From NCBI RefSeq assembly GCF_000735605.1, contig NZ_JPKG01000056.1, forward strand, positions 1-64,000: a stretch of DNA of 64,000 bases, read 5' to 3'. Position 1 is the stretch's first letter, and every line of letters starts with the position of its first letter. Positions 1-64,000 of this stretch are shown here, one piece after another. Under the pieces are notes generated by a model. It saw only the letters and a list, made by a program, of their open reading frames with translations, made no database searches and was not told the DNA's origin. The translations under genes and the position numbers were made by a program. Source of the stretch: Allobosea sp. LC85. GTDB lineage: Bacteria > Pseudomonadota > Alphaproteobacteria > Rhizobiales > Beijerinckiaceae.

Positions 1-144
1 TTCCTGGTGATCATGGCGGCGGGTTCTATCGTTGGCACCTTCATTGGTGGTCAATTGCTAGGCTTCGTTCCAAGCGGGGTGCTGCTTCCGGGGCTTGCAT
101 TTATCCTGCTGATATCCGCTGCAAAGGTATGGAGGCACCGCTAA
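1..144 (+). CDS. C-terminal end of a TauE/SafE-like membrane permease (partial)
   Basis: The reading frame is open from base 1 and closes with TAA at 142-144, giving the last 47 residues of a protein whose start lies outside the window. The fragment is strongly hydrophobic, with a glycine-rich segment (AAGSIVGTFIGGQLLG) followed by a second hydrophobic stretch and a short basic tail (KVWRHR). That pattern resembles the last two helices of sulfite exporter TauE/SafE family permeases, which move small anions across the inner membrane. The family call rests on this short segment only; another polytopic permease is possible. Confidence 0.55.
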   Translation, partial: FLVIMAAGSIVGTFIGGQLLGFVPSGVLLPGLAFILLISAAKVWRHR

Positions 145-311
145 CAAGGACCGCTGGGTACGACTTGGGCCGGTTGCGGGCGTTCAGCCCGAGGGATTAG
201 CACGTCCGCCGACCACCCTCCCGCGACCTTCCCGTCTGCAAACGGGCGGCCGCGCCTCCCCGAGCCGTGTGGACGAGCGTGCTGCACTGGGCATGACGAT
301 CTCCGGTCGCC

Positions 312-1889
312 TCAATAGCCCTGCTGGATCGCGACGACGACGGCCGCCACATCGGCCCGGGCGGCGGAGTAGTCCTGCAGCGACAGGAAGGGGATGGTGT
401 TGACCATCAGGCTATAGACAAGCCGGCGTCCGCTCCTGGCGTCGATATATCCGGTCTGGGTGGTGGCAAGCGCGACGAGTTGCCCGGCAGCACTTCCGGC
501 GACCATATCGCCATCCTTGATCCGGACATGCGCGGCCGCCGGCGATCCAGCCCCATTCAGCGCCTGCGAGCCGTCGACCCCGAGGACGGCCATGCCATCA
601 TGAAAAGCGCTGCCCCAGGGGGTGGTCGTGATCTCCCTCAGGAACGTCGCGAGATCCGACGGCGTCGTCCGGCTGTCATGGCTGCTTCCGGCACCGTCGA
701 AGACATAGGTTCCGGTCGACGAAACGCCATGCCGGGCGAGCAGCTTCAGCACCCCGGCCAGCCCCTCGCCGCAATCGCGGCTTCCGGCCTTCACCGCGGC
801 AAGACAGACCATGAGGTCGGCGCCGCGGTTGTAGCTCACCTTCAGGATCACCTTGACGAACTCGGACAGCGGCGGCGAGACGTGTTCCGCCACCCGGTTG
901 GCAGCACTATGGGCGCCCGCCTCGGGCAGCGGCCTGGCGGGGCCGAGCCGAGGCGCGGTGACCCTGATCCCGGCCCGCACGAGCGCCTCGATGAAGACGC
1001 TGCGCGCGAAGGCAGTGGCATCGGCGATCTGGGACATCGTCAGGATCGGCGGCCCGTCCGAAGCGATCTTTCCGCTGACCCGAACCACCCCGCCGCCTGG
1101 TGTCGTCACCTCGAGCGGCCCGGCCGTGCCGGCAACCGTGGTGACGTCGTTCTCGACGGCGATGGCCGCGCTCTTCGGACGCCAGTCGATTTTGGGTTTC
1201 TCGCCGGGCTTCGTCGGCGTCACCATGATGTCGATGACGTTCTCATTGACCCAGATCGGAGCGATCGGCCCTGACGAGAACCCCCGATAGGTCTCGAAGA
1301 GACGATCGTCGATCATCACATCGCCGGTGATTTCGCGAATCCCCGCAGCCTTGACCTGCGCGGCCAGGGCATCGAGCGCCGCGAGCGGATCGCTGTTCCG
1401 GACATAGGCGCCGCCCGGGAAGCCGGTATAGGTGGTGTTGTGGTCGACCTCCGGCAGGCTGTTGAAGCCAAGCGTGCCGTCGGGCTGCTCGCGGAGTCCA
1501 AAGCTGAAATCGCCGGACGCGACGAGGACGAGATCTCCGTCGAGCACGTCGCCCTTGACGGGGCCGAGCCTGTAGACCGGGGTCCGGAACCGGTAATCGG
1601 CGCCATAGAGGTCAAGGGCGGTCGCAACGCTGTAGGTCTTCATCACCGAGGCTGGCAGCAGCGACTTACTTCCGGCCTGATCGATCAACACCTTGCCAGT
1701 CGCGAGATCGACGAGGTGGATGCCCCAGCTCATATGGGCAAAGACCGGCTTGGCTTCAAAACCCCTTATGGCCTGGGCAACGGAAGCCGGCACCTCTCCG
1801 GATGTCCCCGCTGCGGGATCAGCGGTCGCTGCGCCCCCCGCCGACAGCACCGCCAGGAGAGCGATCGCGACACGACTGATCACGGTCAT
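312..1889 (-). CDS. dacB: D-alanyl-D-alanine carboxypeptidase/endopeptidase, PBP4 (peptidase S13) type
   Basis: Predicted periplasmic penicillin-binding protein of 525 residues that trims or cleaves peptidoglycan peptides. The ATG at 1889 gives an N-terminal signal peptide ending near GAATA and has a GAGGCAGG ribosome site; a GTG at 1907 overlapping the upstream stop (GTGA) is the alternative. The active-site SxxK box is SVMK (Ser81, Lys84) inside LLPASVMKTYSVAT, and the second motif SYN is at 352-354. The third motif, normally KTG, reads KDG at about 458-460. The large insertion between the first two motifs is typical of S13 enzymes. It lies last in a run with a small secreted protein and a beta-lactamase-like protein. 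Family assignment is firm; the altered third motif makes activity less certain. Confidence 0.85.
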   Translation of the reverse strand: MTVISRVAIALLAVLSAGGAATADPAAGTSGEVPASVAQAIRGFEAKPVFAHMSWGIHLVDLATGKVLIDQAGSKSLLPASVMKTYSVATALDLYGADYRFRTPVYRLGPVKGDVLDGDLVLVASGDFSFGLREQPDGTLGFNSLPEVDHNTTYTGFPGGAYVRNSDPLAALDALAAQVKAAGIREITGDVMIDDRLFETYRGFSSGPIAPIWVNENVIDIMVTPTKPGEKPKIDWRPKSAAIAVENDVTTVAGTAGPLEVTTPGGGVVRVSGKIASDGPPILTMSQIADATAFARSVFIEALVRAGIRVTAPRLGPARPLPEAGAHSAANRVAEHVSPPLSEFVKVILKVSYNRGADLMVCLAAVKAGSRDCGEGLAGVLKLLARHGVSSTGTYVFDGAGSSHDSRTTPSDLATFLREITTTPWGSAFHDGMAVLGVDGSQALNGAGSPAAAHVRIKDGDMVAGSAAGQLVALATTQTGYIDARSGRRLVYSLMVNTIPFLSLQDYSAARADVAAVVVAIQQGY

Positions 1890-1903
1890 GGCCTGGACCT
1901 GCC

Positions 1904-2251
1904 TCACCAGCCGCGCTGCTGCTTGAACATGCGCTTCTGCGCGTCTTTCTGGTGACGCCAGTAGTCCTTCTGCGCCTCCTGCTGCATTTGATAGTAATCG
2001 CGGATGCGCTCCTTCCGGGACGTCGTGTCCCGGTAGCGCTGCCAGTCATAGTGATCGTCGTGAACGTAATCGTCCTGATCGCCCAGGAAATCGATGATCC
2101 CGCGAAGCATGTTGGCGGCCGGCAGGATATGCCGCTGCTCGCTCAAGGCCTGAGAGGGAGCAGCGGCCGGGGCCGCGTCAGCCGCGGCGGTCACCATGCT
2201 GAAGGCGAGGACCAAGGGAATTGCGGCCAGGCTACTGGAGAAAATCTTCAT
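1904..2251 (-). CDS. small secreted hypothetical protein
   Basis: A 115-residue protein with a clear signal peptide (MKIFSSSLAAIPLVLAFSMV followed by an Ala-rich cleavage region). The mature part is polar and ends in a segment dense in Gln, Lys, Asp, Tyr and Trp (residues about 75-115), likely helical. I do not recognise a family. Its stop overlaps the GTG codon at 1907 of the PBP4 gene, and the beta-lactamase-like gene ends 27 bases upstream, so the three are probably co-transcribed. A periplasmic accessory role in envelope maintenance is inference from position only. Confidence 0.7.
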   Translation of the reverse strand: MKIFSSSLAAIPLVLAFSMVTAAADAAPAAAPSQALSEQRHILPAANMLRGIIDFLGDQDDYVHDDHYDWQRYRDTTSRKERIRDYYQMQQEAQKDYWRHQKDAQKRMFKQQRGW

Positions 2252-2278
2252 TGGGCTCGTCCTCGGAATGGCTCGGGC

Positions 2279-3814
2279 CTATTGGCCAGGCTGGCGTGTG
2301 AAGACATGCGGCAGTTCCGGAGAGAGCCAGCGAAGCTCGCTGATGCTGCCGGCGCTGTCGCGGTCGAACCGGATCTGGGTGAAGGGAACATCGCCGGCGA
2401 TGGCCACGAGCGGCTCATAGCCAGGCGTCGCCAGGAGGCGCGCCGAGAACAGGTTCGGATCATCCTTGCTGGACACGAGCAGAGCGACCGCGTCGGTCTT
2501 TTCAAGCGTCATCTGCAGTTTTCCGTCGACGGCGGCGACCGTCGCCGTGCCGAGAACCGGAGAGACATAGCTCCCGACAAATGCGCTGGCGGAGGGAGCA
2601 AGCGGCCCTGGGATGAAGGCCGCCGCCTGCTTGCGCTGCAGCTCATGGTTGGCCCGCATGGCGGCGGCGGCGAGTGCGATGTTGTCGATTTCGGGATTGC
2701 CGAGAACCCGGTCGTAGAACCATTGCGCGAGCGCATCCGCCATCGCCGCGTTGCCGAGATTGCTCAGGATCACGATGCCGGTCCTGCCATCCGGCAGGAA
2801 GCCGGCATGGGCGCCGAAACCCGGGGTCCCGCCATTATGCCAGATCACGCGCCCGTTTGGCGTGGTGTTGACGACCCAGCCGACGGCATAGCTCAGGCGC
2901 TCGCTCATCGCGACGCGCGGTGTCCAGGTGACGTCGAGATTCTCCTCGGAGACCAGGACCTTCTCTCCGAAATGCCCGCGTCCGAGCTGCAGGCGCAGCC
3001 ATTGCGCCATGTCCTTGACATTGGAGTTGATGGCGCCGGCGGGGCCGTACGCATAGGGGAAGGCGGCGTGGAACGGGATCGCGACCGGACCCTCGGCAAA
3101 TCTGTGGCCGGTGGCATGGTCGGCCGCTTGCGTGATGGCTTCGAGGCTGGCGGTCGTCGAGGACATGCCGAGAGGGTCGAGCAGCGTCCGCTTGACCGAC
3201 TCGTACCAGCTTGGCGAACCGTTCACCTTCGCCAGCACCTCGCCCGCGACCATCTGCGGGATGTTGAGATAGGCGAACTGCGAGCGGAAGATGCCCGTCT
3301 GCGGCGCGACGCGCAGAGACTGGATCAGCGTCTGCTTGTCAAAGCCGAGAAGGGTCAGGTCGTCATTGACGTAAGGGGTGAGGCCGGAGCGCTGCGCGGC
3401 GAGGTCGAGGATGCGGAGATCGCGCGAGACCCAGGGATCCGCCAGTTGGAAGGAAGGCATGTGATCCACGACGTGATCGGCCCATTTCAGCCGGCCGCCA
3501 TCCACGGCCTGGGCGAGCGATGTCGCGAGGAAGGCCTTGGTCGTCGAGCCGATCTGGAAAATGGTGTCGGGCGTGACGCGGTCGGCCTTGTCGATCGTCC
3601 TGACGCCAAAGCCCTTGCTGTAGACCAGCTGGTCGTCGAAGACGATGCCGATCGCCATGCCGGGAACCGAGAACTCCTTCATCCCGAGAGCGGCCTGCTT
3701 CTCGAGGCCGGGCAGCAGCGCCTGAATCTTTTCGCCCGTGATCTCTGCTTTGACCGGATGAACGGCAGCGAGCGTGACGAGCGCCGCGGCGATAAGACTT
3801 CCGCTATGTTTCAT
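2279..3814 (-). CDS. class C beta-lactamase-like serine hydrolase, exported
   Basis: A 511-residue protein of the beta-lactamase/transpeptidase-like fold (AmpC/EstB/DD-peptidase group). The start at 3814 gives a signal peptide (MKHSGSLIAAALVTLAAVHP, cleavage after VKA); an upstream in-frame start would overlap the neighbouring gene and add a non-signal extension. Motifs: STTK with Ser90 and Lys93, YLN at 182-184 in the Tyr-x-Asn position, and HNGG at 326-329 in place of KTG, as usual in this group. A C-terminal beta-rich domain follows after about residue 400, as in Pab87/LACTB-like proteins. Substrate may be a D-amino acid peptide, ester or beta-lactam; the sequence does not decide. It probably forms an operon with the two genes downstream. 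Confidence 0.85.
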   Translation of the reverse strand: MKHSGSLIAAALVTLAAVHPVKAEITGEKIQALLPGLEKQAALGMKEFSVPGMAIGIVFDDQLVYSKGFGVRTIDKADRVTPDTIFQIGSTTKAFLATSLAQAVDGGRLKWADHVVDHMPSFQLADPWVSRDLRILDLAAQRSGLTPYVNDDLTLLGFDKQTLIQSLRVAPQTGIFRSQFAYLNIPQMVAGEVLAKVNGSPSWYESVKRTLLDPLGMSSTTASLEAITQAADHATGHRFAEGPVAIPFHAAFPYAYGPAGAINSNVKDMAQWLRLQLGRGHFGEKVLVSEENLDVTWTPRVAMSERLSYAVGWVVNTTPNGRVIWHNGGTPGFGAHAGFLPDGRTGIVILSNLGNAAMADALAQWFYDRVLGNPEIDNIALAAAAMRANHELQRKQAAAFIPGPLAPSASAFVGSYVSPVLGTATVAAVDGKLQMTLEKTDAVALLVSSKDDPNLFSARLLATPGYEPLVAIAGDVPFTQIRFDRDSAGSISELRWLSPELPHVFTRQPGQ

Positions 3815-3830
3815 GTCGATCGGCTTTCGC

Positions 3831-4949
3831 TCAAAGGATGTTGATGCTTTGCGTGGCATAAGGAAATGATCCCGGATTTTGCAGTATTCCGCAGGGGACT
3901 AACCCGTCGATCAGCGACTCAAGTGGTTCAAGATCGTGAACCCCAGTCTCGCAAAGGCCGGAGGACGAAGAGGTGCCCAGGAATTCGACGATGCCCTTGC
4001 CTAGCGCCGGCCTTGCGACATCGCCGCGATAACCGAGGCCCGCCAATTCACGCTCGACCAGCCCCCCGTCCGCATCGAGATAGCCTGTGCGCGCGACCCA
4101 ATTCTCGGCCTGGACGCCCTGCGCCCGCAGAAGCAGGATGCGGCAGGCGGTCGCCCGAGCGTCGGGATCATGCAACGCCGCGCCGCTGAGAATGCCGCCC
4201 AAGATATTGGCTGGGGGGATGAGATTGGCCGGCGGGCAGAGACTGGCCGGCGGCGCTGGCAGGTTCAGCGCCAGAAGCGACAGCCGGTGCGTGGAGGCGC
4301 AGGTCAGGGCGCTTTGTGCGGTGCGGCCATCGCTCAGCAATGGCCCGCTCATGACGACCTTACGGTTGAACAGGTTTTCGCTGTAGCTGATCTGCAGACG
4401 CTGCATCGCATCGGCGTGGATCGTCACTGTTCCCATGATCAGCCGGCCCGCCTCGACGCGAGAACGGGCCGGCGAGATGGCGAGGTAGGCGCCCTCCAGC
4501 CAGTGCCCGCCGGGCTGCCGCCCGCTCCCCCTCGTCAGCGGCGATGCGATGGCGACCGGGGCCCGGCTCGGCGGCAGGCCGGCCTGCGCCCTCAGGGCCG
4601 AGAGCGCGGTTTCCGGCACGACGAAGCGGGTGCAGACCGCGTCCTGAAACTCTTCGAAGGAGGACGAGGCCAGGAACGGCGCGGTCAGGAACGGCGCGGT
4701 CAGGAACGGCGCGGTCAGCCCACCGCCGAGCACCCGCGCCCAATCCTCATAGACGCTGGAGACCCGCGGCATGGCCTTGCCGCTCATCCATTTATAGGCG
4801 TTCTGGGGCACGAACAGCGTCGTCCCGTTGCTGGCGGCGAAGCGCGCACAGAGTTCCTTGTGGGTCGAGCAGCCCAGCACCAGCGACGTCAGCCGCAGTT
4901 TCAGCGCGAGGTGGCGCGACGCTTCGGCCATTTGCAAGCGGCGATCCAT
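3831..4949 (-). CDS. hypothetical protein with HTH-like N-terminus
   Basis: Starting at ATG 4949 the protein has 372 residues; the frame stays open to 5150 but that extension is basic and low-complexity. Residues about 10-70 are helical and contain a stretch (QNAYKWMSGKAMPR) that looks like the recognition part of a phage-repressor-like helix-turn-helix. The rest has no motif I know. A perfect 15-bp triplication at 4671-4715 encodes TAPFL three times in a row just after this region, and a Pro/Ala/Leu-rich stretch (PAPPASLCPPANLIPP) sits further on. The gene ends 16 bases before the serine hydrolase start. Function unknown. Confidence 0.55.
   Translation of the reverse strand: MDRRLQMAEASRHLALKLRLTSLVLGCSTHKELCARFAASNGTTLFVPQNAYKWMSGKAMPRVSSVYEDWARVLGGGLTAPFLTAPFLTAPFLASSSFEEFQDAVCTRFVVPETALSALRAQAGLPPSRAPVAIASPLTRGSGRQPGGHWLEGAYLAISPARSRVEAGRLIMGTVTIHADAMQRLQISYSENLFNRKVVMSGPLLSDGRTAQSALTCASTHRLSLLALNLPAPPASLCPPANLIPPANILGGILSGAALHDPDARATACRILLLRAQGVQAENWVARTGYLDADGGLVERELAGLGYRGDVARPALGKGIVEFLGTSSSSGLCETGVHDLEPLESLIDGLVPCGILQNPGSFPYATQSINIL
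4671..4715. repeat. three perfect 15-bp tandem copies inside a gene
   Basis: CAGGAACGGCGCGGT is repeated three times without a mismatch. In the minus-strand gene it encodes three consecutive TAPFL pentapeptides, so copy-number change keeps the frame. Confidence 0.95.
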
Positions 4950-5415
4950 GTCGACCGGTCGTAGTCCGCTGCCATCCAGTCTGAATTGCTTCACCGCGTT
5001 CCCCAACCGGTTGAACTGAACATGGGGCGGCTGGTCGAACCGGCGTCCAAGCCAAAGGATGATCGCGCCTGCGCGCTGCCGTTCACCAGATGCCGCGACG
5101 GCCGCGCCACGCTGCCGTGCACCGGCCCGCGCCCGATCCGAAGCATGCAAGATCGAGCCTGACGTTCAGGCGCAGTCACGCTGCGGCAGGTGCAGCTCCG
5201 GCAGTCGCAAGACAAGCTCTTCCTCCCCCCAAAAGCTGTCCGGACCGCCATCAGGCTCCCCATTGCTGCCCTGCATGTTGCCGGTATGTGCCATATCGGA
5301 CGACGCGGGCGATGAGGTGTTGGGTAAGGACCCGATTTTCATTGCCGAATGTGTCGACCCGTTGCCGAATTTGTCTAATGTGGCTTGAAACCGGGCATCG
5401 AGGCCGGAGCTGGGG
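4950..5415. other. intergenic region, possible small minus-strand gene
   Basis: Between the divergent hypothetical gene and the AraC gene no confident gene is seen. A minus-strand frame 5166-5342 could encode a 58-residue acidic peptide starting MKIGSLPNTSS and ending in a protein-like stretch (WGEEELVLRLPELHLPQ). It has no good ribosome site, so it is only noted. Promoters for the two flanking genes should lie here but were not identified. Confidence 0.3.
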
Positions 5416-6495
5416 ATGCCGATGCCTGCGCCTGTGATTGATCCCGCCCTGCTGGCGACGTTCGATGTCGTCCGGGCAAGGCATTCAGAGGATCTGAGCG
5501 GCACATTCCGCGTGACCGAACGGGCCCCACGGTCAAGCCGCACCTACACCTATCAATTGCAGGATCGCGCGCTGTGGCGCCTGCGCTTCGAACAGCCGAT
5601 CTTCACACTCGCGACGCGCAGCGTCGGCTCGATCGTCGCAAGCTACGCCGACAGCAGCTTCGCCACCAATGGCTTCGTCGATGGCGACGACGGCGGTCTG
5701 TTTTGTTTCACGACGATGCTCACGGGCCATACGACCCTGGAGCGAAAGGGAAAGTCCGCGACAGCCACAAGCCGATCCGGCCTTGTCTGGAGACCCGCTC
5801 CAGGCGGCCGTCTCTTGATGAGCAACGACAACGCGCGAACCAACATCTTCTTCAAGGTGGCGGATCTGGAGAGCGCGCTGGAGCACATGCTGGATGAGCC
5901 ATTGCACGAGCCACTCGATTTCGAGCCTGTTCTCGATTGGACCACCGGGCTCGGCTTCAGCCTGAAGCACCAGCTCGATTTCGTCATGCAGGAGTTTCAG
6001 CGGGACGACGGCGTGACCAGCAGCCCGGTCGCACTGGCATCTCTGACCGACCTGCTGGCCTCGCTGGTCCTGCGCGGCACCGCCCACAACTATACGGACA
6101 GGCTGGCAAACACCGCCGGCAGCGCAGTTTCCGTTTATGTTCGACGTGCGGAGGATTTCATGCGCGCTCAGGGTGCGCAGCCGATCCGGATGGCGGATGT
6201 CGCTGCGGCCGCCGGCTGCAGTGTGCGGACCTTGACCGCGGTCTTCAAGCATTTCCGCGGCGATACACCCTTGGCCGTGCTGCACGCCGTCCGGCTCGAT
6301 CTGGCGCATGCCGACCTCGTTCTCGGCACCTGCGACGCCGCGGTTGCCACCGTCGCCCGCCGCTACGGTTTCACCAACACGGCACGGTTCGCTGCCGCCT
6401 TTCGCAGCCGGTTCGGCAAAACACCCACCGAAACCGCCCGGAATGCATCCAGTCGCATGAAGCCCGGACCGGGCGGTCCAGCGAAAGATCGGTAG
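5416..6495 (+). CDS. AraC family transcriptional regulator
   Basis: A 359-residue regulator. The N-terminal two thirds resemble the AraC-binding-like (cupin-type) sensor domain, with no ligand residues I can name. The C-terminal part (about 240-345) carries two helix-turn-helix units: the first around MADVAAAAGCSVRTLTAVFK and the second around VARRYGFTNTARFAAAFRSR, followed by FGKTPTE, the normal end of AraC DNA-binding domains. A GGAG-type ribosome site precedes the ATG at 5416; a second ATG lies two codons in. The gene stands alone, so its target is not evident. Confidence 0.88.
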   Translation: MPMPAPVIDPALLATFDVVRARHSEDLSGTFRVTERAPRSSRTYTYQLQDRALWRLRFEQPIFTLATRSVGSIVASYADSSFATNGFVDGDDGGLFCFTTMLTGHTTLERKGKSATATSRSGLVWRPAPGGRLLMSNDNARTNIFFKVADLESALEHMLDEPLHEPLDFEPVLDWTTGLGFSLKHQLDFVMQEFQRDDGVTSSPVALASLTDLLASLVLRGTAHNYTDRLANTAGSAVSVYVRRAEDFMRAQGAQPIRMADVAAAAGCSVRTLTAVFKHFRGDTPLAVLHAVRLDLAHADLVLGTCDAAVATVARRYGFTNTARFAAAFRSRFGKTPTETARNASSRMKPGPGGPAKDR

Positions 6496-6577
6496 CCCGC
6501 GACGGACCGATCGGACGCACAGAAGAAGGGCAGAACCGGCGTCACCGCCTGGCGTTCGTCACCCGCCGAAGCCGATT

Positions 6578-6790
6578 TCAGTCCTTGCGCTGGTTGAGCT
6601 CGCCCTCGTAGCGCTGTTCACTCTCGATCCATTTGCCGTCCTGGCCGCGCTCGCGCGAATGCTGCGCCTTGTCGCGGTTCGAGAGGACCGCATTGTCGGG
6701 AAGCTCGGGCGTCCGGCTGCTCATCGCGCCAACGCCGTCGCCCTTTCCCTTGGCCCCCGCGCCGAAATGCTTCTTGTCTGCCTTGGCCAT
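6578..6790 (-). CDS. small hydrophilic protein (70 aa), last gene of small-protein operon
   Basis: Start chosen at ATG 6790 because GAGGGAGG lies just upstream; an upstream in-frame start at 6841 would overlap the preceding gene. The protein is extremely polar, rich in Lys, Gly, Asp, Glu, Arg and Gln, with no hydrophobic core (MAKADKKHFGAGAKGKGDG, then a charged tail ending NQRKD). It is probably disordered in solution. Proteins of this style are common stress-induced hydrophilins in soil bacteria; that role is inference. Confidence 0.7.
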   Translation of the reverse strand: MAKADKKHFGAGAKGKGDGVGAMSSRTPELPDNAVLSNRDKAQHSRERGQDGKWIESEQRYEGELNQRKD

Positions 6791-6809
6791 GTCGGCCTCC
6801 CTCGCTTTC

Positions 6810-7034
6810 TCACTTTCGTGCGCGTGCAGCGCGCCCGTCACGCGCGCTCGCCTTGGCGATGCCGCCCTGGGCGTTGACGTCGTTCTCGCGGTCGCCCTCG
6901 ATCGTGTTCTCGCCGGCGATCATCTCGAGATCGTCGCCCGCCTGCGGCCGGCCGATGCCCTTCGAGCCACCGATCAACGGGTTGCCGCGCAGATCGGCGT
7001 CGCTCGGCTTCTCGGGTTTCAGGTGCTTGCTCAT
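6810..7034 (-). CDS. small hydrophilic protein (74 aa)
   Basis: Third gene of the operon. The product begins MSKHLKPEKPSDADLRGNPL and is dominated by charged residues, Gly and Asn, without a predicted membrane or signal segment. TGGAG lies upstream of the ATG. It ends 19 bases before the next gene. The 63-base gap above it is filled by a tandem repeat (7035-7092). No family recognised. Confidence 0.68.
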   Translation of the reverse strand: MSKHLKPEKPSDADLRGNPLIGGSKGIGRPQAGDDLEMIAGENTIEGDRENDVNAQGGIAKASARDGRAARARK

Positions 7035-7092
7035 GATGTTCGACTCCAGTGTTTCGACTCCCGATGTTTCAACTCGCGATGTTTCGACTCCC
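7035..7092. repeat. four imperfect 14-15 bp tandem copies
   Basis: Copies of a unit close to GATGTTTCGACTCCC fill the leader of the 74-aa gene and run up to just before the stop codon of the gene above. The copies differ at a few bases, so the array is older than the perfect ones elsewhere. Confidence 0.8.
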
Positions 7093-7097
7093 GCGTC

Positions 7098-7307
7098 TCA
7101 GGCGGGCCGGCTGCCGCCGCCCTTTTTCTCGGGATCGCGGGTATGATGAATGTCGCGCTCGCCGCCGCCGCCGGAGATCCGCGAATGGCGGCGGTTGTCC
7201 TCGTCGGCCGGCGGCTTCTCGACGCGCAGCGGCTTCTTGGCGTTCTCGTGCGAGGCGCCGGGGCCCCCCTGACGGATGGTCTGTGGCGCTTTTGTCGATG
7301 TCGACAT
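7098..7307 (-). CDS. small hydrophilic protein (69 aa)
   Basis: Second gene of the operon, with GGGAGGA before the ATG and only 14 bases after the preceding gene. The product (MSTSTKAPQTIRQGGPGASH...) is basic and Gly/Pro/Arg-rich with a GGGG run, and has no hydrophobic segment. Likely intrinsically disordered. Function unknown; co-expression with its neighbours is well supported by spacing. Confidence 0.68.
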   Translation of the reverse strand: MSTSTKAPQTIRQGGPGASHENAKKPLRVEKPPADEDNRRHSRISGGGGERDIHHTRDPEKKGGGSRPA

Positions 7308-7321
7308 CGTATCCTCCCGGC

Positions 7322-7510
7322 TCAGCGATCCTGCTGATGGCCCTGATGGGTCGTGTTGATGCGCGTGTTGCCCTGCTGTCCCGTGTTCTCGGGGTCGTTC
7401 GGGCGGCTTCGCGCCTGTTGGTTACGGGCTTGATCGCGCTGCTTGTGGTCGGCCTCACCCGGGCCCTTGTTGCTGCGGTTGGCGGGTGGGATCGGTGGTT
7501 GCTTGCTCAT
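7322..7510 (-). CDS. small hydrophilic Gln/Asn-rich protein (62 aa), first gene of operon
   Basis: ATG at 7510 with a perfect AGGAGG at 7514-7519. The protein (MSKQPPIPPANRSNKGPGEA...) is dominated by Gln, Asn, Arg, Pro and Gly and ends in a His/Gln-rich tail. It follows a candidate EcfG-type promoter by 27 bases. It resembles hydrophilin-like stress proteins in composition but I recognise no family. Confidence 0.68.
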   Translation of the reverse strand: MSKQPPIPPANRSNKGPGEADHKQRDQARNQQARSRPNDPENTGQQGNTRINTTHQGHQQDR

Positions 7511-7537
7511 CGCATCCTCCTGTGCTGTCCATGTCGG

Positions 7538-7563
7538 AACCCCTCCACCCGGCCCGTGGTTCC
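7538..7563 (-). promoter_or_regulatory. candidate EcfG (general stress sigma factor) promoter
   Basis: On the minus strand GGAAC (7559-7563) is followed after 17 bases by GGTT (7538-7541). This fits the alphaproteobacterial general-stress promoter (GGAAC, 16-18 bases, then GTT) controlled by the PhyR-NepR-EcfG switch. A transcript starting about 7 bases downstream would have a leader of about 20 bases containing the AGGAGG of the 62-aa gene, so the geometry is good. The site is nearly palindromic, so the plus strand also shows GGAAC-N18-GTT. Confidence 0.6.
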
Positions 7564-7812
7564 GCGCCCTGCTTCACGATGCCGCTCCCCCCAGACGCGC
7601 AACCGCCACCGCGCCGGCGGTGTCGCAAGCGGAGCGTAGACATTCCGTGGAAGGCCATTTTCGCAACCGATCGGACCCGGCGCGAATGCCATCGCCGCGC
7701 TCTTCGGGACGCAGGTGAAGGCGATCTTCGACGCATTGAGGCGCCCCCGGTGAAAGCCGCCGATTTCTTGCTACCCGGTTTCCTGGTTCCGATTTCCTGG
7801 AACCGATTTCCT

Positions 7813-7838
7813 GGAACCAATCTCGGCCTGGCTCAGTT
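7813..7838 (+). promoter_or_regulatory. weaker EcfG-like promoter candidate
   Basis: GGAAC (7813-7817), 18 bases, GTT (7836-7838) on the plus strand, pointing at the 88-aa small gene at 8002. The leader would be about 155 bases and the motif lies in a region of 14-bp repeats that themselves contain GGAACC, so a chance match is quite possible. Confidence 0.3.
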
Positions 7839-7925
7839 GCACCGAGAACTCCACCGCAGCGGTGCAGGAGCATGAACACGCTCGGGCCGCATGGCGCTGT
7901 CGGGGGTGGTCGCTCCCGTGCACGT

Positions 7926-7988
7926 GGCCGCGTGAAGCCCATGGCCGCCTGAAGCACATGGCCGCCTGAAGCATATGGCCGCCTGAAG
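7926..7988. repeat. 17-bp tandem repeat, 3.7 copies
   Basis: The unit GGCCGCCTGAAGCACAT occurs at 7926, 7943, 7960 and, cut short, 7977, with few mismatches. It ends at the ribosome site of the 88-aa gene. A second small array (GATTTCCTGGAACC at 7791-7818) lies upstream. Apart from these, 7511-8001 shows no gene. Confidence 0.85.
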
Positions 7989-8001
7989 AAGGAGCATGAC
8001 G

Positions 8002-8268
8002 ATGGTTGGCAGAAAGACGCATGAGCAGCAATTGCGCACGCTGGAGCGCAAACCCGACATTCCGGACGGCCGCCAAATGGAGGCGGAAATCCGCTCCGGC
8101 GGCAGCGGCGAGCGCCATCGCGAGGCGGCAGCCACGCCGCGCCCCACCGAACATCCGGTAAGCCACACCGGCATGAACCAGGAGGACCGCGATCACAACA
8201 AGCATAATCGCGGCGGGCAGCAGGGTCACAAGCCGCAGCGGCACCGTCAGGCGGAAGAGAAAACCTGA
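8002..8268 (+). CDS. small hydrophilic protein (88 aa)
   Basis: The ATG at 8002 is preferred because GAAGGAG lies seven bases upstream; the ATG at 7996 would sit against it. The product (MVGRKTHEQQLRTLERKPDI...) is rich in His, Arg, Glu, Gln and Gly with no hydrophobic segment. It ends in a charged tail (QKPQRHR-type, ...AEEKT). It matches the style of the four minus-strand small proteins next door, so the five may belong to one stress-linked set. No family recognised. Confidence 0.65.
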   Translation: MVGRKTHEQQLRTLERKPDIPDGRQMEAEIRSGGSGERHREAAATPRPTEHPVSHTGMNQEDRDHNKHNRGGQQGHKPQRHRQAEEKT

Positions 8269-8461
8269 GCCCGCCTGCCCTGTCCGGCGGTTGGCACGAT
8301 CGCCCGTCCCTGTCGCGCCGGCCGCCCCTGCGAGAACGAGCAGCACGGACATCGTTGAAGGCGGTTGGCTAGGGCCACGGTCAGGCGTCGCCTGAGGGTC
8401 GGGATCGAGGTCGGGACATGCTCGGGTCGGCCATGATCATCTCGTCGTCCCGCCACAACGT

Positions 8462-8551
8462 GCCGTCGAAGAAGCTGCCCGCCAACTCGGCCTCGGCCGC
8501 TCGACAATTTGCCGCGAAATGCGCCGCTTCGGTATCAGCAGGCCAGCGTAG
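8462..8551 (+). pseudogene. remnant of a Fis-type helix-turn-helix tail
   Basis: The plus-strand frame ending at TAG 8549-8551 reads AVEEAARQLGLGRSTICREM followed by RRFGISRPA. This matches the C-terminal Fis-type HTH of NtrC-family sigma-54 activators (AA-x-LG-x-SRSTLYR-x-MRR-x-GI pattern). No upstream receiver or AAA+ domain and no start codon are present, so it is a degraded fragment. The rest of 8269-8557 shows nothing else. Confidence 0.45.
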
Positions 8552-8557
8552 GGATCA

Positions 8558-9994
8558 TCACGCGTTCCAGAAACCGCTCTTGCGGCCATGCTTCGCCTTG
8601 CGCGCCGCAACGTAGGTATCGTGATCGACGTGCCTGTTGTAATCCCCGATCCGTCTTGCAAGATCAGCACAGGTTTGCAGGTGCCGGGCCGCGTGGGGAT
8701 AACGCGTGGCGCGGGCCTTATCGAGCGCGAAATCGATCATCGCCCTTAGCGCCAATGTCGCGGCCAACGGGTGTTTTGTCTCAAGCGCTTCGGCCGCGTC
8801 CGTCAGACAGCCGTAATGATCGCCATCAAGCTCGGAATGGCGAGCGAGGATCATTTTCGCTGCGGCCTCAGGCGCTGGCCATTCGATCAGAAAACCAAGC
8901 CCCTGATGAAAATCAGCGAAAGTCCCGGCATGAGCCAAGGCACGCTCCTCGGCTTCGTCGTTATCAAAATCCGGCAGCCGCTTGAGGTAAGCTTTCAGAT
9001 AATCAGCATGCAGCAGTTTCTCGAAAAGAGACCAGCGCACACGCTGTGCCTCGTCCGCCCGCCCCGAGGCATCCAGCGTATCGATCCGAACCCGGTCCCA
9101 ATCGGGCCAGGACCCGCCCGTCTTCCGCAGCGCTTCCGCCTTCGTGAGTGCTGCCATCGCGTCGCCGGCCCGGCCCGCAGCCAGCAACCGCTCTGCAATC
9201 TGGGCAGCAATCGCGGGATTGGCCTGCTCTTCCCTTGAAAACCGCGAGACATAGCCGTCCACATCGCCCAGAGTATCGGCTATCTCGGTCAGTGCCGATT
9301 GAACGAGACGCGCATGGCGACGGATCGCAAGATCGTCCTCATACAGTGCACCGCGCGACGAGGACCAGCCGATCGCGCGCCGTTCGTCCTTGCCGGCGGG
9401 CTTCGGCGGATCGGCCGCCAGAGCCTCGAACTTCTTCTTGAGAATCGTCAGCCCTTCCTGCCCCAGCGGCCCGGCCATCAGGGTGACGAGATGATCGAAT
9501 TGCCCGTACTCATTGGCGCAAACGCCGGCGAAAACCTTCTCCGCCAGCATGCCCGGTGCAGGTTTCGCGGCCTGGGCCGCTCGCCCCAGATCTTCGAGCG
9601 CTTCGCTCATGATGCCGCCGACCATCCCGTTGCTGTCGTCACACCGTTCATGAATAGCCGGCGCCAGCCCCAGAAACTGCCAGAGCAGATCGAAGGCTTC
9701 CGACGGCTGCTTCGGCGCGACATGGGTCACGATCGCCTGGCGCTGAGCCTCAAGGTCCTGCGCAAACGCACGCATCTTGTGCCAGTCGATGAAAGAACGA
9801 GATTTGGCTATCGTCGCCAGTCGTTTGCGAATTTCCCCGGCAACCTGATCCGTACCGACGCTGCTGGCGAGTTCCAGACGAAGGCGTCTCTTGATCGCCG
9901 CATCGCCTTCCGCCAGTTCGAACAGGATTTGTGCGAGCCGCCCCACCCCAAGAGCTGCAATGCGCTTGCTATCGAATGTCTTGCCAGACGCCAT
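8558..9994 (-). CDS. DUF6880-like helical repeat protein
   Basis: A 478-residue soluble protein. Start at ATG 9994 with GAGGAGG just upstream; a TTG five codons earlier is the alternative. It is almost entirely helical, with TPR-like pairs in the second half (for example AQIAERLLAAGRAGDAMAAL and similar). It resembles a conserved alphaproteobacterial family I know as DUF6880, of unknown function; the match is from memory. No catalytic motif or signal peptide is seen. The gene is monocistronic. Confidence 0.7.
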   Translation of the reverse strand: MASGKTFDSKRIAALGVGRLAQILFELAEGDAAIKRRLRLELASSVGTDQVAGEIRKRLATIAKSRSFIDWHKMRAFAQDLEAQRQAIVTHVAPKQPSEAFDLLWQFLGLAPAIHERCDDSNGMVGGIMSEALEDLGRAAQAAKPAPGMLAEKVFAGVCANEYGQFDHLVTLMAGPLGQEGLTILKKKFEALAADPPKPAGKDERRAIGWSSSRGALYEDDLAIRRHARLVQSALTEIADTLGDVDGYVSRFSREEQANPAIAAQIAERLLAAGRAGDAMAALTKAEALRKTGGSWPDWDRVRIDTLDASGRADEAQRVRWSLFEKLLHADYLKAYLKRLPDFDNDEAEERALAHAGTFADFHQGLGFLIEWPAPEAAAKMILARHSELDGDHYGCLTDAAEALETKHPLAATLALRAMIDFALDKARATRYPHAARHLQTCADLARRIGDYNRHVDHDTYVAARKAKHGRKSGFWNA

Positions 9995-10113
9995 CCCTCC
10001 TCCTCGCAAAGGGACGGGAACCGGTCAAGCACTGGCCCGGTGGACAAGAAGCAAACACGATCAACATAGCCAATCACGAATGGGCACAAGACCGTCCCGG
10101 GCGCTGGCGCTCA

Positions 10114-10458
10114 CTACCATCCGTTCCAGGAACGCTCCTCGCGCCATGCCCGCCAGGCGTTGCGCTCGCGCCAGCGCTCCGCACGCCAAGCGTCGCGCTC
10201 GTGGAAGCGTTCCGCGCGCCAAGCGTCGCGATTGCGCAAGCGTTCTGCACGCCAAGCGTCGCGATTGCGCAAGCGCTCGGCGCGCCAAGACGGGTCGGAG
10301 TATGGATTGTAATAGTGATCGTACTGGACCTGAACCACGCTGGAATCGGCGTGCCTTACAAGCAGATCAACGGTGATCGGCGCCGTTGCCGCCCCCGTTG
10401 CGAATCCAGCGGCACCCAACGCCACCACCGCGGCAATGCCAAGGCGAACTTGCTTCAT
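10114..10458 (-). CDS. small secreted Trp/Arg-rich repeat protein
   Basis: A 114-residue protein with a signal peptide (MKQVRLGIAAVVALGAAGFA, cleavage near ATA). After a short linker (VQYDHYYNPYSDPS) it becomes an array of an 11-residue unit close to WRAERLRNRDA, repeated about five times to the C-terminus with drift (WRAERFHERDA, WRAERWRERNA). Each unit has one Trp, three to four Arg and two acidic residues, so it could form a charged helix. GAGGAGAGAAAGAG precedes the ATG. No known family. Confidence 0.7.
   Translation of the reverse strand: MKQVRLGIAAVVALGAAGFATGAATAPITVDLLVRHADSSVVQVQYDHYYNPYSDPSWRAERLRNRDAWRAERLRNRDAWRAERFHERDAWRAERWRERNAWRAWREERSWNGW
10138..10293. repeat. 33-bp coding tandem repeat, about 4.5 copies
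   Basis: The DNA under the WRAERxRxRDA array repeats with a 33-bp period. The two copies nearest the signal-peptide end are almost identical in DNA while the distal copies have drifted, which fits stepwise in-frame expansion. Confidence 0.85.
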
Positions 10459-10824
10459 CTCTTTCTCTCCTCTTGTCCCTTGACACGGTCGTCAGCCGCT
10501 GGAGCAGGAGTCAGGGCATCTCCCGCACCCGCCTGATTGCATCGCGATTCACGGCGGCCAGAGGCGAAGCGGGATCGGCACCCCGGACTCCATTTATATC
10601 CGGCAAAATATATCAAGAGCCACCGCGGTCTATAACCAGATTAAGATGCTAATGTGGCAGAATTTTGATATAATTCTAATTTAGAAACAATCAACTTGCA
10701 GATGTTTTTCAATATAGAACTTGATCTTTTATATAAGTCATAATTGAATTCTTGACACATGGACGATTAGAACCTTGATATTGGCTTCTCGACCGAAATC
10801 AATTTTGTGATTATCTGACGTACG
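10459..10824. other. AT-rich leader upstream of the polysaccharide operon
   Basis: Roughly 10600-10815 is visibly AT-rich (runs such as AATTTTGATATAATTC and TTTTATATAAG) in an otherwise GC-rich window. No gene is seen. Such islands in front of surface-polysaccharide operons often bind xenogeneic silencers or MucR-type regulators in this class; that is inference here. Confidence 0.6.
10752..10780 (+). promoter_or_regulatory. candidate sigma-70 promoter of the polysaccharide operon
   Basis: TTGACA at 10752-10757 is followed after 17 bases by TTGATA at 10775-10780, a good -35 and a weak -10. It would give a leader of about 40 bases before the GTG start at 10825. Confidence 0.4.
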
Positions 10825-12330
10825 GTGAATGTCATCTTGAATGAATCATTGTCCGCGACCATTCATCGACTTCCTCGTCGCAATCGCTACGTGCTTGCCT
10901 CGATCCGCGATCAGGATGCTCTCGAAGCCTCGCCGCTTGGCGATCTTCTCGTGTTCGTCGATCCCGAGTCGGATGTGGAATGGCTGCGGAGCACGTTTCC
11001 GCTTGTTGGCGTCGCGGCCTCCGATGCGGGGGGCGATGACCTGCGGGCCGCGCTCAAGCGGCTCCAGAAGGTGAGGTCCCTGCCGGACATTCCGGTCGTC
11101 CGGCTGCAGGAGGCGGCGCTTGCCGCGGAGGCAGGGCTCGCGGCGCAGGTGATCGAGGGCGGTCTCGGGCGCCTGTCGCGCCATATGGCGAATGTCAGCA
11201 CCGAGCTTGCGATGCTGCGGCGGGAGCGGGAAACACTCTTCGAGAATTACCGCGCGCTCGAAAATGCATTCCATGCACGCAATTGGGACACGGTGTCGGA
11301 GGTGTTCAGCCACGAGCCCTCCACCGATCCCAAAGACCAGGGGCTCGCAACCCTGCTGCTCCAATCCGAGATCGAGCAACTCTTCCCGGTCTCAAGCTAT
11401 GCCGTATCCGGCTTCGCCTTGCACTTTCGTGATATCCCGACGGACGGAGCCGGCCAGCTCATCGTCACGCTCGATTATGTCGAGAGCGGCGAGGGAATCG
11501 CGGAATGGCTCATTCCCTATGGCAGCGTCACCCCGGGCTGGAATTTCTTCTCGCTGCCAAAGGCATGCGACGGCAGCCATCGCACGCTGCGGCTCAAGAT
11601 TTCCGCCAGCGGCGGCATACCGCCCGAACTCTCCCTCGGCCATGTTATCGCCAACGAGCGCTACGCCGCCCGGGCACGGTTGCCGCATGGCGACCTCGAC
11701 ATGCGCCCGCTGGCCTTCCGGATTTTCACCGGGCTTCCGGGCGTGCGTCCAACGGCCCTGCCGAACGTTTTCGTGCCGTCCGCGCTGATCTCCGGGCGCA
11801 AGGTCGAGGACTACCGGCTGCCGGTCGAACTGCTGCGCGCTATCGCCAATGTCTCGCTGAGCCCGATCGAGCCGGGCTTTCCGACGGTACGCTTCCTGGA
11901 GCTCGAGGATGCGATCGTCTGCCATCCGCTCAGCGAGGGCATCACCGCCGGCGCCGTCCGCCGGGTGGTGGCGCCCGGCACGGCGCGCATCTCGGCGCGC
12001 GCCGTGATCGATCATCCCGAAGGCAAGCCCGCCACGGTCGGGCTGATGCTCGTGCCGCTGTCGGCCGATGTCAAAGGGGAGATCGCGACTTTGGCCGGCG
12101 GCGGCGAACTCCCGCCCACGGCGTTTTTCAGCGGCTGGACCGATATCACGGCCGCGCAACCGGTGGATATCAACTTCATGCTGGAAGCACCGGCGCCGCG
12201 CACGATGGACCTTGTCGTCCTGAGCAAGGCGACCAGCAACTCGGTCGATTTCGCCTGGCTCAAGGTCTTCAACTTCCGACTGGTCAAATATCTCGAAACC
12301 CGCCCGGCCCGGGAGCGCGCCGATGCGTGA
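10825..12330 (+). CDS. unknown protein, first gene of polysaccharide operon
   Basis: A 501-residue protein starting with GTG; no clear ribosome site is visible, and alternative starts in frame are not better. It has no signal peptide or membrane helix. Residues about 95-150 look coiled-coil-like (AELAMLRRERETLFENYRAL region), and the second half (about 185-495) looks beta-rich, with two related stretches (near VSSYAVSGFALHFRDIP and near FPTVRFLELEDAIVCHPL) that suggest carbohydrate-binding-like beta-sandwich modules. I do not recognise the family with confidence. It overlaps the glycosyltransferase gene by 8 bases, so the two are translationally linked and probably work on the same glycan. 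Confidence 0.75.
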   Translation: MNVILNESLSATIHRLPRRNRYVLASIRDQDALEASPLGDLLVFVDPESDVEWLRSTFPLVGVAASDAGGDDLRAALKRLQKVRSLPDIPVVRLQEAALAAEAGLAAQVIEGGLGRLSRHMANVSTELAMLRRERETLFENYRALENAFHARNWDTVSEVFSHEPSTDPKDQGLATLLLQSEIEQLFPVSSYAVSGFALHFRDIPTDGAGQLIVTLDYVESGEGIAEWLIPYGSVTPGWNFFSLPKACDGSHRTLRLKISASGGIPPELSLGHVIANERYAARARLPHGDLDMRPLAFRIFTGLPGVRPTALPNVFVPSALISGRKVEDYRLPVELLRAIANVSLSPIEPGFPTVRFLELEDAIVCHPLSEGITAGAVRRVVAPGTARISARAVIDHPEGKPATVGLMLVPLSADVKGEIATLAGGGELPPTAFFSGWTDITAAQPVDINFMLEAPAPRTMDLVVLSKATSNSVDFAWLKVFNFRLVKYLETRPARERADA

Positions 12331-15016
12331 CGAGCCGCAGCAGGATCTGGTCGCCATCGCCATGCCGCTCTACGGCCATGCGGCGCTCGTGCTCGAGGCG
12401 CTCGAATCCGCCTTGGCTTCGGTGACGGGTTGCCGCCTGGCGATCGTGGTCTCGGTCGATGGCGACCCGCGCCACGAGGTCTTCGATCAGCTCGTGTTCC
12501 AGGCGGCGGCGCATCCCGAGATCCGTGTGATCTTCGGCGAGAATGCCGGCCCGGGCGGCGCCCGCAACCGCGCGATCGACTATATTCTCGAGGAATTGCC
12601 CGAGGCCAAGGCGGTCTATTTCCTCGACGCCGATAATCGCGTCCTGCCGCACTCGATCGAGACGCTCTATCGCCGGCTCCAGGCGAGCGGGGCCGGCTGG
12701 GTCTACACCAATATCGATACGTTCTCGGTCAATTGGCGCGCGCATTACGGCAACAGCTACTCGCGCCTGATCCACTGCATCACCGACAATATCTGCGACA
12801 CCGGCTCGATGATCTCGATCGACGTCTTCCGCAGCGGGGTACGCTTCGACGACGATCGCCAGAACGGCTTCGAGGATTGGGAGTTCTGGCTCTCGGCCAT
12901 CGAGGCCGGCTTCGTCGGCGAGCCCTGCCACGACGCGGCTTTCGAATATCGCCTGCGCGCGGAAGGTCGCTTCAAGGAGGCCAACCGCGAGCGCTCGGCC
13001 TCGATCAGCTTTCTCCGCCGACAGCACAAGGCGCTGTTCCGCCGGCCGACCCTGGTCGGCTTCGAGCATCAGGAAGCGCCGCGCTATGCCTTCATCCGCA
13101 CCGGCGAGGGAGCGCTCGACGTCTTCACCGACCCGACGCTGCCCGCCGGCGCGATGGGCTTCGACGATGCGGTCCGCGCCTTCTGGGGCAGCGTCGGCGA
13201 GCCCGACAATTTCCATTTCCCGCCCTTCCTCGCAGCCTGCAGCAGCGAGACGCTCAAGCTTCTTGCGCGCTCGCGGCTCCTGCCGAACATCCTCTGCCAT
13301 CTCGAGAAGCTGGCGGAGCAGTGCAACGTCGTCTTTGTCGAGCTCGGCAACGTCGATTCGGAGCGGAGCATCGAGTGGGACGTCCTGCCCTCCGGCGCGC
13401 GGCAAGGTGCCGCCGATCTCACCTTCGTCTCGACCGGGCTGATCCGGAACGTCATCGACAACAACGCGCTCGACTGGTTCTCCTCGATCGGCGGCGAGCA
13501 GGCCTGGCCGACATCGGCGCGCCTCAAGGTCCGCTTCCCCTTCCCGAAGGCAAGGCAGCGCCGCTCGCTGGTCCGGCCTGAGCAGGCGCTGCTGAATCTC
13601 GTCAGCGCGATCGCGACCAGCCCGCTGCGACGGACCGCCTCGACGCGCTGGACCTGGCGGCCGCGCCGGCTGCCGGCCCTGTCCGAGCTGTACAAGGAGC
13701 TCAGGACCGAGCTCGGCGGCTCGCCGGTGCTACCGCTCGCGCATAACGCGGCGCAGCGCCGGACGGCGGCCGTGCTGGTCCCGAACGCCTCCTTCGGCGG
13801 GGCCGAGAAGGTCGCCTATGCGGCCGGGCGCGAGCTCAGGCAGGACGGATTCGAAACCCATCTCTTCGTGCTCGGCACTGGGCGGATGGACGTGCTCGAC
13901 GAGTTCGACCAGGCCTTCGACTATGTGCATTTCTGGAAGGACGGCGTGCCGGCCTGGGGCGACACCAGCCATTTCCTCGGCCAGGATTTCATCACCGAGG
14001 ATCATGCGCTCGACTGGCCCGGGCTGAGGGGCCTGCTCTCCGGCTTCGACCTCATCGTCAACAACCACGTCATGGCGGCGCACCCGCTGATGGCGAAGTT
14101 CCGTTCCGAGGGCACGCGCACCGCCTGCTATCTCCACGTCGTCGACGAGACGGCACTCAGGCGGCCGGCCGGGCAGCCCTATGCCGCCATCGCCTTCGAG
14201 CACTCCTACGACGCCTTCCTGACCTGCTCGGAGCAGCTCAAGAGCTATCTGCACAGCTTCGGCGTTCCTTTCGGCAAGGTCTTCGCCGTGCCGAACAGCG
14301 CGAGCTTCTCCATCGATACGCGGCTACGGACACAGGTGAGCGAGGCCCGCAAGGCCGGGCGCGGGAGCGAGCCGATCCGCCTGCTCTATATGGGTCGGCT
14401 CGACCGGCAGAAGGGCATCGACCGGCTGCACGGCACGCTCGTCCAGCTCAAGGAGCGCGGCATCGCCTTCGAGGCGCGGGCCGTGGGAGGCGAGATCCTG
14501 TCCGACGATCCGAGCTCGTCCTGGATGGCGCGCCTGCGCACGATCGGCGTCCAGGTCGCGCCGCCGGTTTTCGCCGCAAAGGATCTCGCAGCCCATCTCG
14601 CCTGGGCCGACATCCTGGTGATGCCGTCGCGCTGGGAGGGCGCGCCTCTGATGATCGCCGAGGCGCAGCAGCTCGGCTGCGTAGCGATGGCGACTGCGGT
14701 CGGCGCGGTCGACGAACTCGTCACACCCGATCAGGACGGCATCCTGATCGGGAACGCCACCGACGCGCAGATCGTGGCCGAGATGGTGCGGGCGATCGCC
14801 GCCCTGGCGCGGGACCGCGCCGCGCTCGCCGGGCTCGCCGAGGGCGCGCTGGCGACGGCGGCGCAGCGCTCCTGGACCGCCTCCTTCGCCGATTTCATCG
14901 CCTGGAGCCGCGGCATTGCGCCGGCGGCCCCAGATCAACGCAGCACCGCTTCGGACGAGCCCGTACGCGATGAGGCTCCGGCTGATGCCGAGCTCTCCGT
15001 CCGCGCCGTTGCATGA
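12323..15016 (+). CDS. double glycosyltransferase: GT2 domain plus GT4 domain
   Basis: An 897-residue protein with two transferase modules. Residues about 9-230 are a GT-A fold GT2 domain: nucleotide-binding start (VAIAMPLYGHA, VVSVDGD), the GGARNRAID element, and the metal-binding DAD in YFLDADNR. Residues about 479-860 are a GT-B fold GT4 domain: FGGAEKVAYAAGREL at its start, LLYMGRLDRQKGIDRL, and the donor-site stretch PSRWEGAPLMIAEAQQLG. The middle (about 230-470) is unassigned. No membrane segment, so it acts in the cytoplasm. A single chain with both modules probably adds two sugars in sequence to a growing polysaccharide or glycoconjugate. It overlaps the gene before it. Confidence 0.85.
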   Translation: MRDEPQQDLVAIAMPLYGHAALVLEALESALASVTGCRLAIVVSVDGDPRHEVFDQLVFQAAAHPEIRVIFGENAGPGGARNRAIDYILEELPEAKAVYFLDADNRVLPHSIETLYRRLQASGAGWVYTNIDTFSVNWRAHYGNSYSRLIHCITDNICDTGSMISIDVFRSGVRFDDDRQNGFEDWEFWLSAIEAGFVGEPCHDAAFEYRLRAEGRFKEANRERSASISFLRRQHKALFRRPTLVGFEHQEAPRYAFIRTGEGALDVFTDPTLPAGAMGFDDAVRAFWGSVGEPDNFHFPPFLAACSSETLKLLARSRLLPNILCHLEKLAEQCNVVFVELGNVDSERSIEWDVLPSGARQGAADLTFVSTGLIRNVIDNNALDWFSSIGGEQAWPTSARLKVRFPFPKARQRRSLVRPEQALLNLVSAIATSPLRRTASTRWTWRPRRLPALSELYKELRTELGGSPVLPLAHNAAQRRTAAVLVPNASFGGAEKVAYAAGRELRQDGFETHLFVLGTGRMDVLDEFDQAFDYVHFWKDGVPAWGDTSHFLGQDFITEDHALDWPGLRGLLSGFDLIVNNHVMAAHPLMAKFRSEGTRTACYLHVVDETALRRPAGQPYAAIAFEHSYDAFLTCSEQLKSYLHSFGVPFGKVFAVPNSASFSIDTRLRTQVSEARKAGRGSEPIRLLYMGRLDRQKGIDRLHGTLVQLKERGIAFEARAVGGEILSDDPSSSWMARLRTIGVQVAPPVFAAKDLAAHLAWADILVMPSRWEGAPLMIAEAQQLGCVAMATAVGAVDELVTPDQDGILIGNATDAQIVAEMVRAIAALARDRAALAGLAEGALATAAQRSWTASFADFIAWSRGIAPAAPDQRSTASDEPVRDEAPADAELSVRAVA

Positions 15017-15041
15017 CGATCATCGGAAGGTCCCGAACCCC

Positions 15042-16217
15042 ATGGCCCCCAGAATTCTCCTCACCGGCATCCCGAGCCATCTCACCCGCCTCATTCAAAA
15101 GGCCGAAGGCGCCCAGGTCTTCTACTCGGAGAAGCAGCCGCAGCCCGAGAGCAAGGAGGCCTTCCTCCGCGAGCTCAAGAGCATCACCAATACCGGCAAT
15201 TACCTGATCGGCGAGGGAGCGCTCAGGGCGCTCTCGCCGAATGCGACGCATATCCCGTTCTGGCACCTCTGGAACGCCGTCAACAACGGCACCGGCCTCG
15301 ATACGATCAACGACCGCTTCGACATCTGCGTCTTCACCTGCGCCAACCTGCTGCGCAAGGGCCTTTCGGCCGATGCCGAGGCGCTCGTCCTGTCGAAGCT
15401 CGACATGCCGGTCGTGATGCTCGGTATCGGCATCCAGAACCGGCCGGACCTGGAGCAGTCCCTGCCCGAGGGCACGCAGCGCCTGCTGCAGGTTCTGAAG
15501 CAGAAGGAGCATTATTTCCTGACGCGCGGCGAGGAGACCGCTTCCTATCTCCGCGACCAGGGATTCTCCTTCGTCCGTCCGGTCGGCTGCCCGTCGCTCT
15601 ATTTCATGCCGTCCAATGTCCGGCGTGCGCTGCGCCGGCTGCCGGATGTGAAGGTCGGCGAATGCCGCACGGTCTTCACCGGCTATATGGGCGCAGCGCT
15701 CGACACGATCGGCGACATGAACGCGCTGTCCTCGGATGACGGACGCTCATCCTATGTGGTGCAGGACGAGCTCCTGCATTTCGACATGCAGGTCGAGCCG
15801 GACGGCGACGGCCGCGTCTACGATTCCGCCTCGGGCGAGATGATCGGTGACCTGACCTTCAAGGGCTCGGGCGAACTGAAGAGGAAGGTCAAGGTCCATG
15901 CCTTCTTCGACACCAACCAGTGGCGGGCCTGGACCTCGTCGATGGACTTCGCCTTCGGACGGCGCTTCCACGGCAACATCATCGCGCTCCAGGCCGGTGT
16001 GCCGAGCCTGATCGTCGCCGTCGACGACCGCATGCGCGAGATGCTGAATTTTTCCGGGCTGCCGAAGCTCGAAGCTGCCGAGTTCAACAGCGCCAATGAT
16101 CGCGCGGCCTTCGTCGCCGATCACCTCGCTGCGATGAACATCCCGCAGGTCATCGAGACATATTCCGACCGGGAGCGCAATTTCCGGTCGGTCTTGAGCG
16201 AGATCGGCATCGCCTGA
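15042..16217 (+). CDS. polysaccharide pyruvyl transferase family protein, copy 1
   Basis: Start at ATG 15042 (MAPRILLTGIPSHLTRLI); the frame is open further upstream but that overlaps the glycosyltransferase gene. The 391-residue product has family hallmarks: an NTGNYLIGEGA phosphate-loop-like start at about 50-60, MLGIGIQ, LTRGEETASYLR, VGCPSLYF, and a conserved RRFHGNIIALQAGVPSL near the C-terminus. These enzymes move pyruvyl groups from phosphoenolpyruvate onto sugars (CsaB/WcaK/ExoV type). The next gene encodes a paralogue of the same length. Exact acceptor unknown. Confidence 0.8.
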   Translation: MAPRILLTGIPSHLTRLIQKAEGAQVFYSEKQPQPESKEAFLRELKSITNTGNYLIGEGALRALSPNATHIPFWHLWNAVNNGTGLDTINDRFDICVFTCANLLRKGLSADAEALVLSKLDMPVVMLGIGIQNRPDLEQSLPEGTQRLLQVLKQKEHYFLTRGEETASYLRDQGFSFVRPVGCPSLYFMPSNVRRALRRLPDVKVGECRTVFTGYMGAALDTIGDMNALSSDDGRSSYVVQDELLHFDMQVEPDGDGRVYDSASGEMIGDLTFKGSGELKRKVKVHAFFDTNQWRAWTSSMDFAFGRRFHGNIIALQAGVPSLIVAVDDRMREMLNFSGLPKLEAAEFNSANDRAAFVADHLAAMNIPQVIETYSDRERNFRSVLSEIGIA

Positions 16218-16255
16218 TGCCGTGTTTGACGAAACGGGGCTGAGGGCAAACAGAC

Positions 16256-17431
16256 ATGCGGATCATGGTCACGGGCATCCCATCTTACCTGATGCGGACT
16301 GTCGAGAGCGTATCGGGAGCAACCGTCAAGCACCGCCCGTATTTCGAGGCGGTGCGAACCAAGAAGGAGCTGATCGACCAGGTCAAGAAGATCGCCAATA
16401 CCGGCAATTACCTGATCGGCGAAGGCGCAGCCAACAGCGTGCGCGGTCACGATGTCACCTATGTCCCGTTCTGGCATCTGGCGAACAGCGTCAACTCGCC
16501 GGAAACCTATGAGAGGCTGAACCAGAGCTTCGACCTGTGCCTGTTCGCCTCGGCCAACCTGCTGCGGCCGGGCTATGCGGCGACGACCGAATCCTTCGTG
16601 TTCGAGCGGCTCGACATGCCGATCGTGGTCATGGGCATCGGCATCCAGAAGAAGGAGAACCTCAAAGATGCCCTGCCCGAAGGCACGCGCCGCTTCCTCA
16701 ACGTGCTCAAGAAGAAGGAGAGTTTCTTCCTGACGCGGGGCCATTTCACCGCCGATTTCCTCAAGGCCGAGGGCATGAAATATGTCCGCCCGACCGGCTG
16801 TCCGTCATTGTATTACGAGCCGGCGGCGATGAAGCGCTCGCTCAGCCATCTGGCCGATCCGGACCTCGCCGATTCGCAGAAGATCGCCTTCGGCGGCTAT
16901 CTCGGCAGCGTGCCGGACACGATCGTCGATGCCCATGCGCTGCTGCGCCAGGACAGCGTCGCGAGCTATGTCGTCCAGGACGAGATCACCGTCTACAACC
17001 TGAACATCGTCGCTGACGACGCGACCGAGGCCTATGACCAGGCCGCCGGCCGCATCACCGCCAAGACCGAGTACAAGCACGCCGAGAAATGGCAGCGGAA
17101 CTGCGAGTTCCGCGTCTTCTTCGACACGCATAAATGGCGCAGCTGGGTCTCGGGGCAGGATTTCTGCTTCGGCCGCCGCTTCCACGGCTCGATCATCGGC
17201 ATGCAGGCCGGCGTGCCGGCGCTGATGATCGCGGTCGACGACCGCATGCGCGAGATGCTCGAATTCGTGGGCTTCCCCTATATCGAGGCGTCGGTCTGGA
17301 ACCGCGAGGCGAAGAAGAAGGCCTTCCTGCAGGACTTCCTCTCCAAGATCGACGTGCCGGCGGCGATCCATCGCTACTCCGCCTGCGAGGAGAACTTCAA
17401 CGCGGCGCTCAAGGATATCGGGATCCGATGA
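16256..17431 (+). CDS. polysaccharide pyruvyl transferase family protein, copy 2
   Basis: Also 391 residues, and alignable end to end with the preceding product: ANTGNYLIGEGA, VMGIGIQ, LTRGHFTADFLK, PTGCPSLYY, RRFHGSIIGMQAGVPAL. The pair is a tandem duplication that has clearly diverged, so both copies are probably kept for different linkages or as a heteromer. Its stop overlaps the start of the next gene (ATGA at 17428-17431). Catalytic activity is inferred from family only; some members of this superfamily have lost it. Confidence 0.8.
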   Translation: MRIMVTGIPSYLMRTVESVSGATVKHRPYFEAVRTKKELIDQVKKIANTGNYLIGEGAANSVRGHDVTYVPFWHLANSVNSPETYERLNQSFDLCLFASANLLRPGYAATTESFVFERLDMPIVVMGIGIQKKENLKDALPEGTRRFLNVLKKKESFFLTRGHFTADFLKAEGMKYVRPTGCPSLYYEPAAMKRSLSHLADPDLADSQKIAFGGYLGSVPDTIVDAHALLRQDSVASYVVQDEITVYNLNIVADDATEAYDQAAGRITAKTEYKHAEKWQRNCEFRVFFDTHKWRSWVSGQDFCFGRRFHGSIIGMQAGVPALMIAVDDRMREMLEFVGFPYIEASVWNREAKKKAFLQDFLSKIDVPAAIHRYSACEENFNAALKDIGIR

Positions 17432-18573
17432 TGGGAGACCTCGCGAGCAGAGCCTCGGGACGGAGGCGGAGCTTCAGGCGACCGGCGCTGCTGCGCCGCC
17501 TGATCCCGCTCGTTGCGGCGTCGGGTCTCGCGGCCGCCGCCGTCGCCGCGCCGCCTGGTGCGCCGGCGCAGTTCGGCGTCAACCGCGTCAATCTCGCCTG
17601 GCTCGACGCCGCCGGCCGGGAGAAGGTGCTGGATCAGATTGCGCAGAGCGGCATCCGGTCGGTGCGGCTCTCCGTGACCAATCCGATCGATGCCAGCATC
17701 GACGCGGTCAGGGTCGCCCATCAGAAGGGCCTCGCGGTCCTGCTCGAGGTCTCGCTCAACAATCGCGCCCTCTATCCCGAGGGAACGAAGCCACGCTCCG
17801 GCCGCGGCCGCATCTGGGACATGTACCGGCTCTCCGACATCTCGCCCGATCTGTACCGAACGATCGTCGGAGACGTCCTGCAGCGGATCGACCGGTTCGG
17901 GGTCCCGCTCGTCGCCGTCGAGCCCGGCAACGAGATCAATTGGGGCGCCTATAACGGCGACCTCGACATCCAGCCCGAGGCGAATGTCCGAACGGCCCGC
18001 TCGCTGGCGGATCTGAGCGATCCGGCGGCGCTGGAGCGCGGCGCGGCGAACTATGTACAGCTCCTGCAGGTGACGCGGCAGGAGCTGGCAAAGACGAAGC
18101 TGAGCCGCGGCGCCAAGGTCGTCTCGGCCGGGCTCTCCGACATTCCGCCGGCTCATGCCGACCGGCGCGGCATCGACAGCATCGATCCGGCGAGCTTCAC
18201 TGCGCTCCTGCGCAAGCACGGCCTGGACAAGGCCGCCGACGGCTATGGCATCCACATCTATCCCGGCGGCGACACGTCGCCGTCAGCGCGTCAGCAGCAT
18301 GTCGACCAGGCGCTCTCGATCTGCCGCACGCGGCCGGAGGAGGGCAAGCCCTGCTGGATCACTGAATGGGGCTATGCCAACACCGCGAAGACCTGTCCCG
18401 CCGATGACAGGCGCCGCGAACGTCTGGTCAAGGCGACCCGCGAGCGCTTCTCCGAGCTGATGCGTGCCGGCCGGATCGCCGCCGCTTTCTACTTTGATTG
18501 GGACGCGACGACGTATGGAATCTGGCGCTGCGGCGAACTCTCCCCGGCTGGCCGCGCGGCGGTGACGCCGTGA
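17428..18573 (+). CDS. exported glycoside-hydrolase-like TIM-barrel protein
   Basis: A 381-residue protein beginning at the ATGA overlap with the previous gene. The N-terminus is Arg-rich and then hydrophobic (LIPLVAASGLAAAAVAAPPG), a signal peptide or anchor. The rest looks like a clan-A (beta/alpha)8 glycosidase: Glu169 in VEPGNEINWG has the Asn-Glu setting of the acid/base residue, and Glu313 in CWITEWGY fits the nucleophile on strand 7. The two glutamates are 144 residues apart, within the clan range. It probably trims or releases the polymer made by this operon in the periplasm. Exact GH family not determined. Confidence 0.72.
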   Translation: MMGDLASRASGRRRSFRRPALLRRLIPLVAASGLAAAAVAAPPGAPAQFGVNRVNLAWLDAAGREKVLDQIAQSGIRSVRLSVTNPIDASIDAVRVAHQKGLAVLLEVSLNNRALYPEGTKPRSGRGRIWDMYRLSDISPDLYRTIVGDVLQRIDRFGVPLVAVEPGNEINWGAYNGDLDIQPEANVRTARSLADLSDPAALERGAANYVQLLQVTRQELAKTKLSRGAKVVSAGLSDIPPAHADRRGIDSIDPASFTALLRKHGLDKAADGYGIHIYPGGDTSPSARQQHVDQALSICRTRPEEGKPCWITEWGYANTAKTCPADDRRRERLVKATRERFSELMRAGRIAAAFYFDWDATTYGIWRCGELSPAGRAAVTP

Positions 18574-19754
18574 AGCTGAAGACCCTGATCATCGGCGGTT
18601 CCAACACCGTCATGCAGCCCGGCTACCTGTCCTCGCTGCTCCAGGTCATGGCGCGGCGCGGCATCGAGCTCGATATCGTCGCGGACCTCGCGGTCGGCGG
18701 CACGACCAGTGCATTCGGCCTCTATCAGCTCAAGATCCGCGAGCAGGAGCTCGCCGATTGCGACCTGCTGCTGATCGAATATGCGCTCAACGACGCCTTC
18801 GTCTACGGCGACGAGCGGCGCCCGTTCCGGCACTGGGCCCGCTTCTACGAGGGCATCATCCGCTTCGCCCGCGAGCGCAACCCGAACCTGCGGATCGCCA
18901 CCCTCGTCTTCGGCGCCCGCAACGGCTCGTTCCTGACGGCCGTGCCCTCGATCGACGCCGGGATCGCCTATATCTCGCAATGGTATGGGACGATCTGCGT
19001 CGACGTCTCGCGGCTGCTGATGCAGCGCCTCGGGCGCGAGGTGGTCGGCCATCCCAGCTTCTATTCCGATCAGGGCCACTATGCCCGGCCGGTGGCGACG
19101 ACCGTTGTCGCCAACCTGATCGCGGATGAACTGGATCCGGCGCTTGCCGCGCCGCTGCGCGTTGCTGCGCTGCCGCCCGCGATCGATCCCGAGCATTTCG
19201 CCGGCGCCCGCGCGCTCGACGGCGCCTGGCTGGCCAAGCGGCTTGGGCGGCCTGCCGTAGAATACAGCAACCGCCGCTTTTCGGTGGCAGCGATCGATCT
19301 CGGACGGGATCGGCTGTGTTTCGACGTCGAAAAGGGCATGCTGCTCGCGCTGAACTATGTCTGCGAGCCTCGCACCCCGCCGCTCGATGTCCAGGCCGGG
19401 AATGACATGCATCGTGCTGCGCTGCTCAAGGGCGGCGTGCGCAACGGCACCTACAAATTCCTGGTCTCGATGCTCAGTTTCGAGTTCCTGTACGGTCCGA
19501 CGCTGCTCGACATGCAGCAGACGCGCGCGCTGGTTCTGTCGGGCGGGACTGCCGCCGCCGAACCCAAGCTGCACGTGCCGAAGGACAGTATCCGGCACGA
19601 GACGTTTCCGGGCGAGCCGGTGCTACCGATCGCCGGCGTTCTCTTCACCGGAAACCTCAAGACCTGCGCCATCGAGAGATCCACCGCGCCGCTGATCCGG
19701 CCGGCAGACCAGCCTGCCGAAACCTCGCCCGCGCTCGCGGCGCTGGGCTCCTGA
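18570..19754 (+). CDS. SGNH/GDSL hydrolase family protein
   Basis: Start at GTG 18570, overlapping the previous stop (GTGA). The 394-residue protein has SGNH-like blocks in its first 180 residues: GGSNTV near the N-terminus (nucleophile Ser), LIEYALNDAF (Asn block), and SDQGHYARP (Asp/His block). Residues about 200-394 form a second, beta-rich region. There is no signal peptide, so it may act in the cytoplasm as an acetyl- or acyl-transferase or esterase on an intermediate of the glycan. Last gene of the operon; a 106-bp palindromic repeat follows. Confidence 0.75.
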   Translation: MKLKTLIIGGSNTVMQPGYLSSLLQVMARRGIELDIVADLAVGGTTSAFGLYQLKIREQELADCDLLLIEYALNDAFVYGDERRPFRHWARFYEGIIRFARERNPNLRIATLVFGARNGSFLTAVPSIDAGIAYISQWYGTICVDVSRLLMQRLGREVVGHPSFYSDQGHYARPVATTVVANLIADELDPALAAPLRVAALPPAIDPEHFAGARALDGAWLAKRLGRPAVEYSNRRFSVAAIDLGRDRLCFDVEKGMLLALNYVCEPRTPPLDVQAGNDMHRAALLKGGVRNGTYKFLVSMLSFEFLYGPTLLDMQQTRALVLSGGTAAAEPKLHVPKDSIRHETFPGEPVLPIAGVLFTGNLKTCAIERSTAPLIRPADQPAETSPALAALGS

Positions 19755-19798
19755 TCGCCCGGCTCATCTCGGGTCCGGACTATTCCCCTCTTCATGCG

Positions 19799-19904
19799 CT
19801 AGAGCATTTTCGAGCGAAGTGGACACCGGTTCGCGTGAAGAAAATGCGATAAAACAAAGAGCTAGAGCATTTCCGCGATTCGGAGAAACACGGAAATGCT
19901 CTAG
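19799..19904. repeat. 106-bp palindromic intergenic repeat, family A, copy 1
   Basis: Identical over 106 bases to 45489-45594. It holds two hairpins: GCATTTTC/GAAAATGC, and a perfect 14-bp one (CTAGAGCATTTCCG with CGGAAATGCTCTAG). It lies between convergent genes and could end transcription in both directions. The rest of 19755-20020 shows no gene. Confidence 0.9.
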
Positions 19905-20020
19905 CGAGCAGACATGCCGATCGCCATTGCCGATGATCCGACGCTCGACGGCGTGCGCTGCCGACGGACGCGTGGCATTTGGACGAGATGGTCGTCTCGC
20001 CCCAGGGGCGGCGCGTGGTT

Positions 20021-21895
20021 TTATGGCGTGCCGTCGACAGCGAGACGTGACAAGGCACCCGAAAAGATCGTCGCGCCCGTATCGGCGCTTCCGACGGCGG
20101 CGCGAAACGACGCGAACAGGTCCCGCCCGACGCCCCAATGCGAGGGTTCGAGATCGGCTTCGGCCGGCACGCGCGCGGCCCAATCCGCGGGGTCCACCAG
20201 CACGGTCAGCGTGCCCGCGACCGCGTCAACCCGGATCAGGTCGCCGTCGCGGATCCGGGCGATCGGCCCGCCCTCGACGGCCTCAGGCGTGACATGGATG
20301 GCGGCGGGAACCTTGCCGGAGGCGCCCGACAGCCGTCCGTCGGTGACCAGCGCCACCTTGAAACCGCGGTCCTGCAGCACGCCGAGCGGCGGCATCAGCT
20401 TGTGCAATTCGGGCATGCCATTGGCCCGCGGCCCCTGGAAGCGCACGACCGCGACCAGGTCGCCCGTGAGCTCGCCGGCCTTGAAGGCGGCCTGCAGCGC
20501 CTCCTGGCTGTGGAAGATGCGGGCCGGGGCCTCGATGACATGGCGCTCCCTGGCAATGGCCGAGGTCTTGATCACGGCCCGGCCGAGATCGCCGGTCAGA
20601 ACCGTGAGCCCGCCGGTCGGCTGGAAGGGGGTTCTGGCGCCGCGCAGCACCGTCTCATCCCCGCTGCGATCAGTGCCGTCGCGCCAGGTCAGCGCACCGT
20701 CGGTGCCGAGCGCGGGCTCCTGGACATAGGCGTCGAGCCCGCTGCCCCAGACCGTCTCGACATCGCGATGCAGCAGCCCTGCCCCGAGCAATTCGCGAAT
20801 GACGAAGCCCATGCCGCCGGCAGCATGAAAGTGGTTCACGTCGGCCTTGCCGTTCGGATAGATCCTTGTGAGCAGCGGCGTCGTTTCGGCGAGGTCGGAG
20901 AAATCGTCCCAGGTCAGCTGGATGCCCGCCGCCGCCGCCATCGCGACGAGATGCATGGTGTGGTTGGTCGAGCCGCCGGTGGCATGAAGGCCGACCACGC
21001 CATTGACGAAGGCGCGCTCGTCCAGCATCCGCCCCACCGGCGTATAGTCGTTGCCGAGCGCGGTGATCGCCATCGCCCGCTCGGTGGCCGCCCGGGTCAG
21101 GGCCTCGCGCAGCGGCGTGTTGGGATTGACGAAGGAGGCGCCCGGCAGGTGCAGCCCCATGATCTCCATCACCATCTGGTTGGTGTTGGCGGTGCCGTAG
21201 AAGGTGCAGGTGCCGGGGCCGTGATAGGATTGCGCCTCGGCCTCGAGCAGCGCCTCGCGGTCGACCTTGCCCTCGGCGAAAAGCTGGCGCGCCTTCGCCT
21301 TGTCGTCATTGGACAGGCCAGACGTCATCGGGCCGGCCGGGATGAACACCGCCGGCAGGTGGCCGAAGGAAAGCGCGCCGATGATCAGGCCAGGGACGAT
21401 CTTGTCGCAGATGCCGAGGAACACGGCCGCATCGAAGCTCTGGTGCGACAGGGCAACCGCGGTCGACAGCGCAATGACGTCGCGCGAGAACAGCGACAGC
21501 TCCATGCCGGCCTCGCCCTGGGTGATGCCGTCGCACATGGCGGGTACGCCGCCGGCGACCTGCGCGACCCCGCCTGCCGCCCGCGCCGTGGCGCGGATCA
21601 GCTCGGGGAAGCGCTCATAGGGCTGATGCGCCGAGAGCATGTCGTTATAGGCGGTGACGATGGCGAGATTGGCGCCCGCGCCGGAGCGCAGCATCGCCTT
21701 GTCGCCTGGCGCACAGGCGGCAAAGCCATGTGCCTGGTTGGCACAGCCGAGCCGCTGGCGGCGCGGTCCGGCTTCCGCGGCTGCGGCAAGCCGGTCGAGA
21801 TAGCGCCGGCGCGTGTCGTGGGAGCGTCGGGCGATGCGTTCCGTCACCTCGCCGAGGCGGGCATCGAGGCTCGGATTGCTGGCTTGGCCGGTCAT
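20021..21895 (-). CDS. edd: 6-phosphogluconate dehydratase
   Basis: A 624-residue IlvD/Edd family enzyme that converts 6-phosphogluconate to 2-keto-3-deoxy-6-phosphogluconate in the cytoplasm, the first committed step of the Entner-Doudoroff pathway. Seen in the sequence: the iron-sulfur cluster cysteines in the N-terminal half (for example [11 protein letters not shown] and [12 protein letters not shown]), [10 protein letters not shown], and the long C-terminal swivel domain with [20 protein letters not shown]. The length and the [10 protein letters not shown] stretch favour Edd over IlvD. No eda or zwf is in the window, so it stands alone here. Confidence 0.93.
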
Positions 21896-21976
21896 CGGGA
21901 CCTCCTGGCTCGGTTGGAATGCGCTACGAACACGGCATGGTCAGGGCATGCGAACTCTCATGCGTCGCCCGTCGCC

Positions 21977-22032
21977 AGAGCATGCTGCAAAAAGGTGGCC
22001 ACGGTTTTTCGCAGCATGCTCTAAACGTGATC
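21977..22032. repeat. palindromic intergenic repeat, family C, copy 1
   Basis: AGAGCATGCTGC pairs with GCAGCATGCTCT around a core containing AAAAAGGTGGCCACGGTTTTT, followed by AAACGTGATC. A related element in the opposite orientation is at 41181-41294. It lies between edd and the GlxA-type regulator. No gene is seen in 21896-22128. Confidence 0.8.
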
Positions 22033-22128
22033 GGGGCACGGCCATCCCGACGTCGACGCCATGCCCGACCGTGATCGGCGCTGCTCGCGGCGCGCGCCGC
22101 CGAGACAATGCTGATCTGCAATCCGCCC

Positions 22129-23163
22129 TCACGCGCTGCTGGTTGCAGGAGGACGGAACTGGCCACGATACTGATTGGGCGTCAGGCGGATGCGCTGCTT
22201 GAACGCCTTGCGGAAAGCGGCGACGTCTTGATAGCCGCAGCGCGCGGCAATCTCGTCTGCCGAGAGGGCGCTGCCTTCGAGGAGCGTCTTGGCGCGCTCC
22301 AGCCGAAGGCTCTGGACATATTGCGCGGGGGTCTGCTGCAGTCCTTCCTGAAACCTGCGCAACAACGTGCGTGGGCTTGCCCGGCAATGCCGGGCCAGAT
22401 CGGCGACACTGATCGGCTGGTCCAGTCGCTGGTTGAGCCAGGTGCGCGCCTGGACGAACAGCGCATCCGTGGGCTGGTCGATGAGCACCCTGGCGACATA
22501 GGGCGTCTGGCTCTGCCGCCCCATGTCGACCAGCAGGATCTTGGCACATTGACTGCGCAGCTTGGCGCCCGCGAAATGCTGCACGAGCCACAAGGCCAGA
22601 TCGTAATAGGCGGCCACGCCTCCTGCCGAGACGCAGTTGCCATCATGGATCAAGGCGCTTTCGGCGCTCATCCGGACATCCGGGAAGAGACGCGCGAACT
22701 CGGCTCCGAGCCACCAGCTCGTCGTCGCCTTGCGCTGATCCAACGCACCTGAGGCGCCGATCAGAAACACCCCCGAGCATGTACCGAGCACCAGCCGCCC
22801 CGCCGCTGCGAAGCGGGCAATACAGTGCTGCTCCGCGACGAGGTCGACAAGGATATGCTCGATGCCGGGCTTGTTCGGGTGCGCGATGCCCGGAACGATC
22901 AAGGCGTCGAGCTCATCGGGATGAGCCGTGACGGTCCGTATCGTGAAGCCACTCGCGGTTTCGCGCGTGCCCCCTTCAGCGGCGACGAAGACGGGTTCGA
23001 ACCGGATGCGAGGCCCATTTTTGTGGCGCTGCGCCAGGCCATCGCAGACGCGGAAGACATCGAGCGGGATCGCCAGCCCCGCTTCCCCGCACTTTTCAAA
23101 GACCAGAATGCCGACCTTGATGTCTTGCATGGCCTGTTCGATGCGCGTGGCGGATTGGAACAT
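22129..23163 (-). CDS. GlxA family transcriptional regulator (DJ-1/PfpI-like domain plus AraC HTH)
   Basis: A 344-residue protein if started at ATG 23163; ATG 23130 (MQDIKVGILVF) is an alternative and fits the domain edge better. Neither has a good ribosome site. Residues about 12-190 are a DJ-1/PfpI class I amidotransferase-like sensor with the nucleophile-elbow cysteine in LGTCSGVFLIG. Residues about 230-330 are an AraC-type DNA-binding domain (SVADLARHCRASPRTLLRRF, then DEIAARCGYQDVAAFRKAFK). The frame runs on upstream without signal, antisense to the divergent MAPEG gene, which is not coding. An operator-like palindrome lies just upstream. Confidence 0.88.
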   Translation of the reverse strand: MFQSATRIEQAMQDIKVGILVFEKCGEAGLAIPLDVFRVCDGLAQRHKNGPRIRFEPVFVAAEGGTRETASGFTIRTVTAHPDELDALIVPGIAHPNKPGIEHILVDLVAEQHCIARFAAAGRLVLGTCSGVFLIGASGALDQRKATTSWWLGAEFARLFPDVRMSAESALIHDGNCVSAGGVAAYYDLALWLVQHFAGAKLRSQCAKILLVDMGRQSQTPYVARVLIDQPTDALFVQARTWLNQRLDQPISVADLARHCRASPRTLLRRFQEGLQQTPAQYVQSLRLERAKTLLEGSALSADEIAARCGYQDVAAFRKAFKQRIRLTPNQYRGQFRPPATSSA

Positions 23164-23166
23164 AAA

Positions 23167-23188
23167 ATTGTCAGATCGGACAATTGTC
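23167..23188. promoter_or_regulatory. operator-like palindrome between regulator and MAPEG gene
   Basis: ATTGTC (23167-23172) and GACAAT (23179-23184) form inverted arms around six bases, and GACAATTGTC (23179-23188) is itself a perfect palindrome. The position, four bases from the regulator start and in the divergent promoter region, fits autoregulation and control of the MAPEG gene. Confidence 0.5.
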
Positions 23189-23217
23189 GATTTCCGCGGA
23201 CAAGGCAAGATCAGGCA

Positions 23218-23250
23218 CTCCTCCTCCTCCTCCTCCTCCTCCTCCTCCTC
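23218..23250. repeat. (CTC)11 trinucleotide microsatellite
   Basis: Eleven uninterrupted CTC units end 15 bases before the ATG of the MAPEG gene, in its leader. Pure trinucleotide tracts of this length are rare in bacteria and prone to slippage; here length change would alter leader spacing, not frame. Confidence 0.95.
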
Positions 23251-23265
23251 CCTTGGACCGACACC

Positions 23266-23721
23266 ATGACCGCCCTGCCCGCCTTGCCTGCCTTGACCGT
23301 CTTGCCTGCCTTGCCCGCCTTCGTCCTTGCCCTCACCGCTCTCCTGCTCAAGGCGACAGTGCTCAGCCTCGTCCAGGTCGTTGCACGGGCGCGTTCCAGA
23401 GCGTTCCTGACACCGGAAGATGCGCGCTTGTTCCGCGTCGCGCCCGCTGCACTGGAAGCACCCTTCGTCGTTCGCTGCGGCAATGTCTGGCGCAACGATG
23501 TCGAGAACATTCCGTTGTTTCTGGCTGCCGCGCTCGCGTTCACGCTGCTCGGCGGCGACGCCCGGAGCGCGACCTGGCTGTTCGGCAGCTATGTGGCGAT
23601 CAGAATTCTGCACACCGCGATCTATCTGCGCGGTCTCCAGCCGTGGCGCGCCGTGGCCTATCTGACAAGCATGGCCGTGCTTTGGGCGATCATCCTCAAC
23701 AGCCTGACACTGCTTCCGTAG
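23266..23721 (+). CDS. MAPEG family membrane protein
   Basis: A 151-residue integral membrane protein with four hydrophobic helices. It starts MTALPALPALTVLPALPAF, a Leu-Pro-Ala repeat leading into helix 1. Between helices 1 and 2 it carries the MAPEG loop signature in a recognisable form (CGNVWRNDVENIPLFLAAAL, the ERxxxNxxENxP-type element), which binds glutathione-like ligands in eukaryotic relatives. Bacterial members are of uncertain function. It lies divergent to the GlxA-type regulator, which probably controls it. No ribosome site is visible next to the CTC tract. Confidence 0.88.
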   Translation: MTALPALPALTVLPALPAFVLALTALLLKATVLSLVQVVARARSRAFLTPEDARLFRVAPAALEAPFVVRCGNVWRNDVENIPLFLAAALAFTLLGGDARSATWLFGSYVAIRILHTAIYLRGLQPWRAVAYLTSMAVLWAIILNSLTLLP

Positions 23722-24131
23722 GGGCAGATTGGAATACAGACACCATCTCGCGCGAATAGCCTGCGGCCGGGAATGGCTTGCGAGTGCAAGGCCCGGCTGC
23801 CTTGTCCTGAGCGGTTGATGCCGTTGGGTGCGTGGGTTCTCCGTCCCGAAAAGGTCGAGTGGCCGAGCTGGCGTGTTTCCGAAAGAGGTCACGAAGCCCA
23901 ATGGGCAGCCCTTCCCAGCACGTTTTTCGGCTGCCACCTCCCCCCAATTGACATCCGCACAAGTCAGGTTCTTTTTGCGCCAGAAGGCGGATGGGGCGAG
24001 CGCTTGGCTGGGCCATGCGGTCGGTTGTTCCGTCGTGGCGGATCGCGCCCTGTCCGGGGTGATCCGCAAAACGTCTGTCGGCGCGTGAGCCGATCCGGTC
24101 GTAGCCTACCCGGTCAAAACAAGGAACGCTC
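23722..24131. other. intergenic region with no confident gene
   Basis: No complete gene is seen. A plus-strand stretch at about 23950-24088 (LTSAQVRFFLRQKADGASAW) reads like protein but has no start or family match and may be a decayed fragment. Confidence 0.4.
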
Positions 24132-24371
24132 GTGAAGACCATCGTTATCTCCGGCGGATTGGACTCCGTCACGCTTGCCCACAAGGTCGCCGCCGAAAGA
24201 ACCCTCACCCGCCTCGTGTCGTTCGACGACGGCCAACGCCACAAGAAGGAGCTGGACGATGTGCGGAGCTGCGCCTCGCGCCTCGGCGTGCCCCACGACG
24301 TCGTCGATATCACCGCGGCCGGACGCCTCCTGACCGGATCGGCGACCAGCGGTGGACCGGTCCGTCCATGA
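24132..24371 (+). pseudogene. queC: truncated 7-cyano-7-deazaguanine synthase (QueC N-terminal third)
   Basis: From a GTG at 24132 the frame encodes 79 residues. The first 71 match the start of QueC closely: the ATP pyrophosphatase loop [25 protein letters not shown], and [19 protein letters not shown]. Full-length QueC has about 230 residues and a C-terminal four-cysteine zinc site, all missing here; the frame ends after eight unrelated residues. Its stop overlaps the queE start (ATGA). The deletion joint lies at about 24345. A decayed IS5-type transposase fragment is 1 kb downstream. A working queC, if any, must be elsewhere. Confidence 0.8.
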
Positions 24372-25099
24372 AGGGGCGCATTCGCATCAGCGAAATCTTC
24401 GGTCCGACGATCCAGGGCGAGGGTCCGTTGATCGGACGCCCGACGGTGTTCGTGCGCACGGGCGGTTGCGACTATCGCTGCCGCTGGTGCGATACGCTCC
24501 ATGCGGTGCTGCGCGAATACCGGGACGAATGGACATTGATGACGCCGACCGAGATCCTGGCGCAGGTCGAGGATTTGGCCGGGTCCGTGCCGGTGCTTGT
24601 ATCGCTGTCGGGCGGCAATCCGGCTCTGCAGCCTCTGGCGTCGCTTATCGCGCTAGGACACCAGAAGGGGTACACCTTCGCCCTGGAAACCCAAGGCAGC
24701 GTGCCGCAGCCGTGGTTTGCCGCGCTCGAATGGCTGATGCTCAGCCCGAAGCCGCCGTCTTCCGGGATGGCAACGGACTGGCAGGCCCTTGACGAATGCA
24801 TCACGGCGGGGGCGCGCGGACCGCGATGCGTCCTCAAGTTGGCTGTGTTTGACGACGACGACTATGCCTATGCCCGGCTCGTTGCGAAGCGCTATCCGGC
24901 CCTGCCGATTTACCTTCAAGTCGGAAATCCTGCCCCGTCGATGACTCATGCAGGTCCGGGCAGCGAGGAGGCCGACATCCCCGATTTGATGCAGCGCTTC
25001 CGCTGGCTTGTCGACAAGGTCGCGGCGGATCGCTGGTTCACGGCGACGGTCCTGCCGCAATTGCACGTACTGGCCTGGGGTCATAGACGCGGCATCTGA
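24368..25099 (+). CDS. queE: 7-carboxy-7-deazaguanine synthase (radical SAM)
   Basis: A 243-residue radical-SAM enzyme that rearranges 6-carboxytetrahydropterin to 7-carboxy-7-deazaguanine, an early step to preQ0 and queuosine. The iron-sulfur ligands are Cys34, Cys38 and Cys41 ([10 protein letters not shown], the CxxxCxxC spacing with the small loop of QueE). [20 protein letters not shown] upstream of them is the family start signature and LSGGNPAL is the SAM-binding GGE-like motif. Length is normal. It is translationally coupled to the queC fragment. Confidence 0.9.
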
Positions 25100-25220
25100 C
25101 GGGTTCACCTGAATGCTGCAGCCAGCGCGAACGCTGGCCGGTTCTCGCCGATCCGTTTCACGCTCGGTGTCCCCAAAAAAGCGTTGAATGACCGGGGCGG
25201 CAATGATTCCAAGGGGTTGT

Positions 25221-25277
25221 CGAAGCCTCTTGGAACCTGCGAAGTCTCTTGGAACCTGCGAAGCCTCTTGGAACCTG
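25221..25277. repeat. three 19-bp tandem copies
   Basis: CGAAGCCTCTTGGAACCTG occurs three times in a row with a single mismatch in the middle copy. It lies in the gap between queE and the transposase fragment. Confidence 0.95.
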
Positions 25278-25324
25278 CGATGCGGACCCCAACCACTCGG
25301 CGACAGCACAGCCGCATTGGCCTG

Positions 25325-25414
25325 CGATGCGAAGCGGATTTGACCGACGCCGAATGGGCAGTGCTGGAGCCGCTCTTGCCCGAGCTGCACCGGGTGGGAG
25401 GCCTCGCGTCGTGA
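25325..25414 (+). pseudogene. N-terminal remnant of an IS5-family transposase
   Basis: The frame reads ...EADLTDAEWAVLEPLLPE before closing at TGA 25412-25414. This is the standard opening of IS5-group (IS1031/IS427-like) transposases. The catalytic DDE part is absent and no terminal inverted repeats were found, so this is a scar. Confidence 0.7.
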
Positions 25415-25420
25415 CGGCAA

Positions 25421-26977
25421 TCAGGGCCGCGTCACGGCCATTGTCGCTTCGCAGTCCAGGGCCTGGACGTCACGCCCGATCGAGGCGACGGCGACGATCC
25501 TGCCATTCCTCTTGTACCCGACCATGCAGTCGCGCCTGGCGATGTCGCCGTCGATCTCGACGGCGTCCCACGAGCGGGCGTAGCCGACATAACGGATCGA
25601 CACATCGTAATGCGCGCTCCAGAAAAACGGCACGCTCACGAAGGGCTGGCGCAAGCCAAGCATGTTTTCGGCGGCCACCTGTCCCTGGCGTTGGGCGACG
25701 ACCCAGTGCTCGACGCGCCGCGATTCCGCGCTGTTCCGATCATGCCACTGGGCGGCATCGCCGGCCGCGAAAATTCCGGCCACGCTCGTCTCCAGGAACT
25801 CATTGACCAGGATGCCCTCGTCGATGGCGATACCGGCCTCTGCCGCCAATGCCACGCGCGGCTTCACCCCGACGCCGACCACGACGAGATCGGCATCGAG
25901 TTCCCGGCCATCGCCCAGCGCGACGCTCCGCTGGGCGATGCGCCGGGCGGTTGTCCCGAGATGGAAGACGACGCCGTGCTCCTCGTGAAGGGACTGGATG
26001 AACGCGCCGAGTTCGGGTCCGAGGACCGCTTCGAGCGGATAAGCCCCCGGGGCCACGACATGGACCGCGATGCCGCGGCCGCGCAGGGCTGCGGCAACTT
26101 CCAGCCCGATGAAGCCAGCGCCCAGGACGACAGCCGTCTTCGCATTCCGGGCGTGGTCGATGATCGCGCGGCTGTCAGCAAGAGAGCGCAGCACGAAAAC
26201 ATGCGCATGATCGGCGCCGGGGATCGGCAGGCGCACCGGCTCGGCCCCGGTGGCCAGAAGCAGACGGTCGAATGGAAAGGCGCGTCCATCGGCGGCGACG
26301 ACCGTGTGGGCGTCGACATCGATGCGCGCGACGGTTGCCCGCAAGTGCAGGTCGATCGTGTTCTCGGCATAGAATTCGGCCGACCGGAGCGGAATCCACG
26401 CCTCTTCGGCCGTGCCGGCAAGATAATCCTTTGACAGGTTGGGACGGTCGTAAGGCGCGTCGCCGTCGGAACTGAGCATGGTCACCTGCCCGGCATAATG
26501 GCGTCGACGAAGCATTTCGGCAGCGGCGAATCCGGCCGCGCCGCCGCCCACGATGACCACGCGCTCCGGAGAGCCAGGCGCGCTGCCTGGCTGAGGCTTC
26601 GCCGCGAGCTCATCGATCGCGATCTTGCCCGTCACCAAGATCTTGCCCGTCACCAAAACGCGGTCGCCCCGGCGCTCGACTTTCCAGCACGCCAACGGGT
26701 CGAAGGCCGGCGCGCCGAGTGCTTCTCCGGTGCGAAGACTGAAGCAGGCATGATGCCACGGACAGCGGACCGTCTCGCCGACCACGATCCCATGCGCCAA
26801 TGGCCCACCGTAATGGGTGCATGATCCGCTCACCGCCAGCACGTCGTCGCCGACGCGGGCCAGAACCACCGTCTCGCGGCCGACATGGCCCTGAAGCAGC
26901 GCCGTGTCGTCGAATGTCGCGGCCGGTACGCCGAGGGTGAGGTCGGGGCCGGACTCCTGATCTCCCTGCGAAGCCAT
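25421..26977 (-). CDS. Rieske [2Fe-2S]-FAD NAD(P)H oxidoreductase fusion
   Basis: A 518-residue protein started at ATG 26977 with GGAGGAG upstream; the open frame continues into a repeat and is not coding there. Residues about 15-105 are a Rieske domain with the cluster ligands Cys-x-His (SGSCTHYGG) and Cys-x2-His (RCPWHHACF). From about 130 follows a pyridine-nucleotide disulfide oxidoreductase: FAD GxGxxG in VIVGGGAAGFAAAE, NAD-binding VVLGAGFIGLEVAAAL, and AAGDAAQW near 405. The layout matches ferredoxin reductase/AIFM3-like proteins that pass electrons between NAD(P)H and a ferredoxin or oxygenase. A local 18-bp duplication encodes the doubled VTGKIL between the domains. No partner oxygenase is nearby. 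Confidence 0.88.
   Translation of the reverse strand: MASQGDQESGPDLTLGVPAATFDDTALLQGHVGRETVVLARVGDDVLAVSGSCTHYGGPLAHGIVVGETVRCPWHHACFSLRTGEALGAPAFDPLACWKVERRGDRVLVTGKILVTGKIAIDELAAKPQPGSAPGSPERVVIVGGGAAGFAAAEMLRRRHYAGQVTMLSSDGDAPYDRPNLSKDYLAGTAEEAWIPLRSAEFYAENTIDLHLRATVARIDVDAHTVVAADGRAFPFDRLLLATGAEPVRLPIPGADHAHVFVLRSLADSRAIIDHARNAKTAVVLGAGFIGLEVAAALRGRGIAVHVVAPGAYPLEAVLGPELGAFIQSLHEEHGVVFHLGTTARRIAQRSVALGDGRELDADLVVVGVGVKPRVALAAEAGIAIDEGILVNEFLETSVAGIFAAGDAAQWHDRNSAESRRVEHWVVAQRQGQVAAENMLGLRQPFVSVPFFWSAHYDVSIRYVGYARSWDAVEIDGDIARRDCMVGYKRNGRIVAVASIGRDVQALDCEATMAVTRP
26621..26656. repeat. two perfect 18-bp tandem copies inside a gene
   Basis: GATCTTGCCCGTCACCAA is present twice in a row and doubles VTGKIL in the linker between the Rieske and FAD domains. 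Confidence 0.9.
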
Positions 26978-27024
26978 CCTGGCTCTCCTCCACGACCGTG
27001 CCGGTCGAGCCGATGCTTTGTTCG

Positions 27025-27076
27025 AGCATCGGCTTTGCCCCAAAAGCCGCGATCCACTTTTCGGTCCGATGCTGTT
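27025..27076. repeat. family B intergenic repeat, inverted partial copy
   Basis: AGCATCGGCTTTGCCCCAAAAG ... GATCCACTTTTCGGTCCGATGCT is the reverse complement of the first half of the elements at 34606, 45388 and 55315, with small differences. The rest of 26978-27393 holds no gene that I can support. Confidence 0.75.
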
Positions 27077-27393
27077 AGACGCTGCGGCCCGCAATAGGTT
27101 CCCATCCGCGTCCACGGGCCTGTTCTTCGCCCTGCACGTCCACCGGCGTGGAGGTCGCGCGACGTTTCACGCCCACCACACCCGCATCGCCACCAAACGC
27201 ATGCCGGGGATTTTCGAGAAGGATGCCGATCCCAGGCGCAAATTCCTGTTCTCGATCGGCATCTGACGGCCGTGCGGCAAAACCGACGGGTCGGCAGGCT
27301 CGCGTCAGCTCAACGATGCTTCAGGACGGAGCGCTCGATCGCCCTGCATCGATGGAAGCTTGCCATTCGTGATGCACGCGCCATATCGATCGT

Positions 27394-28731
27394 GTGAGCA
27401 TCGTTTCTCGCAACGTGGTCGATGTCACGCTGGTCTGGATCAGCGCGTGGCTGGACTACGTTGCGACGCCGTGGTTTCTCTATCAAACCATTATCATCAT
27501 ATCCCTTTTCCTGGCGGCGAAGCTCGGGGCGCGGCGTCTCGAACCGCTCCTGGAGAACCGGGCACGCCAGATCAAGGGGCATCCCGGACTGTTGCGGGTC
27601 ATCGTCGCGCTGTTACGGCGCACAGACTGGATCCTTTTCTCGGTCTTCCTGTTTGTCGCGCTCATCCTCATGCGCAGCCTCACCTGGCCAAGCCGGGCGC
27701 ATTTCATCGCCATCGCGCTTTCATTGTCCCTGGCGTGGCTGTTTGCATCGGTCCTGTCGCGGATTATCCGCAACCGTCTGGTCGGGCGCACCCTCGGCTG
27801 GTTTGCCTGGACCTATGCTGCCCTTGTCATCCTGGGCATCAACGACGAAGCGGCGGCTTTCCTCGACAGCCTCGCCTTGCCTTTGGGCGTGATTCGCCTT
27901 TCCGCTCTCACGGTGCTGAAAGCGGCATTGCTGCTTATCGCGACCGTCTGGCTGGCCGTCGTCGTCGGCAAATATCTCGACGAGCGTGTCCAGAGCTCCG
28001 AAGAACTGACACCATCGATCCGCGTCCTGGTTGGCAAGGTCGCAAAGATCGGCCTGGTGGTGGTGGCCGCTGCCATCGCTCTTTCTTCCGTCGGTGTCGA
28101 CCTGACGGCTCTGACGGTATTTTCCGGCGCTGTCGGCGTCGGCCTGGGTTTCGGGCTGCAAAAGGTCGTTTCAAATTTCGTCTCGGGCGTGATCATCCTT
28201 CTCGATAAGTCGATCAAGCCGGGCGACACGATTTCGCTTGAAGGCACGTTCGGCTGGATACGCGAGTTGCGGGCGCGGTTTGTTTCGGTGGTGACGCGTG
28301 ATGGCCGCGAATACCTGATCCCGAACGAGGACTTCATCACCCAAAGGGTCATCAATTGGTCGTTCAGCGACAACCTTGTGCGACTCGACGTGAATTTCGG
28401 GGTCTCTTATGACGCCGACCCGCACAAGGTGAGCCAATTGGCGATCGAGGCGGCCATGAGCGTTGCCCGGGTCGAAGCGGACCGGCGGCCGGTCTGCTGG
28501 CTTACGAATTTCGGCGAGTCCTCGCTGGATTTCGTCCTGCGCTTCTGGATCCACGACCCTCAACAAGGACTGACAAATGTGCGTGGCAGGGTGCTGCTCG
28601 CCTTGTGGGACATCTTCAAGGAAAACGGAATCAGCATCCCCTATCCGCATCGCGAGATCATCATGAAGCAGGATGGACAGGCGCTGGACCAGGCGGATCT
28701 TGGGCGCAACCAAAGCGCGAAGATCGGTTAG
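27394..28731 (+). CDS. mechanosensitive ion channel, MscS family
   Basis: A 445-residue inner-membrane channel starting at GTG 27394. Residues about 20-205 contain several hydrophobic helices; the conserved pore helix and upper beta domain follow at about 225-300, with the Gly/Ala-rich GAVGVGLGFGLQKVVSNFVSG and LLDKSIKPGDTI that mark the family. The C-terminal domain (to about 430) is the usual alpha/beta part (IPNEDFITQRVINWS, VNFGVSYDADPHKV). It resembles the longer MscS subtypes with extra N-terminal helices. It releases solutes on osmotic downshock. Single-gene unit. Confidence 0.92.
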   Translation: MSIVSRNVVDVTLVWISAWLDYVATPWFLYQTIIIISLFLAAKLGARRLEPLLENRARQIKGHPGLLRVIVALLRRTDWILFSVFLFVALILMRSLTWPSRAHFIAIALSLSLAWLFASVLSRIIRNRLVGRTLGWFAWTYAALVILGINDEAAAFLDSLALPLGVIRLSALTVLKAALLLIATVWLAVVVGKYLDERVQSSEELTPSIRVLVGKVAKIGLVVVAAAIALSSVGVDLTALTVFSGAVGVGLGFGLQKVVSNFVSGVIILLDKSIKPGDTISLEGTFGWIRELRARFVSVVTRDGREYLIPNEDFITQRVINWSFSDNLVRLDVNFGVSYDADPHKVSQLAIEAAMSVARVEADRRPVCWLTNFGESSLDFVLRFWIHDPQQGLTNVRGRVLLALWDIFKENGISIPYPHREIIMKQDGQALDQADLGRNQSAKIG

Positions 28732-28762
28732 ATCATCGGACCGGACATCGTATCCGGCCCTT
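28731..28762. terminator. half-element of family B after the MscS gene, possible terminator
   Basis: GATCATCGGACCGGA with TATCCGGCC forms a short hairpin right at the stop of the channel gene. It corresponds to the second hairpin of the family B repeats. There is no T-run, so a terminator role is uncertain. A 17-18 bp repeat (GCTGGCTCAAGCGG units, 28771-28821) follows and runs into the stop codon of the next gene. Confidence 0.4.
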
Positions 28763-28810
28763 CGCCATGTGCTGGCTTAAGCGGTTCTGCTGGCTCAAGC
28801 GGCTCCTGGC

Positions 28811-30784
28811 TCAAGCGGTTCGGAAGCACCGTCGCAAGACGCCCGACACGGCGCCTCGCCAATTCGCGGTCCGCGCGATCGGGTCGACCGCCGTGGTGAA
28901 AAGCCGGAGAATCAAGGCGCGGCGCTGGGCGGCGTTCGGCTCCAGACGCAATGCGATCTCACCGCTGCGGTGCTCCCTTGCGAAGGCGCGGATCCAGCCT
29001 GCAGTGTCGACCCAGACCTGAAGCGGCCGGGTTCGATCAAGGTCATGCGGCAGCTGGGCGAGCTGAATGGTCGCGCCTTCCATGCCCATCGTCGAGAGCG
29101 TGCAGCGGACGGTGCCGATGTCCGTCCTCAATGCGCTCGGCTCGGCGATACGAAACTCATCGGCCTGGCGCGGCCGCTCGAAGCAGATCACAAAGGCGAC
29201 GAAGGTGATCAGCATCGCGACGCCGGCCCAGAGCAGGTTGAAGTAATCGAGTGGCGACACTTCGCTGGCGCCGGAGGGGGAAACGAACGACCAGATGATC
29301 GAGCCGGCCGAAAGCAGCGAGATGGCGCCGAACCATGCCGCCATGGTCCAGCGCACCGACGAGATCGAACGATCCCCACCTTTGTCGGTGACCTTGAAGG
29401 GGCGCCCGAACGGCCGGACGGTCGCCGACAGCAGCGTCAAGGTGACCGCCAGCGCAGTGATGGCGTGCGTCACTTCCATGAACAGGGGAAGCGTGCGCTG
29501 ACCCGACACCCAACCGCTATAGATCCAGAGTGCCAGGAGCGCAGGCACGCCGTAGCGAAGGAAGGACAGGTAGTCGGCGTGGAACGCGGGTATATCGAAG
29601 AACCAGTATATCGACGGCGCGATCAACATCAAAACGATGAAGGGCTTGCACAGCCAGTTCAGAACGCCATGCAGATAATGCAGACGTTGCATCAATGTGT
29701 AATTCTTGCCCAGGAAAGGGCCGGTCTTCAGGAGCGCAACCTGGATCGTACCGAGGCACCATCGGGTCCGCTGCGTGATGTATTCAGGCAATCCCTCGGC
29801 CGATAGCCCCGCGCTCAGCCGCTCGTTGAGCCAGTGCGTCTCATACCCGTCCCGCATCAGCGTGTATGTCAGGTTGATGTCCTCACAGATGGCGTCATGC
29901 GGAAAACCACCCGCCGCCGTGACCCGGTCGCGCCGCACGACGAAGGAGGTGCCGACGCAGAAGGCGCACCCCCATGCGTCCTTGGCCGGCTGAAACACGT
30001 CAAAGAAGATGCGTTGATCGTCGACCCAGGCGTCCGCGCTCATCAGGTTGTGCTGGATCGGGTCGGCGTTGAAGAAGAACTGCGGTGTCTGCACCACGGC
30101 GGCACGCTCATCGCGGAACAGCCCGACCACCCGTCGCAGAATCGTCGGATTCACCGCAAAATCGGCGTCCAGGACGAGAATCAGCGGCGCGTTCGTGCGT
30201 CCGGCGGTGTGGACGAGCGCTTTGTTGAGATTGCCGGCCTTGGCGCCTGCATTGTCCGGTCGCGTCAGATAGTTCGCGCCGAGCTCGGCACAGTAATCCT
30301 TCAGCCAGGCGCGTCGCGTGTCGTCGCAAACCCAGACCGTGAAGCTGGGATAATCGATGGCCAGCGCCGCGACGATCGACTTCTCGACGACGTCGAGCGG
30401 TTCGCTGTAGGTGCAGATGAAGACGTCGACCGCCGGCCAGTCGCCGCTTTCGCGAAGCCGGGCTTCCTCCCGATCGGCTTCCCCCGAACGGTTCTTGAAC
30501 CGAACCAGAATGATGATCGACATCAGCGTGTAGAGGATGGCCGTAAATTCGAAGGCCAGGAACAGGTACGGCCAGACCTGCTCGACGCTCGGCTCCAGAG
30601 GCGGCAAGGTCTCCTGCCAGCGCCAGGCGGCATAGCCCAGGATGAACAGCGCAGCCGTGCCGCCGAACAGCGCGCGCGCAGTGGCATGGGCGCGGTCGAG
30701 CAATCCCGTCATGGTCAGAAGGCCGAGAAGAATGCCGAGATCGGTCAGCAGGACGGAGGTGGCATCTGGCGGCGGTGGGAACAT
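28811..30784 (-). CDS. BcsA-like processive GT2 glycan synthase with PilZ-like C-terminus
   Basis: A 657-residue inner-membrane glycan synthase. Start at ATG 30784 (MFPPPPDATS), with GGAG nine bases upstream. Hydrophobic helices lie at about 11-30, 40-55 and 70-95, then the cytosolic GT domain with Asp154/155 (VCDDTRR), the DAD motif Asp206-Asp208, Glu301-Asp302 (ICEDINLT), and QRTRW at 338-342, then more helices to about 560. The tail contains RPRQADEFR followed by TLSTMGMEG, like the RxxxR and D/NxSxxG of c-di-GMP-binding PilZ domains but with Thr at the D/N position. Size and partners recall BgsA, the mixed-linkage beta-glucan synthase of Sinorhizobium, rather than a full cellulose operon; no bcsB is present. 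Confidence 0.85.
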   Translation of the reverse strand: MFPPPPDATSVLLTDLGILLGLLTMTGLLDRAHATARALFGGTAALFILGYAAWRWQETLPPLEPSVEQVWPYLFLAFEFTAILYTLMSIIILVRFKNRSGEADREEARLRESGDWPAVDVFICTYSEPLDVVEKSIVAALAIDYPSFTVWVCDDTRRAWLKDYCAELGANYLTRPDNAGAKAGNLNKALVHTAGRTNAPLILVLDADFAVNPTILRRVVGLFRDERAAVVQTPQFFFNADPIQHNLMSADAWVDDQRIFFDVFQPAKDAWGCAFCVGTSFVVRRDRVTAAGGFPHDAICEDINLTYTLMRDGYETHWLNERLSAGLSAEGLPEYITQRTRWCLGTIQVALLKTGPFLGKNYTLMQRLHYLHGVLNWLCKPFIVLMLIAPSIYWFFDIPAFHADYLSFLRYGVPALLALWIYSGWVSGQRTLPLFMEVTHAITALAVTLTLLSATVRPFGRPFKVTDKGGDRSISSVRWTMAAWFGAISLLSAGSIIWSFVSPSGASEVSPLDYFNLLWAGVAMLITFVAFVICFERPRQADEFRIAEPSALRTDIGTVRCTLSTMGMEGATIQLAQLPHDLDRTRPLQVWVDTAGWIRAFAREHRSGEIALRLEPNAAQRRALILRLFTTAVDPIARTANWRGAVSGVLRRCFRTA

Positions 30785-30789
30785 GTCGC

Positions 30790-32037
30790 CTACTCCACGG
30801 ACTGCCCGGTGAAGGGGTTCCAGCCGAGCGCTGCGAGCACGCCCCAGGCGGTGGCGCCGATATGGGGCCGCCGGTAGTAGAAGAAATCGGGCTCGGTGCT
30901 CGCCGGGCCGATCGCGATGCCGGTCGTGATGCGCGGCTCGCGGCTCGCAAACAGCAATCCGGATGGCGAGATGTCGACCGCCAGTCCGTCGAGCAGCTTT
31001 GCGGCCGCCGTGGCCTGCCCGAGCGCGCGCAGGGTCAGCGCCGCCTGCGCCGTCCCTTCGACCCAGAGGCCATCGCGATCCTCGTTGAAATCGAACCCTC
31101 CTGGCACGGCCAGATTGCGCTGTGCAAAGGCCATCGCCCGACGCCAGGCGTCTGGCGGGTCGGCGACGCCGATCAGCGGCCAGAGCTGCGTGTCGAGCGC
31201 CAGATGATCTGTCGGCTGCAACCGGCCGTCCGGCTGGGTTCCCAGGCGGAACAGCCCCGGGTCGGGCACGAAGACCGCGTCGAGGAAGCCGCGCGCGATC
31301 CGGGCCATGTCTGCATCGGCCGATCGGCCCTCCAGGCGGCTCAGCCAGGCCGCGACAGCGTGAACATCGAGATTGTGCTCGGTCGATTTCCAGCTCAGCG
31401 TCGTCTGGGACGGATCGAACCCGTCGACGCCGCCGGAATACCCGGTCGGCTCGCGCGGATCGTAGGCATGCGCCTGGATCCAGCCGAGCAGGCGCGCGGC
31501 ACCGTCCCGGTAGGCGCGCTGCCCGGTTGCCTGGTCGAGGGTGAGGAGGGCGAGCGCGGCCCAGGCGACGTTTCCCGTCGCGGTTCCGTCCTGATAGCTG
31601 TCCTCCGCCCAGAGCTTTTGCCCTGCGTCCCACCAGCCCGGCAGGGCCGGCGGTCCGGCACCGAGCGCTCCGGCCCGATAGGCGTTGCGGAGGCGGCCAT
31701 CATGGAAGCTGCGATCATGAGCGAGGGCGTGAAGAAGCGCATCGCCGATCCGTCGCGCCCGGCCGACATCCCCGCAGGCGGTCAGAGCGATGGCGACCAG
31801 TGCGTTGTCATAGGTGAACGCGGACTGTCGCAGGGCCGGCACGAGTTCCGTCTCGGCCGGGCCTGGACGATAGCTGGTCAGGAAGAGCGGCTGGTTGCCG
31901 CTGTCCTGCGCGTCGACGGCCGCCACGAGAGCAGCACAGAGCGGAGCGGCGACAGCGTGCCGGGGTGCGGCCGCCGAGGCCGCCCCGGCTGCCAGCAGCA
32001 CGGCAGCCGCCATGGCGCGAAGACACCAGGTCAACAT
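30790..32037 (-). CDS. exported protein with predicted alpha/alpha-barrel glycosidase fold
   Basis: A 415-residue protein with a signal peptide (LRAMAAAVLLAAGAASAAA). The mature part is built of helical repeats with Gly/Trp/Asp-rich loops (AFTYDNALVAIAL, GNVAWAALALL, TEHNLDVHAVAAWL, LWVEGTAQAALTLRAL, IGATAWGVLAALG). These look like the hairpins of six-hairpin glycosidases and related polysaccharide lyases. The acidic residues in TYDNALV and VEGTAQ are candidate catalytic groups. It overlaps the HlyD-like gene by 7 bases and ends 5 bases before the synthase, so all three form one operon. It likely edits the exported glucan, as BcsZ does for cellulose; this is inference. Confidence 0.65.
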   Translation of the reverse strand: MLTWCLRAMAAAVLLAAGAASAAAPRHAVAAPLCAALVAAVDAQDSGNQPLFLTSYRPGPAETELVPALRQSAFTYDNALVAIALTACGDVGRARRIGDALLHALAHDRSFHDGRLRNAYRAGALGAGPPALPGWWDAGQKLWAEDSYQDGTATGNVAWAALALLTLDQATGQRAYRDGAARLLGWIQAHAYDPREPTGYSGGVDGFDPSQTTLSWKSTEHNLDVHAVAAWLSRLEGRSADADMARIARGFLDAVFVPDPGLFRLGTQPDGRLQPTDHLALDTQLWPLIGVADPPDAWRRAMAFAQRNLAVPGGFDFNEDRDGLWVEGTAQAALTLRALGQATAAAKLLDGLAVDISPSGLLFASREPRITTGIAIGPASTEPDFFYYRRPHIGATAWGVLAALGWNPFTGQSVE

Positions 32038-33623
32038 GCCGCTCCGGCCGCGTCGTCGGGTTTCGCGGCGTTGTGCCCGCTGTCACGGTTCGGCTTTGGC
32101 GGGGCGATCCAGGACGCCAGCTTGCGAAAGCCGGTCGAGACGGCTTCGGCTGTCCTGGCGGCGCCGCTGGAAACAGAAAGCCAAACCTGTTTCGCTTCAT
32201 CGGATGTCACGGCACGGACCACCCCTCGCGACGTCGCCTCGGCCGCCCCGACGACTGTCGACGACGTGGCGTCCCAGAGGGCGGCGGCCCGAGGGCCTGA
32301 AAGCCCATCCGTCACCGTCCTCCAGGCGACCGAGGCGGACGGTACCCAGCCATTGGCACGCGTGACGGTGACCCATTGTCCAATCGAGCAGATGTCGGAT
32401 TGGACATCCCCGCGCCGGTCCGCTGCGGGTACGGCGGCCTCAGGCGGATCAAGACTGACCAGGACATACATCTCCCGCCGTTCCGTCTGCGGAAACGGAA
32501 CTGCATATTGCTCGTCGGTCTTGTCGCTGGCTTTTGGCAGGATTTCGCTGATCGTGCCCTGGCGGTTTGCGCCTGCGGTCGCGCCGGTGACGCTGACCCG
32601 GGTGCCGACGGCCAGAGCCTGGGCTTTCCGGTAGGAGAATATCGCCACGACGAAAGCCTTGTCGCAATCGGTGATCGTCGCGATCGCGTCGCCGGCCTTG
32701 ACGTGACGCCCGGCCGTGCTGCCGAGGCTGAGGATCGAGCCGCCATTCGCCGCCACGATCGCCGCGTTGGTCAAGTTCTCGAGCCGGTCCTTCTCGGCAG
32801 CGAGAAGGCTCTGCTGAGCCGCGAGGCTCGATGTGATCTGCGTCTCCTCGATCTCCATGCGTTGGGCATCATAGGCGATATCTCGCCGCTTCTGGGCGAG
32901 GATGGCGAGGCCGCTGAGCTCATTCCCGACGAAGATCCCGCTTCTGACACCGTTGAGCTGCGCGATCTTCTGGTCGAGCTTGGCGACCTCCGCTTCCCCT
33001 TCAAAGCGAGCCGCTTCGTATTGCCGCTGGGTTGGACGGACGAGATCCAGGCTGGCGACGTTGCGGGCGACCAGCGATTGCTGGCGATCGACCACAGCCT
33101 TCTTGGCAAGCCCGCCGGCCTCTGCCGCCGCGACGCGGGCGCGGGCCTCGTGGATTTCGGCTTCCAGACGTCGCGTTGTCTGGTCGACCTGCTTCAGGAT
33201 TTCGGCATCGAGCGCGGCGATGTACTGGCGATCTGCGTCCTTCTTTTCGGTGGCGGCCAGAAGGGCCCCCTGAAGCTCTTCAGCCTTGCTTTCCAGCGTG
33301 ATCAGGGTCGTGCGGTCGACACGTCGGTTTTCGACATGGGCGACAGGCTCGCCCGGCTGCATGTGCTGGCCCACCTGGCCGGTCATCTGCCTCAGCTCGC
33401 CGTTGATCGGAGCGGTGAGGAGCGTGATCGGCGCATTGATGACGGCCCGGTCCGATTGATCGGCCAGAATCGGCGGCAAGGTCGCCGTGGTCATCAGGAG
33501 CGCCAGAACGGTTGCGACCGAGTAAGCGGATATCCGGATCAGGCGCGAGTGGTTTCTCTGGCGCTTTGCATTCGCCGCGGCAGCAGACTGCGAGTCAGCG
33601 GGGGGGCCGATTTCCTGTGTCAT
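32031..33623 (-). CDS. HlyD-like membrane fusion protein of the glycan synthase operon
   Basis: A 530-residue protein started at ATG 33623 with AGGAGG upstream (a longer frame is open but lacks a better start). One membrane helix lies at about 30-52, then a lipoyl/barrel-sandwich half-motif (INAPITLLTAPINGELR), a long coiled coil at about 90-290 with two or three helical arms, the second lipoyl half (IVAANGGSILSLGSTAGRHV) and a beta-barrel domain. The C-terminal 120 residues are low-complexity and polar. Members of this family sit in the inner membrane and span the periplasm. With the GT2 synthase it mirrors BgsB-BgsA. Confidence 0.8.
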   Translation of the reverse strand: MTQEIGPPADSQSAAAANAKRQRNHSRLIRISAYSVATVLALLMTTATLPPILADQSDRAVINAPITLLTAPINGELRQMTGQVGQHMQPGEPVAHVENRRVDRTTLITLESKAEELQGALLAATEKKDADRQYIAALDAEILKQVDQTTRRLEAEIHEARARVAAAEAGGLAKKAVVDRQQSLVARNVASLDLVRPTQRQYEAARFEGEAEVAKLDQKIAQLNGVRSGIFVGNELSGLAILAQKRRDIAYDAQRMEIEETQITSSLAAQQSLLAAEKDRLENLTNAAIVAANGGSILSLGSTAGRHVKAGDAIATITDCDKAFVVAIFSYRKAQALAVGTRVSVTGATAGANRQGTISEILPKASDKTDEQYAVPFPQTERREMYVLVSLDPPEAAVPAADRRGDVQSDICSIGQWVTVTRANGWVPSASVAWRTVTDGLSGPRAAALWDATSSTVVGAAEATSRGVVRAVTSDEAKQVWLSVSSGAARTAEAVSTGFRKLASWIAPPKPNRDSGHNAAKPDDAAGAAC

Positions 33624-34306
33624 CCATGCCTCCTGAGGCTGAATCCTTTTCATGGTCCCAGCGTGCCTTTCCCGGCGCACAAGTCTCCCCAACGAACCAG
33701 CGAGCGATGGGTTCCATATTTTTGCGGCGCCGCAGCAAGGACATTTGTGCAGCGCAGCTTGACGGAGGCGCGATGACAGCCGGCGCCGGCGCCTGTCGCC
33801 GGCGACGACGAGGTTGATAAGACCTCGATGATACCGGTCGCCCCGGGCCGTGCGGTCGCGGAGCGCAGGCATTCCCGAACACGCACTCGCCTGGTGGATG
33901 CTGGCGCTGAAACTGCGCCGGCCTCGGGCCTATCGATCGAGTTTCCCGAAAGCGGACCTGCAGGAGCATCGGACCGGAAAGTGGAATCCGGTTTTCGGGC
34001 AAATCCGATGCTCAAACAAAGAGATAGATCGCCCACCCTGCGTCCCAACGGACGCACGGCGATCCAGGCGCCAGGAAAGGGCCACAGACGCCCGTCGCTC
34101 GTCCGGGGAAAACGCACCGTGAGCGACATTCGGCGCCTGCCGGAAAGCGGACACTCGTCAATCGCCACAACAATACCGGTTCACGATCGTGAAATCGCCG
34201 GGCCGTCGCCACGCCCGGAAACGGCCGACCCATTGGGCCTCTCGCCGGCGACATCTTGCGCCGGCGACATCTTGCCTGCGAAACGTGTTCAGCCCTGACA
34301 GGAGCC
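33624..34306. other. gene-free region with two repeat elements
   Basis: No gene supported. A partial family B element (GAGCATCGGACCGG ... CCGATGCTC) lies at 33964-34013. A second repeat with the core ACGCCCGTCGCTCGTCCGGG at about 34086-34114 recurs at about 40973-41000. A doubled CGCCGGCGACATCTTG occurs at about 34246-34277. The operon promoter for the HlyD-like gene should also be here. Confidence 0.6.
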
Positions 34307-34585
34307 CTACAAGTCGGCAATCGGCCCCGTGCCCTGGCGGAACGTTCTTTCATGCCCCCTCGTCCGCGATGCGGACCCGCGTTCGATCTGGACGGAGAGG
34401 CTGAAGTCAAGCGCGCCAGAGCAGCGGCCGTTGAAGGTGATCTTCCCTTCCCCATGATCGCCGCTGAAGCTGCAGGTGAGCGACTGGCTGGACCCAGCGG
34501 GGCGTTGATCCTGCGCCCAGGCTGGCGATGTCGCGGTCAAGACGAGGGCCACCGCAAATGCCTTATCGGTAAGGGCGTGTCGCAT
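34307..34585 (-). CDS. small secreted hypothetical protein
   Basis: The ATG at 34585 has GGGAGGAAAG upstream and gives a 92-residue protein with a signal peptide (HALTDKAFAVALVLTATSPA, cleavage after AWA). The open frame continues upstream only into a repeat. The mature part has two cysteines (LTCSFSG and NGRCSG) that could pair. No family recognised. Confidence 0.6.
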   Translation of the reverse strand: MRHALTDKAFAVALVLTATSPAWAQDQRPAGSSQSLTCSFSGDHGEGKITFNGRCSGALDFSLSVQIERGSASRTRGHERTFRQGTGPIADL

Positions 34586-34605
34586 CGGACTTTCCTCCCG
34601 TCGGC

Positions 34606-34711
34606 TAAAAGCATCGGCCCGAAAAGTGGATTGCGGTTTTCGGGGCAAAGCCGATGCAAACACAAAAAGGTCAGATCATCGGACCGGATACGAATTCCGG
34701 TCCGATGATCC
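34606..34711. repeat. family B palindromic intergenic repeat, copy 1
   Basis: Two hairpins: GCATCGGCCCGAAAAG ... TTTTCGGGGCAAAGCCGATGC, and GATCATCGGACCGG ... CCGGTCCGATGATC. Closely matched at 45388-45489 and 55315-55418; partial copies at 27025, 28731 and 33964. Confidence 0.9.
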
Positions 34712-34813
34712 AAACGTGGGAGAGCGCAGAATGCTCAGGTCGGCGTGAAGAATTCTGTTGCTCGGCCTCCACCGGATGACCGGGATCCCTCACCCGAAGA
34801 GCAGCGCCTCTCT

Positions 34814-34877
34814 CACTTGCCCATGTCGCCACTTGCCCAAGACGTCACTTGCTCATGACGTCACTTGCTCATGACGG
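34814..34877. repeat. four 16-bp tandem copies
   Basis: TCACTTGCTCATGACG is repeated four times; the last two copies are identical and the first two carry a few changes. Non-coding on the plus strand; the array overlaps the end of a transposase remnant on the minus strand. Confidence 0.9.
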
Positions 34878-35010
34878 GCCAAACTTAGCACGGCGGTCGC
34901 CCGCCATGCCACAGATCCGTCTGCTCGGTAGAGGGGCAGTCGCTTCGACCAGCGCGACGATATCGCCGATCTCCCAAAGCCGATCCGGAACGCCAGCCGC
35001 CATTGCCGGC
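34870..35010 (-). pseudogene. C-terminal remnant of a transposase
   Basis: The minus-strand frame ending at TGA 34870-34872 reads AMAAGVPDRLWEIGDIVALV before a short tail. The pattern PAMAAGVTDRLWEIGDIV is a familiar C-terminal ending of several insertion-sequence transposases in Rhizobiales. No catalytic part remains. Other DNA between 34712 and 35166 shows nothing. Confidence 0.4.
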
Positions 35011-35166
35011 GACGTCCGCGGCTACCAGGAGAACCGACGTCGGAGATCGAAACCACGGATCGCTCGCCATCCTTGCGTGCCGGGTACGCCAAGACCTGAC
35101 CTTGGCTCAGCGACCGTGATTGGGTTGGTCGCCTTTCGCCTGGAAGGCGCGATGATAGAAGGGCGC

Positions 35167-35763
35167 ATGGACATGCGCTTTACCCTCTGTGGGCCCTTCT
35201 CGTTCCGGCAGGAGATCAAGAAGAGCCGCTTCCTTGCGACTGCCGGCCCCATTGCGGATGAAGCAGCGGCCAAGGCGTTTATCGCGGCTCAGTCCGATCC
35301 GGCTGCCCATCACAATTGCTGGGCGTGGCGTTGCGGGCCGAGCTACCGGTTCAACGATGACGGAGAACCGAGCGGCACCGCGGGAAAGCCGATTCTCGCT
35401 GCCATCGACGGGCAGGCGCTCGATGGCGTCGCCGTTGTCGTGACGCGCTGGTTTGGCGGGGTCCTGCTCGGCAGTGGCGGATTGATCCGCGCTTATGGCG
35501 GCACGGCCGCCTTATGCCTGCGCGAGGCCGAGAAGACGGCGCTGATCGAGGCTGCCTCGGCGATGATCACCTGTGCCTTCGGCGACCTGGCGCGCGTTCA
35601 CGCGCGTCTTGCCGATCGACCGGGGGTGCAGGTGAATGATCAGGTCTTCACGGACACCGGCGCCGTGCTGTCGGTATCCGTTCCAAAGCGCGAGGCCGAT
35701 GGGGTCTCCCAGCTGGTGAGGGATGTCACCAGCGGACGCGCGGTGATCAGCTGGAACGAATAG
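35167..35763 (+). CDS. YigZ/IMPACT family protein
   Basis: A 198-residue cytoplasmic protein; ATG 35167 with AGAAGG five bases upstream. The N-terminal UPF0029/Impact domain is clear: FRQEIKKSRFLATAGPI at the start, then WAWRCG, FNDDGEPSGTAGKPIL and the strongly conserved VVVTRWFGGVLLGSGGLIRAYG. The C-terminal domain (about 130-198) is the small ferredoxin-like DUF1949-type part. The biochemical role of YigZ is not settled, with links to translation and nucleotide handling. Single gene. Confidence 0.9.
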   Translation: MDMRFTLCGPFSFRQEIKKSRFLATAGPIADEAAAKAFIAAQSDPAAHHNCWAWRCGPSYRFNDDGEPSGTAGKPILAAIDGQALDGVAVVVTRWFGGVLLGSGGLIRAYGGTAALCLREAEKTALIEAASAMITCAFGDLARVHARLADRPGVQVNDQVFTDTGAVLSVSVPKREADGVSQLVRDVTSGRAVISWNE

Positions 35764-35914
35764 GGTCTCGACCTCCGTGCGGACGCGAGCTCGGCGCCAT
35801 CGCGTCAGCATGAGATTGGCGACAGATCGCTCCGTCTGCACATCAAGCGATCTCCGCTTCGACCGATGCCGGGCGTTACTCAGCCGCGAGCCCCGCAGTC
35901 GACGGCCTGTCTCC

Positions 35915-38233
35915 CTATCGTCGCTTGAGCGCGTCCATAAGGGCGGCACCCAGAGCACCCTGGGTTTCCTTCTGTGGTGTCCGCGGCGGCCCTGCCCGGC
36001 CGACGTTGCCCTTGCCAGCACGAGCATCGTTGCGCCCGTTCTCACGCTGCCCCTTCGAGGCCTCGGAGCCCGCGTCGCTACGCATGGAAAGCGAGATGCG
36101 CTTGCGCTTGATGTCGACCTCCAGCACACGCACCTTCACGACGTCGCCGACCTTCACCACCTCGTGCGCATCCCTTACGAAGCGCTCGGCAAGTTGCGAG
36201 ACGTGGACGAGCCCATCCTGATGGACGCCGATGTCAACGAAGGCACCGAAGGCGGCAACGTTCGTCACCGTGCCCTCCAGCATCATCCCGGTTTCGAGGT
36301 CCTTCATGTCGTCGACGCCGTCCGCGAAGGCCGCGGTCTTGAAGGCAGGGCGCGGGTCGCGGCCTGGCTTGTCGAGTTCGGCGATGATGTCGCGCACGGT
36401 CGGCAAGCCGAAGCGATCGTCGACGAAGGCGCGAGGATCGAGCCTGGACAGTTCGGCGCTATCACCCATCAGGGAGCGCAGGTCACGCCCGCAGGCAGCG
36501 ACGATCTTGCGGGCGACGCCATAGGCTTCCGGATGGACCGATGAGGCGTCGAGCGGCTCGGATCCATCCCGGATGCGCAGGAAGCCGGCGCATTGCTCGA
36601 AGGTCCGAGGTCCGAGCCTGGCAACGGCGAGCAATTGGCGGCGCGTGCCGAACGGTCCGTTGGCATCGCGATGCGCGACGATCGCTTCGGCAAGCGCAGC
36701 GCCGAGCCCCGATACCCGCGCCAGCAGAGAGGCCGAAGCGGTGTTGAGGTCGACCCCGACCGCGTTCACGGCGTCCTCGACCATGGCATCGAGCGCGCGG
36801 GCGAGATGGTACTGATCGACATCGTGCTGATACTGACCGACGCCGATCGACTTCGGATCGATCTTGACGAGTTCCGCCAGCGGGTCCTGCAAGCGCCGGG
36901 CGATGGAAACGGCGCCGCGCAGCGTGACGTCGAGGCCCGGGAACTCGGCGGCGGCCCGTTCCGAGGCGGAATAAACCGAGGCCCCGGCCTCCGATACGAC
37001 CACCTTGATCGGCTTGGGCGGCGGTAGATCGCCCAGCATCTCCGCGACCAGCTTCTCGGTCTCGCGACTGCCCGTACCGTTGCCGATGGCGACGAGTTCG
37101 ACGCCGTGCCTGCGGATGAGGCTCGCAAGCTCGGCCTGCGTGCCGCGAACATCGTTTCTCGGCTGGAAGGGATAGACGGTCGTGGTGGCAAGCAGCTTGC
37201 CGGTGCCATCGACCACCGCCACCTTCACACCGGTACGGATGCCCGGATCGAGACCCATGGTCGCTCTCGATCCGGCAGGTGCTGCCAGGAGCAGATTCTT
37301 GAGGTTGCGGGCGAAGACATTGATCGCCTCGGCTTCCGCCTTCATCCGCAGATCGGTCATCAGGTCAACCGAGAGGTGAAGCGAGAGCTTCACCCGCCAG
37401 GTCCAGCCGACGACCTCCATCAGCCAGGCATCGCCCGGCAAACTTTCGCCGATGGCGTAGGTCTCGGCGATCATGCGCATCACCGGCTTGACCGGACGCG
37501 GATCAGCCTTATCGGCCTCGATGTCGAGCGTCAGTATGTCCTCGTTCCGGCCCCGCAGCATGGCCAGCGCACGGTGGCTTGGCACGTTGGCCCAGCGCTC
37601 GGTGTGATCGAAATAGTCGGAGAATTTGGCACCCGCCTCCTCCTTTCCTTCGATCACCTTCGCACGCAAATCCGCCTTCTGACGGAGATAGCCGCGGAGA
37701 CGACCGAGCAGCTCAGCATTCTGGGCGAACTGCTCCGACAGGATGTCCCGAGCTCCTTCCAGCGCGCTCTTGGTTTCGGGCACATCGTCGGTGAGGTAGG
37801 CCGCCGCCAGCTCGGCCGGCACCGCCTTGCGATCGGCAAGGATCGCGTCGGCGAGTGGCCCGAGGCCGCGCTCACGAGCAATCTCTGCCCTGTTGCGGCG
37901 CTTGGGCTTGAAGGGAAGATAGATGTCCTCCAGCTCCGCCTTGGTCGTGGCGGCAGCGATGGAGGCCTCGAGTTCAAGCGTGAGCTTTTCCTGCTGGCGA
38001 ATGGCCTCGAGGATGGTGCCGCGTCGGCCTTCCAGCTCGCGCAGATAGATCAGCCGTTCGCCGAGCTGGCGCAGTTGGGTGTCGTCGAGTCCCCCGGTGG
38101 CCTCCTTGCGATAGCGCGCGATGAAGGGAATGGTCGCACCCTCGTCGATCAGTGCGATGGCGGCGGCTGCCTGCGGCAGGCGCGCGCCGATCTCGGCGGC
38201 GATGCGGGATGCGATGGCGGAGTTGTCGGACAT
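35915..38233 (-). CDS. tex: Tex family transcription accessory RNA-binding protein
   Basis: A 772-residue protein of normal Tex length. In order: helical Tex-like N-terminal domain (about 1-200), YqgF-like RNase H fold (about 320-450, [12 protein letters not shown]-type start: [18 protein letters not shown]), helix-hairpin-helix region (about 490-560, [20 protein letters not shown]), and an S1 RNA-binding domain (about 650-722, [20 protein letters not shown]). The tail is charged and low-complexity. Tex binds nucleic acids and affects transcription and stress gene expression. Stands alone. Confidence 0.95.
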
Positions 38234-38703
38234 TCAGAACACTGGAACCGTTGCTGGAACAGAAATGATAGTTGGCGGCCATTCAGGTGCCTAGGCGATG
38301 CAGCATCCGCACCGATCATGCCTCTTTCATAGCACCGCTCTCGATCACCTCCATCCCGCACCGACGGTCCCGTCCGGAACCGGACGCTCGCCGCTCCATG
38401 CTTACCCCGAGCGGTTCGGGCCATCTCCGGTCTCATTGGAATGCGAGGCCTGAGCCGACACCCGCGCTGCGCAAACGCCAAGCCGACGAAGGGGGCTGGC
38501 AGAGGCGCGATTCGACGTCTACGTCCCCCGTGCCTTCGTTCTCACATCGTGGCCGTGGCTCGGCCCTGGCTTCCCGTCGCGCCGCCGCGGAGCGCCCGCT
38601 CAGCCGATCAGCGTGTCGCCATGAGCCCGCGCGGTGCGGATTGCGGCCGCAACGTCGGAGCGATCCGGTAGCCTCGCCAGGCTGGCGGCCATCTGAGAGC
38701 CAC
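38234..38703. other. gene-poor region
   Basis: No confident gene. A minus-strand frame at 38600-38692 encodes 30 protein-like residues (MAASLARLPDRSDVAAAIRT then ARAHGDTLIG) just after the hypothetical gene at 38704; it could be a remnant or a frameshifted tail. The tex promoter should also be in this region. Confidence 0.35.
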
Positions 38704-39402
38704 TCAACCTGCCAGCATGCAATCCGCCAAGCTGTAGCAGTGGCTCGCCTGATAGGCGTTCCGACCCCGGTTCATGTGCGTCAGATTGAAAGTCCGAATG
38801 GCACCCAGGATGCGGCGAGCCGCAAGGAAACGGCGGATCGAGGCGGAGCTCCGCACATTGATGCCGAACATATCTGCGCCGCGCGGGAAGAAATAGCTGA
38901 CATCTTCTGGCGCCGTGACGCAGTGTTGGAGAAAAGGTTCGTCCACATGGCTCTGTGCGGGTGAATGGTCCGTGGTGAAATCCGAAAGATGCACCAAGAA
39001 TCTCGCACGGATGCCCTCGCCGTCCGCATAGATTGTGAAAAGCTCCATCCAGCTCGCATTAACGCGGACGAGCGGCTTGTCGGACGTCGAGGGCAGACAA
39101 GAAACCGACCAGTAGTGACGCTCGCTCTTGCGCGGGATGGGGATGCAGTTTTGGCCGTAGAGCCTGAGAATCTCCAGAACGTCTTGTGCCTGCGGGCGAC
39201 GAAGCAGCTTTTGAAATCTCGTGACGTACTTGAACCGCAGTTCGAGGGACTCCGAGCGCTCGTCGGCGTCGCACAAGTCGATCCTGCCCTCTATCCAATT
39301 GCGCTGCTGCTCAAGATCCAGAAATTGGCGCAGGCCGGTGGTGCCGCGGCGAGGAGTCGTGCTCACGTCAGGTGCCATGCGAGATCCATCTGTGCCGGCC
39401 AT
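38704..39402 (-). CDS. hypothetical protein, composition unlike neighbours
   Basis: A 232-residue protein (MAGTDGSRMAPDVSTTPRRG...; a second ATG is eight codons in). It has mixed charged and hydrophobic content without signal or membrane segments, and no motif I recognise; a stretch rich in aromatic residues (ERHYWSVSCLP, FTIYADGEGIRARFLVHL) suggests a folded domain. Codon use looks less GC-extreme than its neighbours, which hints at recent acquisition. No partner genes. Confidence 0.5.
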   Translation of the reverse strand: MAGTDGSRMAPDVSTTPRRGTTGLRQFLDLEQQRNWIEGRIDLCDADERSESLELRFKYVTRFQKLLRRPQAQDVLEILRLYGQNCIPIPRKSERHYWSVSCLPSTSDKPLVRVNASWMELFTIYADGEGIRARFLVHLSDFTTDHSPAQSHVDEPFLQHCVTAPEDVSYFFPRGADMFGINVRSSASIRRFLAARRILGAIRTFNLTHMNRGRNAYQASHCYSLADCMLAG

Positions 39403-39681
39403 TGCGGGGATTCTGCCAGATCATGGATCAGTCTCAGGACAATACATGACCGTAGCTGACGTCGGCGCGAATCCCGAAGGTGGCTATTGCCGATCACGCG
39501 GCTTCCTCGTTGCGCCCAACCGTCCAGTGAGATTGTTGGCTTGCTCTCCCGCGTTTGCCCGGGGCGAGTGGCTGTCGGCAAACGGGAGACCGAAACCGGG
39601 CCGCCGACGGCACTAGCTTCTCACATCGATGCCGCAGTGCGCCATAAGCAGACATCCGGCGAGGATGATACCCTTCATGGT

Positions 39682-40575
39682 CTATCCCTGATCCTTGAGG
39701 AGACGCTCGACGCAGGTCGCCAGCGAGCCGCGCCATGCGGGAAGCGTAACGCCGTGCCGCGCGGCGAGCTTGCCGCAGTCGAGCCGTGAATTGGCCGGCC
39801 TCTGCGCTGGCGTCGGGTAATCCGTCGTGGCGATGCGTTTGACCGCGACCGGCTTGCCGCCGAGCCGCTCCCGCTCTGCGAAGATCGCCTCGGCGACATC
39901 GGCCCAGACCGCTTCGCCCGCAGCGCTCATGTGAAAGATGCCGCGCAGCGTCTCGTCCTGGGGGCGGGCGACCAGATTGTGCGCCACCGCCAGGACGGCG
40001 TCGGCGATGTCGAGCGCGCTGGTCGGGCAGCCCTGCTGGTCCGCGACCACGCCGACCTCGTCGCAGGTTTCGGCCAGGCGCAGCATGGTCTTGACGAAAT
40101 TCTTGCCGAAGGGGCTGTAGATCCAGGCCGTGCGCAGGATCGCGTGGTTGTCCGAGGCGGCCGCGACCGCCCGCTCGCCGGCCAGCTTGCTGGCACCATA
40201 GGCTGAGATCGGCCCGGTCGCGTCGTCCTCGCGATAGGGCCGGTCGAGCGCCCCGTCGAAGACGTAGTCGGTCGAGATCTGGATAACGGGGACGCCAAGT
40301 GCGGCAGCCGCGCGCGCCGCTTCACCCGCCGCCTCGCCGTTGACGCGCATGGCGAGGTCGGGTTCGCTCTCAGCCTGGTCAACCGCCGTATAGGCCGCCG
40401 CATTGACGATGACATGGGGCCTGGCCGCGCGCAGCGCTGGCGCGACCATTTTGGGGATGGCGAGATCCAGATCCGGGCGGCGGAGCGCGACGACTTCAAC
40501 ACCGGCCGGCACGCGCTCCAGCATGGCGCGGACGACCTGGCCGGTCCAACCGGTGACGACGATGCGCAGACCCAT
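39682..40575 (-). CDS. rfbD: dTDP-4-dehydrorhamnose reductase
   Basis: A 297-residue short-chain dehydrogenase-type enzyme that reduces dTDP-4-keto-L-rhamnose to dTDP-L-rhamnose for surface glycans. Seen: N-terminal nucleotide loop (VVTGWTGQVV; the usual second Gly of GxxGQLG is Val), INAAAYTAVDQAES-type motif (VNAAAYTAVDQAESE), STDYVFDG, and the catalytic YGASKLAGE. It follows directly on a truncated rfbC (TGATG overlap). rfbA and rfbB are not in the window, so either another copy of the pathway exists or this is a leftover. Confidence 0.92.
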   Translation of the reverse strand: MGLRIVVTGWTGQVVRAMLERVPAGVEVVALRRPDLDLAIPKMVAPALRAARPHVIVNAAAYTAVDQAESEPDLAMRVNGEAAGEAARAAAALGVPVIQISTDYVFDGALDRPYREDDATGPISAYGASKLAGERAVAAASDNHAILRTAWIYSPFGKNFVKTMLRLAETCDEVGVVADQQGCPTSALDIADAVLAVAHNLVARPQDETLRGIFHMSAAGEAVWADVAEAIFAERERLGGKPVAVKRIATTDYPTPAQRPANSRLDCGKLAARHGVTLPAWRGSLATCVERLLKDQG

Positions 40576-40796
40576 CAGTCGAAAAACCGCAGCATCTCGG
40601 CGAGCCGCGGATGCTCAAGCCGCGGATGCTTGCGATCCTTGTCGGAGAGGGTCAGCGAGGTCAGGGGCAGACCCCCGTCGATGCCGAGGGCCGGATCATC
40701 GAAGGCGAGCCTATGATCGTTCTCGAGCGCGTAGGGCGTGGTGACCTTGTAGAGCATTTCGGTGTCCGGCTCGGGTGTGACGAAGGGCATTGTCAT
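40575..40796 (-). pseudogene. rfbC: C-terminal remnant of dTDP-4-dehydrorhamnose 3,5-epimerase
   Basis: Seventy-three codons matching only the end of RfbC: EMLYKVTTPYALENDHRLAF, DDPALGIDGGLPLTS and LTLSDKDRKHPRL. Full RfbC has about 180 residues, with the catalytic His and Tyr in the missing N-terminal part. Upstream lies only repeat DNA. A short duplication doubles HPRLE near the end. The fragment abuts rfbD, showing that an rfbCD arrangement once existed here. Confidence 0.75.
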
Positions 40797-41341
40797 GTCT
40801 GGATGGCGCCTTTGGCAATGTGATTTTGGCGATGCTTGAGCTTTGCGGGTCGGGTGCAGTCACGTCTCCGGCCTGTTTGCGCGGCACGATATGACCGCTG
40901 GCCCTGATGTTGTCCGCTTGAACCGATCCCAATCACGTTGACGCGCTGTTGATGCGCAAGACACAAACGCCCGTCGCTCGTCCGGGGAAAACGCGCCGGG
41001 AGCGGACGCTGCCTCGACGCCTGAAAGCGGACGCGACGCGGATCAAAGCTCGCCCGGTGTCTACGGAACGAGCAGATGCACAAGCGATGACGGATTCACG
41101 AGGGCCGCTTTCCGCTGCGCGCCTTGCGCGCGTTCTTTCCGCCGCTCTAGGATCGGCCTGCTGACATCGCGGCGAGACTAGATCACGCTGCGTTTGGACG
41201 AAATCGTCCAAACGCAGAAAACGTGATCGACTCTCATCGTTTAGAGCATGCTTTATGCGAAAAACCGTTGCCACTTTTTCGCAGCAGGCTCTAAGCGCAC
41301 CCCGCGACCGTTCCCTCTGCTCAAACGGAAGGTCTCAAGGC
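40797..41341. other. gene-free region with repeats
   Basis: No gene seen. It holds the second copy of the element with core ACGCCCGTCGCTCGTCCGGG (about 40973-41000) and the composite family C element below. The deletion that cut rfbC probably ends near 40796. Confidence 0.6.
41181..41294. repeat. composite palindromic repeat, family C, copy 2
   Basis: A perfect hairpin CTGCGTTTGGACGA/TCGTCCAAACGCAG (41188-41217) is framed by GATCACG and CGTGATC. It is followed by TAGAGCATGC ... GCAGCAGGCTCTA (41242-41294), which is related to 21977-22032. It lies just upstream of the binding-protein gene. Confidence 0.85.
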
Positions 41342-42922
41342 ATGAAGCGTCGGACATTTCTGGGCGCTGCCGCTGGCGCCGCCGTCTCGGTGATCGCAAA
41401 GCCCAGTGTCGCGCAGCCGGCAAAAGTCCTGAAATTCGTTCCCGAGGCGGATGTCGCGATCGTCGATCCGGTCTGGACGACGGCGACGGTGACGCGCAAT
41501 CACGGCTACCTCGTCTTCGATACGCTCTATGGGCAGAACGCCGACTATGGTTTCGAGCCCCAGATGGTGGCGGGCCATACCATCGAGGATGACGGCAAGA
41601 CCTGGCGACTGACATTGCGCGAGGGCCTGCGTTTTCATGATGGCGAGCCGGTGCGGGCGCAGGACGTCGTGCCGAGCATCCGTCGCTTTTCCGCCCGCGA
41701 TGCCTTCGGCCGGGCGTTGATGGATGCGACGGACGAGTTGTCGGCCGAATCCGACCGGGTCGTGACATTCCGCCTGAAGCGACCGTTCCCGCTGCTTCCG
41801 GCCGCGCTTGGCAAGACGGGAACGTCGATGCCCTGCATCATGCCGGAACGGTTCGCGGTGACCGACCCCAACAAGCAGGTGACGGAGATGGTCGGCAGCG
41901 GCCCGTATCGCTTCAAGGCCGACGAGCGGGTGCCGGGCGCATTGGCGGTGTATGAAAAATTCGCAGGCTATGTTCCGCGCTCGAATGGCTCGGCCACCTT
42001 CACCGCCGGCCCCAAGACCGTCTTCTTCGACCGGGTCGAGTGGCGCATCATGCCCGACCCTTCGACGGCGGCCAACGCGCTCAGTACCGGTGAGATCGAC
42101 TGGTGGCAGAACCCGACACCGGATCTGCTGGCTGCGCTGAGAGCCAAGGCCGGACTGAAGCTCGAAGGTCTCGATCCGGCCGGCGGCATCGGCTGCCTGC
42201 GCTTCAACAGTCTGCTCCCGCCTTTCGACAATCCCGCGATCCGGCGCGCCCTGCTCGGCGCCATCGACCAGAGCGAGTTCATGACCGCGGTCGCCGGCGA
42301 CGAACGCTCGATGTGGAAGGACCATGTCGGCGTGTTCAGCCCGGACACGCCGCTCGCGACCACGGCCGGAACGGAGGCCCTGGTCGGCAAGCGGAATTTC
42401 GCGGCAGTCAGGCGCGAGCTTGCGGCAGCCGGCTACAGGGGCGAGCGCATCGTGCTGCTGGATCCGACCGATTACCCCTCGACCCATGCGCTGGCGATGG
42501 TGGCGGCGGACGCGCTGCAGAAATCCGGGATGAACGTCGACCTGGTCTCGACCGACTGGGGCACCGTCGTTCAACGCCGCGCCAGCAAGCAGCCCATCGA
42601 CAAGGGCGGCTGGAACATCTTCTTCACCTACCTGAACGGCACCAACAATTTCGATCCCGCAAGCCAGCTCGGCATCCGCGGCAATGGCGATCAGGCCTGG
42701 TTCGGCTGGCCGAAATCGCCGCGCCTGGAAGAGCTGCGTCTCGATTGGTTCGCGGCCAGGGACATCGCCGCCCAAAAGACGATCTGCGCCGAAATCCAGA
42801 AGCAGTTCTTCGTCGAGGTGCCCTATATCCCGCTCGGCGCCTATTACGAGAAGACGGCCTATCGCGGATTGACCGGGATGCGTATTGGCTTCGCACAATT
42901 CTACGACGTGAAACGAGCATGA
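41342..42922 (+). CDS. family 5 ABC transporter substrate-binding protein (peptide/opine type)
   Basis: A 526-residue periplasmic binding protein with a twin-arginine signal (MKRRTFLGAAAGAAVSVIAK). The body matches bacterial extracellular solute-binding family 5: YLVFDTLYGQ, WRLTLREGLRFHDGEPVRAQDV, TGTSMPCIMP and VGSGPYRF. The frame is open upstream into a repeat, but ATG 41342 gives the signal peptide. Its stop overlaps the next start (ATGA). No permease or ATPase genes are next to it, so it must work with a transporter encoded elsewhere. Its pairing with an M81 protein suggests a peptide-like or amide ligand. Confidence 0.9.
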   Translation: MKRRTFLGAAAGAAVSVIAKPSVAQPAKVLKFVPEADVAIVDPVWTTATVTRNHGYLVFDTLYGQNADYGFEPQMVAGHTIEDDGKTWRLTLREGLRFHDGEPVRAQDVVPSIRRFSARDAFGRALMDATDELSAESDRVVTFRLKRPFPLLPAALGKTGTSMPCIMPERFAVTDPNKQVTEMVGSGPYRFKADERVPGALAVYEKFAGYVPRSNGSATFTAGPKTVFFDRVEWRIMPDPSTAANALSTGEIDWWQNPTPDLLAALRAKAGLKLEGLDPAGGIGCLRFNSLLPPFDNPAIRRALLGAIDQSEFMTAVAGDERSMWKDHVGVFSPDTPLATTAGTEALVGKRNFAAVRRELAAAGYRGERIVLLDPTDYPSTHALAMVAADALQKSGMNVDLVSTDWGTVVQRRASKQPIDKGGWNIFFTYLNGTNNFDPASQLGIRGNGDQAWFGWPKSPRLEELRLDWFAARDIAAQKTICAEIQKQFFVEVPYIPLGAYYEKTAYRGLTGMRIGFAQFYDVKRA

Positions 42923-44439
42923 TGTCCAAGCCGATCCGTATCGCCGTTCTCCAGTTCGCGCATGAGACCGTCACCTTCCTCCCCAACGACACCACCCGGG
43001 AGGATTTCATCTATCCCGGCTCGCCGGCCGGCGGCGAGGCGCTGCTTGCGACCGACCCGAAGGGCTATATGGGCGGCTTCGTCCAGGTTGCGCGCGACTA
43101 TGACGATGTCGAGCTGATCGGCATCACCTCCCCGCTCTGGCCACGCACCGGCACGGGCTCGGGCTGGATCACGCGCGATGCCTACGAGCATTTCCTCGGT
43201 GTCATGATCGCGGAATTGCGGGCGCAACCGAGGCTGGACGGCGTCTATCTGGCGCTTCACGGCGCGCTGGCCGTGCGCGGCGTAGCCCGTCCCGAGGCCG
43301 ATATCGCAAGGCGCGTCCGCGAGGTCGTCGGCCGGGAGGCCTTCATCTCCTCGACATTCGATCCCCATGGCAATGAGGACGAAGCCTTTCTCGAGCAGGC
43401 CGACATGGCCTTCAGCGTGAAATACTTCCCGCATTACGACATGCACCTGCAGGGCGAGCGCGCGGCGCGCATGCTGGTCAGGGCGATCCGCGGCAGCTTC
43501 AGGCCGGTACACCGGTCGCTGCGGATTCCGATCCTCGCCCCCACGGTCGTGATGTGGACCGGCGCCTCGCCCTGGTCCGATCTGGTCCAGCGGGCGCTGA
43601 TCTGGGAGGCACGCGAGCCGGATGTCTTCGTCAATGTCTTCTTCGGGTTTCCCTGGTCGGACGTTCCCGATGCCGGGATGGGCCTTCAGGTCCTGACCAA
43701 TGACGACCCGGATCTCGCCGAGCGCGTGCTCCTCGATATGGCCGACTGGATCTGGCGACGGCGCGATGCGCTGCTCGAGACCGTGACGATCCACAGGATG
43801 AAGGACGGCGTCGCTCTCGCCCGTGAGGCCGTGACGGCCGGCCGGGCGCCGGTCGTGCTCGCCGATTACAGCGATCGCTCGGGCTACGCCACCTGGCTGC
43901 TGCAGGAGATCATCGCGCAAAAGCTCGAACGCACCCTGATCGCCACCATTGCCTCACCCGACGCCATTGCGTCCGTGCTGGCGGCCGGCGCCGGGCCTGG
44001 CGACGCGTTCGACGCGGAGATTGGCGGGCTTGTCGATGAAACGGCCGGAGAGGCCGTGCGCATCACGGGCACCATACGCGCTATCCGGGCGGCGACGACC
44101 GTGCGCGGCATGGGCAACGCGACTGTCTGCGTCAGCTTCGGCAACGGCAATGTGCTGGTCCTGAGCCCCTATCTGGTCCAGATCATCGAGCCATCGGACC
44201 TCTGGCAGCTCGGTCTCAAGCCCGAGGACTTCGATGTCATCGCGATCAAGTCCCGCGTCCACTTCCGCCGGGGTTTCGACGATAGCGGTTTCGCGCCGAC
44301 GATCCTCCTGGTCGAGCCGCCGAAACCGTTCATGGGCACGGTGCATCTCGAAGCCCTGCCCTACGCCAATCTCACGCTGACGGACTACTATCCCTACGGC
44401 AGCCCGCGCTTTCCGCCGGAGGAGAACGGAAACCCCTAG
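42919..44439 (+). CDS. M81 family metallopeptidase (MlrC-like)
   Basis: A 506-residue protein of the MlrC family, named after the zinc peptidase that finishes microcystin breakdown. Family features: IAVLQFAHETVTFLP at the start (His in the FxHETNTF motif), YLALHGALAVRG, STFDPHGN, FPHYDMHLQGERAA, and in the C-terminal domain ADYSDRSGYATW (usually D-x-xDNPGGG), which is altered. Metal ligands are probably the Asp and His of these motifs. The gene is coupled to the binding protein before it, pointing to uptake and cleavage of a small peptide-like compound. The actual substrate is unknown. Confidence 0.87.
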   Translation: MMSKPIRIAVLQFAHETVTFLPNDTTREDFIYPGSPAGGEALLATDPKGYMGGFVQVARDYDDVELIGITSPLWPRTGTGSGWITRDAYEHFLGVMIAELRAQPRLDGVYLALHGALAVRGVARPEADIARRVREVVGREAFISSTFDPHGNEDEAFLEQADMAFSVKYFPHYDMHLQGERAARMLVRAIRGSFRPVHRSLRIPILAPTVVMWTGASPWSDLVQRALIWEAREPDVFVNVFFGFPWSDVPDAGMGLQVLTNDDPDLAERVLLDMADWIWRRRDALLETVTIHRMKDGVALAREAVTAGRAPVVLADYSDRSGYATWLLQEIIAQKLERTLIATIASPDAIASVLAAGAGPGDAFDAEIGGLVDETAGEAVRITGTIRAIRAATTVRGMGNATVCVSFGNGNVLVLSPYLVQIIEPSDLWQLGLKPEDFDVIAIKSRVHFRRGFDDSGFAPTILLVEPPKPFMGTVHLEALPYANLTLTDYYPYGSPRFPPEENGNP

Positions 44440-44605
44440 GCGTCACCTCAAGGGTCCAGAACGATGAGCGCCGGCGGGCACGACCGCCCCGGCCGTTCCG
44501 CCAGGGGCGGATTCTGCATCGCCGCCCGACAGCGGACCCACACCGCGTAGCCCTCCTTCGACCGGAATCGACCCAATGCGGGCTTTCGACTAACGCCGGT
44601 CGACT

Positions 44606-44989
44606 TTATGGCAGTTTTAGCGAGCGCAACGCAGCCCTCAACCCCGGCTCCTCGACCAAATCAGCCGCGTCGGTCAATTTGAACCAGTGGTGAAGCCGCT
44701 GGCTGCGCTCCGGCCAAGTATCGAGCCGATCCTCGACAGTGAGGAGGAATAGCTTCACTTTGCACAGCAGGAAATGATCCGCCATCCGCTTCCAATACAT
44801 GTAGCGGCCCACTGGCTTCTTGCGAATCCTCCCGACAACGCCAGCCTCCTCGCGCGCCTCCCGCGCGGCAGCATCATGGGCCTTGAGCTTTTTGATCGGC
44901 CAGCCCTTCGGGACAGTCCAGCGTTTCGTGGTGCGCGTGGTGACCAGGAGAACCTCGACCGAGCCATCCGACGCGAAGCGCACCGGCAC
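44606..44989 (-). CDS. NUDIX hydrolase
   Basis: A 127-residue protein from a GTG at 44989. The NUDIX box is KGWPIKKLKAHDAAAREARE followed by EAGVVG: the REAREEAGV core is complete, while the first Glu of the GX5E element is replaced, as in DIPP-like members acting on diphosphoinositol or dinucleoside polyphosphates. VTTRTTKRWTVPKGWP before the box is typical of that subgroup. The frame is open 16 codons upstream and those residues look homologous, but contain no usual start, so the true start is uncertain. Confidence 0.82.
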   Translation of the reverse strand: MPVRFASDGSVEVLLVTTRTTKRWTVPKGWPIKKLKAHDAAAREAREEAGVVGRIRKKPVGRYMYWKRMADHFLLCKVKLFLLTVEDRLDTWPERSQRLHHWFKLTDAADLVEEPGLRAALRSLKLP

Positions 44990-45387
44990 AGCACCGATCT
45001 GCAGTCGGGCCTTTCCAGGCGCACTCCGTATCTCTTTTCATTCGTCGTGGATTCACCTCGCCAGGAGAGTCTAGACACGCAGCGCTTCAAAGCTCAACGA
45101 CTGCAGCGAAATGGAAGCCGGTGTCCGCTTCCCCCCATTGCGGCCATCAAGCTAGCGAGCGCCACTCCAGTCAGCCCCGCGCCAGGGCGGACATGAGCTC
45201 ATCACCTGAAACCAGGCATTCTATGGCCAGTCGCCGCGAGCTTGGTGCTTGAGGTCGGGGCTGCGGCTCACCGCGCGGGAGCACGTTCAAGGTCAACCGG
45301 CAAGGTCAACTGGAGTGAGGCGGTCCATTTTGGCCAGTGTGTAGCGACAGGAGACATCCTGCTTTGATCGCATGAGGATCCCCACTT
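44990..45387. other. intergenic region with no gene seen
   Basis: Only short out-of-context frames and a small imperfect repeat (AAGGTCAAC at about 45286-45310) are visible. Confidence 0.5.
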
Positions 45388-45489
45388 AAAGCATCGGCCC
45401 GAAAAGTGGATTGCGGTTTTCGGGGCAAAGCCGATGCAAACACAGAAAGTTGGATCATCGGACCGGATACGATTTTCAGTCCGATGATC
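45388..45489. repeat. family B palindromic repeat, copy 2
   Basis: Matches 34606-34711 and 55315-55418 over nearly its whole length. It abuts the family A copy that starts at 45489, making one composite of about 207 bp. Confidence 0.9.
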
Positions 45490-45594
45490 TAGAGCATTTT
45501 CGAGCGAAGTGGACACCGGTTCGCGTGAAGAAAATGCGATAAAACAAAGAGCTAGAGCATTTCCGCGATTCGGAGAAACACGGAAATGCTCTAG
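45489..45594. repeat. 106-bp palindromic repeat, family A, copy 2
   Basis: Identical to 19799-19904 over 106 bases. Its last bases (CTAG) supply the TAG stop codon of the inositol-monophosphatase-like gene, so the element inserted at or into the end of that gene. Confidence 0.92.
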
Positions 45595-46415
45595 GGCGTA
45601 AAGACGGACCTTATCTCGTGCCAGCTGTGATGATCGGGCGCGCAGAGCAGTCCGGTCGACGGCTTCCCCGGGCGATAGAGGGTTCCGTCCAGCATCCGCG
45701 CATACCCCCCGGCTTCACTGTGAAGGAGCGAACCTGGTGCGTGGTCCCAGGGGTTGAGGCGTCCGTAGAGTAGAAAGTGGCAATGGCCCGCAGCGGCCAG
45801 CCGATACTCGTGCCCGCAGCACCGCAGGGACGAAACATTGGCGAAAGCCCCGAAGTATCGGGGGAGTTCCGTGCGGCGCGGTTCAGGGAAATACTGCCAG
45901 CTGACCATGCCGCTCATTGCGGCAAGCTCCACCGCCTGTGCGGCGCGCAGATCGCGACTGCCCCCATCCGGTTGTGACAGCCAAGCTCCCTCTCCGCGCA
46001 GCGCCAGCGCGCTGTCACCGACGACCGGGTCGTGGATGATCGCTGCAACGGTTTCGCCCCGGACGACCGCCGCAGCCATGACGGCAAAGAGCGGCACGTG
46101 GGAGGCGTAGTTGAGAGTTCCATCGATCGGATCGATAACGAAAGCCAGGTCTGCGTGGGATAGCCTGTCGAGCAGTGCCGGTTCCGCGCTCACATTTTCC
46201 TCACCGACGAGGAGTGCCCCGGGAAAGGCCCTTGAAAGCTCAGCACAAATGAACTGTTCCGCTGCCTCGTCTGCCTGCGTTACGAGGTCTCCAGGTGAAC
46301 ATTTTTGCCGAACCTCGTCGGCTGCCAGCTTACCGAAACGGAGCATGACCTCGCGGCGCCCTGCTTCGACAACGATCTGGGTCAGCCTGTCATGGTCCTG
46401 TCGGGTAAAGATCAT
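45591..46415 (-). CDS. inositol monophosphatase family phosphatase
   Basis: A 274-residue Mg-dependent phosphatase fold. Motifs: GEENVS (Glu of the first metal site), DPIDGTLNYAS (the DPxDGTxNF signature, here Tyr for Phe), and NPWDHAPGSLL (WDxAAG position). Relatives dephosphorylate inositol-1-phosphate, sugar phosphates or PAP. It is the last gene of the Ugp-type operon, 47 bases after the phosphodiesterase-like gene, so it may strip phosphate from an imported compound. The stop codon lies in repeat DNA, so the native C-terminus may have been altered. Confidence 0.88.
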   Translation of the reverse strand: MIFTRQDHDRLTQIVVEAGRREVMLRFGKLAADEVRQKCSPGDLVTQADEAAEQFICAELSRAFPGALLVGEENVSAEPALLDRLSHADLAFVIDPIDGTLNYASHVPLFAVMAAAVVRGETVAAIIHDPVVGDSALALRGEGAWLSQPDGGSRDLRAAQAVELAAMSGMVSWQYFPEPRRTELPRYFGAFANVSSLRCCGHEYRLAAAGHCHFLLYGRLNPWDHAPGSLLHSEAGGYARMLDGTLYRPGKPSTGLLCAPDHHSWHEIRSVFTP

Positions 46416-46462
46416 TCAGGCCCGCCTCTCGCATCCACGGCCACGCGCCTCGCAACTCCCGT

Positions 46463-47308
46463 TCAATCCAGATCGAATTCGACCAGGATCGGCTGGTGAT
46501 CGGAGACTTGCGTCTCGACATCATAGGTGATGGAGCGCGCGCGGGCGGCCAGGTCCGGCGTCGCAAACACATAATCGAGGCAACTCGGCTCGCCATAGGT
46601 CCGGTCGAACAGGCACGCCGAGGGAGGGTGAGGCGTCTCGCCTTTCACTTGCGGCCACAGATCGACGAGGGATGGAACCTCGCTCCCGAACGGAGCCATC
46701 AGTCGGTCCAGGGCCGGATCGTCAGGACGCATGTTGAAGTCGCCGGTCAGGATCGCGCTCGCGGAGGCGGGCGTCAGCCGGTAGGTATGCGGCCCAGCCT
46801 CGCGGGGCGTCGCGTGGCGCTCAACCGCCATCCGATGCGCTTCTCTGATCCCCTGAACCTGAGCTGTCCGTAGCATGGCCGACGAGTACTCGAGATGCGT
46901 CGTCATGAGTCGCACCGGCCCGACCGGCGTGATCGCCATAGCCTCGATCAGGACCCGCGGCATGTTCCGGGTTGCAGCCGCTTCCCAGGGCAGCAGATGT
47001 CGCAATGCCTGGGCGACCGGATAACGGGTCAACAGCAGGTTGCCAAACCGCTTCCGGCCGCCGTCTCCGTCATCGACATCGACGCCGATGCCTTCGATCG
47101 CAACGAAGCCCGGCAACAATTCCCTGAAGAGCTGGAACTGGTTGCTGGTGTCATTGCCGTCGAGATCGGGAAAATTGTCAGCAACCTCCTGCAGGCAGAG
47201 GATGTCGAAATCCGCCATCTGTCGGGCGTGTTCAATGATGCGGTGGGGTTCGACGCGGCCATCGATGCCCCGCGCCCACTGGATGTTCCAGGTGATCAAA
47301 CGCATCAT
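46463..47308 (-). CDS. endonuclease/exonuclease/phosphatase (EEP) family hydrolase
   Basis: A 281-residue protein (ATG 47308 overlaps the permease stop; GTG 47311 is the alternative). EEP motifs: ITWNIQWARG (Asn), LCLQEV (Glu metal ligand), MTTHLEYSSA (His), GDFNMRPDDP (Asp/Asn) and SDHQPILVEF (catalytic Asp-His) at the end. The family includes DNases, sphingomyelinases, inositol-phosphate phosphatases and other phosphodiesterases. No signal peptide. Inside a Ugp-type transport operon a role on an imported phosphodiester is likelier than a DNA-repair role. Confidence 0.85.
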   Translation of the reverse strand: MMRLITWNIQWARGIDGRVEPHRIIEHARQMADFDILCLQEVADNFPDLDGNDTSNQFQLFRELLPGFVAIEGIGVDVDDGDGGRKRFGNLLLTRYPVAQALRHLLPWEAAATRNMPRVLIEAMAITPVGPVRLMTTHLEYSSAMLRTAQVQGIREAHRMAVERHATPREAGPHTYRLTPASASAILTGDFNMRPDDPALDRLMAPFGSEVPSLVDLWPQVKGETPHPPSACLFDRTYGEPSCLDYVFATPDLAARARSITYDVETQVSDHQPILVEFDLD

Positions 47309-48174
47309 CACTTGATTCCGGCACGCATGAAACTTTGCACGAATTGTCGCTGGAACAGCAGGAACGCCACCAATAGTGGCGCCGAGGTCATCAGCGTGGC
47401 GGCACAGATCACCGCCCAGTCAATGCCCTGATCGCTGGACGAGAAGATCTGCAATCCCACAGTCAACGGCCGCGCCTCCACGGAATTCGTGATCAGCAGC
47501 GGCCAGAGAAAGTTGTTCCAGTGATAGCTCACCGAAACCAGGCCGTAGGCGATGTAGGTCGGCTTGGCGAGCGGCACATACACCTTCATCAGCACTTGCA
47601 GCGGGTTGGCGCCCTCGACGCGTGCGGCGTCGTCGAGCTCCTTCGGTACAGTCTTGAAGGTTTGCCGTAGCAGGAAGATACCGAAGGCCGATGCTATATA
47701 GGGAAGCGCGATAGCCGTGATCGTATCGACCAAATTGACCCGGGCGAGTGTACGGTAATTCTCCACGATCAACGCATCCGGCATGATCATCAGCTGCGCA
47801 AGGATGAGCGCGAAGGCGAGATTGCGCCCCCAGAACTCCTGGCGTGCAAGCGCATACGCGGCCAGTGTGCAAAGGATCAGCTGGAAGCACAGGATAAGGG
47901 TCACCAGGACGATCGTGTTCAGGAAGTAGCGAGCGAACGGCGCGGCTGCCCAAGCGCGCGTGAAGTTTTCGAATGTCAGCGGCGCAGCCAGGACGAAATT
48001 GGTCGTGTACTCCGGCGGGTGGATGGCCGCCCAGACCGTGTATGCCAGTGGCAAAATCCAGATCGTTGCGAGCAGGATGGCGCCGACCGACTCGAGCGTC
48101 AGCGCCCCGCCTCGCGGGGCGTATGGATCGGTCCGTGCAACCACGCCGGGCTGCGGCAGGCCAGGGCCGCTCAT
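47308..48174 (-). CDS. carbohydrate ABC transporter permease (MalG/UgpE type)
   Basis: A 288-residue inner-membrane permease with six hydrophobic helices. ATG 48174 overlaps the stop of the preceding permease gene (ATGA). The cytoplasmic EAA loop is clear: KELDDAARVEGANPLQVLMK followed by VYVPLAKP, which contacts the ATPase. The C-terminal FQRQFVQSFMRAGIKG-like end (FVQSFMRAGIK) is typical of MalG/UgpE proteins. Pairs with the MalF-type permease next to it. Confidence 0.9.
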   Translation of the reverse strand: MSGPGLPQPGVVARTDPYAPRGGALTLESVGAILLATIWILPLAYTVWAAIHPPEYTTNFVLAAPLTFENFTRAWAAAPFARYFLNTIVLVTLILCFQLILCTLAAYALARQEFWGRNLAFALILAQLMIMPDALIVENYRTLARVNLVDTITAIALPYIASAFGIFLLRQTFKTVPKELDDAARVEGANPLQVLMKVYVPLAKPTYIAYGLVSVSYHWNNFLWPLLITNSVEARPLTVGLQIFSSSDQGIDWAVICAATLMTSAPLLVAFLLFQRQFVQSFMRAGIK

Positions 48175-49049
48175 CGATAGTGGGTCCTGCGTTCGAGCCA
48201 GCCGTACTGCACAAATGCGACGATCGCCAACAGGGCGAGAAGAATGCAGGTCAGCGCCGCGGCATAGGACGTATCCCAGAAGCTGAAGCCGACCTGATAG
48301 ATATAGAACAGCAGCAGGGTGGTCGCGTTGTCCGGCCCGCCTCGCGTCATGACGAAAATATGGTCCACCATTCGAAAGGCGTTGATCACCGAATTGATGA
48401 GGACGAACAGCGTTGTTGGCATCAGCAACGGAAACTGTATCCGCCTGAAGTAGGTCCAGCGCGAAGCGCCTTCGATCGCCGCGGCTTCGCCGAGGCTCGG
48501 CGGAATGGCCTGCAGCGCGGCGAGATAGAAGATCATGAAGAAACCGGCTTCCTTCCAGATCGCCACGATGGTGACCGCATAGAGGGCGGTGTCCTGCGAT
48601 CCGAGCCAATTGGTACTGCGACCACCGAAGAAGCCGACGATCTGCTCGAGCAGCCCGTATTGAGGAGTGAAGAAGAAGAGCCAGATGTTCGCCACAGCGA
48701 TCATCGGAAGGATCGTCGGTGTGAAATACGCCATCCGCACCCAGGTTCGCCCAACGATCTTGTCGTTGACCCACACCGCCATCAGCAGCGCGAGCGCGAT
48801 CGAGGTCGGGATGGTGCCCAGGGCAAACCAAAGGTTGTTCGACATCGCCTTCCAGAAGATCGGGTCCGCGATCATCTGCTGGTAGTTGTCGAGGCCGACG
48901 AAGCGCGCCGGGCGGCGAGCCCGGGGCGTCGAGTAGAAGCTGTCGATGAAGCTCGCGACAGCTGGCCAATGCGTGAAGACGGCAAGGCAGGCCATGGCTG
49001 GAAGCAAGAGCAACCAGCCATGGATCGTCGCGGTCGCGCGATGTGTCAT
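48171..49049 (-). CDS. carbohydrate ABC transporter permease (MalF/UgpA type)
   Basis: A 292-residue inner-membrane permease with about six helices. Its EAA loop reads LGEAAAIEGASRWTYFRRIQ then FPLLMP. VDHIFVMTRGGPDNATTLL in the fifth-helix region is the signature of the MalF/UgpA group (MTxGGPxNAT). It follows the binding-protein gene by two bases and overlaps the second permease gene. Confidence 0.9.
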   Translation of the reverse strand: MTHRATATIHGWLLLLPAMACLAVFTHWPAVASFIDSFYSTPRARRPARFVGLDNYQQMIADPIFWKAMSNNLWFALGTIPTSIALALLMAVWVNDKIVGRTWVRMAYFTPTILPMIAVANIWLFFFTPQYGLLEQIVGFFGGRSTNWLGSQDTALYAVTIVAIWKEAGFFMIFYLAALQAIPPSLGEAAAIEGASRWTYFRRIQFPLLMPTTLFVLINSVINAFRMVDHIFVMTRGGPDNATTLLLFYIYQVGFSFWDTSYAAALTCILLALLAIVAFVQYGWLERRTHYR

Positions 49050-49051
49050 CG

Positions 49052-50341
49052 CTAGCGATAGGGCTTCAGGATGCGCTCGGCTTCTGCCTGGGCGTCGGCC
49101 ATCGCCTGCGCCGGCTTCTTCGTGCCGGTCAGGGCGGCCTGCAAGCCGTCATTCAGCGCCTTGGTCACACGCTGGTTCTCATGCGTCGAGAGTTCAGCGA
49201 CCGCCGTCGGTAGCTGATCGCGGGCCACCAGAGCCTGAGGGAAGTCGGCGACGTATTTCTTCATCGCCTCCGTCTCGTAGGATGCAGGGGTCACGGCGAC
49301 ATAGCCTGTATCGATGCTCCACTGGGCGGCGCGTTCTGGTGTGGTGATCCAGCGAATGAACTTGAAGGCGGCTTCCTGTTCCGCGGGTGATGCCTTCTTG
49401 GACAGATAGAAATTCCCTCCCCCGGTGGGACTTCCGGGCTTCTTGCCTGCAGGCAGAACCGCCACGCCGAACGGGAACTTGGCGTTGGCGCGCACATTGG
49501 TCAGGTTGCCCGTCGTGGTCCACATCATGGCCACCTTGCGCTCGAAGAAGTCGCGCGGCGTCGTGCCCCATTCGACGATCCCCGGCGGATGCACCTTGTG
49601 CTTCTGGGAAAGGTCGACCCAGTATTCCAGCGCCTCGATGACATTCGGATTGGCGAAGTCAGTCTTGTCGCCCGCGGCGTTGGCAAGGATCGCGCCGGCC
49701 TGCGTGGTCAGCCCCTGGAAGAGCCAGTAGGGAAAGCCGGAAGCCGGGATCTGGACACCCCATTGCGTCGTGTTGCCTGCCGCATCGCGCTTGGTCAGCT
49801 TCTGCGCGAACTCCAACTGCTCCGCCCAGGTCTTCGGGGGCTTTTCCGGATCAAGGCCGGCTTCGCGGAAGAGCTCCTTGTTCCAATACAGGACCACGGT
49901 GGAGCGCTGGAACGGGATGCCCCACGTCTTCCCGCCAGTCTGACTGTTCTCCATGAAGCCTGGAAAGAAGCCTCGCAGCCACTTCTTGTCATCGTCTGTC
50001 TTGATGAACGGATCGAAGGGAACGATCGCCTCTTCGTCGATCAGGGTGAACATGTCGGTCGAAAGCACGACCGAGATGACCGGCGGCGTGCCGCTCTTAT
50101 GCGCAGTCAACGCCTTGACGATGGTTTCCTGATAGGTCCCCGCATAGATCGGCTTGACTTTGATGGACGGGTTTTCCTTCTCGAAGCCGGCAGCATAGGC
50201 ATCGATCAACTTGGTGATCGGCCCCCCAACGGCAACCGGATAGAAGAACGAAATCTCCGTCGACTGTGCCAATGCCGGCTTGCTTATCGCCAGCGAGCCA
50301 GCAAGCGCCGCGGCGCCGCTCAACAACTCTCGCCTGTCCAT
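49052..50341 (-). CDS. extracellular solute-binding protein (UgpB-like, family 1)
   Basis: A 429-residue periplasmic binding protein; ATG 50341 with GGAGAGG seven bases upstream and an Arg-Arg signal (MDRRELLSGAAALAGSLAIS, cleavage after ALA). It matches family 1 binding proteins of UgpB type: FFYPVAVGGPITKLIDAYAA, FEKENPSIKVKPIYAGTYQE, VPFDPFIK and WGIPFQRSTVVLYWN. UgpB proteins bind sn-glycerol-3-phosphate and glycerophosphodiesters; the YAGTYQET and PFQRST segments are like UgpB, which supports but does not prove such a ligand. Confidence 0.88.
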   Translation of the reverse strand: MDRRELLSGAAALAGSLAISKPALAQSTEISFFYPVAVGGPITKLIDAYAAGFEKENPSIKVKPIYAGTYQETIVKALTAHKSGTPPVISVVLSTDMFTLIDEEAIVPFDPFIKTDDDKKWLRGFFPGFMENSQTGGKTWGIPFQRSTVVLYWNKELFREAGLDPEKPPKTWAEQLEFAQKLTKRDAAGNTTQWGVQIPASGFPYWLFQGLTTQAGAILANAAGDKTDFANPNVIEALEYWVDLSQKHKVHPPGIVEWGTTPRDFFERKVAMMWTTTGNLTNVRANAKFPFGVAVLPAGKKPGSPTGGGNFYLSKKASPAEQEAAFKFIRWITTPERAAQWSIDTGYVAVTPASYETEAMKKYVADFPQALVARDQLPTAVAELSTHENQRVTKALNDGLQAALTGTKKPAQAMADAQAEAERILKPYR

Positions 50342-50396
50342 GATGATCCTCTCCTGCTCCCCCGGCATTCTGCCTGGTTTTATGTTCAATGGCCCT

Positions 50397-51437
50397 CTAC
50401 ACGGTGAGCCTGCGCTCACTCCCGAGATCGAACCAATGCAGATCGGTGTGTGACAACTCGATATGGACACGCTCGCCTGGCGTTGCGCGGATCTTGCCGG
50501 GCCTCCTGACGATGAAGCGGTGGCTGTCGATCCGCGTCTCGATCAGCGTGTCCGCCCCCAGATACTCGACTGCGACGACATCCGCAGCGATACCGCGCTC
50601 ACCGATTACCGTCCTCTCCGGGCGAACGCCGACGGCGACGGCAGCTGGATCCAGCCCGCGCGGCGCCACCAAAACATCGCCATTGCTCCTTGTGGCGAGC
50701 GTGGCAAGCGGAACGACATTCATCGGCGGCGTCCCGACGAAGCGCGCGGCGAAAATCGTCGCCGGGACCTCATAAAGCCGATCAGGCGGAGCGTCCTGCT
50801 CGATGCGCCCATTGCGCATGAGAACGACCTGATCCGCCATCGTCATCGCCTCGACCTGATCGTGCGTGACATAGACCATGGTGATGCCAAGTCGTTGCTG
50901 GAGCTCGCGGATTTCGCGCCGCATCTCGACCCTCAGCTGGGCATCGAGATTCGAAAGCGGCTCGTCCATGAGGCAAACCGGAGCCTGCGCCACGATGGCG
51001 CGTCCCAGTGCCACCCGCTGCTGCTGTCCGCCGGAGAGTTGCGAGGGCTTGCGGTCCATCAGGGCGCCGAGGCCCAGGATCTCTGCTGCGCGGGCGAGGC
51101 GGTCGTCGCGCTCGGCCCGCGGAACCTTGCGGACCTTCAGGCCGAACGCGATGTTCTCGGCAACCGAAAGATGTGGAAACAGCGCATAGTTCTGGAAGAC
51201 CATAGCGATGCCGCGGCCCGATGGCGGCGCGTTTGTGACATCCTGGCCACCGATCGCGATGGCGCCGCTGCTGCATTGCTCGAGCCCGGCGATCAGCCGC
51301 AAGGTCGTGGATTTGCCGCAGCCTGACGGCCCAAGCAATGCGACGAGATTTCCTTCCGTAACGGAGAAGGTGACGTCGTCGACCGCGGCAGCGCCTCCCC
51401 AGTTCTTCGAAACAGCCCTGAGTTCCAAGGACCCCAT
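50397..51437 (-). CDS. ABC transporter ATPase (UgpC/MalK type)
   Basis: A 346-residue ATPase: Walker A GPSGCGKST, Q-loop FQNYALFPH, signature LSGGQQQRVALGRA, Walker B VCLMDEPLSNLDAQ and switch His in YVTHDQVEA. The C-terminal 110 residues form the OB-fold TOBE domain (VGVRPERTVIG, VEYLGADTLIETRI). It is the first gene of the operon, 55 bases before the binding protein, an unusual order because UgpC is normally last. It powers the two permeases. Confidence 0.92.
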   Translation of the reverse strand: MGSLELRAVSKNWGGAAAVDDVTFSVTEGNLVALLGPSGCGKSTTLRLIAGLEQCSSGAIAIGGQDVTNAPPSGRGIAMVFQNYALFPHLSVAENIAFGLKVRKVPRAERDDRLARAAEILGLGALMDRKPSQLSGGQQQRVALGRAIVAQAPVCLMDEPLSNLDAQLRVEMRREIRELQQRLGITMVYVTHDQVEAMTMADQVVLMRNGRIEQDAPPDRLYEVPATIFAARFVGTPPMNVVPLATLATRSNGDVLVAPRGLDPAAVAVGVRPERTVIGERGIAADVVAVEYLGADTLIETRIDSHRFIVRRPGKIRATPGERVHIELSHTDLHWFDLGSERRLTV

Positions 51438-51990
51438 TCGTTATCCGGCTCTCCCAAGACCGTGCCGCGCTGAGCCAGCGTACAATGCTTCGATTGCTTA
51501 GAGCTGGCTGTGGCGAGGATGACGCGAAATTCTTTCTACGCACAAGAGCCTTCAGAATTCGGGGCTGTCCTTTTCATCCGAAATCCCCACTCGCGAAATC
51601 CCCACTCGCGAAATCCCCACTCGCGAAATCCCCACTCGTCGGCATTGCGGACAAGGCGGTTCTCATGCAACCCCGCGCCGCCAGCTGCGACGCCCAGACT
51701 AAACTCCGACGCATGCGCAGCCGGAAGTCACTCTGCGCCACGTCCGGGCATTGAATGGCCGCCTGGAAGCGGATGTTTCGGCTGGCTTACAATACCAGGG
51801 TTGGCGAGGCGCAACTGGCCCGCTGCCGGTGTCGCCCGGCGCTGCCGAAGCCACCTGAATGCGCTGCCCTGTGACATAGGCCGATGGCATCTGCAGTCCC
51901 GACGCTTCTGCAATCAAGCGCCAGCCTGTACGCAGTGGGTGGGCCGCGGAAACAGCGGCCAGGCTGAAGCCATGAGGGAGATCCCGACCC
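51438..51990. other. intergenic region with tandem repeat, no gene supported
   Basis: Upstream region of two divergent operons. Open frames crossing the 15-bp array (KSPLA repeats) have no start or family support. Promoters were not identified. Confidence 0.5.
51579..51638. repeat. four perfect 15-bp tandem copies
   Basis: CGAAATCCCCACTCG occurs four times without a mismatch in the divergent promoter region. Confidence 0.95.
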
Positions 51991-53154
51991 GTGCCGACCG
52001 GACGCATCTTCAGCACGAACCAAATCGCCGAACGCGCCCGCAAGCGCCTGCCCCGGGCAATCTTCGACTTCATCGAAGGCGGCGCGGGCTCCGAAACCGC
52101 CGTGGGGCGCAACCGCGACCGCCTCGCGCAGATCGCCCTGATGCCGCAGGCCCTGCGCGACTGCTCGGCGGCCCATGCCGAGGTGACGATCTTCGACCGT
52201 CGCTACAGCGCCCCCTTCGGCATCGCCCCGATGGGCTTTGCCGATCTGGTCCGGCCCGGCACCGACCGTGCTTTGGCAGGGGCGGCGAAGGCCCAGAACA
52301 TCCCCTATGTCCTGTCCACGGCGGCCACGACCTCGATCGAGACGATCGCCACCATCGCGCAGGACAATCTCTGGTTCCAGCTCTATCCGGGCTCCGATGA
52401 GGCCATGGCCGCGACCCTGATGGAGCGGGCGCTCAAGGCCGGCGTCACGACCCTCGTCGCCACGGTCGACATCCCCGTTCCGGGCAAGCGTCCGCGCGAT
52501 CTCACCAACGGCCTCGCCATCCCGCTACGGCCTTCGCTGCGCACGATCCTCGATGTCGCGCTGCACCCCGTCTGGGGCTTGCGCGCCTTGCGCGGGGAAC
52601 GCCTGGGCATGGCGAATTTCGTCGAGAACAAGGGCTCGCTGAGCGGATTGGCCCATGCCGAATTCGTCTCGCGCCAGCTCTCCTGCCCGGGCCTCGACTG
52701 GAAGCGGATCGAGCGCATCCGCCAGGCCTGGCCGCATCACCTGGTCATCAAGGGTATCCTCAATCCGCAGGACGCATTGATGGCCGAACGCATCGGCGCC
52801 GACGGCATCGTCGTCTCCAACCATGGCGGGCGCCAGCTCGATTCGGCGCCCGCCTCGATCGAGGTCCTGCCGGCGATCCGCGAGGCCTGCAGCGACCGGC
52901 TGACGCTCATTCTGGACAGCGGCGTGCGGACCGGCGACGACATCGCGCGCAGTCTTGCTTCGGGGGCAGATTTCGTCCTGCTGGGTCGGCCGTTCCTGTT
53001 CGCGGTCGCAGCGCTCGGCCTGTCGCGCGGCCCCGATGCGATCATCGACATCCTCCGCGCCGAGTTCTTGAACACGCTGATCCATCTCGGCTGCGCCGAC
53101 CCGGCCGAGCTCGGCAGCGACCACCTCTGGCCCAGGCAGGGATCGAACCAATGA
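51991..53154 (+). CDS. FMN-dependent 2-hydroxyacid oxidase/dehydrogenase (LldD family)
   Basis: A 387-residue protein starting at GTG 51991. It is of the glycolate oxidase/lactate dehydrogenase/mandelate dehydrogenase family: PRAIFDFIEGGAGSE (the common Tyr is Phe), APMGFADL, LWFQLYPGSD, Lys254 in VIKGIL, the catalytic His278 in VSNHGGRQLD, Arg281, and ILDSGVRTGDDI with the FMN phosphate loop. It oxidises an L-2-hydroxy acid to the 2-keto acid. It overlaps the ketopantoate-reductase-like gene (ATGA). The substrate cannot be read from sequence. Confidence 0.9.
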   Translation: MPTGRIFSTNQIAERARKRLPRAIFDFIEGGAGSETAVGRNRDRLAQIALMPQALRDCSAAHAEVTIFDRRYSAPFGIAPMGFADLVRPGTDRALAGAAKAQNIPYVLSTAATTSIETIATIAQDNLWFQLYPGSDEAMAATLMERALKAGVTTLVATVDIPVPGKRPRDLTNGLAIPLRPSLRTILDVALHPVWGLRALRGERLGMANFVENKGSLSGLAHAEFVSRQLSCPGLDWKRIERIRQAWPHHLVIKGILNPQDALMAERIGADGIVVSNHGGRQLDSAPASIEVLPAIREACSDRLTLILDSGVRTGDDIARSLASGADFVLLGRPFLFAVAALGLSRGPDAIIDILRAEFLNTLIHLGCADPAELGSDHLWPRQGSNQ

Positions 53155-54047
53155 AGATCGCGATCATGGGAGCCGGCGCGGTCGGCTGCTATTACGGCGC
53201 CATGCTGGCGCGGGCCGGCCATGCGGTGACGCTGATTGCGCGGCCGCAGCATGTCCAGGCGATCCGCGATCGCGGCCTCGTCCTGGAGACGCGCGCCTTC
53301 ACCGAAACCGTTGCCGTCGCGGCGACCACGAAAGCCTCCGGCGTCGCCGATGCCGAGATCGTCCTCTTCTGCGTGAAATCCGGCGACACGGCTTCGGCCG
53401 GCCGCGATATCGCGCCGCATCTTCTCCCCGGAGTCTCGATCCTGAGCCTGCAGAACGGCGTCGACAACGCCGAGCGCCTGCGGGAGGTCGTAGGACGGCC
53501 GGTGATCCCGACGGCCGTCTATGTCGCAACCGAGATGTCAGGGCCCGGCCATGTCAGGCATCACGGACGCGGCGAGCTCGTCATCGGGCCCGGCCCAACC
53601 AGCGCGAGGCTCGTCGATGTTTTCGGACAGGCCGGCATCGAGACCGAGATCTCCGACAACGTCGTCGGAGCGCTCTGGACGAAGCTGATCGTGAACTGCG
53701 CCTACAACGCCCTCTCGGCCATCCCGCAGCTCCCCTATGGGCGGATGATGACCGTGGAAGGGGTCGGCGCCTGCATGACGGACATCGTCGCCGAATGCCT
53801 GGCGGTGGCGAGACAAAGCGGCGTCGAGGTCGATGACGACATCCTGGACAAGGTGCTGGCCCTGGCCGCGGCGATGCCGGACCAGTCCTCCTCGACCGCC
53901 TATGACCTCGCGCGCGGCAAGCGGACCGAGATCGACCACCTCAACGGCTATGTCGCGAGAACCGGTACAAGGCTCGGGATCGCGACCCCGGCGAACCGGC
54001 TGCTCACCGTGGTCGTCAAGCTGATGGAGGAAGGGTCTCGCGCCTGA
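53151..54047 (+). CDS. ketopantoate reductase family (PanE/ApbA) 2-keto acid reductase
   Basis: A 298-residue NADPH-binding reductase: MKIAIMGAGAVGCYYGAMLA nucleotide motif, LSLQNGVDNAE, LWTKLIVNCAYNALSAI (catalytic Lys), and RGKRTEIDHLNGYV near the end. True PanE makes pantoate, but many paralogues in catabolic operons reduce other branched keto acids. Its coupling to a hydroxyacid oxidase and a keto-acid-type TRAP protein makes a catabolic role more likely here. Confidence 0.88.
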   Translation: MKIAIMGAGAVGCYYGAMLARAGHAVTLIARPQHVQAIRDRGLVLETRAFTETVAVAATTKASGVADAEIVLFCVKSGDTASAGRDIAPHLLPGVSILSLQNGVDNAERLREVVGRPVIPTAVYVATEMSGPGHVRHHGRGELVIGPGPTSARLVDVFGQAGIETEISDNVVGALWTKLIVNCAYNALSAIPQLPYGRMMTVEGVGACMTDIVAECLAVARQSGVEVDDDILDKVLALAAAMPDQSSSTAYDLARGKRTEIDHLNGYVARTGTRLGIATPANRLLTVVVKLMEEGSRA

Positions 54048-54182
54048 GCGCCGCGCCGGCCCGCGAGGCGATCGACCGCTGGGCCGGCATGCAGTCGCGT
54101 TCATTGTCGCCCGCCGATGCCCCATGCCATCCTGCCCGCAGCCGGTATCGGCGAATAAAAAATCGGGCAGGAAACGCATTCC

Positions 54183-55280
54183 ATGAAGCGCAGGACCTTT
54201 TTGAAAGGCGCCGGCGTCGGCGCCGCCGCCGGCATTGCATCCCCGGCGATCGCGCAGGGCACGCCGTCGGTCACATGGCGGTTGGCCTCGAGCTATCCGA
54301 AGTCGCTCGATACGCTCTACGGCGCCTGCACCCATCTCTCCGAGGCCGTCGCGGCAGTCACCGATGGCAAGTTCAAGATCCAGGTCTTCGCCACCGGCGA
54401 GATCGTGCCAGCCCTCCAGGTCGCCGATGCGGTGACGACCGGCACCGTCGAGATGGGCCATTCCGGCTCGTATTTCTACTCGGGCAAGGACACCGCCTTC
54501 GCCTTCGGCACGGTGATCCCCTGGGGCCCGAACAGCCGGCAGATGCAGGCCTGGCTCTTCCATGCCGGCGGTCTCGAGCTGCTCAACGAATTCTACGCCA
54601 AATTCAACATCTACAACCTGCCCGCCGGCAACACCGGCGCCCAGATGGGCGGCTGGTTCCGCAAGGAGATCAAATCGGCCGCGGACCTGCAGGGCCTGAA
54701 GATGCGCATCGGCGGGCTCGGCGGCAACGTGCTGCAGAAGCTGGGCGTGGTGCCGCAGCAGCTCGGCGCCGGCGACATCTACCCGGCCCTGGAGCGCGGC
54801 GTGCTCGATGCGGTCGAATTCGTCGGTCCCTATGACGACGAGAAGCTCGGCTTCGCCAAGGTCGCGCCCTATTATTATTACCCCGGCTTCTGGGACGGCA
54901 GCGCGGAGCTAAGCTTCTTCATCAATCTGGAGAAGTGGAACAGCCTGCCGCCTGCCTATCAGAAGGTGCTCAGGACCTGCGCCATGGCCGCCGGCCACGA
55001 CATGCAGGCCAAATACGACGCGCTGAATCCCGCAGCGCTGAAGCGGCTCATCGCCGGCGGCGCCCAGCTACGGCCGCTGCCGAACGACATCCTCAAAGCG
55101 AGCTACAAGATCACCAAGGACCTTTATGCCGAGATGTCGGCCGCCAATCCGAACTTTAAGAAGATCTACGACCATCTCTGGGCGTTCCAGCAGGACAGCC
55201 TGCGCTACTGGTCCATCTCGGACTTCTCCTTCGACTACATGGCGGTGACCGCTCTGCAGCAGCGCTGGGCGGACGGCTGA
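54183..55280 (+). CDS. TRAP transporter substrate-binding protein (DctP family, TakP-like)
   Basis: A 365-residue periplasmic binding protein with a twin-arginine signal (MKRRTFLKGAGVGAAAGIAS). DctP features: ATGEIVPALQVADAVTTGTV, MGWFRKEI-like stretch (QMGGWFRKEIKSAADLQGLK then MRIGG) with the ligand-binding Arg, and DAVEFVGPYDDEKLGF, which matches the alpha-keto acid binder TakP. No DctQ or DctM membrane genes are next to it. Together with the oxidase and reductase upstream, a 2-keto or 2-hydroxy acid ligand is likely. Confidence 0.88.
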   Translation: MKRRTFLKGAGVGAAAGIASPAIAQGTPSVTWRLASSYPKSLDTLYGACTHLSEAVAAVTDGKFKIQVFATGEIVPALQVADAVTTGTVEMGHSGSYFYSGKDTAFAFGTVIPWGPNSRQMQAWLFHAGGLELLNEFYAKFNIYNLPAGNTGAQMGGWFRKEIKSAADLQGLKMRIGGLGGNVLQKLGVVPQQLGAGDIYPALERGVLDAVEFVGPYDDEKLGFAKVAPYYYYPGFWDGSAELSFFINLEKWNSLPPAYQKVLRTCAMAAGHDMQAKYDALNPAALKRLIAGGAQLRPLPNDILKASYKITKDLYAEMSAANPNFKKIYDHLWAFQQDSLRYWSISDFSFDYMAVTALQQRWADG

Positions 55281-55791
55281 CACCCTCCTGCGCGGACGAC
55301 CATCCGCACCCGGCTAAAGCATCGGCCCGAAAAGTGGATTGCGGTTTTCGGGACAAAGCCGATGCAATCACGCAAGGCTGGATCATCGGACCGGATACGA
55401 TTTCCGGTCCGATGATCCAGCGACTGCGATCGCTGATGCCGATCGCAGGTCTCGAGCGGATTTGAGAAATTCGCTAGCCGCAAACCTCGCGCGCGACGCG
55501 TTGATCGCCAACAGAGCTCAGCCCGTGTCCGGTCCCGGCTCAATGCCGCCCCCGGCGTCTTTGAGCGGAGGTGGCTCCTTTCGGGCTCGACGAAGGTCCG
55601 CTTCCCGGTAGCTGGCTGACGATATGCCCAACGGGTGGGATTGGGGGATTGTCACGTTAAATGGGGAGGTTCGGATTGAGGAAGGTTAGCTCTGCCGGAG
55701 CGGCGTCAAGCTGCGACGGCTGCCACGGCTTTCCAATGAGCCATGGCTTTGAGGCGGTGCAGATGCGTGGCGAGGGGCAACACATCGCTGT
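55281..55791. other. intergenic region between convergent operons
   Basis: Apart from the family B repeat there is no supported gene. A minus-strand stretch at about 55706-55800 (LATHLHRLKAMAHWKAVAAV) reads like protein but has no identifiable family. Confidence 0.4.
55315..55418. repeat. family B palindromic repeat, copy 3
   Basis: Nearly identical to 34606-34711 and 45388-45489. It lies between convergent genes just after the TRAP gene and may serve as a two-way terminator. Confidence 0.9.
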
Positions 55792-56784
55792 TCAGGCTGG
55801 TATGGGGTTCGGTCGCGCAAAGTGGCACGCCGCACTTTGGCCGGGCGTCACTTCTCGCAATGCTGGGCGTTCGGCCCGGCAAATGTCCTGAGCAAGGGGG
55901 CATCGGGTGTGGAAACTACAGCCTGGAGGGACGCGTGTCGGGCTGGGGACGTCGCCTTCGAGAATGATACGCTTGGCCTTGACGTCCGGGTCCGGCTCAG
56001 GGGCAGCCGACAGAAGCGCCTGGGTGTAGGGGTGCTGTGGGGCGGAATAGATCTGCTCTTTGTTTCCGATCTCAACGATGCGTCCGAGATACATGACCAT
56101 GACCCGATCAGCGATGTGACGGACCACAGCGAGGTCGTGGGCAATGAAGAGGTACGTAAAGCGCTTCTGCTCTTGCAGATCCTGCAGAAGGTTGACGATT
56201 TGCGCCTGCACCGAGACGTCCAGGGCTGAGACGGGCTCATCCGCCACAAGGAAACTTGGATCAACCGAAATGGCCCGGGCGATGCCGATCCGCTGACGTT
56301 GGCCGCCCGAGAACTGACGCGGGTTCCGGTCCATGAAGCTGGGGGATAGTCCCACCTGATTCAGAAGTTCCGCGACCCGCTCCCGTTTCTCTCGTCGATT
56401 GCGAACCAGGCCGAAGGCCTCAAGCGGTTCAGCGACGATGTCGGCAATGCTCCTGCGCGGGCTCAGGGACCCGTAGGGATCTTGAAACACCATTTGTGCC
56501 TTTCGGCGCATCTGCCGCATCTCGCTTCGCGAGAGCGTGTTAATGTCCGTACCTTCAAAGAAGACGCTGCCTTCCGTCGCATCGATCAAGCGCAGCAGGA
56601 GCCGTCCCATCGTGGACTTGCCACAGCCGGATTCCCCGACGACCGCGACGGTCTCGCCACGGTTGATCGAAAAGGACACGCCGTCTACGGCGCGGACACT
56701 GCTGCCTTTCGATCTGAGGAAAAAGCTGCCGGCCTCGCCAAAGGTCTTGCTGAGATTCTCGGTCCGGATAAGCGGCTCGATCAT
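55792..56784 (-). CDS. oligopeptide/dipeptide ABC transporter ATPase (DppF type)
   Basis: A 330-residue ATPase with Walker [22 protein letters not shown], signature [14 protein letters not shown], Walker [12 protein letters not shown] and the C-terminal oligo_HPY part containing [11 protein letters not shown] and conserved cysteines. ATG 56784 overlaps the stop of the partner ATPase gene. Last gene of the operon that begins beyond the right edge. Confidence 0.92.
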
Positions 56785-57767
56785 TGGACGGCCTCCGCCC
56801 CTGCTGTGACCCAGCAGGCAGCTGTATGGTGCTCGCCGAAGCGGAACATCGGCGGCATTTCCCTGGCGCATTCGTCCACCCGCAGCGAACACCGGGAATA
56901 GAACGGGCAACCCTGTTTGACAGTGCCCGGCAGCGGCACCGAGCCGGGAATCTGGAAGAGGCGCCGGCGCTGGTCCTTGAGGTGGGGGATCGATTCCAAG
57001 AGGCCGCGCGTATAGGGATGACTTGGCCTCCGGAAAATCGATCGCACGTCGCCGTCTTCCACGACACGACCGGCATACATGACGATCACCCGTTCGCAGA
57101 CATCGGCGATGACACCCAGATCGTGCGAGATCAGGAGGATCGCCGTGTTCGTCGCGGACCGAACCCTCTTCATCAGTTCGAGCACCTGAGCCTGGATCGT
57201 GACGTCAAGCGCGGTTGTCGGCTCGTCGGCGATCAACAGCTTGGGATTGCAGGCGAGCGCCATCGCGATCATCACGCGTTGGCGCATCCCGCCCGAGAAC
57301 TGGTGAGGATAGGCGTCGACCCGGCCGGCCGCATCGGGGATCCCTACAAGATTGAGCACCTCGATCACCCGACCGCGCCGCGCTTCGCGATCGAGCGGGG
57401 AATGGAGCATGATGGCTTCGCCGATCTGATCACCAATGGTCATCAGGGGGTTGAGCGAACTCATCGGCTCCTGAAAGATCATTGCGATGTCGCGACCGCG
57501 GATATCGGGCATTTTCGCACGGGGCAGATCCAGGAGATTGACCCCGTTCAGCTCGACCCGACCCTGCACGATCCGGCCCGGCGGCTCCGGGATCAGTCGC
57601 AGGATCGACAGGGACGTGATCGACTTCCCCGACCCGGACTCGCCGACGATGCCAACGGCGCCGCCTGCCTCGATCTCGAAACTCACGCCGTTGACGGCAC
57701 GGATGGGATTGGTCTTGGGCCCGAATTCGACCGCCAGATTCTCCACTTTCAGAAGAGGTGGCGTCAT
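56781..57767 (-). CDS. oligopeptide/dipeptide ABC transporter ATPase (DppD type)
   Basis: A 328-residue ATPase: GESGSGKS Walker [19 protein letters not shown], signature [15 protein letters not shown], Walker [16 protein letters not shown] and a C-terminal oligo_HPY segment with [10 protein letters not shown]. Start at ATG 57767 overlaps the permease stop (ATGA). Works as a heterodimer with the DppF-type ATPase. Confidence 0.92.
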
Positions 57768-58645
57768 TGCGCGGTCTCCGGATCGAGCACGTCGCGGGCT
57801 GCATCGCCGATCAGATTGAAGGCCAGGACGACCATCGTAATGGCGAAGCCGGCTCCGATGATCGGCCAAGGGGAGCCAAAGATGTTCCCCAGGCCGTCGC
57901 GGATGATGTTGCCCCAGCTCGGATTGGGCGGCTGGGTGCCAATCCCGAGGAAACTGAGGGAGGCCTCGAGCCGAATGGCCGATGCGACCCACAGCGTCAT
58001 CAGCACGACGATGGGCGCCGAGATATTCGGAAGCACATGCCGGGCGATGATCATGGGCGTGGTGACACCCGCGGCGATGGCCGCTTCCACATAGGGTTCC
58101 TGCTTGACCGCGAGCGTCGAGGCCCGCGCCACCCGGGCAAAGCCCGGGACGAACGCGATGGTTATCACCGCCACGACGTTCCAGAAGCCGCCGCCGAGCA
58201 CGGCTGCGATCATGATGGCCAGGAGCAGCTCCGGGAAAGCCAGCAGGAGGTCGATGATCCGGGTGACGAGGCGATCGATGATCCCGCCGAAGTACCCTGC
58301 CGCAACGCCAAGCGCCGTGCCGAAGATCGCCGCCAGCGTCGGAGAGATCAGACCGAAGATGAGCGAATTGCGTGACCCGAAGATCAGGCGCGAGAGCACA
58401 TCTCGTCCGAACTGATCCGTTCCCAGCCAATGCTCGGCCGATGGGTATGCGTTGATCGCGAGATAGCTCTGCGCCAGCGGGTCATAAGGTGCGATTGCAG
58501 GCGCCAGAACGGCGATGGCAAGGAAGACGGCGATGATGATCGTCGCCATAATCGTGGAGGGCTGCCCCAGGATAATGCTGCGCAGCAATCCGAAGCGCGG
58601 CCCTTCCGGCGCGAGAACATGGGTCTGTTCCGTGGCAAGTGTCAT
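57764..58645 (-). CDS. dipeptide-type ABC transporter permease (DppC type)
   Basis: A 293-residue permease with about six helices; ATG 58645 touches the stop of DppB (GTG 58648 is the alternative). The N-terminal helix is followed by YDPLAQSYLAINAYPSAEHW and LGTDQFGRDVLSRLIFGSR, the invariant DppC/OppC signature. The EAA loop is VEAAIAAGVTTPMIIARHVL. Confidence 0.9.
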   Translation of the reverse strand: MTLATEQTHVLAPEGPRFGLLRSIILGQPSTIMATIIIAVFLAIAVLAPAIAPYDPLAQSYLAINAYPSAEHWLGTDQFGRDVLSRLIFGSRNSLIFGLISPTLAAIFGTALGVAAGYFGGIIDRLVTRIIDLLLAFPELLLAIMIAAVLGGGFWNVVAVITIAFVPGFARVARASTLAVKQEPYVEAAIAAGVTTPMIIARHVLPNISAPIVVLMTLWVASAIRLEASLSFLGIGTQPPNPSWGNIIRDGLGNIFGSPWPIIGAGFAITMVVLAFNLIGDAARDVLDPETAQ

Positions 58646-59580
58646 CACTTCACCCGAATTCTGGGATCAACCACGATGTAGGCGAGGTCGACCAGCAGGT
58701 TGATCAGAACAACGAAGAAGGCGAACACCACGACGCCTGCCTGGATGACCGGATAGTCCCGCTTGGCGATTGCGCTGATGAGGACTTCGCCAATGCCTGG
58801 CCGATTGAAGACCAGTTCGATAGCAACCGACCCCGACAGCGTCGCCAGAAGGCTAAGCCCCAGCCCGGTCGTGATCGGCAGCAAGGCGTTGCGCAACCCA
58901 TGCCGGTAGATGACTCGGTTCTCCCGTGCGCCTTTCGCCCGTGCCGTACGGATATAGTCCTTGCCAAGGACTTCGAGCAGGGAGGTTCGTGTCAACCGAC
59001 CGAGGAACGCCGTCTTGACCATAGCGAGTGTCACCGCAGGCAAGAACACGTGGTACATGCGGTCGACAAATCCGGTGCCCCCGCCATTGATCGGGAACCA
59101 GCCGAGGGTCAGGGCAAACACGATCAGCAAGAGCGCCCCGAGGTAAAAGTCGGGGATCGCGTAGCCGACGAGTGAGAACACACGCACGCCGGCGTCGGGG
59201 AGCTTGTTGCGGTTGACAGCCGCAACCACCCCGAGCGGGATCCCGACGAGCAGTCCCATCCCCGTCGCGACAAGCGTCAGCTCGATCGTGTAGGGCAGAT
59301 TGTCGGCAAGAAGCCTGAGCACCGGCGTTCGATCGATCAGGGACTGACCGAAATCGAGCGTCAGCATGTCCCAGATGAAGGTGAAGTATTGCTGCCAGAG
59401 AGGGGCATTCAGCCCCATTTGCTCGCGAAACAGCGCAAGCTGTTCCGCGGTCGCATAGTCGCCGAGGGCGACGAGTGCCGGGTCACCAGGGAGCAGGCGC
59501 AACGCGATGAACACGAGCGTCAGCACCAGCAGAACCGTCGGCACGGCATCGAGCAGTCTTGCTCCGATGACAGGCAGCAT
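58645..59580 (-). CDS. dipeptide-type ABC transporter permease (DppB type)
   Basis: A 311-residue permease; ATG 59580 has AGGGGAG seven bases upstream, and a further upstream start would overlap the binding-protein gene. Features: RLLPGDPALVALGDYATAEQ, the DFGQSLIDRTPVLRLL signature, the EAA-like loop DYIRTARAKGARENRVIYRH and the C-terminal VDLAYIVVDPRIR. Forms the channel with DppC. Confidence 0.9.
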   Translation of the reverse strand: MLPVIGARLLDAVPTVLLVLTLVFIALRLLPGDPALVALGDYATAEQLALFREQMGLNAPLWQQYFTFIWDMLTLDFGQSLIDRTPVLRLLADNLPYTIELTLVATGMGLLVGIPLGVVAAVNRNKLPDAGVRVFSLVGYAIPDFYLGALLLIVFALTLGWFPINGGGTGFVDRMYHVFLPAVTLAMVKTAFLGRLTRTSLLEVLGKDYIRTARAKGARENRVIYRHGLRNALLPITTGLGLSLLATLSGSVAIELVFNRPGIGEVLISAIAKRDYPVIQAGVVVFAFFVVLINLLVDLAYIVVDPRIRVK

Positions 59581-59591
59581 TGTCTGCTCCC

Positions 59592-61190
59592 CTAGACGCG
59601 CTTGGCTTTGTTCAGACGCCAATAGGCGTAGCCAGACTTGACCGGGAATCCGATGTTCACACGAGGATTGCGCGCGATGACATACGAGAGCGTGTCAATC
59701 CCCAGCAGCGGCAGATCGCGCAGAACCTGCTTCTCGATGTCCTGTATGAGCGCAATGCGCCTGTTGAAGTCGGGCTCGTCCTGAGCCTTCTCGATCAGCG
59801 CGTCGACGCCCGGAATGGCGACACCGTAATGGCTGTAGTTTTCCGCTCCAGAGCCATCGGCCTTGACGTCCGCGGCGGCCGACAGCAACTGCAGGAAGGG
59901 CTGCGTCGGCACCGGCGGGTAGCTGGACGAGTATAGAGCGACCGAATTCCGATCCTTGCGGTTCTCGGAATGCATGGTCGCATGGTCGATGATCTTGAGA
60001 TCGAGGTTGATACCGACGGCGCGCAGCTGCTCCTGGAGCATCAGCATGATCGCCGCATAATCCTCACGCTGGCTGGTGAAGCAGGGAATGGTCACGCCGT
60101 TGGGGTGCCCCGCCTCTGCCAGCAGCGCCTTGGCCTTCTTGGGATCGTAGTTGTATTGCAGCTCAGGCGGCAGATCCGCTTTCTTGACCGCGCCGGCAAA
60201 TTGCGGAGCAATGACCCCGACCATCGGGACCGCAAGACCGGCAAATGCCGCTGCGATCTGGTCGCTGTTGATGGCGTGGCGGATCGCCTGCCGCACGCGG
60301 ATATCGTTCAGCGGCGGCCGCGTCAGGTTCAGGTGGAGCAGGTTGAAGCTGCCGGGCGCCGTGGCGTCGAAGATCGTGCTGGCCGAGCGCTGGCGCATCG
60401 AGGGGAGCCAGCCGGGAGACCGGACGCCTTCGATCATGTCGACCTGGCCTGAGGCGAAGGCGAGGGTTCGCGCCGTCGTGTCGGCAATGAAGCGGACATG
60501 GATCGTCTTGGTAACCGCCGGCCCAGCGAAGTGATCCGGGAAGGCCGTCAATTGGATCCCTTCGCTGGGGCTGACGCTTTCCACCTGGTATGGGCCCGTC
60601 CCGACCGGACTCATGGTGAAGTCCTTACCCTTCTCCTCGAAGGCCTTCCGGCAGAGGATCGAGGCAGCGAGGGTGGTCACGACGCTGCCGTTGAACAGTG
60701 GGTCGGGCCGTTTGAGGGTGAACTGGACGGTGTGGGGATCGACGGCTTTGACCGCCTCGACATTGGAGTAGAGAGGCTTCTGGTTGGTCACGATCTTCGG
60801 ATCGAGATGCCGTGCGAAGGTGAAGACGACATCGTCAGCCGTCATTTCACCATAGCCCTTGTGGAACTGCACACCCCGGCGCAGCTTGTATGTCCACGTC
60901 TTGGCATCCTCGGAGCTTTCCCAGCTCTCGGCGAGACTAGGGCGGAAGTCCTCGGGCCGGATTGCAAATGTCCCTTCGTCTGATTTCACGAGGGTATCGA
61001 ACACCTGGTGAATCGCCCAGTTGTCGCCCCCGGTCATCCCGGGCTGCTGCGGATTGATGCTCGTGGGAGAACGCGCCGCCAGGGCGATCGAGAGCGCTTC
61101 GTCCTTTGCATGAGCGATGGGAGCTCCCATCGCCGCGGCCGCTGCAATCGTCGAGACGTGAGTGAGAAACGTTCTTCTGGATAGTTTCAT
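59592..61190 (-). CDS. family 5 ABC substrate-binding protein of the catabolic operon
   Basis: A 532-residue periplasmic protein with an Arg-Arg signal (MKLSRRTFLTHVSTIAAAAA). Family 5 features: WAIHQVFDTLVKSDEGTF, SWESSEDAKTWTYKLRRGVQ, FHKGYGEMTADDVVFTFARH, MSPVGTGPYQVESVSP. GGGAGG precedes the ATG. Proteins of this family bind peptides, opines or sugars; the enzyme genes upstream suggest a hydroxylated acid or sugar-acid derivative. Confidence 0.9.
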   Translation of the reverse strand: MKLSRRTFLTHVSTIAAAAAMGAPIAHAKDEALSIALAARSPTSINPQQPGMTGGDNWAIHQVFDTLVKSDEGTFAIRPEDFRPSLAESWESSEDAKTWTYKLRRGVQFHKGYGEMTADDVVFTFARHLDPKIVTNQKPLYSNVEAVKAVDPHTVQFTLKRPDPLFNGSVVTTLAASILCRKAFEEKGKDFTMSPVGTGPYQVESVSPSEGIQLTAFPDHFAGPAVTKTIHVRFIADTTARTLAFASGQVDMIEGVRSPGWLPSMRQRSASTIFDATAPGSFNLLHLNLTRPPLNDIRVRQAIRHAINSDQIAAAFAGLAVPMVGVIAPQFAGAVKKADLPPELQYNYDPKKAKALLAEAGHPNGVTIPCFTSQREDYAAIMLMLQEQLRAVGINLDLKIIDHATMHSENRKDRNSVALYSSSYPPVPTQPFLQLLSAAADVKADGSGAENYSHYGVAIPGVDALIEKAQDEPDFNRRIALIQDIEKQVLRDLPLLGIDTLSYVIARNPRVNIGFPVKSGYAYWRLNKAKRV

Positions 61191-61223
61191 TGTTTTTTCC
61201 TCCCTTATTGTTTTGTTTTGACG

Positions 61224-62339
61224 TCAAGCGCTGATGGGAATGCTCCGCTTTTTCATCTCGGCCTCGTCGAATTCCATTCCGAGTCCCGGAGCAGTCGGCA
61301 ATTCGAAGCGCCCATCGATGGGCTCGGACGGGTTCTTCTTGAAGAGCGATCCAGCCCGCTCCCAGTTATCCGCCAATTCGACCGGTTTGCTGAGATGCAT
61401 GATGGTCGACAGCACATGAATATTGGCGAGATGGCCGACGGAAGGCTGGGTTTGATGCGGGACGAGCTCGACGCCGTGAGCATAGGCGATGGCGGCGCAT
61501 TGCATCAGCCCGGTGATGCCTCCCATCTTGACGATATCAGGCTGCACCATGCGCACGCCGGCATTGATCAGGTCCTTGAGCCCCTGAAGCGTGTAGGTCT
61601 GTTCGCCGGCGGAAACCGTGATGTCGAGGCGCTGGGCGACCTCGCCCATGGCAGCAACATGATAGTGCTGAACGGGCTCTTCGAACCAGGTGTAGCCAAG
61701 GTCTTCGAGCGCCCGGCCGACACGCATCGCGCCACCGACCGAATAGCCGTTATTGGCGTCGAACCCGAGCACGAACTGATCGCCCAGTGCCTTGCGGACA
61801 GCCTTGGCCTTGGCAATGTCGCCGGAAATATCGACGTCCTGCCTGGTCCGGTCGCCGTCCCAGCGGATCTTCACCGCCGCGGGCCGCTCCTTCTCCACGC
61901 GCCGCATGACGACTTCGACAACCTGGTCCACGGTGCGCCAGGCATTGCCGCCGACGGAGGCATAGCAGGGCAGAGCCGTGCGCCAGGCCCCGCCGAGCAG
62001 CTTATGGACGGGCTGGCCCAGGAGCTTTCCCTTGAGGTCCCACAGCGCGATGTCGAGCGCAGCGAGCGCGGCCGTCGTGGCCCCTTCCGGTCCGAGTTTG
62101 ACGCATTTGTGGAATAAGGTGTCCAGCAGAACGGCATGATCGAGCGCATCCTTCCCGATCAGGGCCGGAGCCATGTCGTTGGCGATGATGACAAGCGAAG
62201 CCAGACCGCCTTGCATGGGCGAGGCTTCACCCAGGCCGTACTGACCATCCTCGGTCTCGATCCGCACGAATGCGCTGCGCGCCCCCTTTGCGGACGCGCC
62301 CCACTCGACCTGGAATGTCTCCACCTTGGCAATCTTCAT
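61224..62339 (-). CDS. mandelate racemase/muconate lactonizing enzyme family protein
   Basis: A 371-residue enolase-superfamily enzyme; ATG 62339 (MKIAKVETFQ) is preferred over an upstream start that adds ten non-homologous residues. Key residues: Lys157-x-Arg159, metal ligands Asp194 (FDANNGY), Glu220 (WFEEP) and Glu246 (SAGEQTY), and the Asp268/His295 dyad (QPDIVKMGG, LVPHQTQP). This places it in the mandelate racemase subgroup, which holds racemases and acid-sugar dehydratases. It abstracts the proton next to a carboxylate. It lies 33 bases before the binding-protein gene. Confidence 0.9.
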   Translation of the reverse strand: MKIAKVETFQVEWGASAKGARSAFVRIETEDGQYGLGEASPMQGGLASLVIIANDMAPALIGKDALDHAVLLDTLFHKCVKLGPEGATTAALAALDIALWDLKGKLLGQPVHKLLGGAWRTALPCYASVGGNAWRTVDQVVEVVMRRVEKERPAAVKIRWDGDRTRQDVDISGDIAKAKAVRKALGDQFVLGFDANNGYSVGGAMRVGRALEDLGYTWFEEPVQHYHVAAMGEVAQRLDITVSAGEQTYTLQGLKDLINAGVRMVQPDIVKMGGITGLMQCAAIAYAHGVELVPHQTQPSVGHLANIHVLSTIMHLSKPVELADNWERAGSLFKKNPSEPIDGRFELPTAPGLGMEFDEAEMKKRSIPISA

Positions 62340-62387
62340 TATGATCCACCCTTCGCGCTTTCCACCCACATGATCATCGCAGGGCGA

Positions 62388-63866
62388 TCACCAGCTCACT
62401 GCGACGTATTTTGTCTCACAGAATTCGAGGATGCCGTGATGCGCGCCCTCCCGGCCGAGGCCACTCTGCTTGGTGCCGCCGAACGGGGCAGCCGGATCCG
62501 ACACGAGCCCTCGATTAAGGCCGACCATGCCGCTTTCCAGCTTGCCCGCGACGCGCAATCCCTTGGAGAGGTCGCGCGTGTACACATATGAGATCAACCC
62601 ATACTCGGTGTCGTTGGCCAGGCGGATCGCCTCCTCCTCGGTCTTGAAGGACGAGATCGGCGCAATGGGACCGAAGATCTCATCGCTGCTAATGGCAGCA
62701 TCGGTCGGAACCCCGCTCAGCACGGTCGGTGGATAGAAAAAGCCGCTGCGGTCGAGCGGCTTGCCACCAGTCAGCACCGTCGCGCCGCGCTTGACGGCAT
62801 CTTCAACGAGGCCATCGATGCGGCTGACGGCATCGGCATTGATGAGTGGGCCGCATTGGGTCGCGGCATCGTAGCCGGCGCCCACGACCAAGCCCCCCAT
62901 CCGCTCCGCCAGCCCCTTCGAGAAAGCGGCCAGGATGCCCTCCTGAACGTAGAAGCGGTTGGCCGCCGTGCAGGCCTCACCGCCGTTGCGCATCTTGGCG
63001 ATCATTGCGCCATCCAGTGAGGCCTCGAGATCAGCGTCGTCGAAAACGATGAACGGGGCATTGCCACCGAGTTCCATCGAGCAGGAAATCACCGTGTCGG
63101 CGGCCTCGTGCAGAAGCTTGCGCCCCACTTCGGTCGAGCCCGTGAACGAGAGTTTGCGAACGCGCGGATCGTGCAGCATGGCGCTGACCGTCGCGCCCGA
63201 GCGGGAGGTCGTGATCACGTTGACGACGCCATCGGGCACGCCGGCTTCCGCGTACAGAGCCGCAAGGGCATAGGCTGTGAGGGGCGTCTCGGTGGCGGGC
63301 TTGAGGACGACCGTGCAGCCGGCGGCAAGGGCCGGACCGATCTTGCGTGTCGCCATGGCAGCGGGAAAGTTCCAGGGCGTGACCAGCACGGCAACGCCGA
63401 TCGGCTGGTGCTCGACCAGGATCCGGTTGGCTCCGCTCGGCGCGATCGACAGGTCTCCATTCAGGCGCACGGCCTCTTCCGAGAACCAGCGAAAGAACTC
63501 GGCGGCGTAAGCGACCTCACCCTTGGCGTCGCTGAGAGCCTTGCCGTTCTCAAGCGAGATCAGTTCGGCCAGAAAGTCTTTGCGCTCCATCATGAGTTCG
63601 AAGCAGCGGCGCAGGATTTCCGAACGCCTGCGCGGCGGCGTGGCCGCCCAGGCAGGGCCTGCCTCATGGGCCGCCCGCACGGCATCCATGGCATCGTCAA
63701 TGCTGGCATCGGCAACGGAGGCGATAACGGCTTGCGTCGATGGGTCATAGACCTCGATCCTTTTCCCCGTCGCGCCCGCCCGCCATTTGCCGGCAACAAA
63801 GATATCGGTCGGGACATCCGCAATGGCGAAGCTGAGCCGCGCGGGGATCGTTTGATGAAGGTTCAT
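62388..63866 (-). CDS. NAD(P)-dependent succinate-semialdehyde-type aldehyde dehydrogenase
   Basis: A 492-residue GabD-like enzyme: Asn166 in PWNFPAAM, Lys189 in LKPATETPL, FTGSTEVGRKLL, Glu265 in SMELGGNAPF and catalytic Cys299 in NGGEACTAANRFYV. It oxidises a semialdehyde such as succinate or glutarate semialdehyde; related enzymes handle 2-oxoglutarate semialdehyde in sugar-acid routes. It follows the Fe-alcohol dehydrogenase gene by 18 bases and precedes the enolase-family gene by about 48. Confidence 0.9.
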   Translation of the reverse strand: MNLHQTIPARLSFAIADVPTDIFVAGKWRAGATGKRIEVYDPSTQAVIASVADASIDDAMDAVRAAHEAGPAWAATPPRRRSEILRRCFELMMERKDFLAELISLENGKALSDAKGEVAYAAEFFRWFSEEAVRLNGDLSIAPSGANRILVEHQPIGVAVLVTPWNFPAAMATRKIGPALAAGCTVVLKPATETPLTAYALAALYAEAGVPDGVVNVITTSRSGATVSAMLHDPRVRKLSFTGSTEVGRKLLHEAADTVISCSMELGGNAPFIVFDDADLEASLDGAMIAKMRNGGEACTAANRFYVQEGILAAFSKGLAERMGGLVVGAGYDAATQCGPLINADAVSRIDGLVEDAVKRGATVLTGGKPLDRSGFFYPPTVLSGVPTDAAISSDEIFGPIAPISSFKTEEEAIRLANDTEYGLISYVYTRDLSKGLRVAGKLESGMVGLNRGLVSDPAAPFGGTKQSGLGREGAHHGILEFCETKYVAVSW

Positions 63867-63884
63867 CTGCGGGGGGCCTTTCCC

Positions 63885-64000
63885 TTATGAATTCAGTCGC
63901 GCAGCCGCTCTGCGATCCCCGTGGAAGGCGGCCGCGACAAGGGCTGCCATCGACTCCGGGTCGAGAGGACGTGGGTTGTTCTTGATCAAACGCGTGGCGC
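63885..64000 (-). CDS. C-terminal end of an iron-containing alcohol dehydrogenase (partial)
   Basis: The minus-strand frame enters from the right edge and stops with TAA at 63885-63887. The 38 residues seen include TRLIKNNPRPLDPESMAALV and a short basic tail, which match the end of group III Fe-dependent alcohol dehydrogenases (TKNNPRP...). It would supply the aldehyde for the dehydrogenase just downstream. Identity rests on this tail only. Confidence 0.7.
   Translation of the reverse strand, partial: ATRLIKNNPRPLDPESMAALVAAAFHGDRRAAARLNS

Follow-up and report, generated by a model that had tools for sequence, protein, structure and literature searches.

The closest described system is the galactoglucan (EPS II) pathway of Sinorhizobium meliloti. 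As set out in the relevant passages of two reviews, its cluster holds 22 genes over 27 kb in the operons wga, wgcA, wggR, wgd and wge, and EPS II itself is a polymer whose glucose is acetylated and whose galactose is pyruvylated (PMC1403797, PMC3233446). The same passages describe WggR as a MarR-type protein that binds palindromes before wgaA, wggR/wgdA and wgeA. The wgd operon encodes an ABC protein and a membrane-fusion protein, and the first wge gene a secreted calcium-binding protein. The wgaG–J genes are assigned to dTDP-sugars, and WgaB, WgaC, WgcA, WgeB, WgeD and WgeG are given as glycosyltransferases (PMC1403797, PMC3233446). EPS II-dependent swarming is lost in S. meliloti wgaA, wgdA and wggR mutants, as reported in the mutant sections of a further study (PMC3418255).

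A six-gene operon resembling S. meliloti wga

We analysed a 64,000-nucleotide stretch of contig NZ_JPKG01000056.1 from Allobosea sp. LC85, counted here with Bosea; this whole stretch is referred to as the window. Six open frames lie on the plus strand at 10825–19754, and reading of the frames gave the spacing as first described. Genes 1/2 overlap by 8 nt and genes 4/5 and 5/6 by 4 nt each, with gaps of 25 nt between genes 2/3 and 38 nt between genes 3/4, an arrangement compatible with one operon. For genes 1 and 6 the GTG start is a predicted choice. No NCBIfam model scored above cut-off for any of the six proteins, and the stretch 3' of the last gene folds no better than its shuffles (z -0.5). 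A search with gene 1 in a one-genome-per-species collection, which may leave out the window's own record, returned 13 loci (three Bosea, six Phyllobacterium and four Kaistia). All six genes stand in the same order in 13/13 of these loci, and the operon is therefore not a chance arrangement. This conservation bears out the six-gene polysaccharide operon proposed in an earlier, sequence-only reading of the window, which had suggested synteny across Hyphomicrobiales as a check.

A tblastn search of plasmids with gene 1 gave 108 records, of which 69 are from Sinorhizobium, S. meliloti 1021 pSymB among them. Genes 1–5 match pSymB wgaA, wgaB, wgaD, wgaE and wgaF at 52, 68, 66, 72 and 52% identity with the order kept, the wgaB counterpart being a GT2+GT4 protein in both. 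The pSymB locus runs on one strand through WgeH-G-F-E-D-C-B-A, WgdB and WgdA, and continues with a MarR protein, a GT4 protein, a DUF6212 protein, a GT2+GT4 protein, two PF04230 proteins, a glycosidase-like protein and rmlA, rmlC, rmlB and rmlD, the rml names being assigned by eye. Sites listed for pSymB in part of a 2025 paper (wgaA/SMb21319 at 985929–985949, wgeA/SMb21314 at 980325–980305 and wgeH/SMb21307 at 970887–970867; PMC12542648) fall no more than about 160 bp upstream of the frame starts that we found for these genes. We conclude, with a probability of roughly 85%, that the six genes represent wga (expA), one operon of a galactoglucan-type (EPS II) pathway. The sequence-only reading had known of no described locus with this gene set and had itself named a match to a characterised cluster as its refutation. 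Such a match was found in the wga (expA) galactoglucan operon, and the undescribed-locus view is ruled out by the 52–72% identity and shared order.

Predicted functions of the encoded proteins

Gene 1 (10825–12330, plus strand, 501 aa, GTG start) encodes the WgaA (ExpA1) homologue. First read as an unknown protein, it belongs to a named domain-of-unknown-function family in Pfam, DUF6212 (PF19717, E 8e-125), for which a literature search returned no mention. WgaA orthologues in the 13 loci share 56–89% identity. The structural model is weak (pLDDT 61.5) and contains a coiled coil at residues 101–153 together with beta-strand regions. Matches to CBM22-like and phage-baseplate folds reached a TM of about 0.2 and, coming from a low-confidence model, were discarded as evidence.

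Gene 2 (12323–15016, plus strand, 897 aa) encodes the WgaB (ExpA2+ExpA3) homologue. Pfam places a GT2 domain at residues 12–149, a GT4 domain at 491–658 and a GT1 domain at 686–825, in agreement with the single-chain GT2+GT4 transferase first described. The protein is 68% identical across 861 aa to a single S. meliloti frame of 893 aa. WgaB and WgaC are given as separate in the passages of the reviews that cover them (PMC1403797, PMC3233446); the pSymB locus has one 893-aa frame, and the window likewise has one.

Genes 3 (15042–16217) and 4 (16256–17431), both on the plus strand and 391 aa in length, encode the WgaD (ExpA4) and WgaE (ExpA5) homologues, the naming of genes 3–5 as D, E and F being inferred from gene order. 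Earlier called pyruvyl-transferase-like paralogues, they are placed by Pfam in the polysaccharide pyruvyl transferase family PF04230 (E 2e-20 and 3e-22) and are 46% identical to one another. Residues R162, R308 and H310 are invariant in 10/10 PF04230 rows, including a second pair from contig C29 of the same genome. The S. meliloti WgaE counterpart is also a PF04230 protein (E 9e-23). WgaE (SMb21322) is tabulated as a 'putative membrane-anchored protein' in the portion of the 2025 paper that covers it (PMC12542648), a label unlike the PF04230 assignment of the frame named WgaE here. A PDB sequence search with WgaD as a single sequence gave no match. The sections available from a review of pyruvylated glycans name no EPS II pyruvyl transferase (PMC6801904), and WgaD and WgaE are the obvious candidates for this role.

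Gene 5 (17428–18573, plus strand, 381 aa) encodes the WgaF (ExpA6) homologue, a putatively exported, clan GH-A glycosidase-like protein with an N-terminal hydrophobic leader that was read by eye. Pfam glycosidase families appear below threshold only. A PDB sequence search with WgaF as a single sequence gave no match, and a WgaF profile gave six weak matches, the best of which (E 0.006) is a designed protein. The WgaF model (pLDDT 82.3) has as its top PDB folds the endo-beta-1,4-galactanase 4bf7 (E 1.6e-10) and then PslG 5bx9 (E 4.2e-10). Residues E169 (in GNEIN) and E313 (in ITEWG) are invariant in 14/14 rows. The model points to a TIM barrel with two catalytic-type glutamates, similar to clan GH-A enzymes at a TM of about 0.5. 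PslG is the exported glycosidase of an exopolysaccharide locus, Psl of Pseudomonas aeruginosa. It has a clan GH-A type fold like that predicted for WgaF, but the two proteins are only 16% identical.

Gene 6 (18570–19754, plus strand, 394 aa, GTG start) encodes an SGNH/GDSL hydrolase-like protein that matches PF13472 exactly at threshold. Its S11/N12, N74/D75 and D167/H170 residues are invariant in 14/14 rows, and no export signal was seen by eye. The gene is kept in 13/13 Bosea, Phyllobacterium and Kaistia loci, whereas the cluster stretches of S. meliloti and S. medicae gave no match to it at E 1e-10. The operon end differs from that of S. meliloti, where rmlACBD (wgaG–J) takes the place held by the SGNH gene in the window.

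The sequence-only reading had suggested a pyruvylated, acylated surface glycan or glycoprotein as the product. The first was a sensible guess given EPS II chemistry as covered in the reviews (PMC1403797, PMC3233446); the glycoprotein finds no support. It is very improbable that the operon serves to glycosylate a surface protein or lipid. Its glycosyltransferase domains would suit such a task, and the partner locus encodes an RTX protein of the secreted kind, WgeA, as a conceivable target. Against this, the mutant sections of PMC3418255 describe the S. meliloti wgaA mutant as EPS II-deficient, with crude EPS that failed to restore swarming, and the portions of the EPS II literature at hand report no glycoprotein.

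Partner genes on a second contig

No exporter, Wzx/Wzy or Wza gene is encoded at 10825–19754. We used Phyllobacterium WgcA, WgdA, WgeB and WgeF as queries, and together they pointed to a single best locus in each of four Bosea genomes. In the window's genome, a 74-contig draft assembly with wga on contig C56, this locus lies on contig C29 at 25.6–40.6 kb and comprises, arranged as in S. meliloti, wgeG-F-E-D-C-B-A, wgdB, wgdA, wggR and wgcA. The encoded proteins are 35–59% identical to those of S. meliloti. The wga locus lacks an exporter because its partner genes sit on C29, and the earlier statement that export genes are missing holds for the locus but not for the genome. In this way an apparently new locus is placed in a well-studied pathway, and the missing exporter is accounted for.

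The arrangement of the partner genes differs from that in S. meliloti in several respects. All operons form one cluster in S. meliloti, whereas wga is unlinked from its partners in the window's genome; in another Bosea genome (G013) the two halves share a contig, with more than 70 kb between them. The S. meliloti cluster includes wgeH, for which the C29 stretches gave no match. Beyond wgeG the C29 locus encodes two more PF04230 proteins, about 23–24% identical to WgaE, a pair that the S. meliloti cluster does not have. A 392-aa protein that lacks a Pfam match and whose start looks export-like is encoded there too. The C29-type set is also present in three other wgaA carriers (among 101 relatives). 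Of the genomes that carry the Phyllobacterium and Kaistia wga loci, WgeB is present in 8/8 of those searched (nine loci were asked, with L027 left out).

Clusters on Phyllobacterium plasmids (e.g. NZ_CP050302) carry the same six wga genes, including the SGNH gene, at 70–85% identity to those of the window. There, unlike in the window, wga adjoins the wgcA, wggR, wgd and wge genes, and these partners are only 38–62% identical to those of the window's genome. Glycosylation of an RTX protein had been suggested by a type I secretion system and a calcium-binding gene beside the Phyllobacterium copy; it was set aside, the cluster being wg/exp. Phyllobacterium and galactoglucan are mentioned together in five papers, each of which names the genus once. 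A literature search did not find galactoglucan together with Bosea or with Kaistia.

We consider it somewhat probable that the wga module acts jointly with the wge/wgd half on C29, and the best reading of the gene content is that the joint product would be a pyruvylated galactoglucan-like polymer. In this scheme a galactose/glucose chain would be built in the cytoplasm by the WgcA, Wge and WgaB glycosyltransferases, and WgaD and WgaE would move pyruvate ketals from phosphoenolpyruvate, most likely onto galactose. Export or assembly would be served by WgdA/WgdB, as a type I secretion ABC protein and membrane-fusion protein, together with the secreted RTX protein WgeA. Periplasmic trimming or editing of the polymer may fall to WgaF, much as PslG acts on Psl, and the SGNH protein may add or remove an acyl group. 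WgaA would act as a required partner.

A candidate promoter palindrome in both halves

In both S. meliloti and the window's genome a candidate palindrome is found at the wgaA and the wgd/wge promoters. Little was found in a search for exact 10-mers common to the promoters. A Gibbs search of 18 upstream regions, which took in the Bosea wgaA regions and had no shuffled control at the discovery step, returned TTC-N7-GAA-like palindromes, including those at all three S. meliloti positions, where the wgeA palindrome has a one-base change in one half-site. The same search gave no usable site in the Kaistia wgd/wggR region.

We then scored the window with a matrix built from 13 sites of other wga/wgd/wge promoters, three of which differ by one base in a half-site, leaving the Bosea wgaA sites out. 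Nowhere in the window is the match better than at 10671–10689, where the palindrome TTC-N7-GAA scores 23.4; the next matches reach 12.9 and 11.7. This candidate WggR (MarR-type) box lies 5' of wgaA, about 135 bp upstream of the operon. Among shuffles of the local upstream sequence, the box score was reached in 2/500 for the window (p 0.004) and in 0/500 for each of the Bosea loci L021 and L022; at the remaining Bosea locus, L032, the palindrome has a p of 0.068, leaving three of the four wgaA upstream regions significant. In Bosea, wga is probably under the control of the resident WggR.

Separate histories of wga and its partners

Relative to Phyllobacterium sp. 628, the wga genes are 66–87% identical in Bosea, 49–71% in Kaistia and 49–69% in Sinorhizobium. 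For WgcA, WggR, WgdA, WgdB and WgeB–G, identities to the same strain are 34–62% in Bosea and 48–78% in Sinorhizobium, a comparison that excludes Kaistia WgdA, WgdB and WgeD–G and P. sophorae WgeD–G, mostly from cut loci. Trees of 13 species were built for WgaA, B, D, E and F and for WgcA, WgeB and WgeC. The wga tree joins Bosea with Phyllobacterium at a split of 100, whereas the WgcA/WgeB/WgeC tree joins Phyllobacterium with Sinorhizobium, also at 100, and has a long Bosea branch. AU tests, with groupings picked after the identity table was known, rejected Phyllobacterium with Sinorhizobium on the wga tree (p 4e-6) and Bosea with Phyllobacterium on the WgcA/WgeB/WgeC tree (p 8e-5). The wga genes and the wge/wgd half therefore do not have one shared history. 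The simplest account of these phylogenies is that Bosea acquired wga horizontally, apart from the wge/wgd half, and the source is best read as Phyllobacterium-like. The galactoglucan cluster appears in this light as a set of separable parts with different histories, and the contribution of each part becomes testable.

The distribution of the two halves is consistent with such a history. Full-length WgeF is encoded in 42/61 Bosea genomes, the window's included, and a wgaA orthologue in 4/61; G043, G053 and G057 have only a paralogue of wgaA at 27–28% identity. The WgeF absences (19 Bosea genomes) and the wga absences come from a search with a loose first pass. Among 397 genomes of the order, with two or three candidates scored per genome and counts uncorrected for relatedness, wgaA (E<1e-140) was found in nine and WgeF (E<1e-70) in 17, and all nine wgaA carriers are among the 17.

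These counts bear on whether the two halves make two different polymers, wga adding its own glycan through a different exporter and the C29 locus relying on the pyruvyl transferase pair that it encodes. We regard this as unlikely, although wga has no export gene of its own and WgeF occurs without wgaA in 38/42 Bosea genomes. In 4/4 wga-less Bosea loci that were opened, a Pyr2p-Exp392-Pyr1p arrangement (a PF04230 pair and an exported-looking protein) lies by wgeG; with a PF04230 pair of its own the resident machine may do without wga, and the two could operate separately. Against two polymers, wgaA was never found without WgeF at the cut-offs used, either in the 397 genomes or in the four Bosea carriers. 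The two halves lie about 12–19 kb apart on one contig in seven of the eight sampled carriers besides the window's (the eighth has them on two contigs), and the candidate palindrome is common to both halves. A further possibility, tentative and less likely than not, is that wga is a transferable module that changes the polymer of a resident wgc/wgd/wge machine under the host WggR, with wga-less Bosea using their own pyruvyl transferase pair for a different polymer. Joint action of wga and the C29 half in one pathway remains our preferred reading. Natural gain-of-module comparisons are offered by Bosea strains that share the wge/wgd background and differ in having or lacking wga.

Genomic context of wga in Bosea

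Under a rival reading the acquired operon would be a passenger, silent or non-functional in its host. In favour of this, its distribution is patchy, with wgaB in 5/67 genomes of the genus Bosea; the fifth carrier, G464, has all six wga genes. Neighbours also differ between loci, with labels for edd, LysR and oxidase genes given by eye: the window has a DUF6880 gene and an edd-like one, L021 has LysR-like and oxidase-assembly-like genes, and L022 and L032 have an upstream GT2+DUF6212 paralogue pair. The DUF6880 gene was found in 0/7 other Bosea genomes searched. At a GC of 0.44, compared with 0.64 across the window, the region 5' of the operon is rich in AT. A passenger is nonetheless improbable, given that all six frames are intact, catalytic-type residues are invariant and the candidate promoter palindrome is retained. 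The operon GC of 0.66 is moreover host-like, whereas Phyllobacterium has 0.58, from which it follows that the acquisition was not very recent or that the donor was GC-rich.

AT-rich regions precede the wgd and wge genes as well. Elsewhere in the window, 20 kb downstream of the operon, we found an rmlD homologue (52% identical to WgaJ) together with an end-fragment of rmlC.

A PF04230 pair in the wge locus

The wge locus of Bosea, on contig C29 of the same genome, carries polysaccharide pyruvyl transferase (PF04230) genes of its own. At L081:1759-5548, Pfam places a PF04230 protein on either side of a 392-aa protein, which itself has no Pfam match. The same arrangement is found in all four of the wga-less wge loci that were opened (L123-L126). 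This layout amounts to a version of the galactoglucan machine that lacks wga.

Relatives and neighbors of the wga operon

A homologue of rmlD (window 39682-40575, 52% vs S. meliloti WgaJ) and an adjoining rmlC fragment (40575-40790, aligning to rmlC solely over its C-terminal third, WgaH 122-185) lie on the minus strand, 20 kb from the wga operon. No match to rmlA or rmlB is present anywhere within the window. The two may be the leftover of a dTDP-rhamnose set. A second pair of GT2 and DUF6212 genes, remote relatives of wgaA/wgaB at 25-36%, occurs at G000:C57:129488-133011 (L034), L022:5983-9575 and about L032:6057-9082, with further copies in L035-L038 (genomes G043, G057, G053 and G013), and immediately precedes wga in two Bosea loci.

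A DUF6880 protein (Pfam; 8558-10009, minus strand) was not found in any of the seven other Bosea genomes searched, which suggests that an accessory stretch adjoins the operon. Tandem 33-nt repeats in a small, exported-looking protein (10114-10458, minus strand) encode RNRDAWRAERL-like units, and 17-nt direct repeats are arranged in tandem at 7920-7987. At 24132-25099 (plus strand), a 79-aa frame resembling the start of QueC is followed directly by a QueE-like frame; queC may be truncated here.
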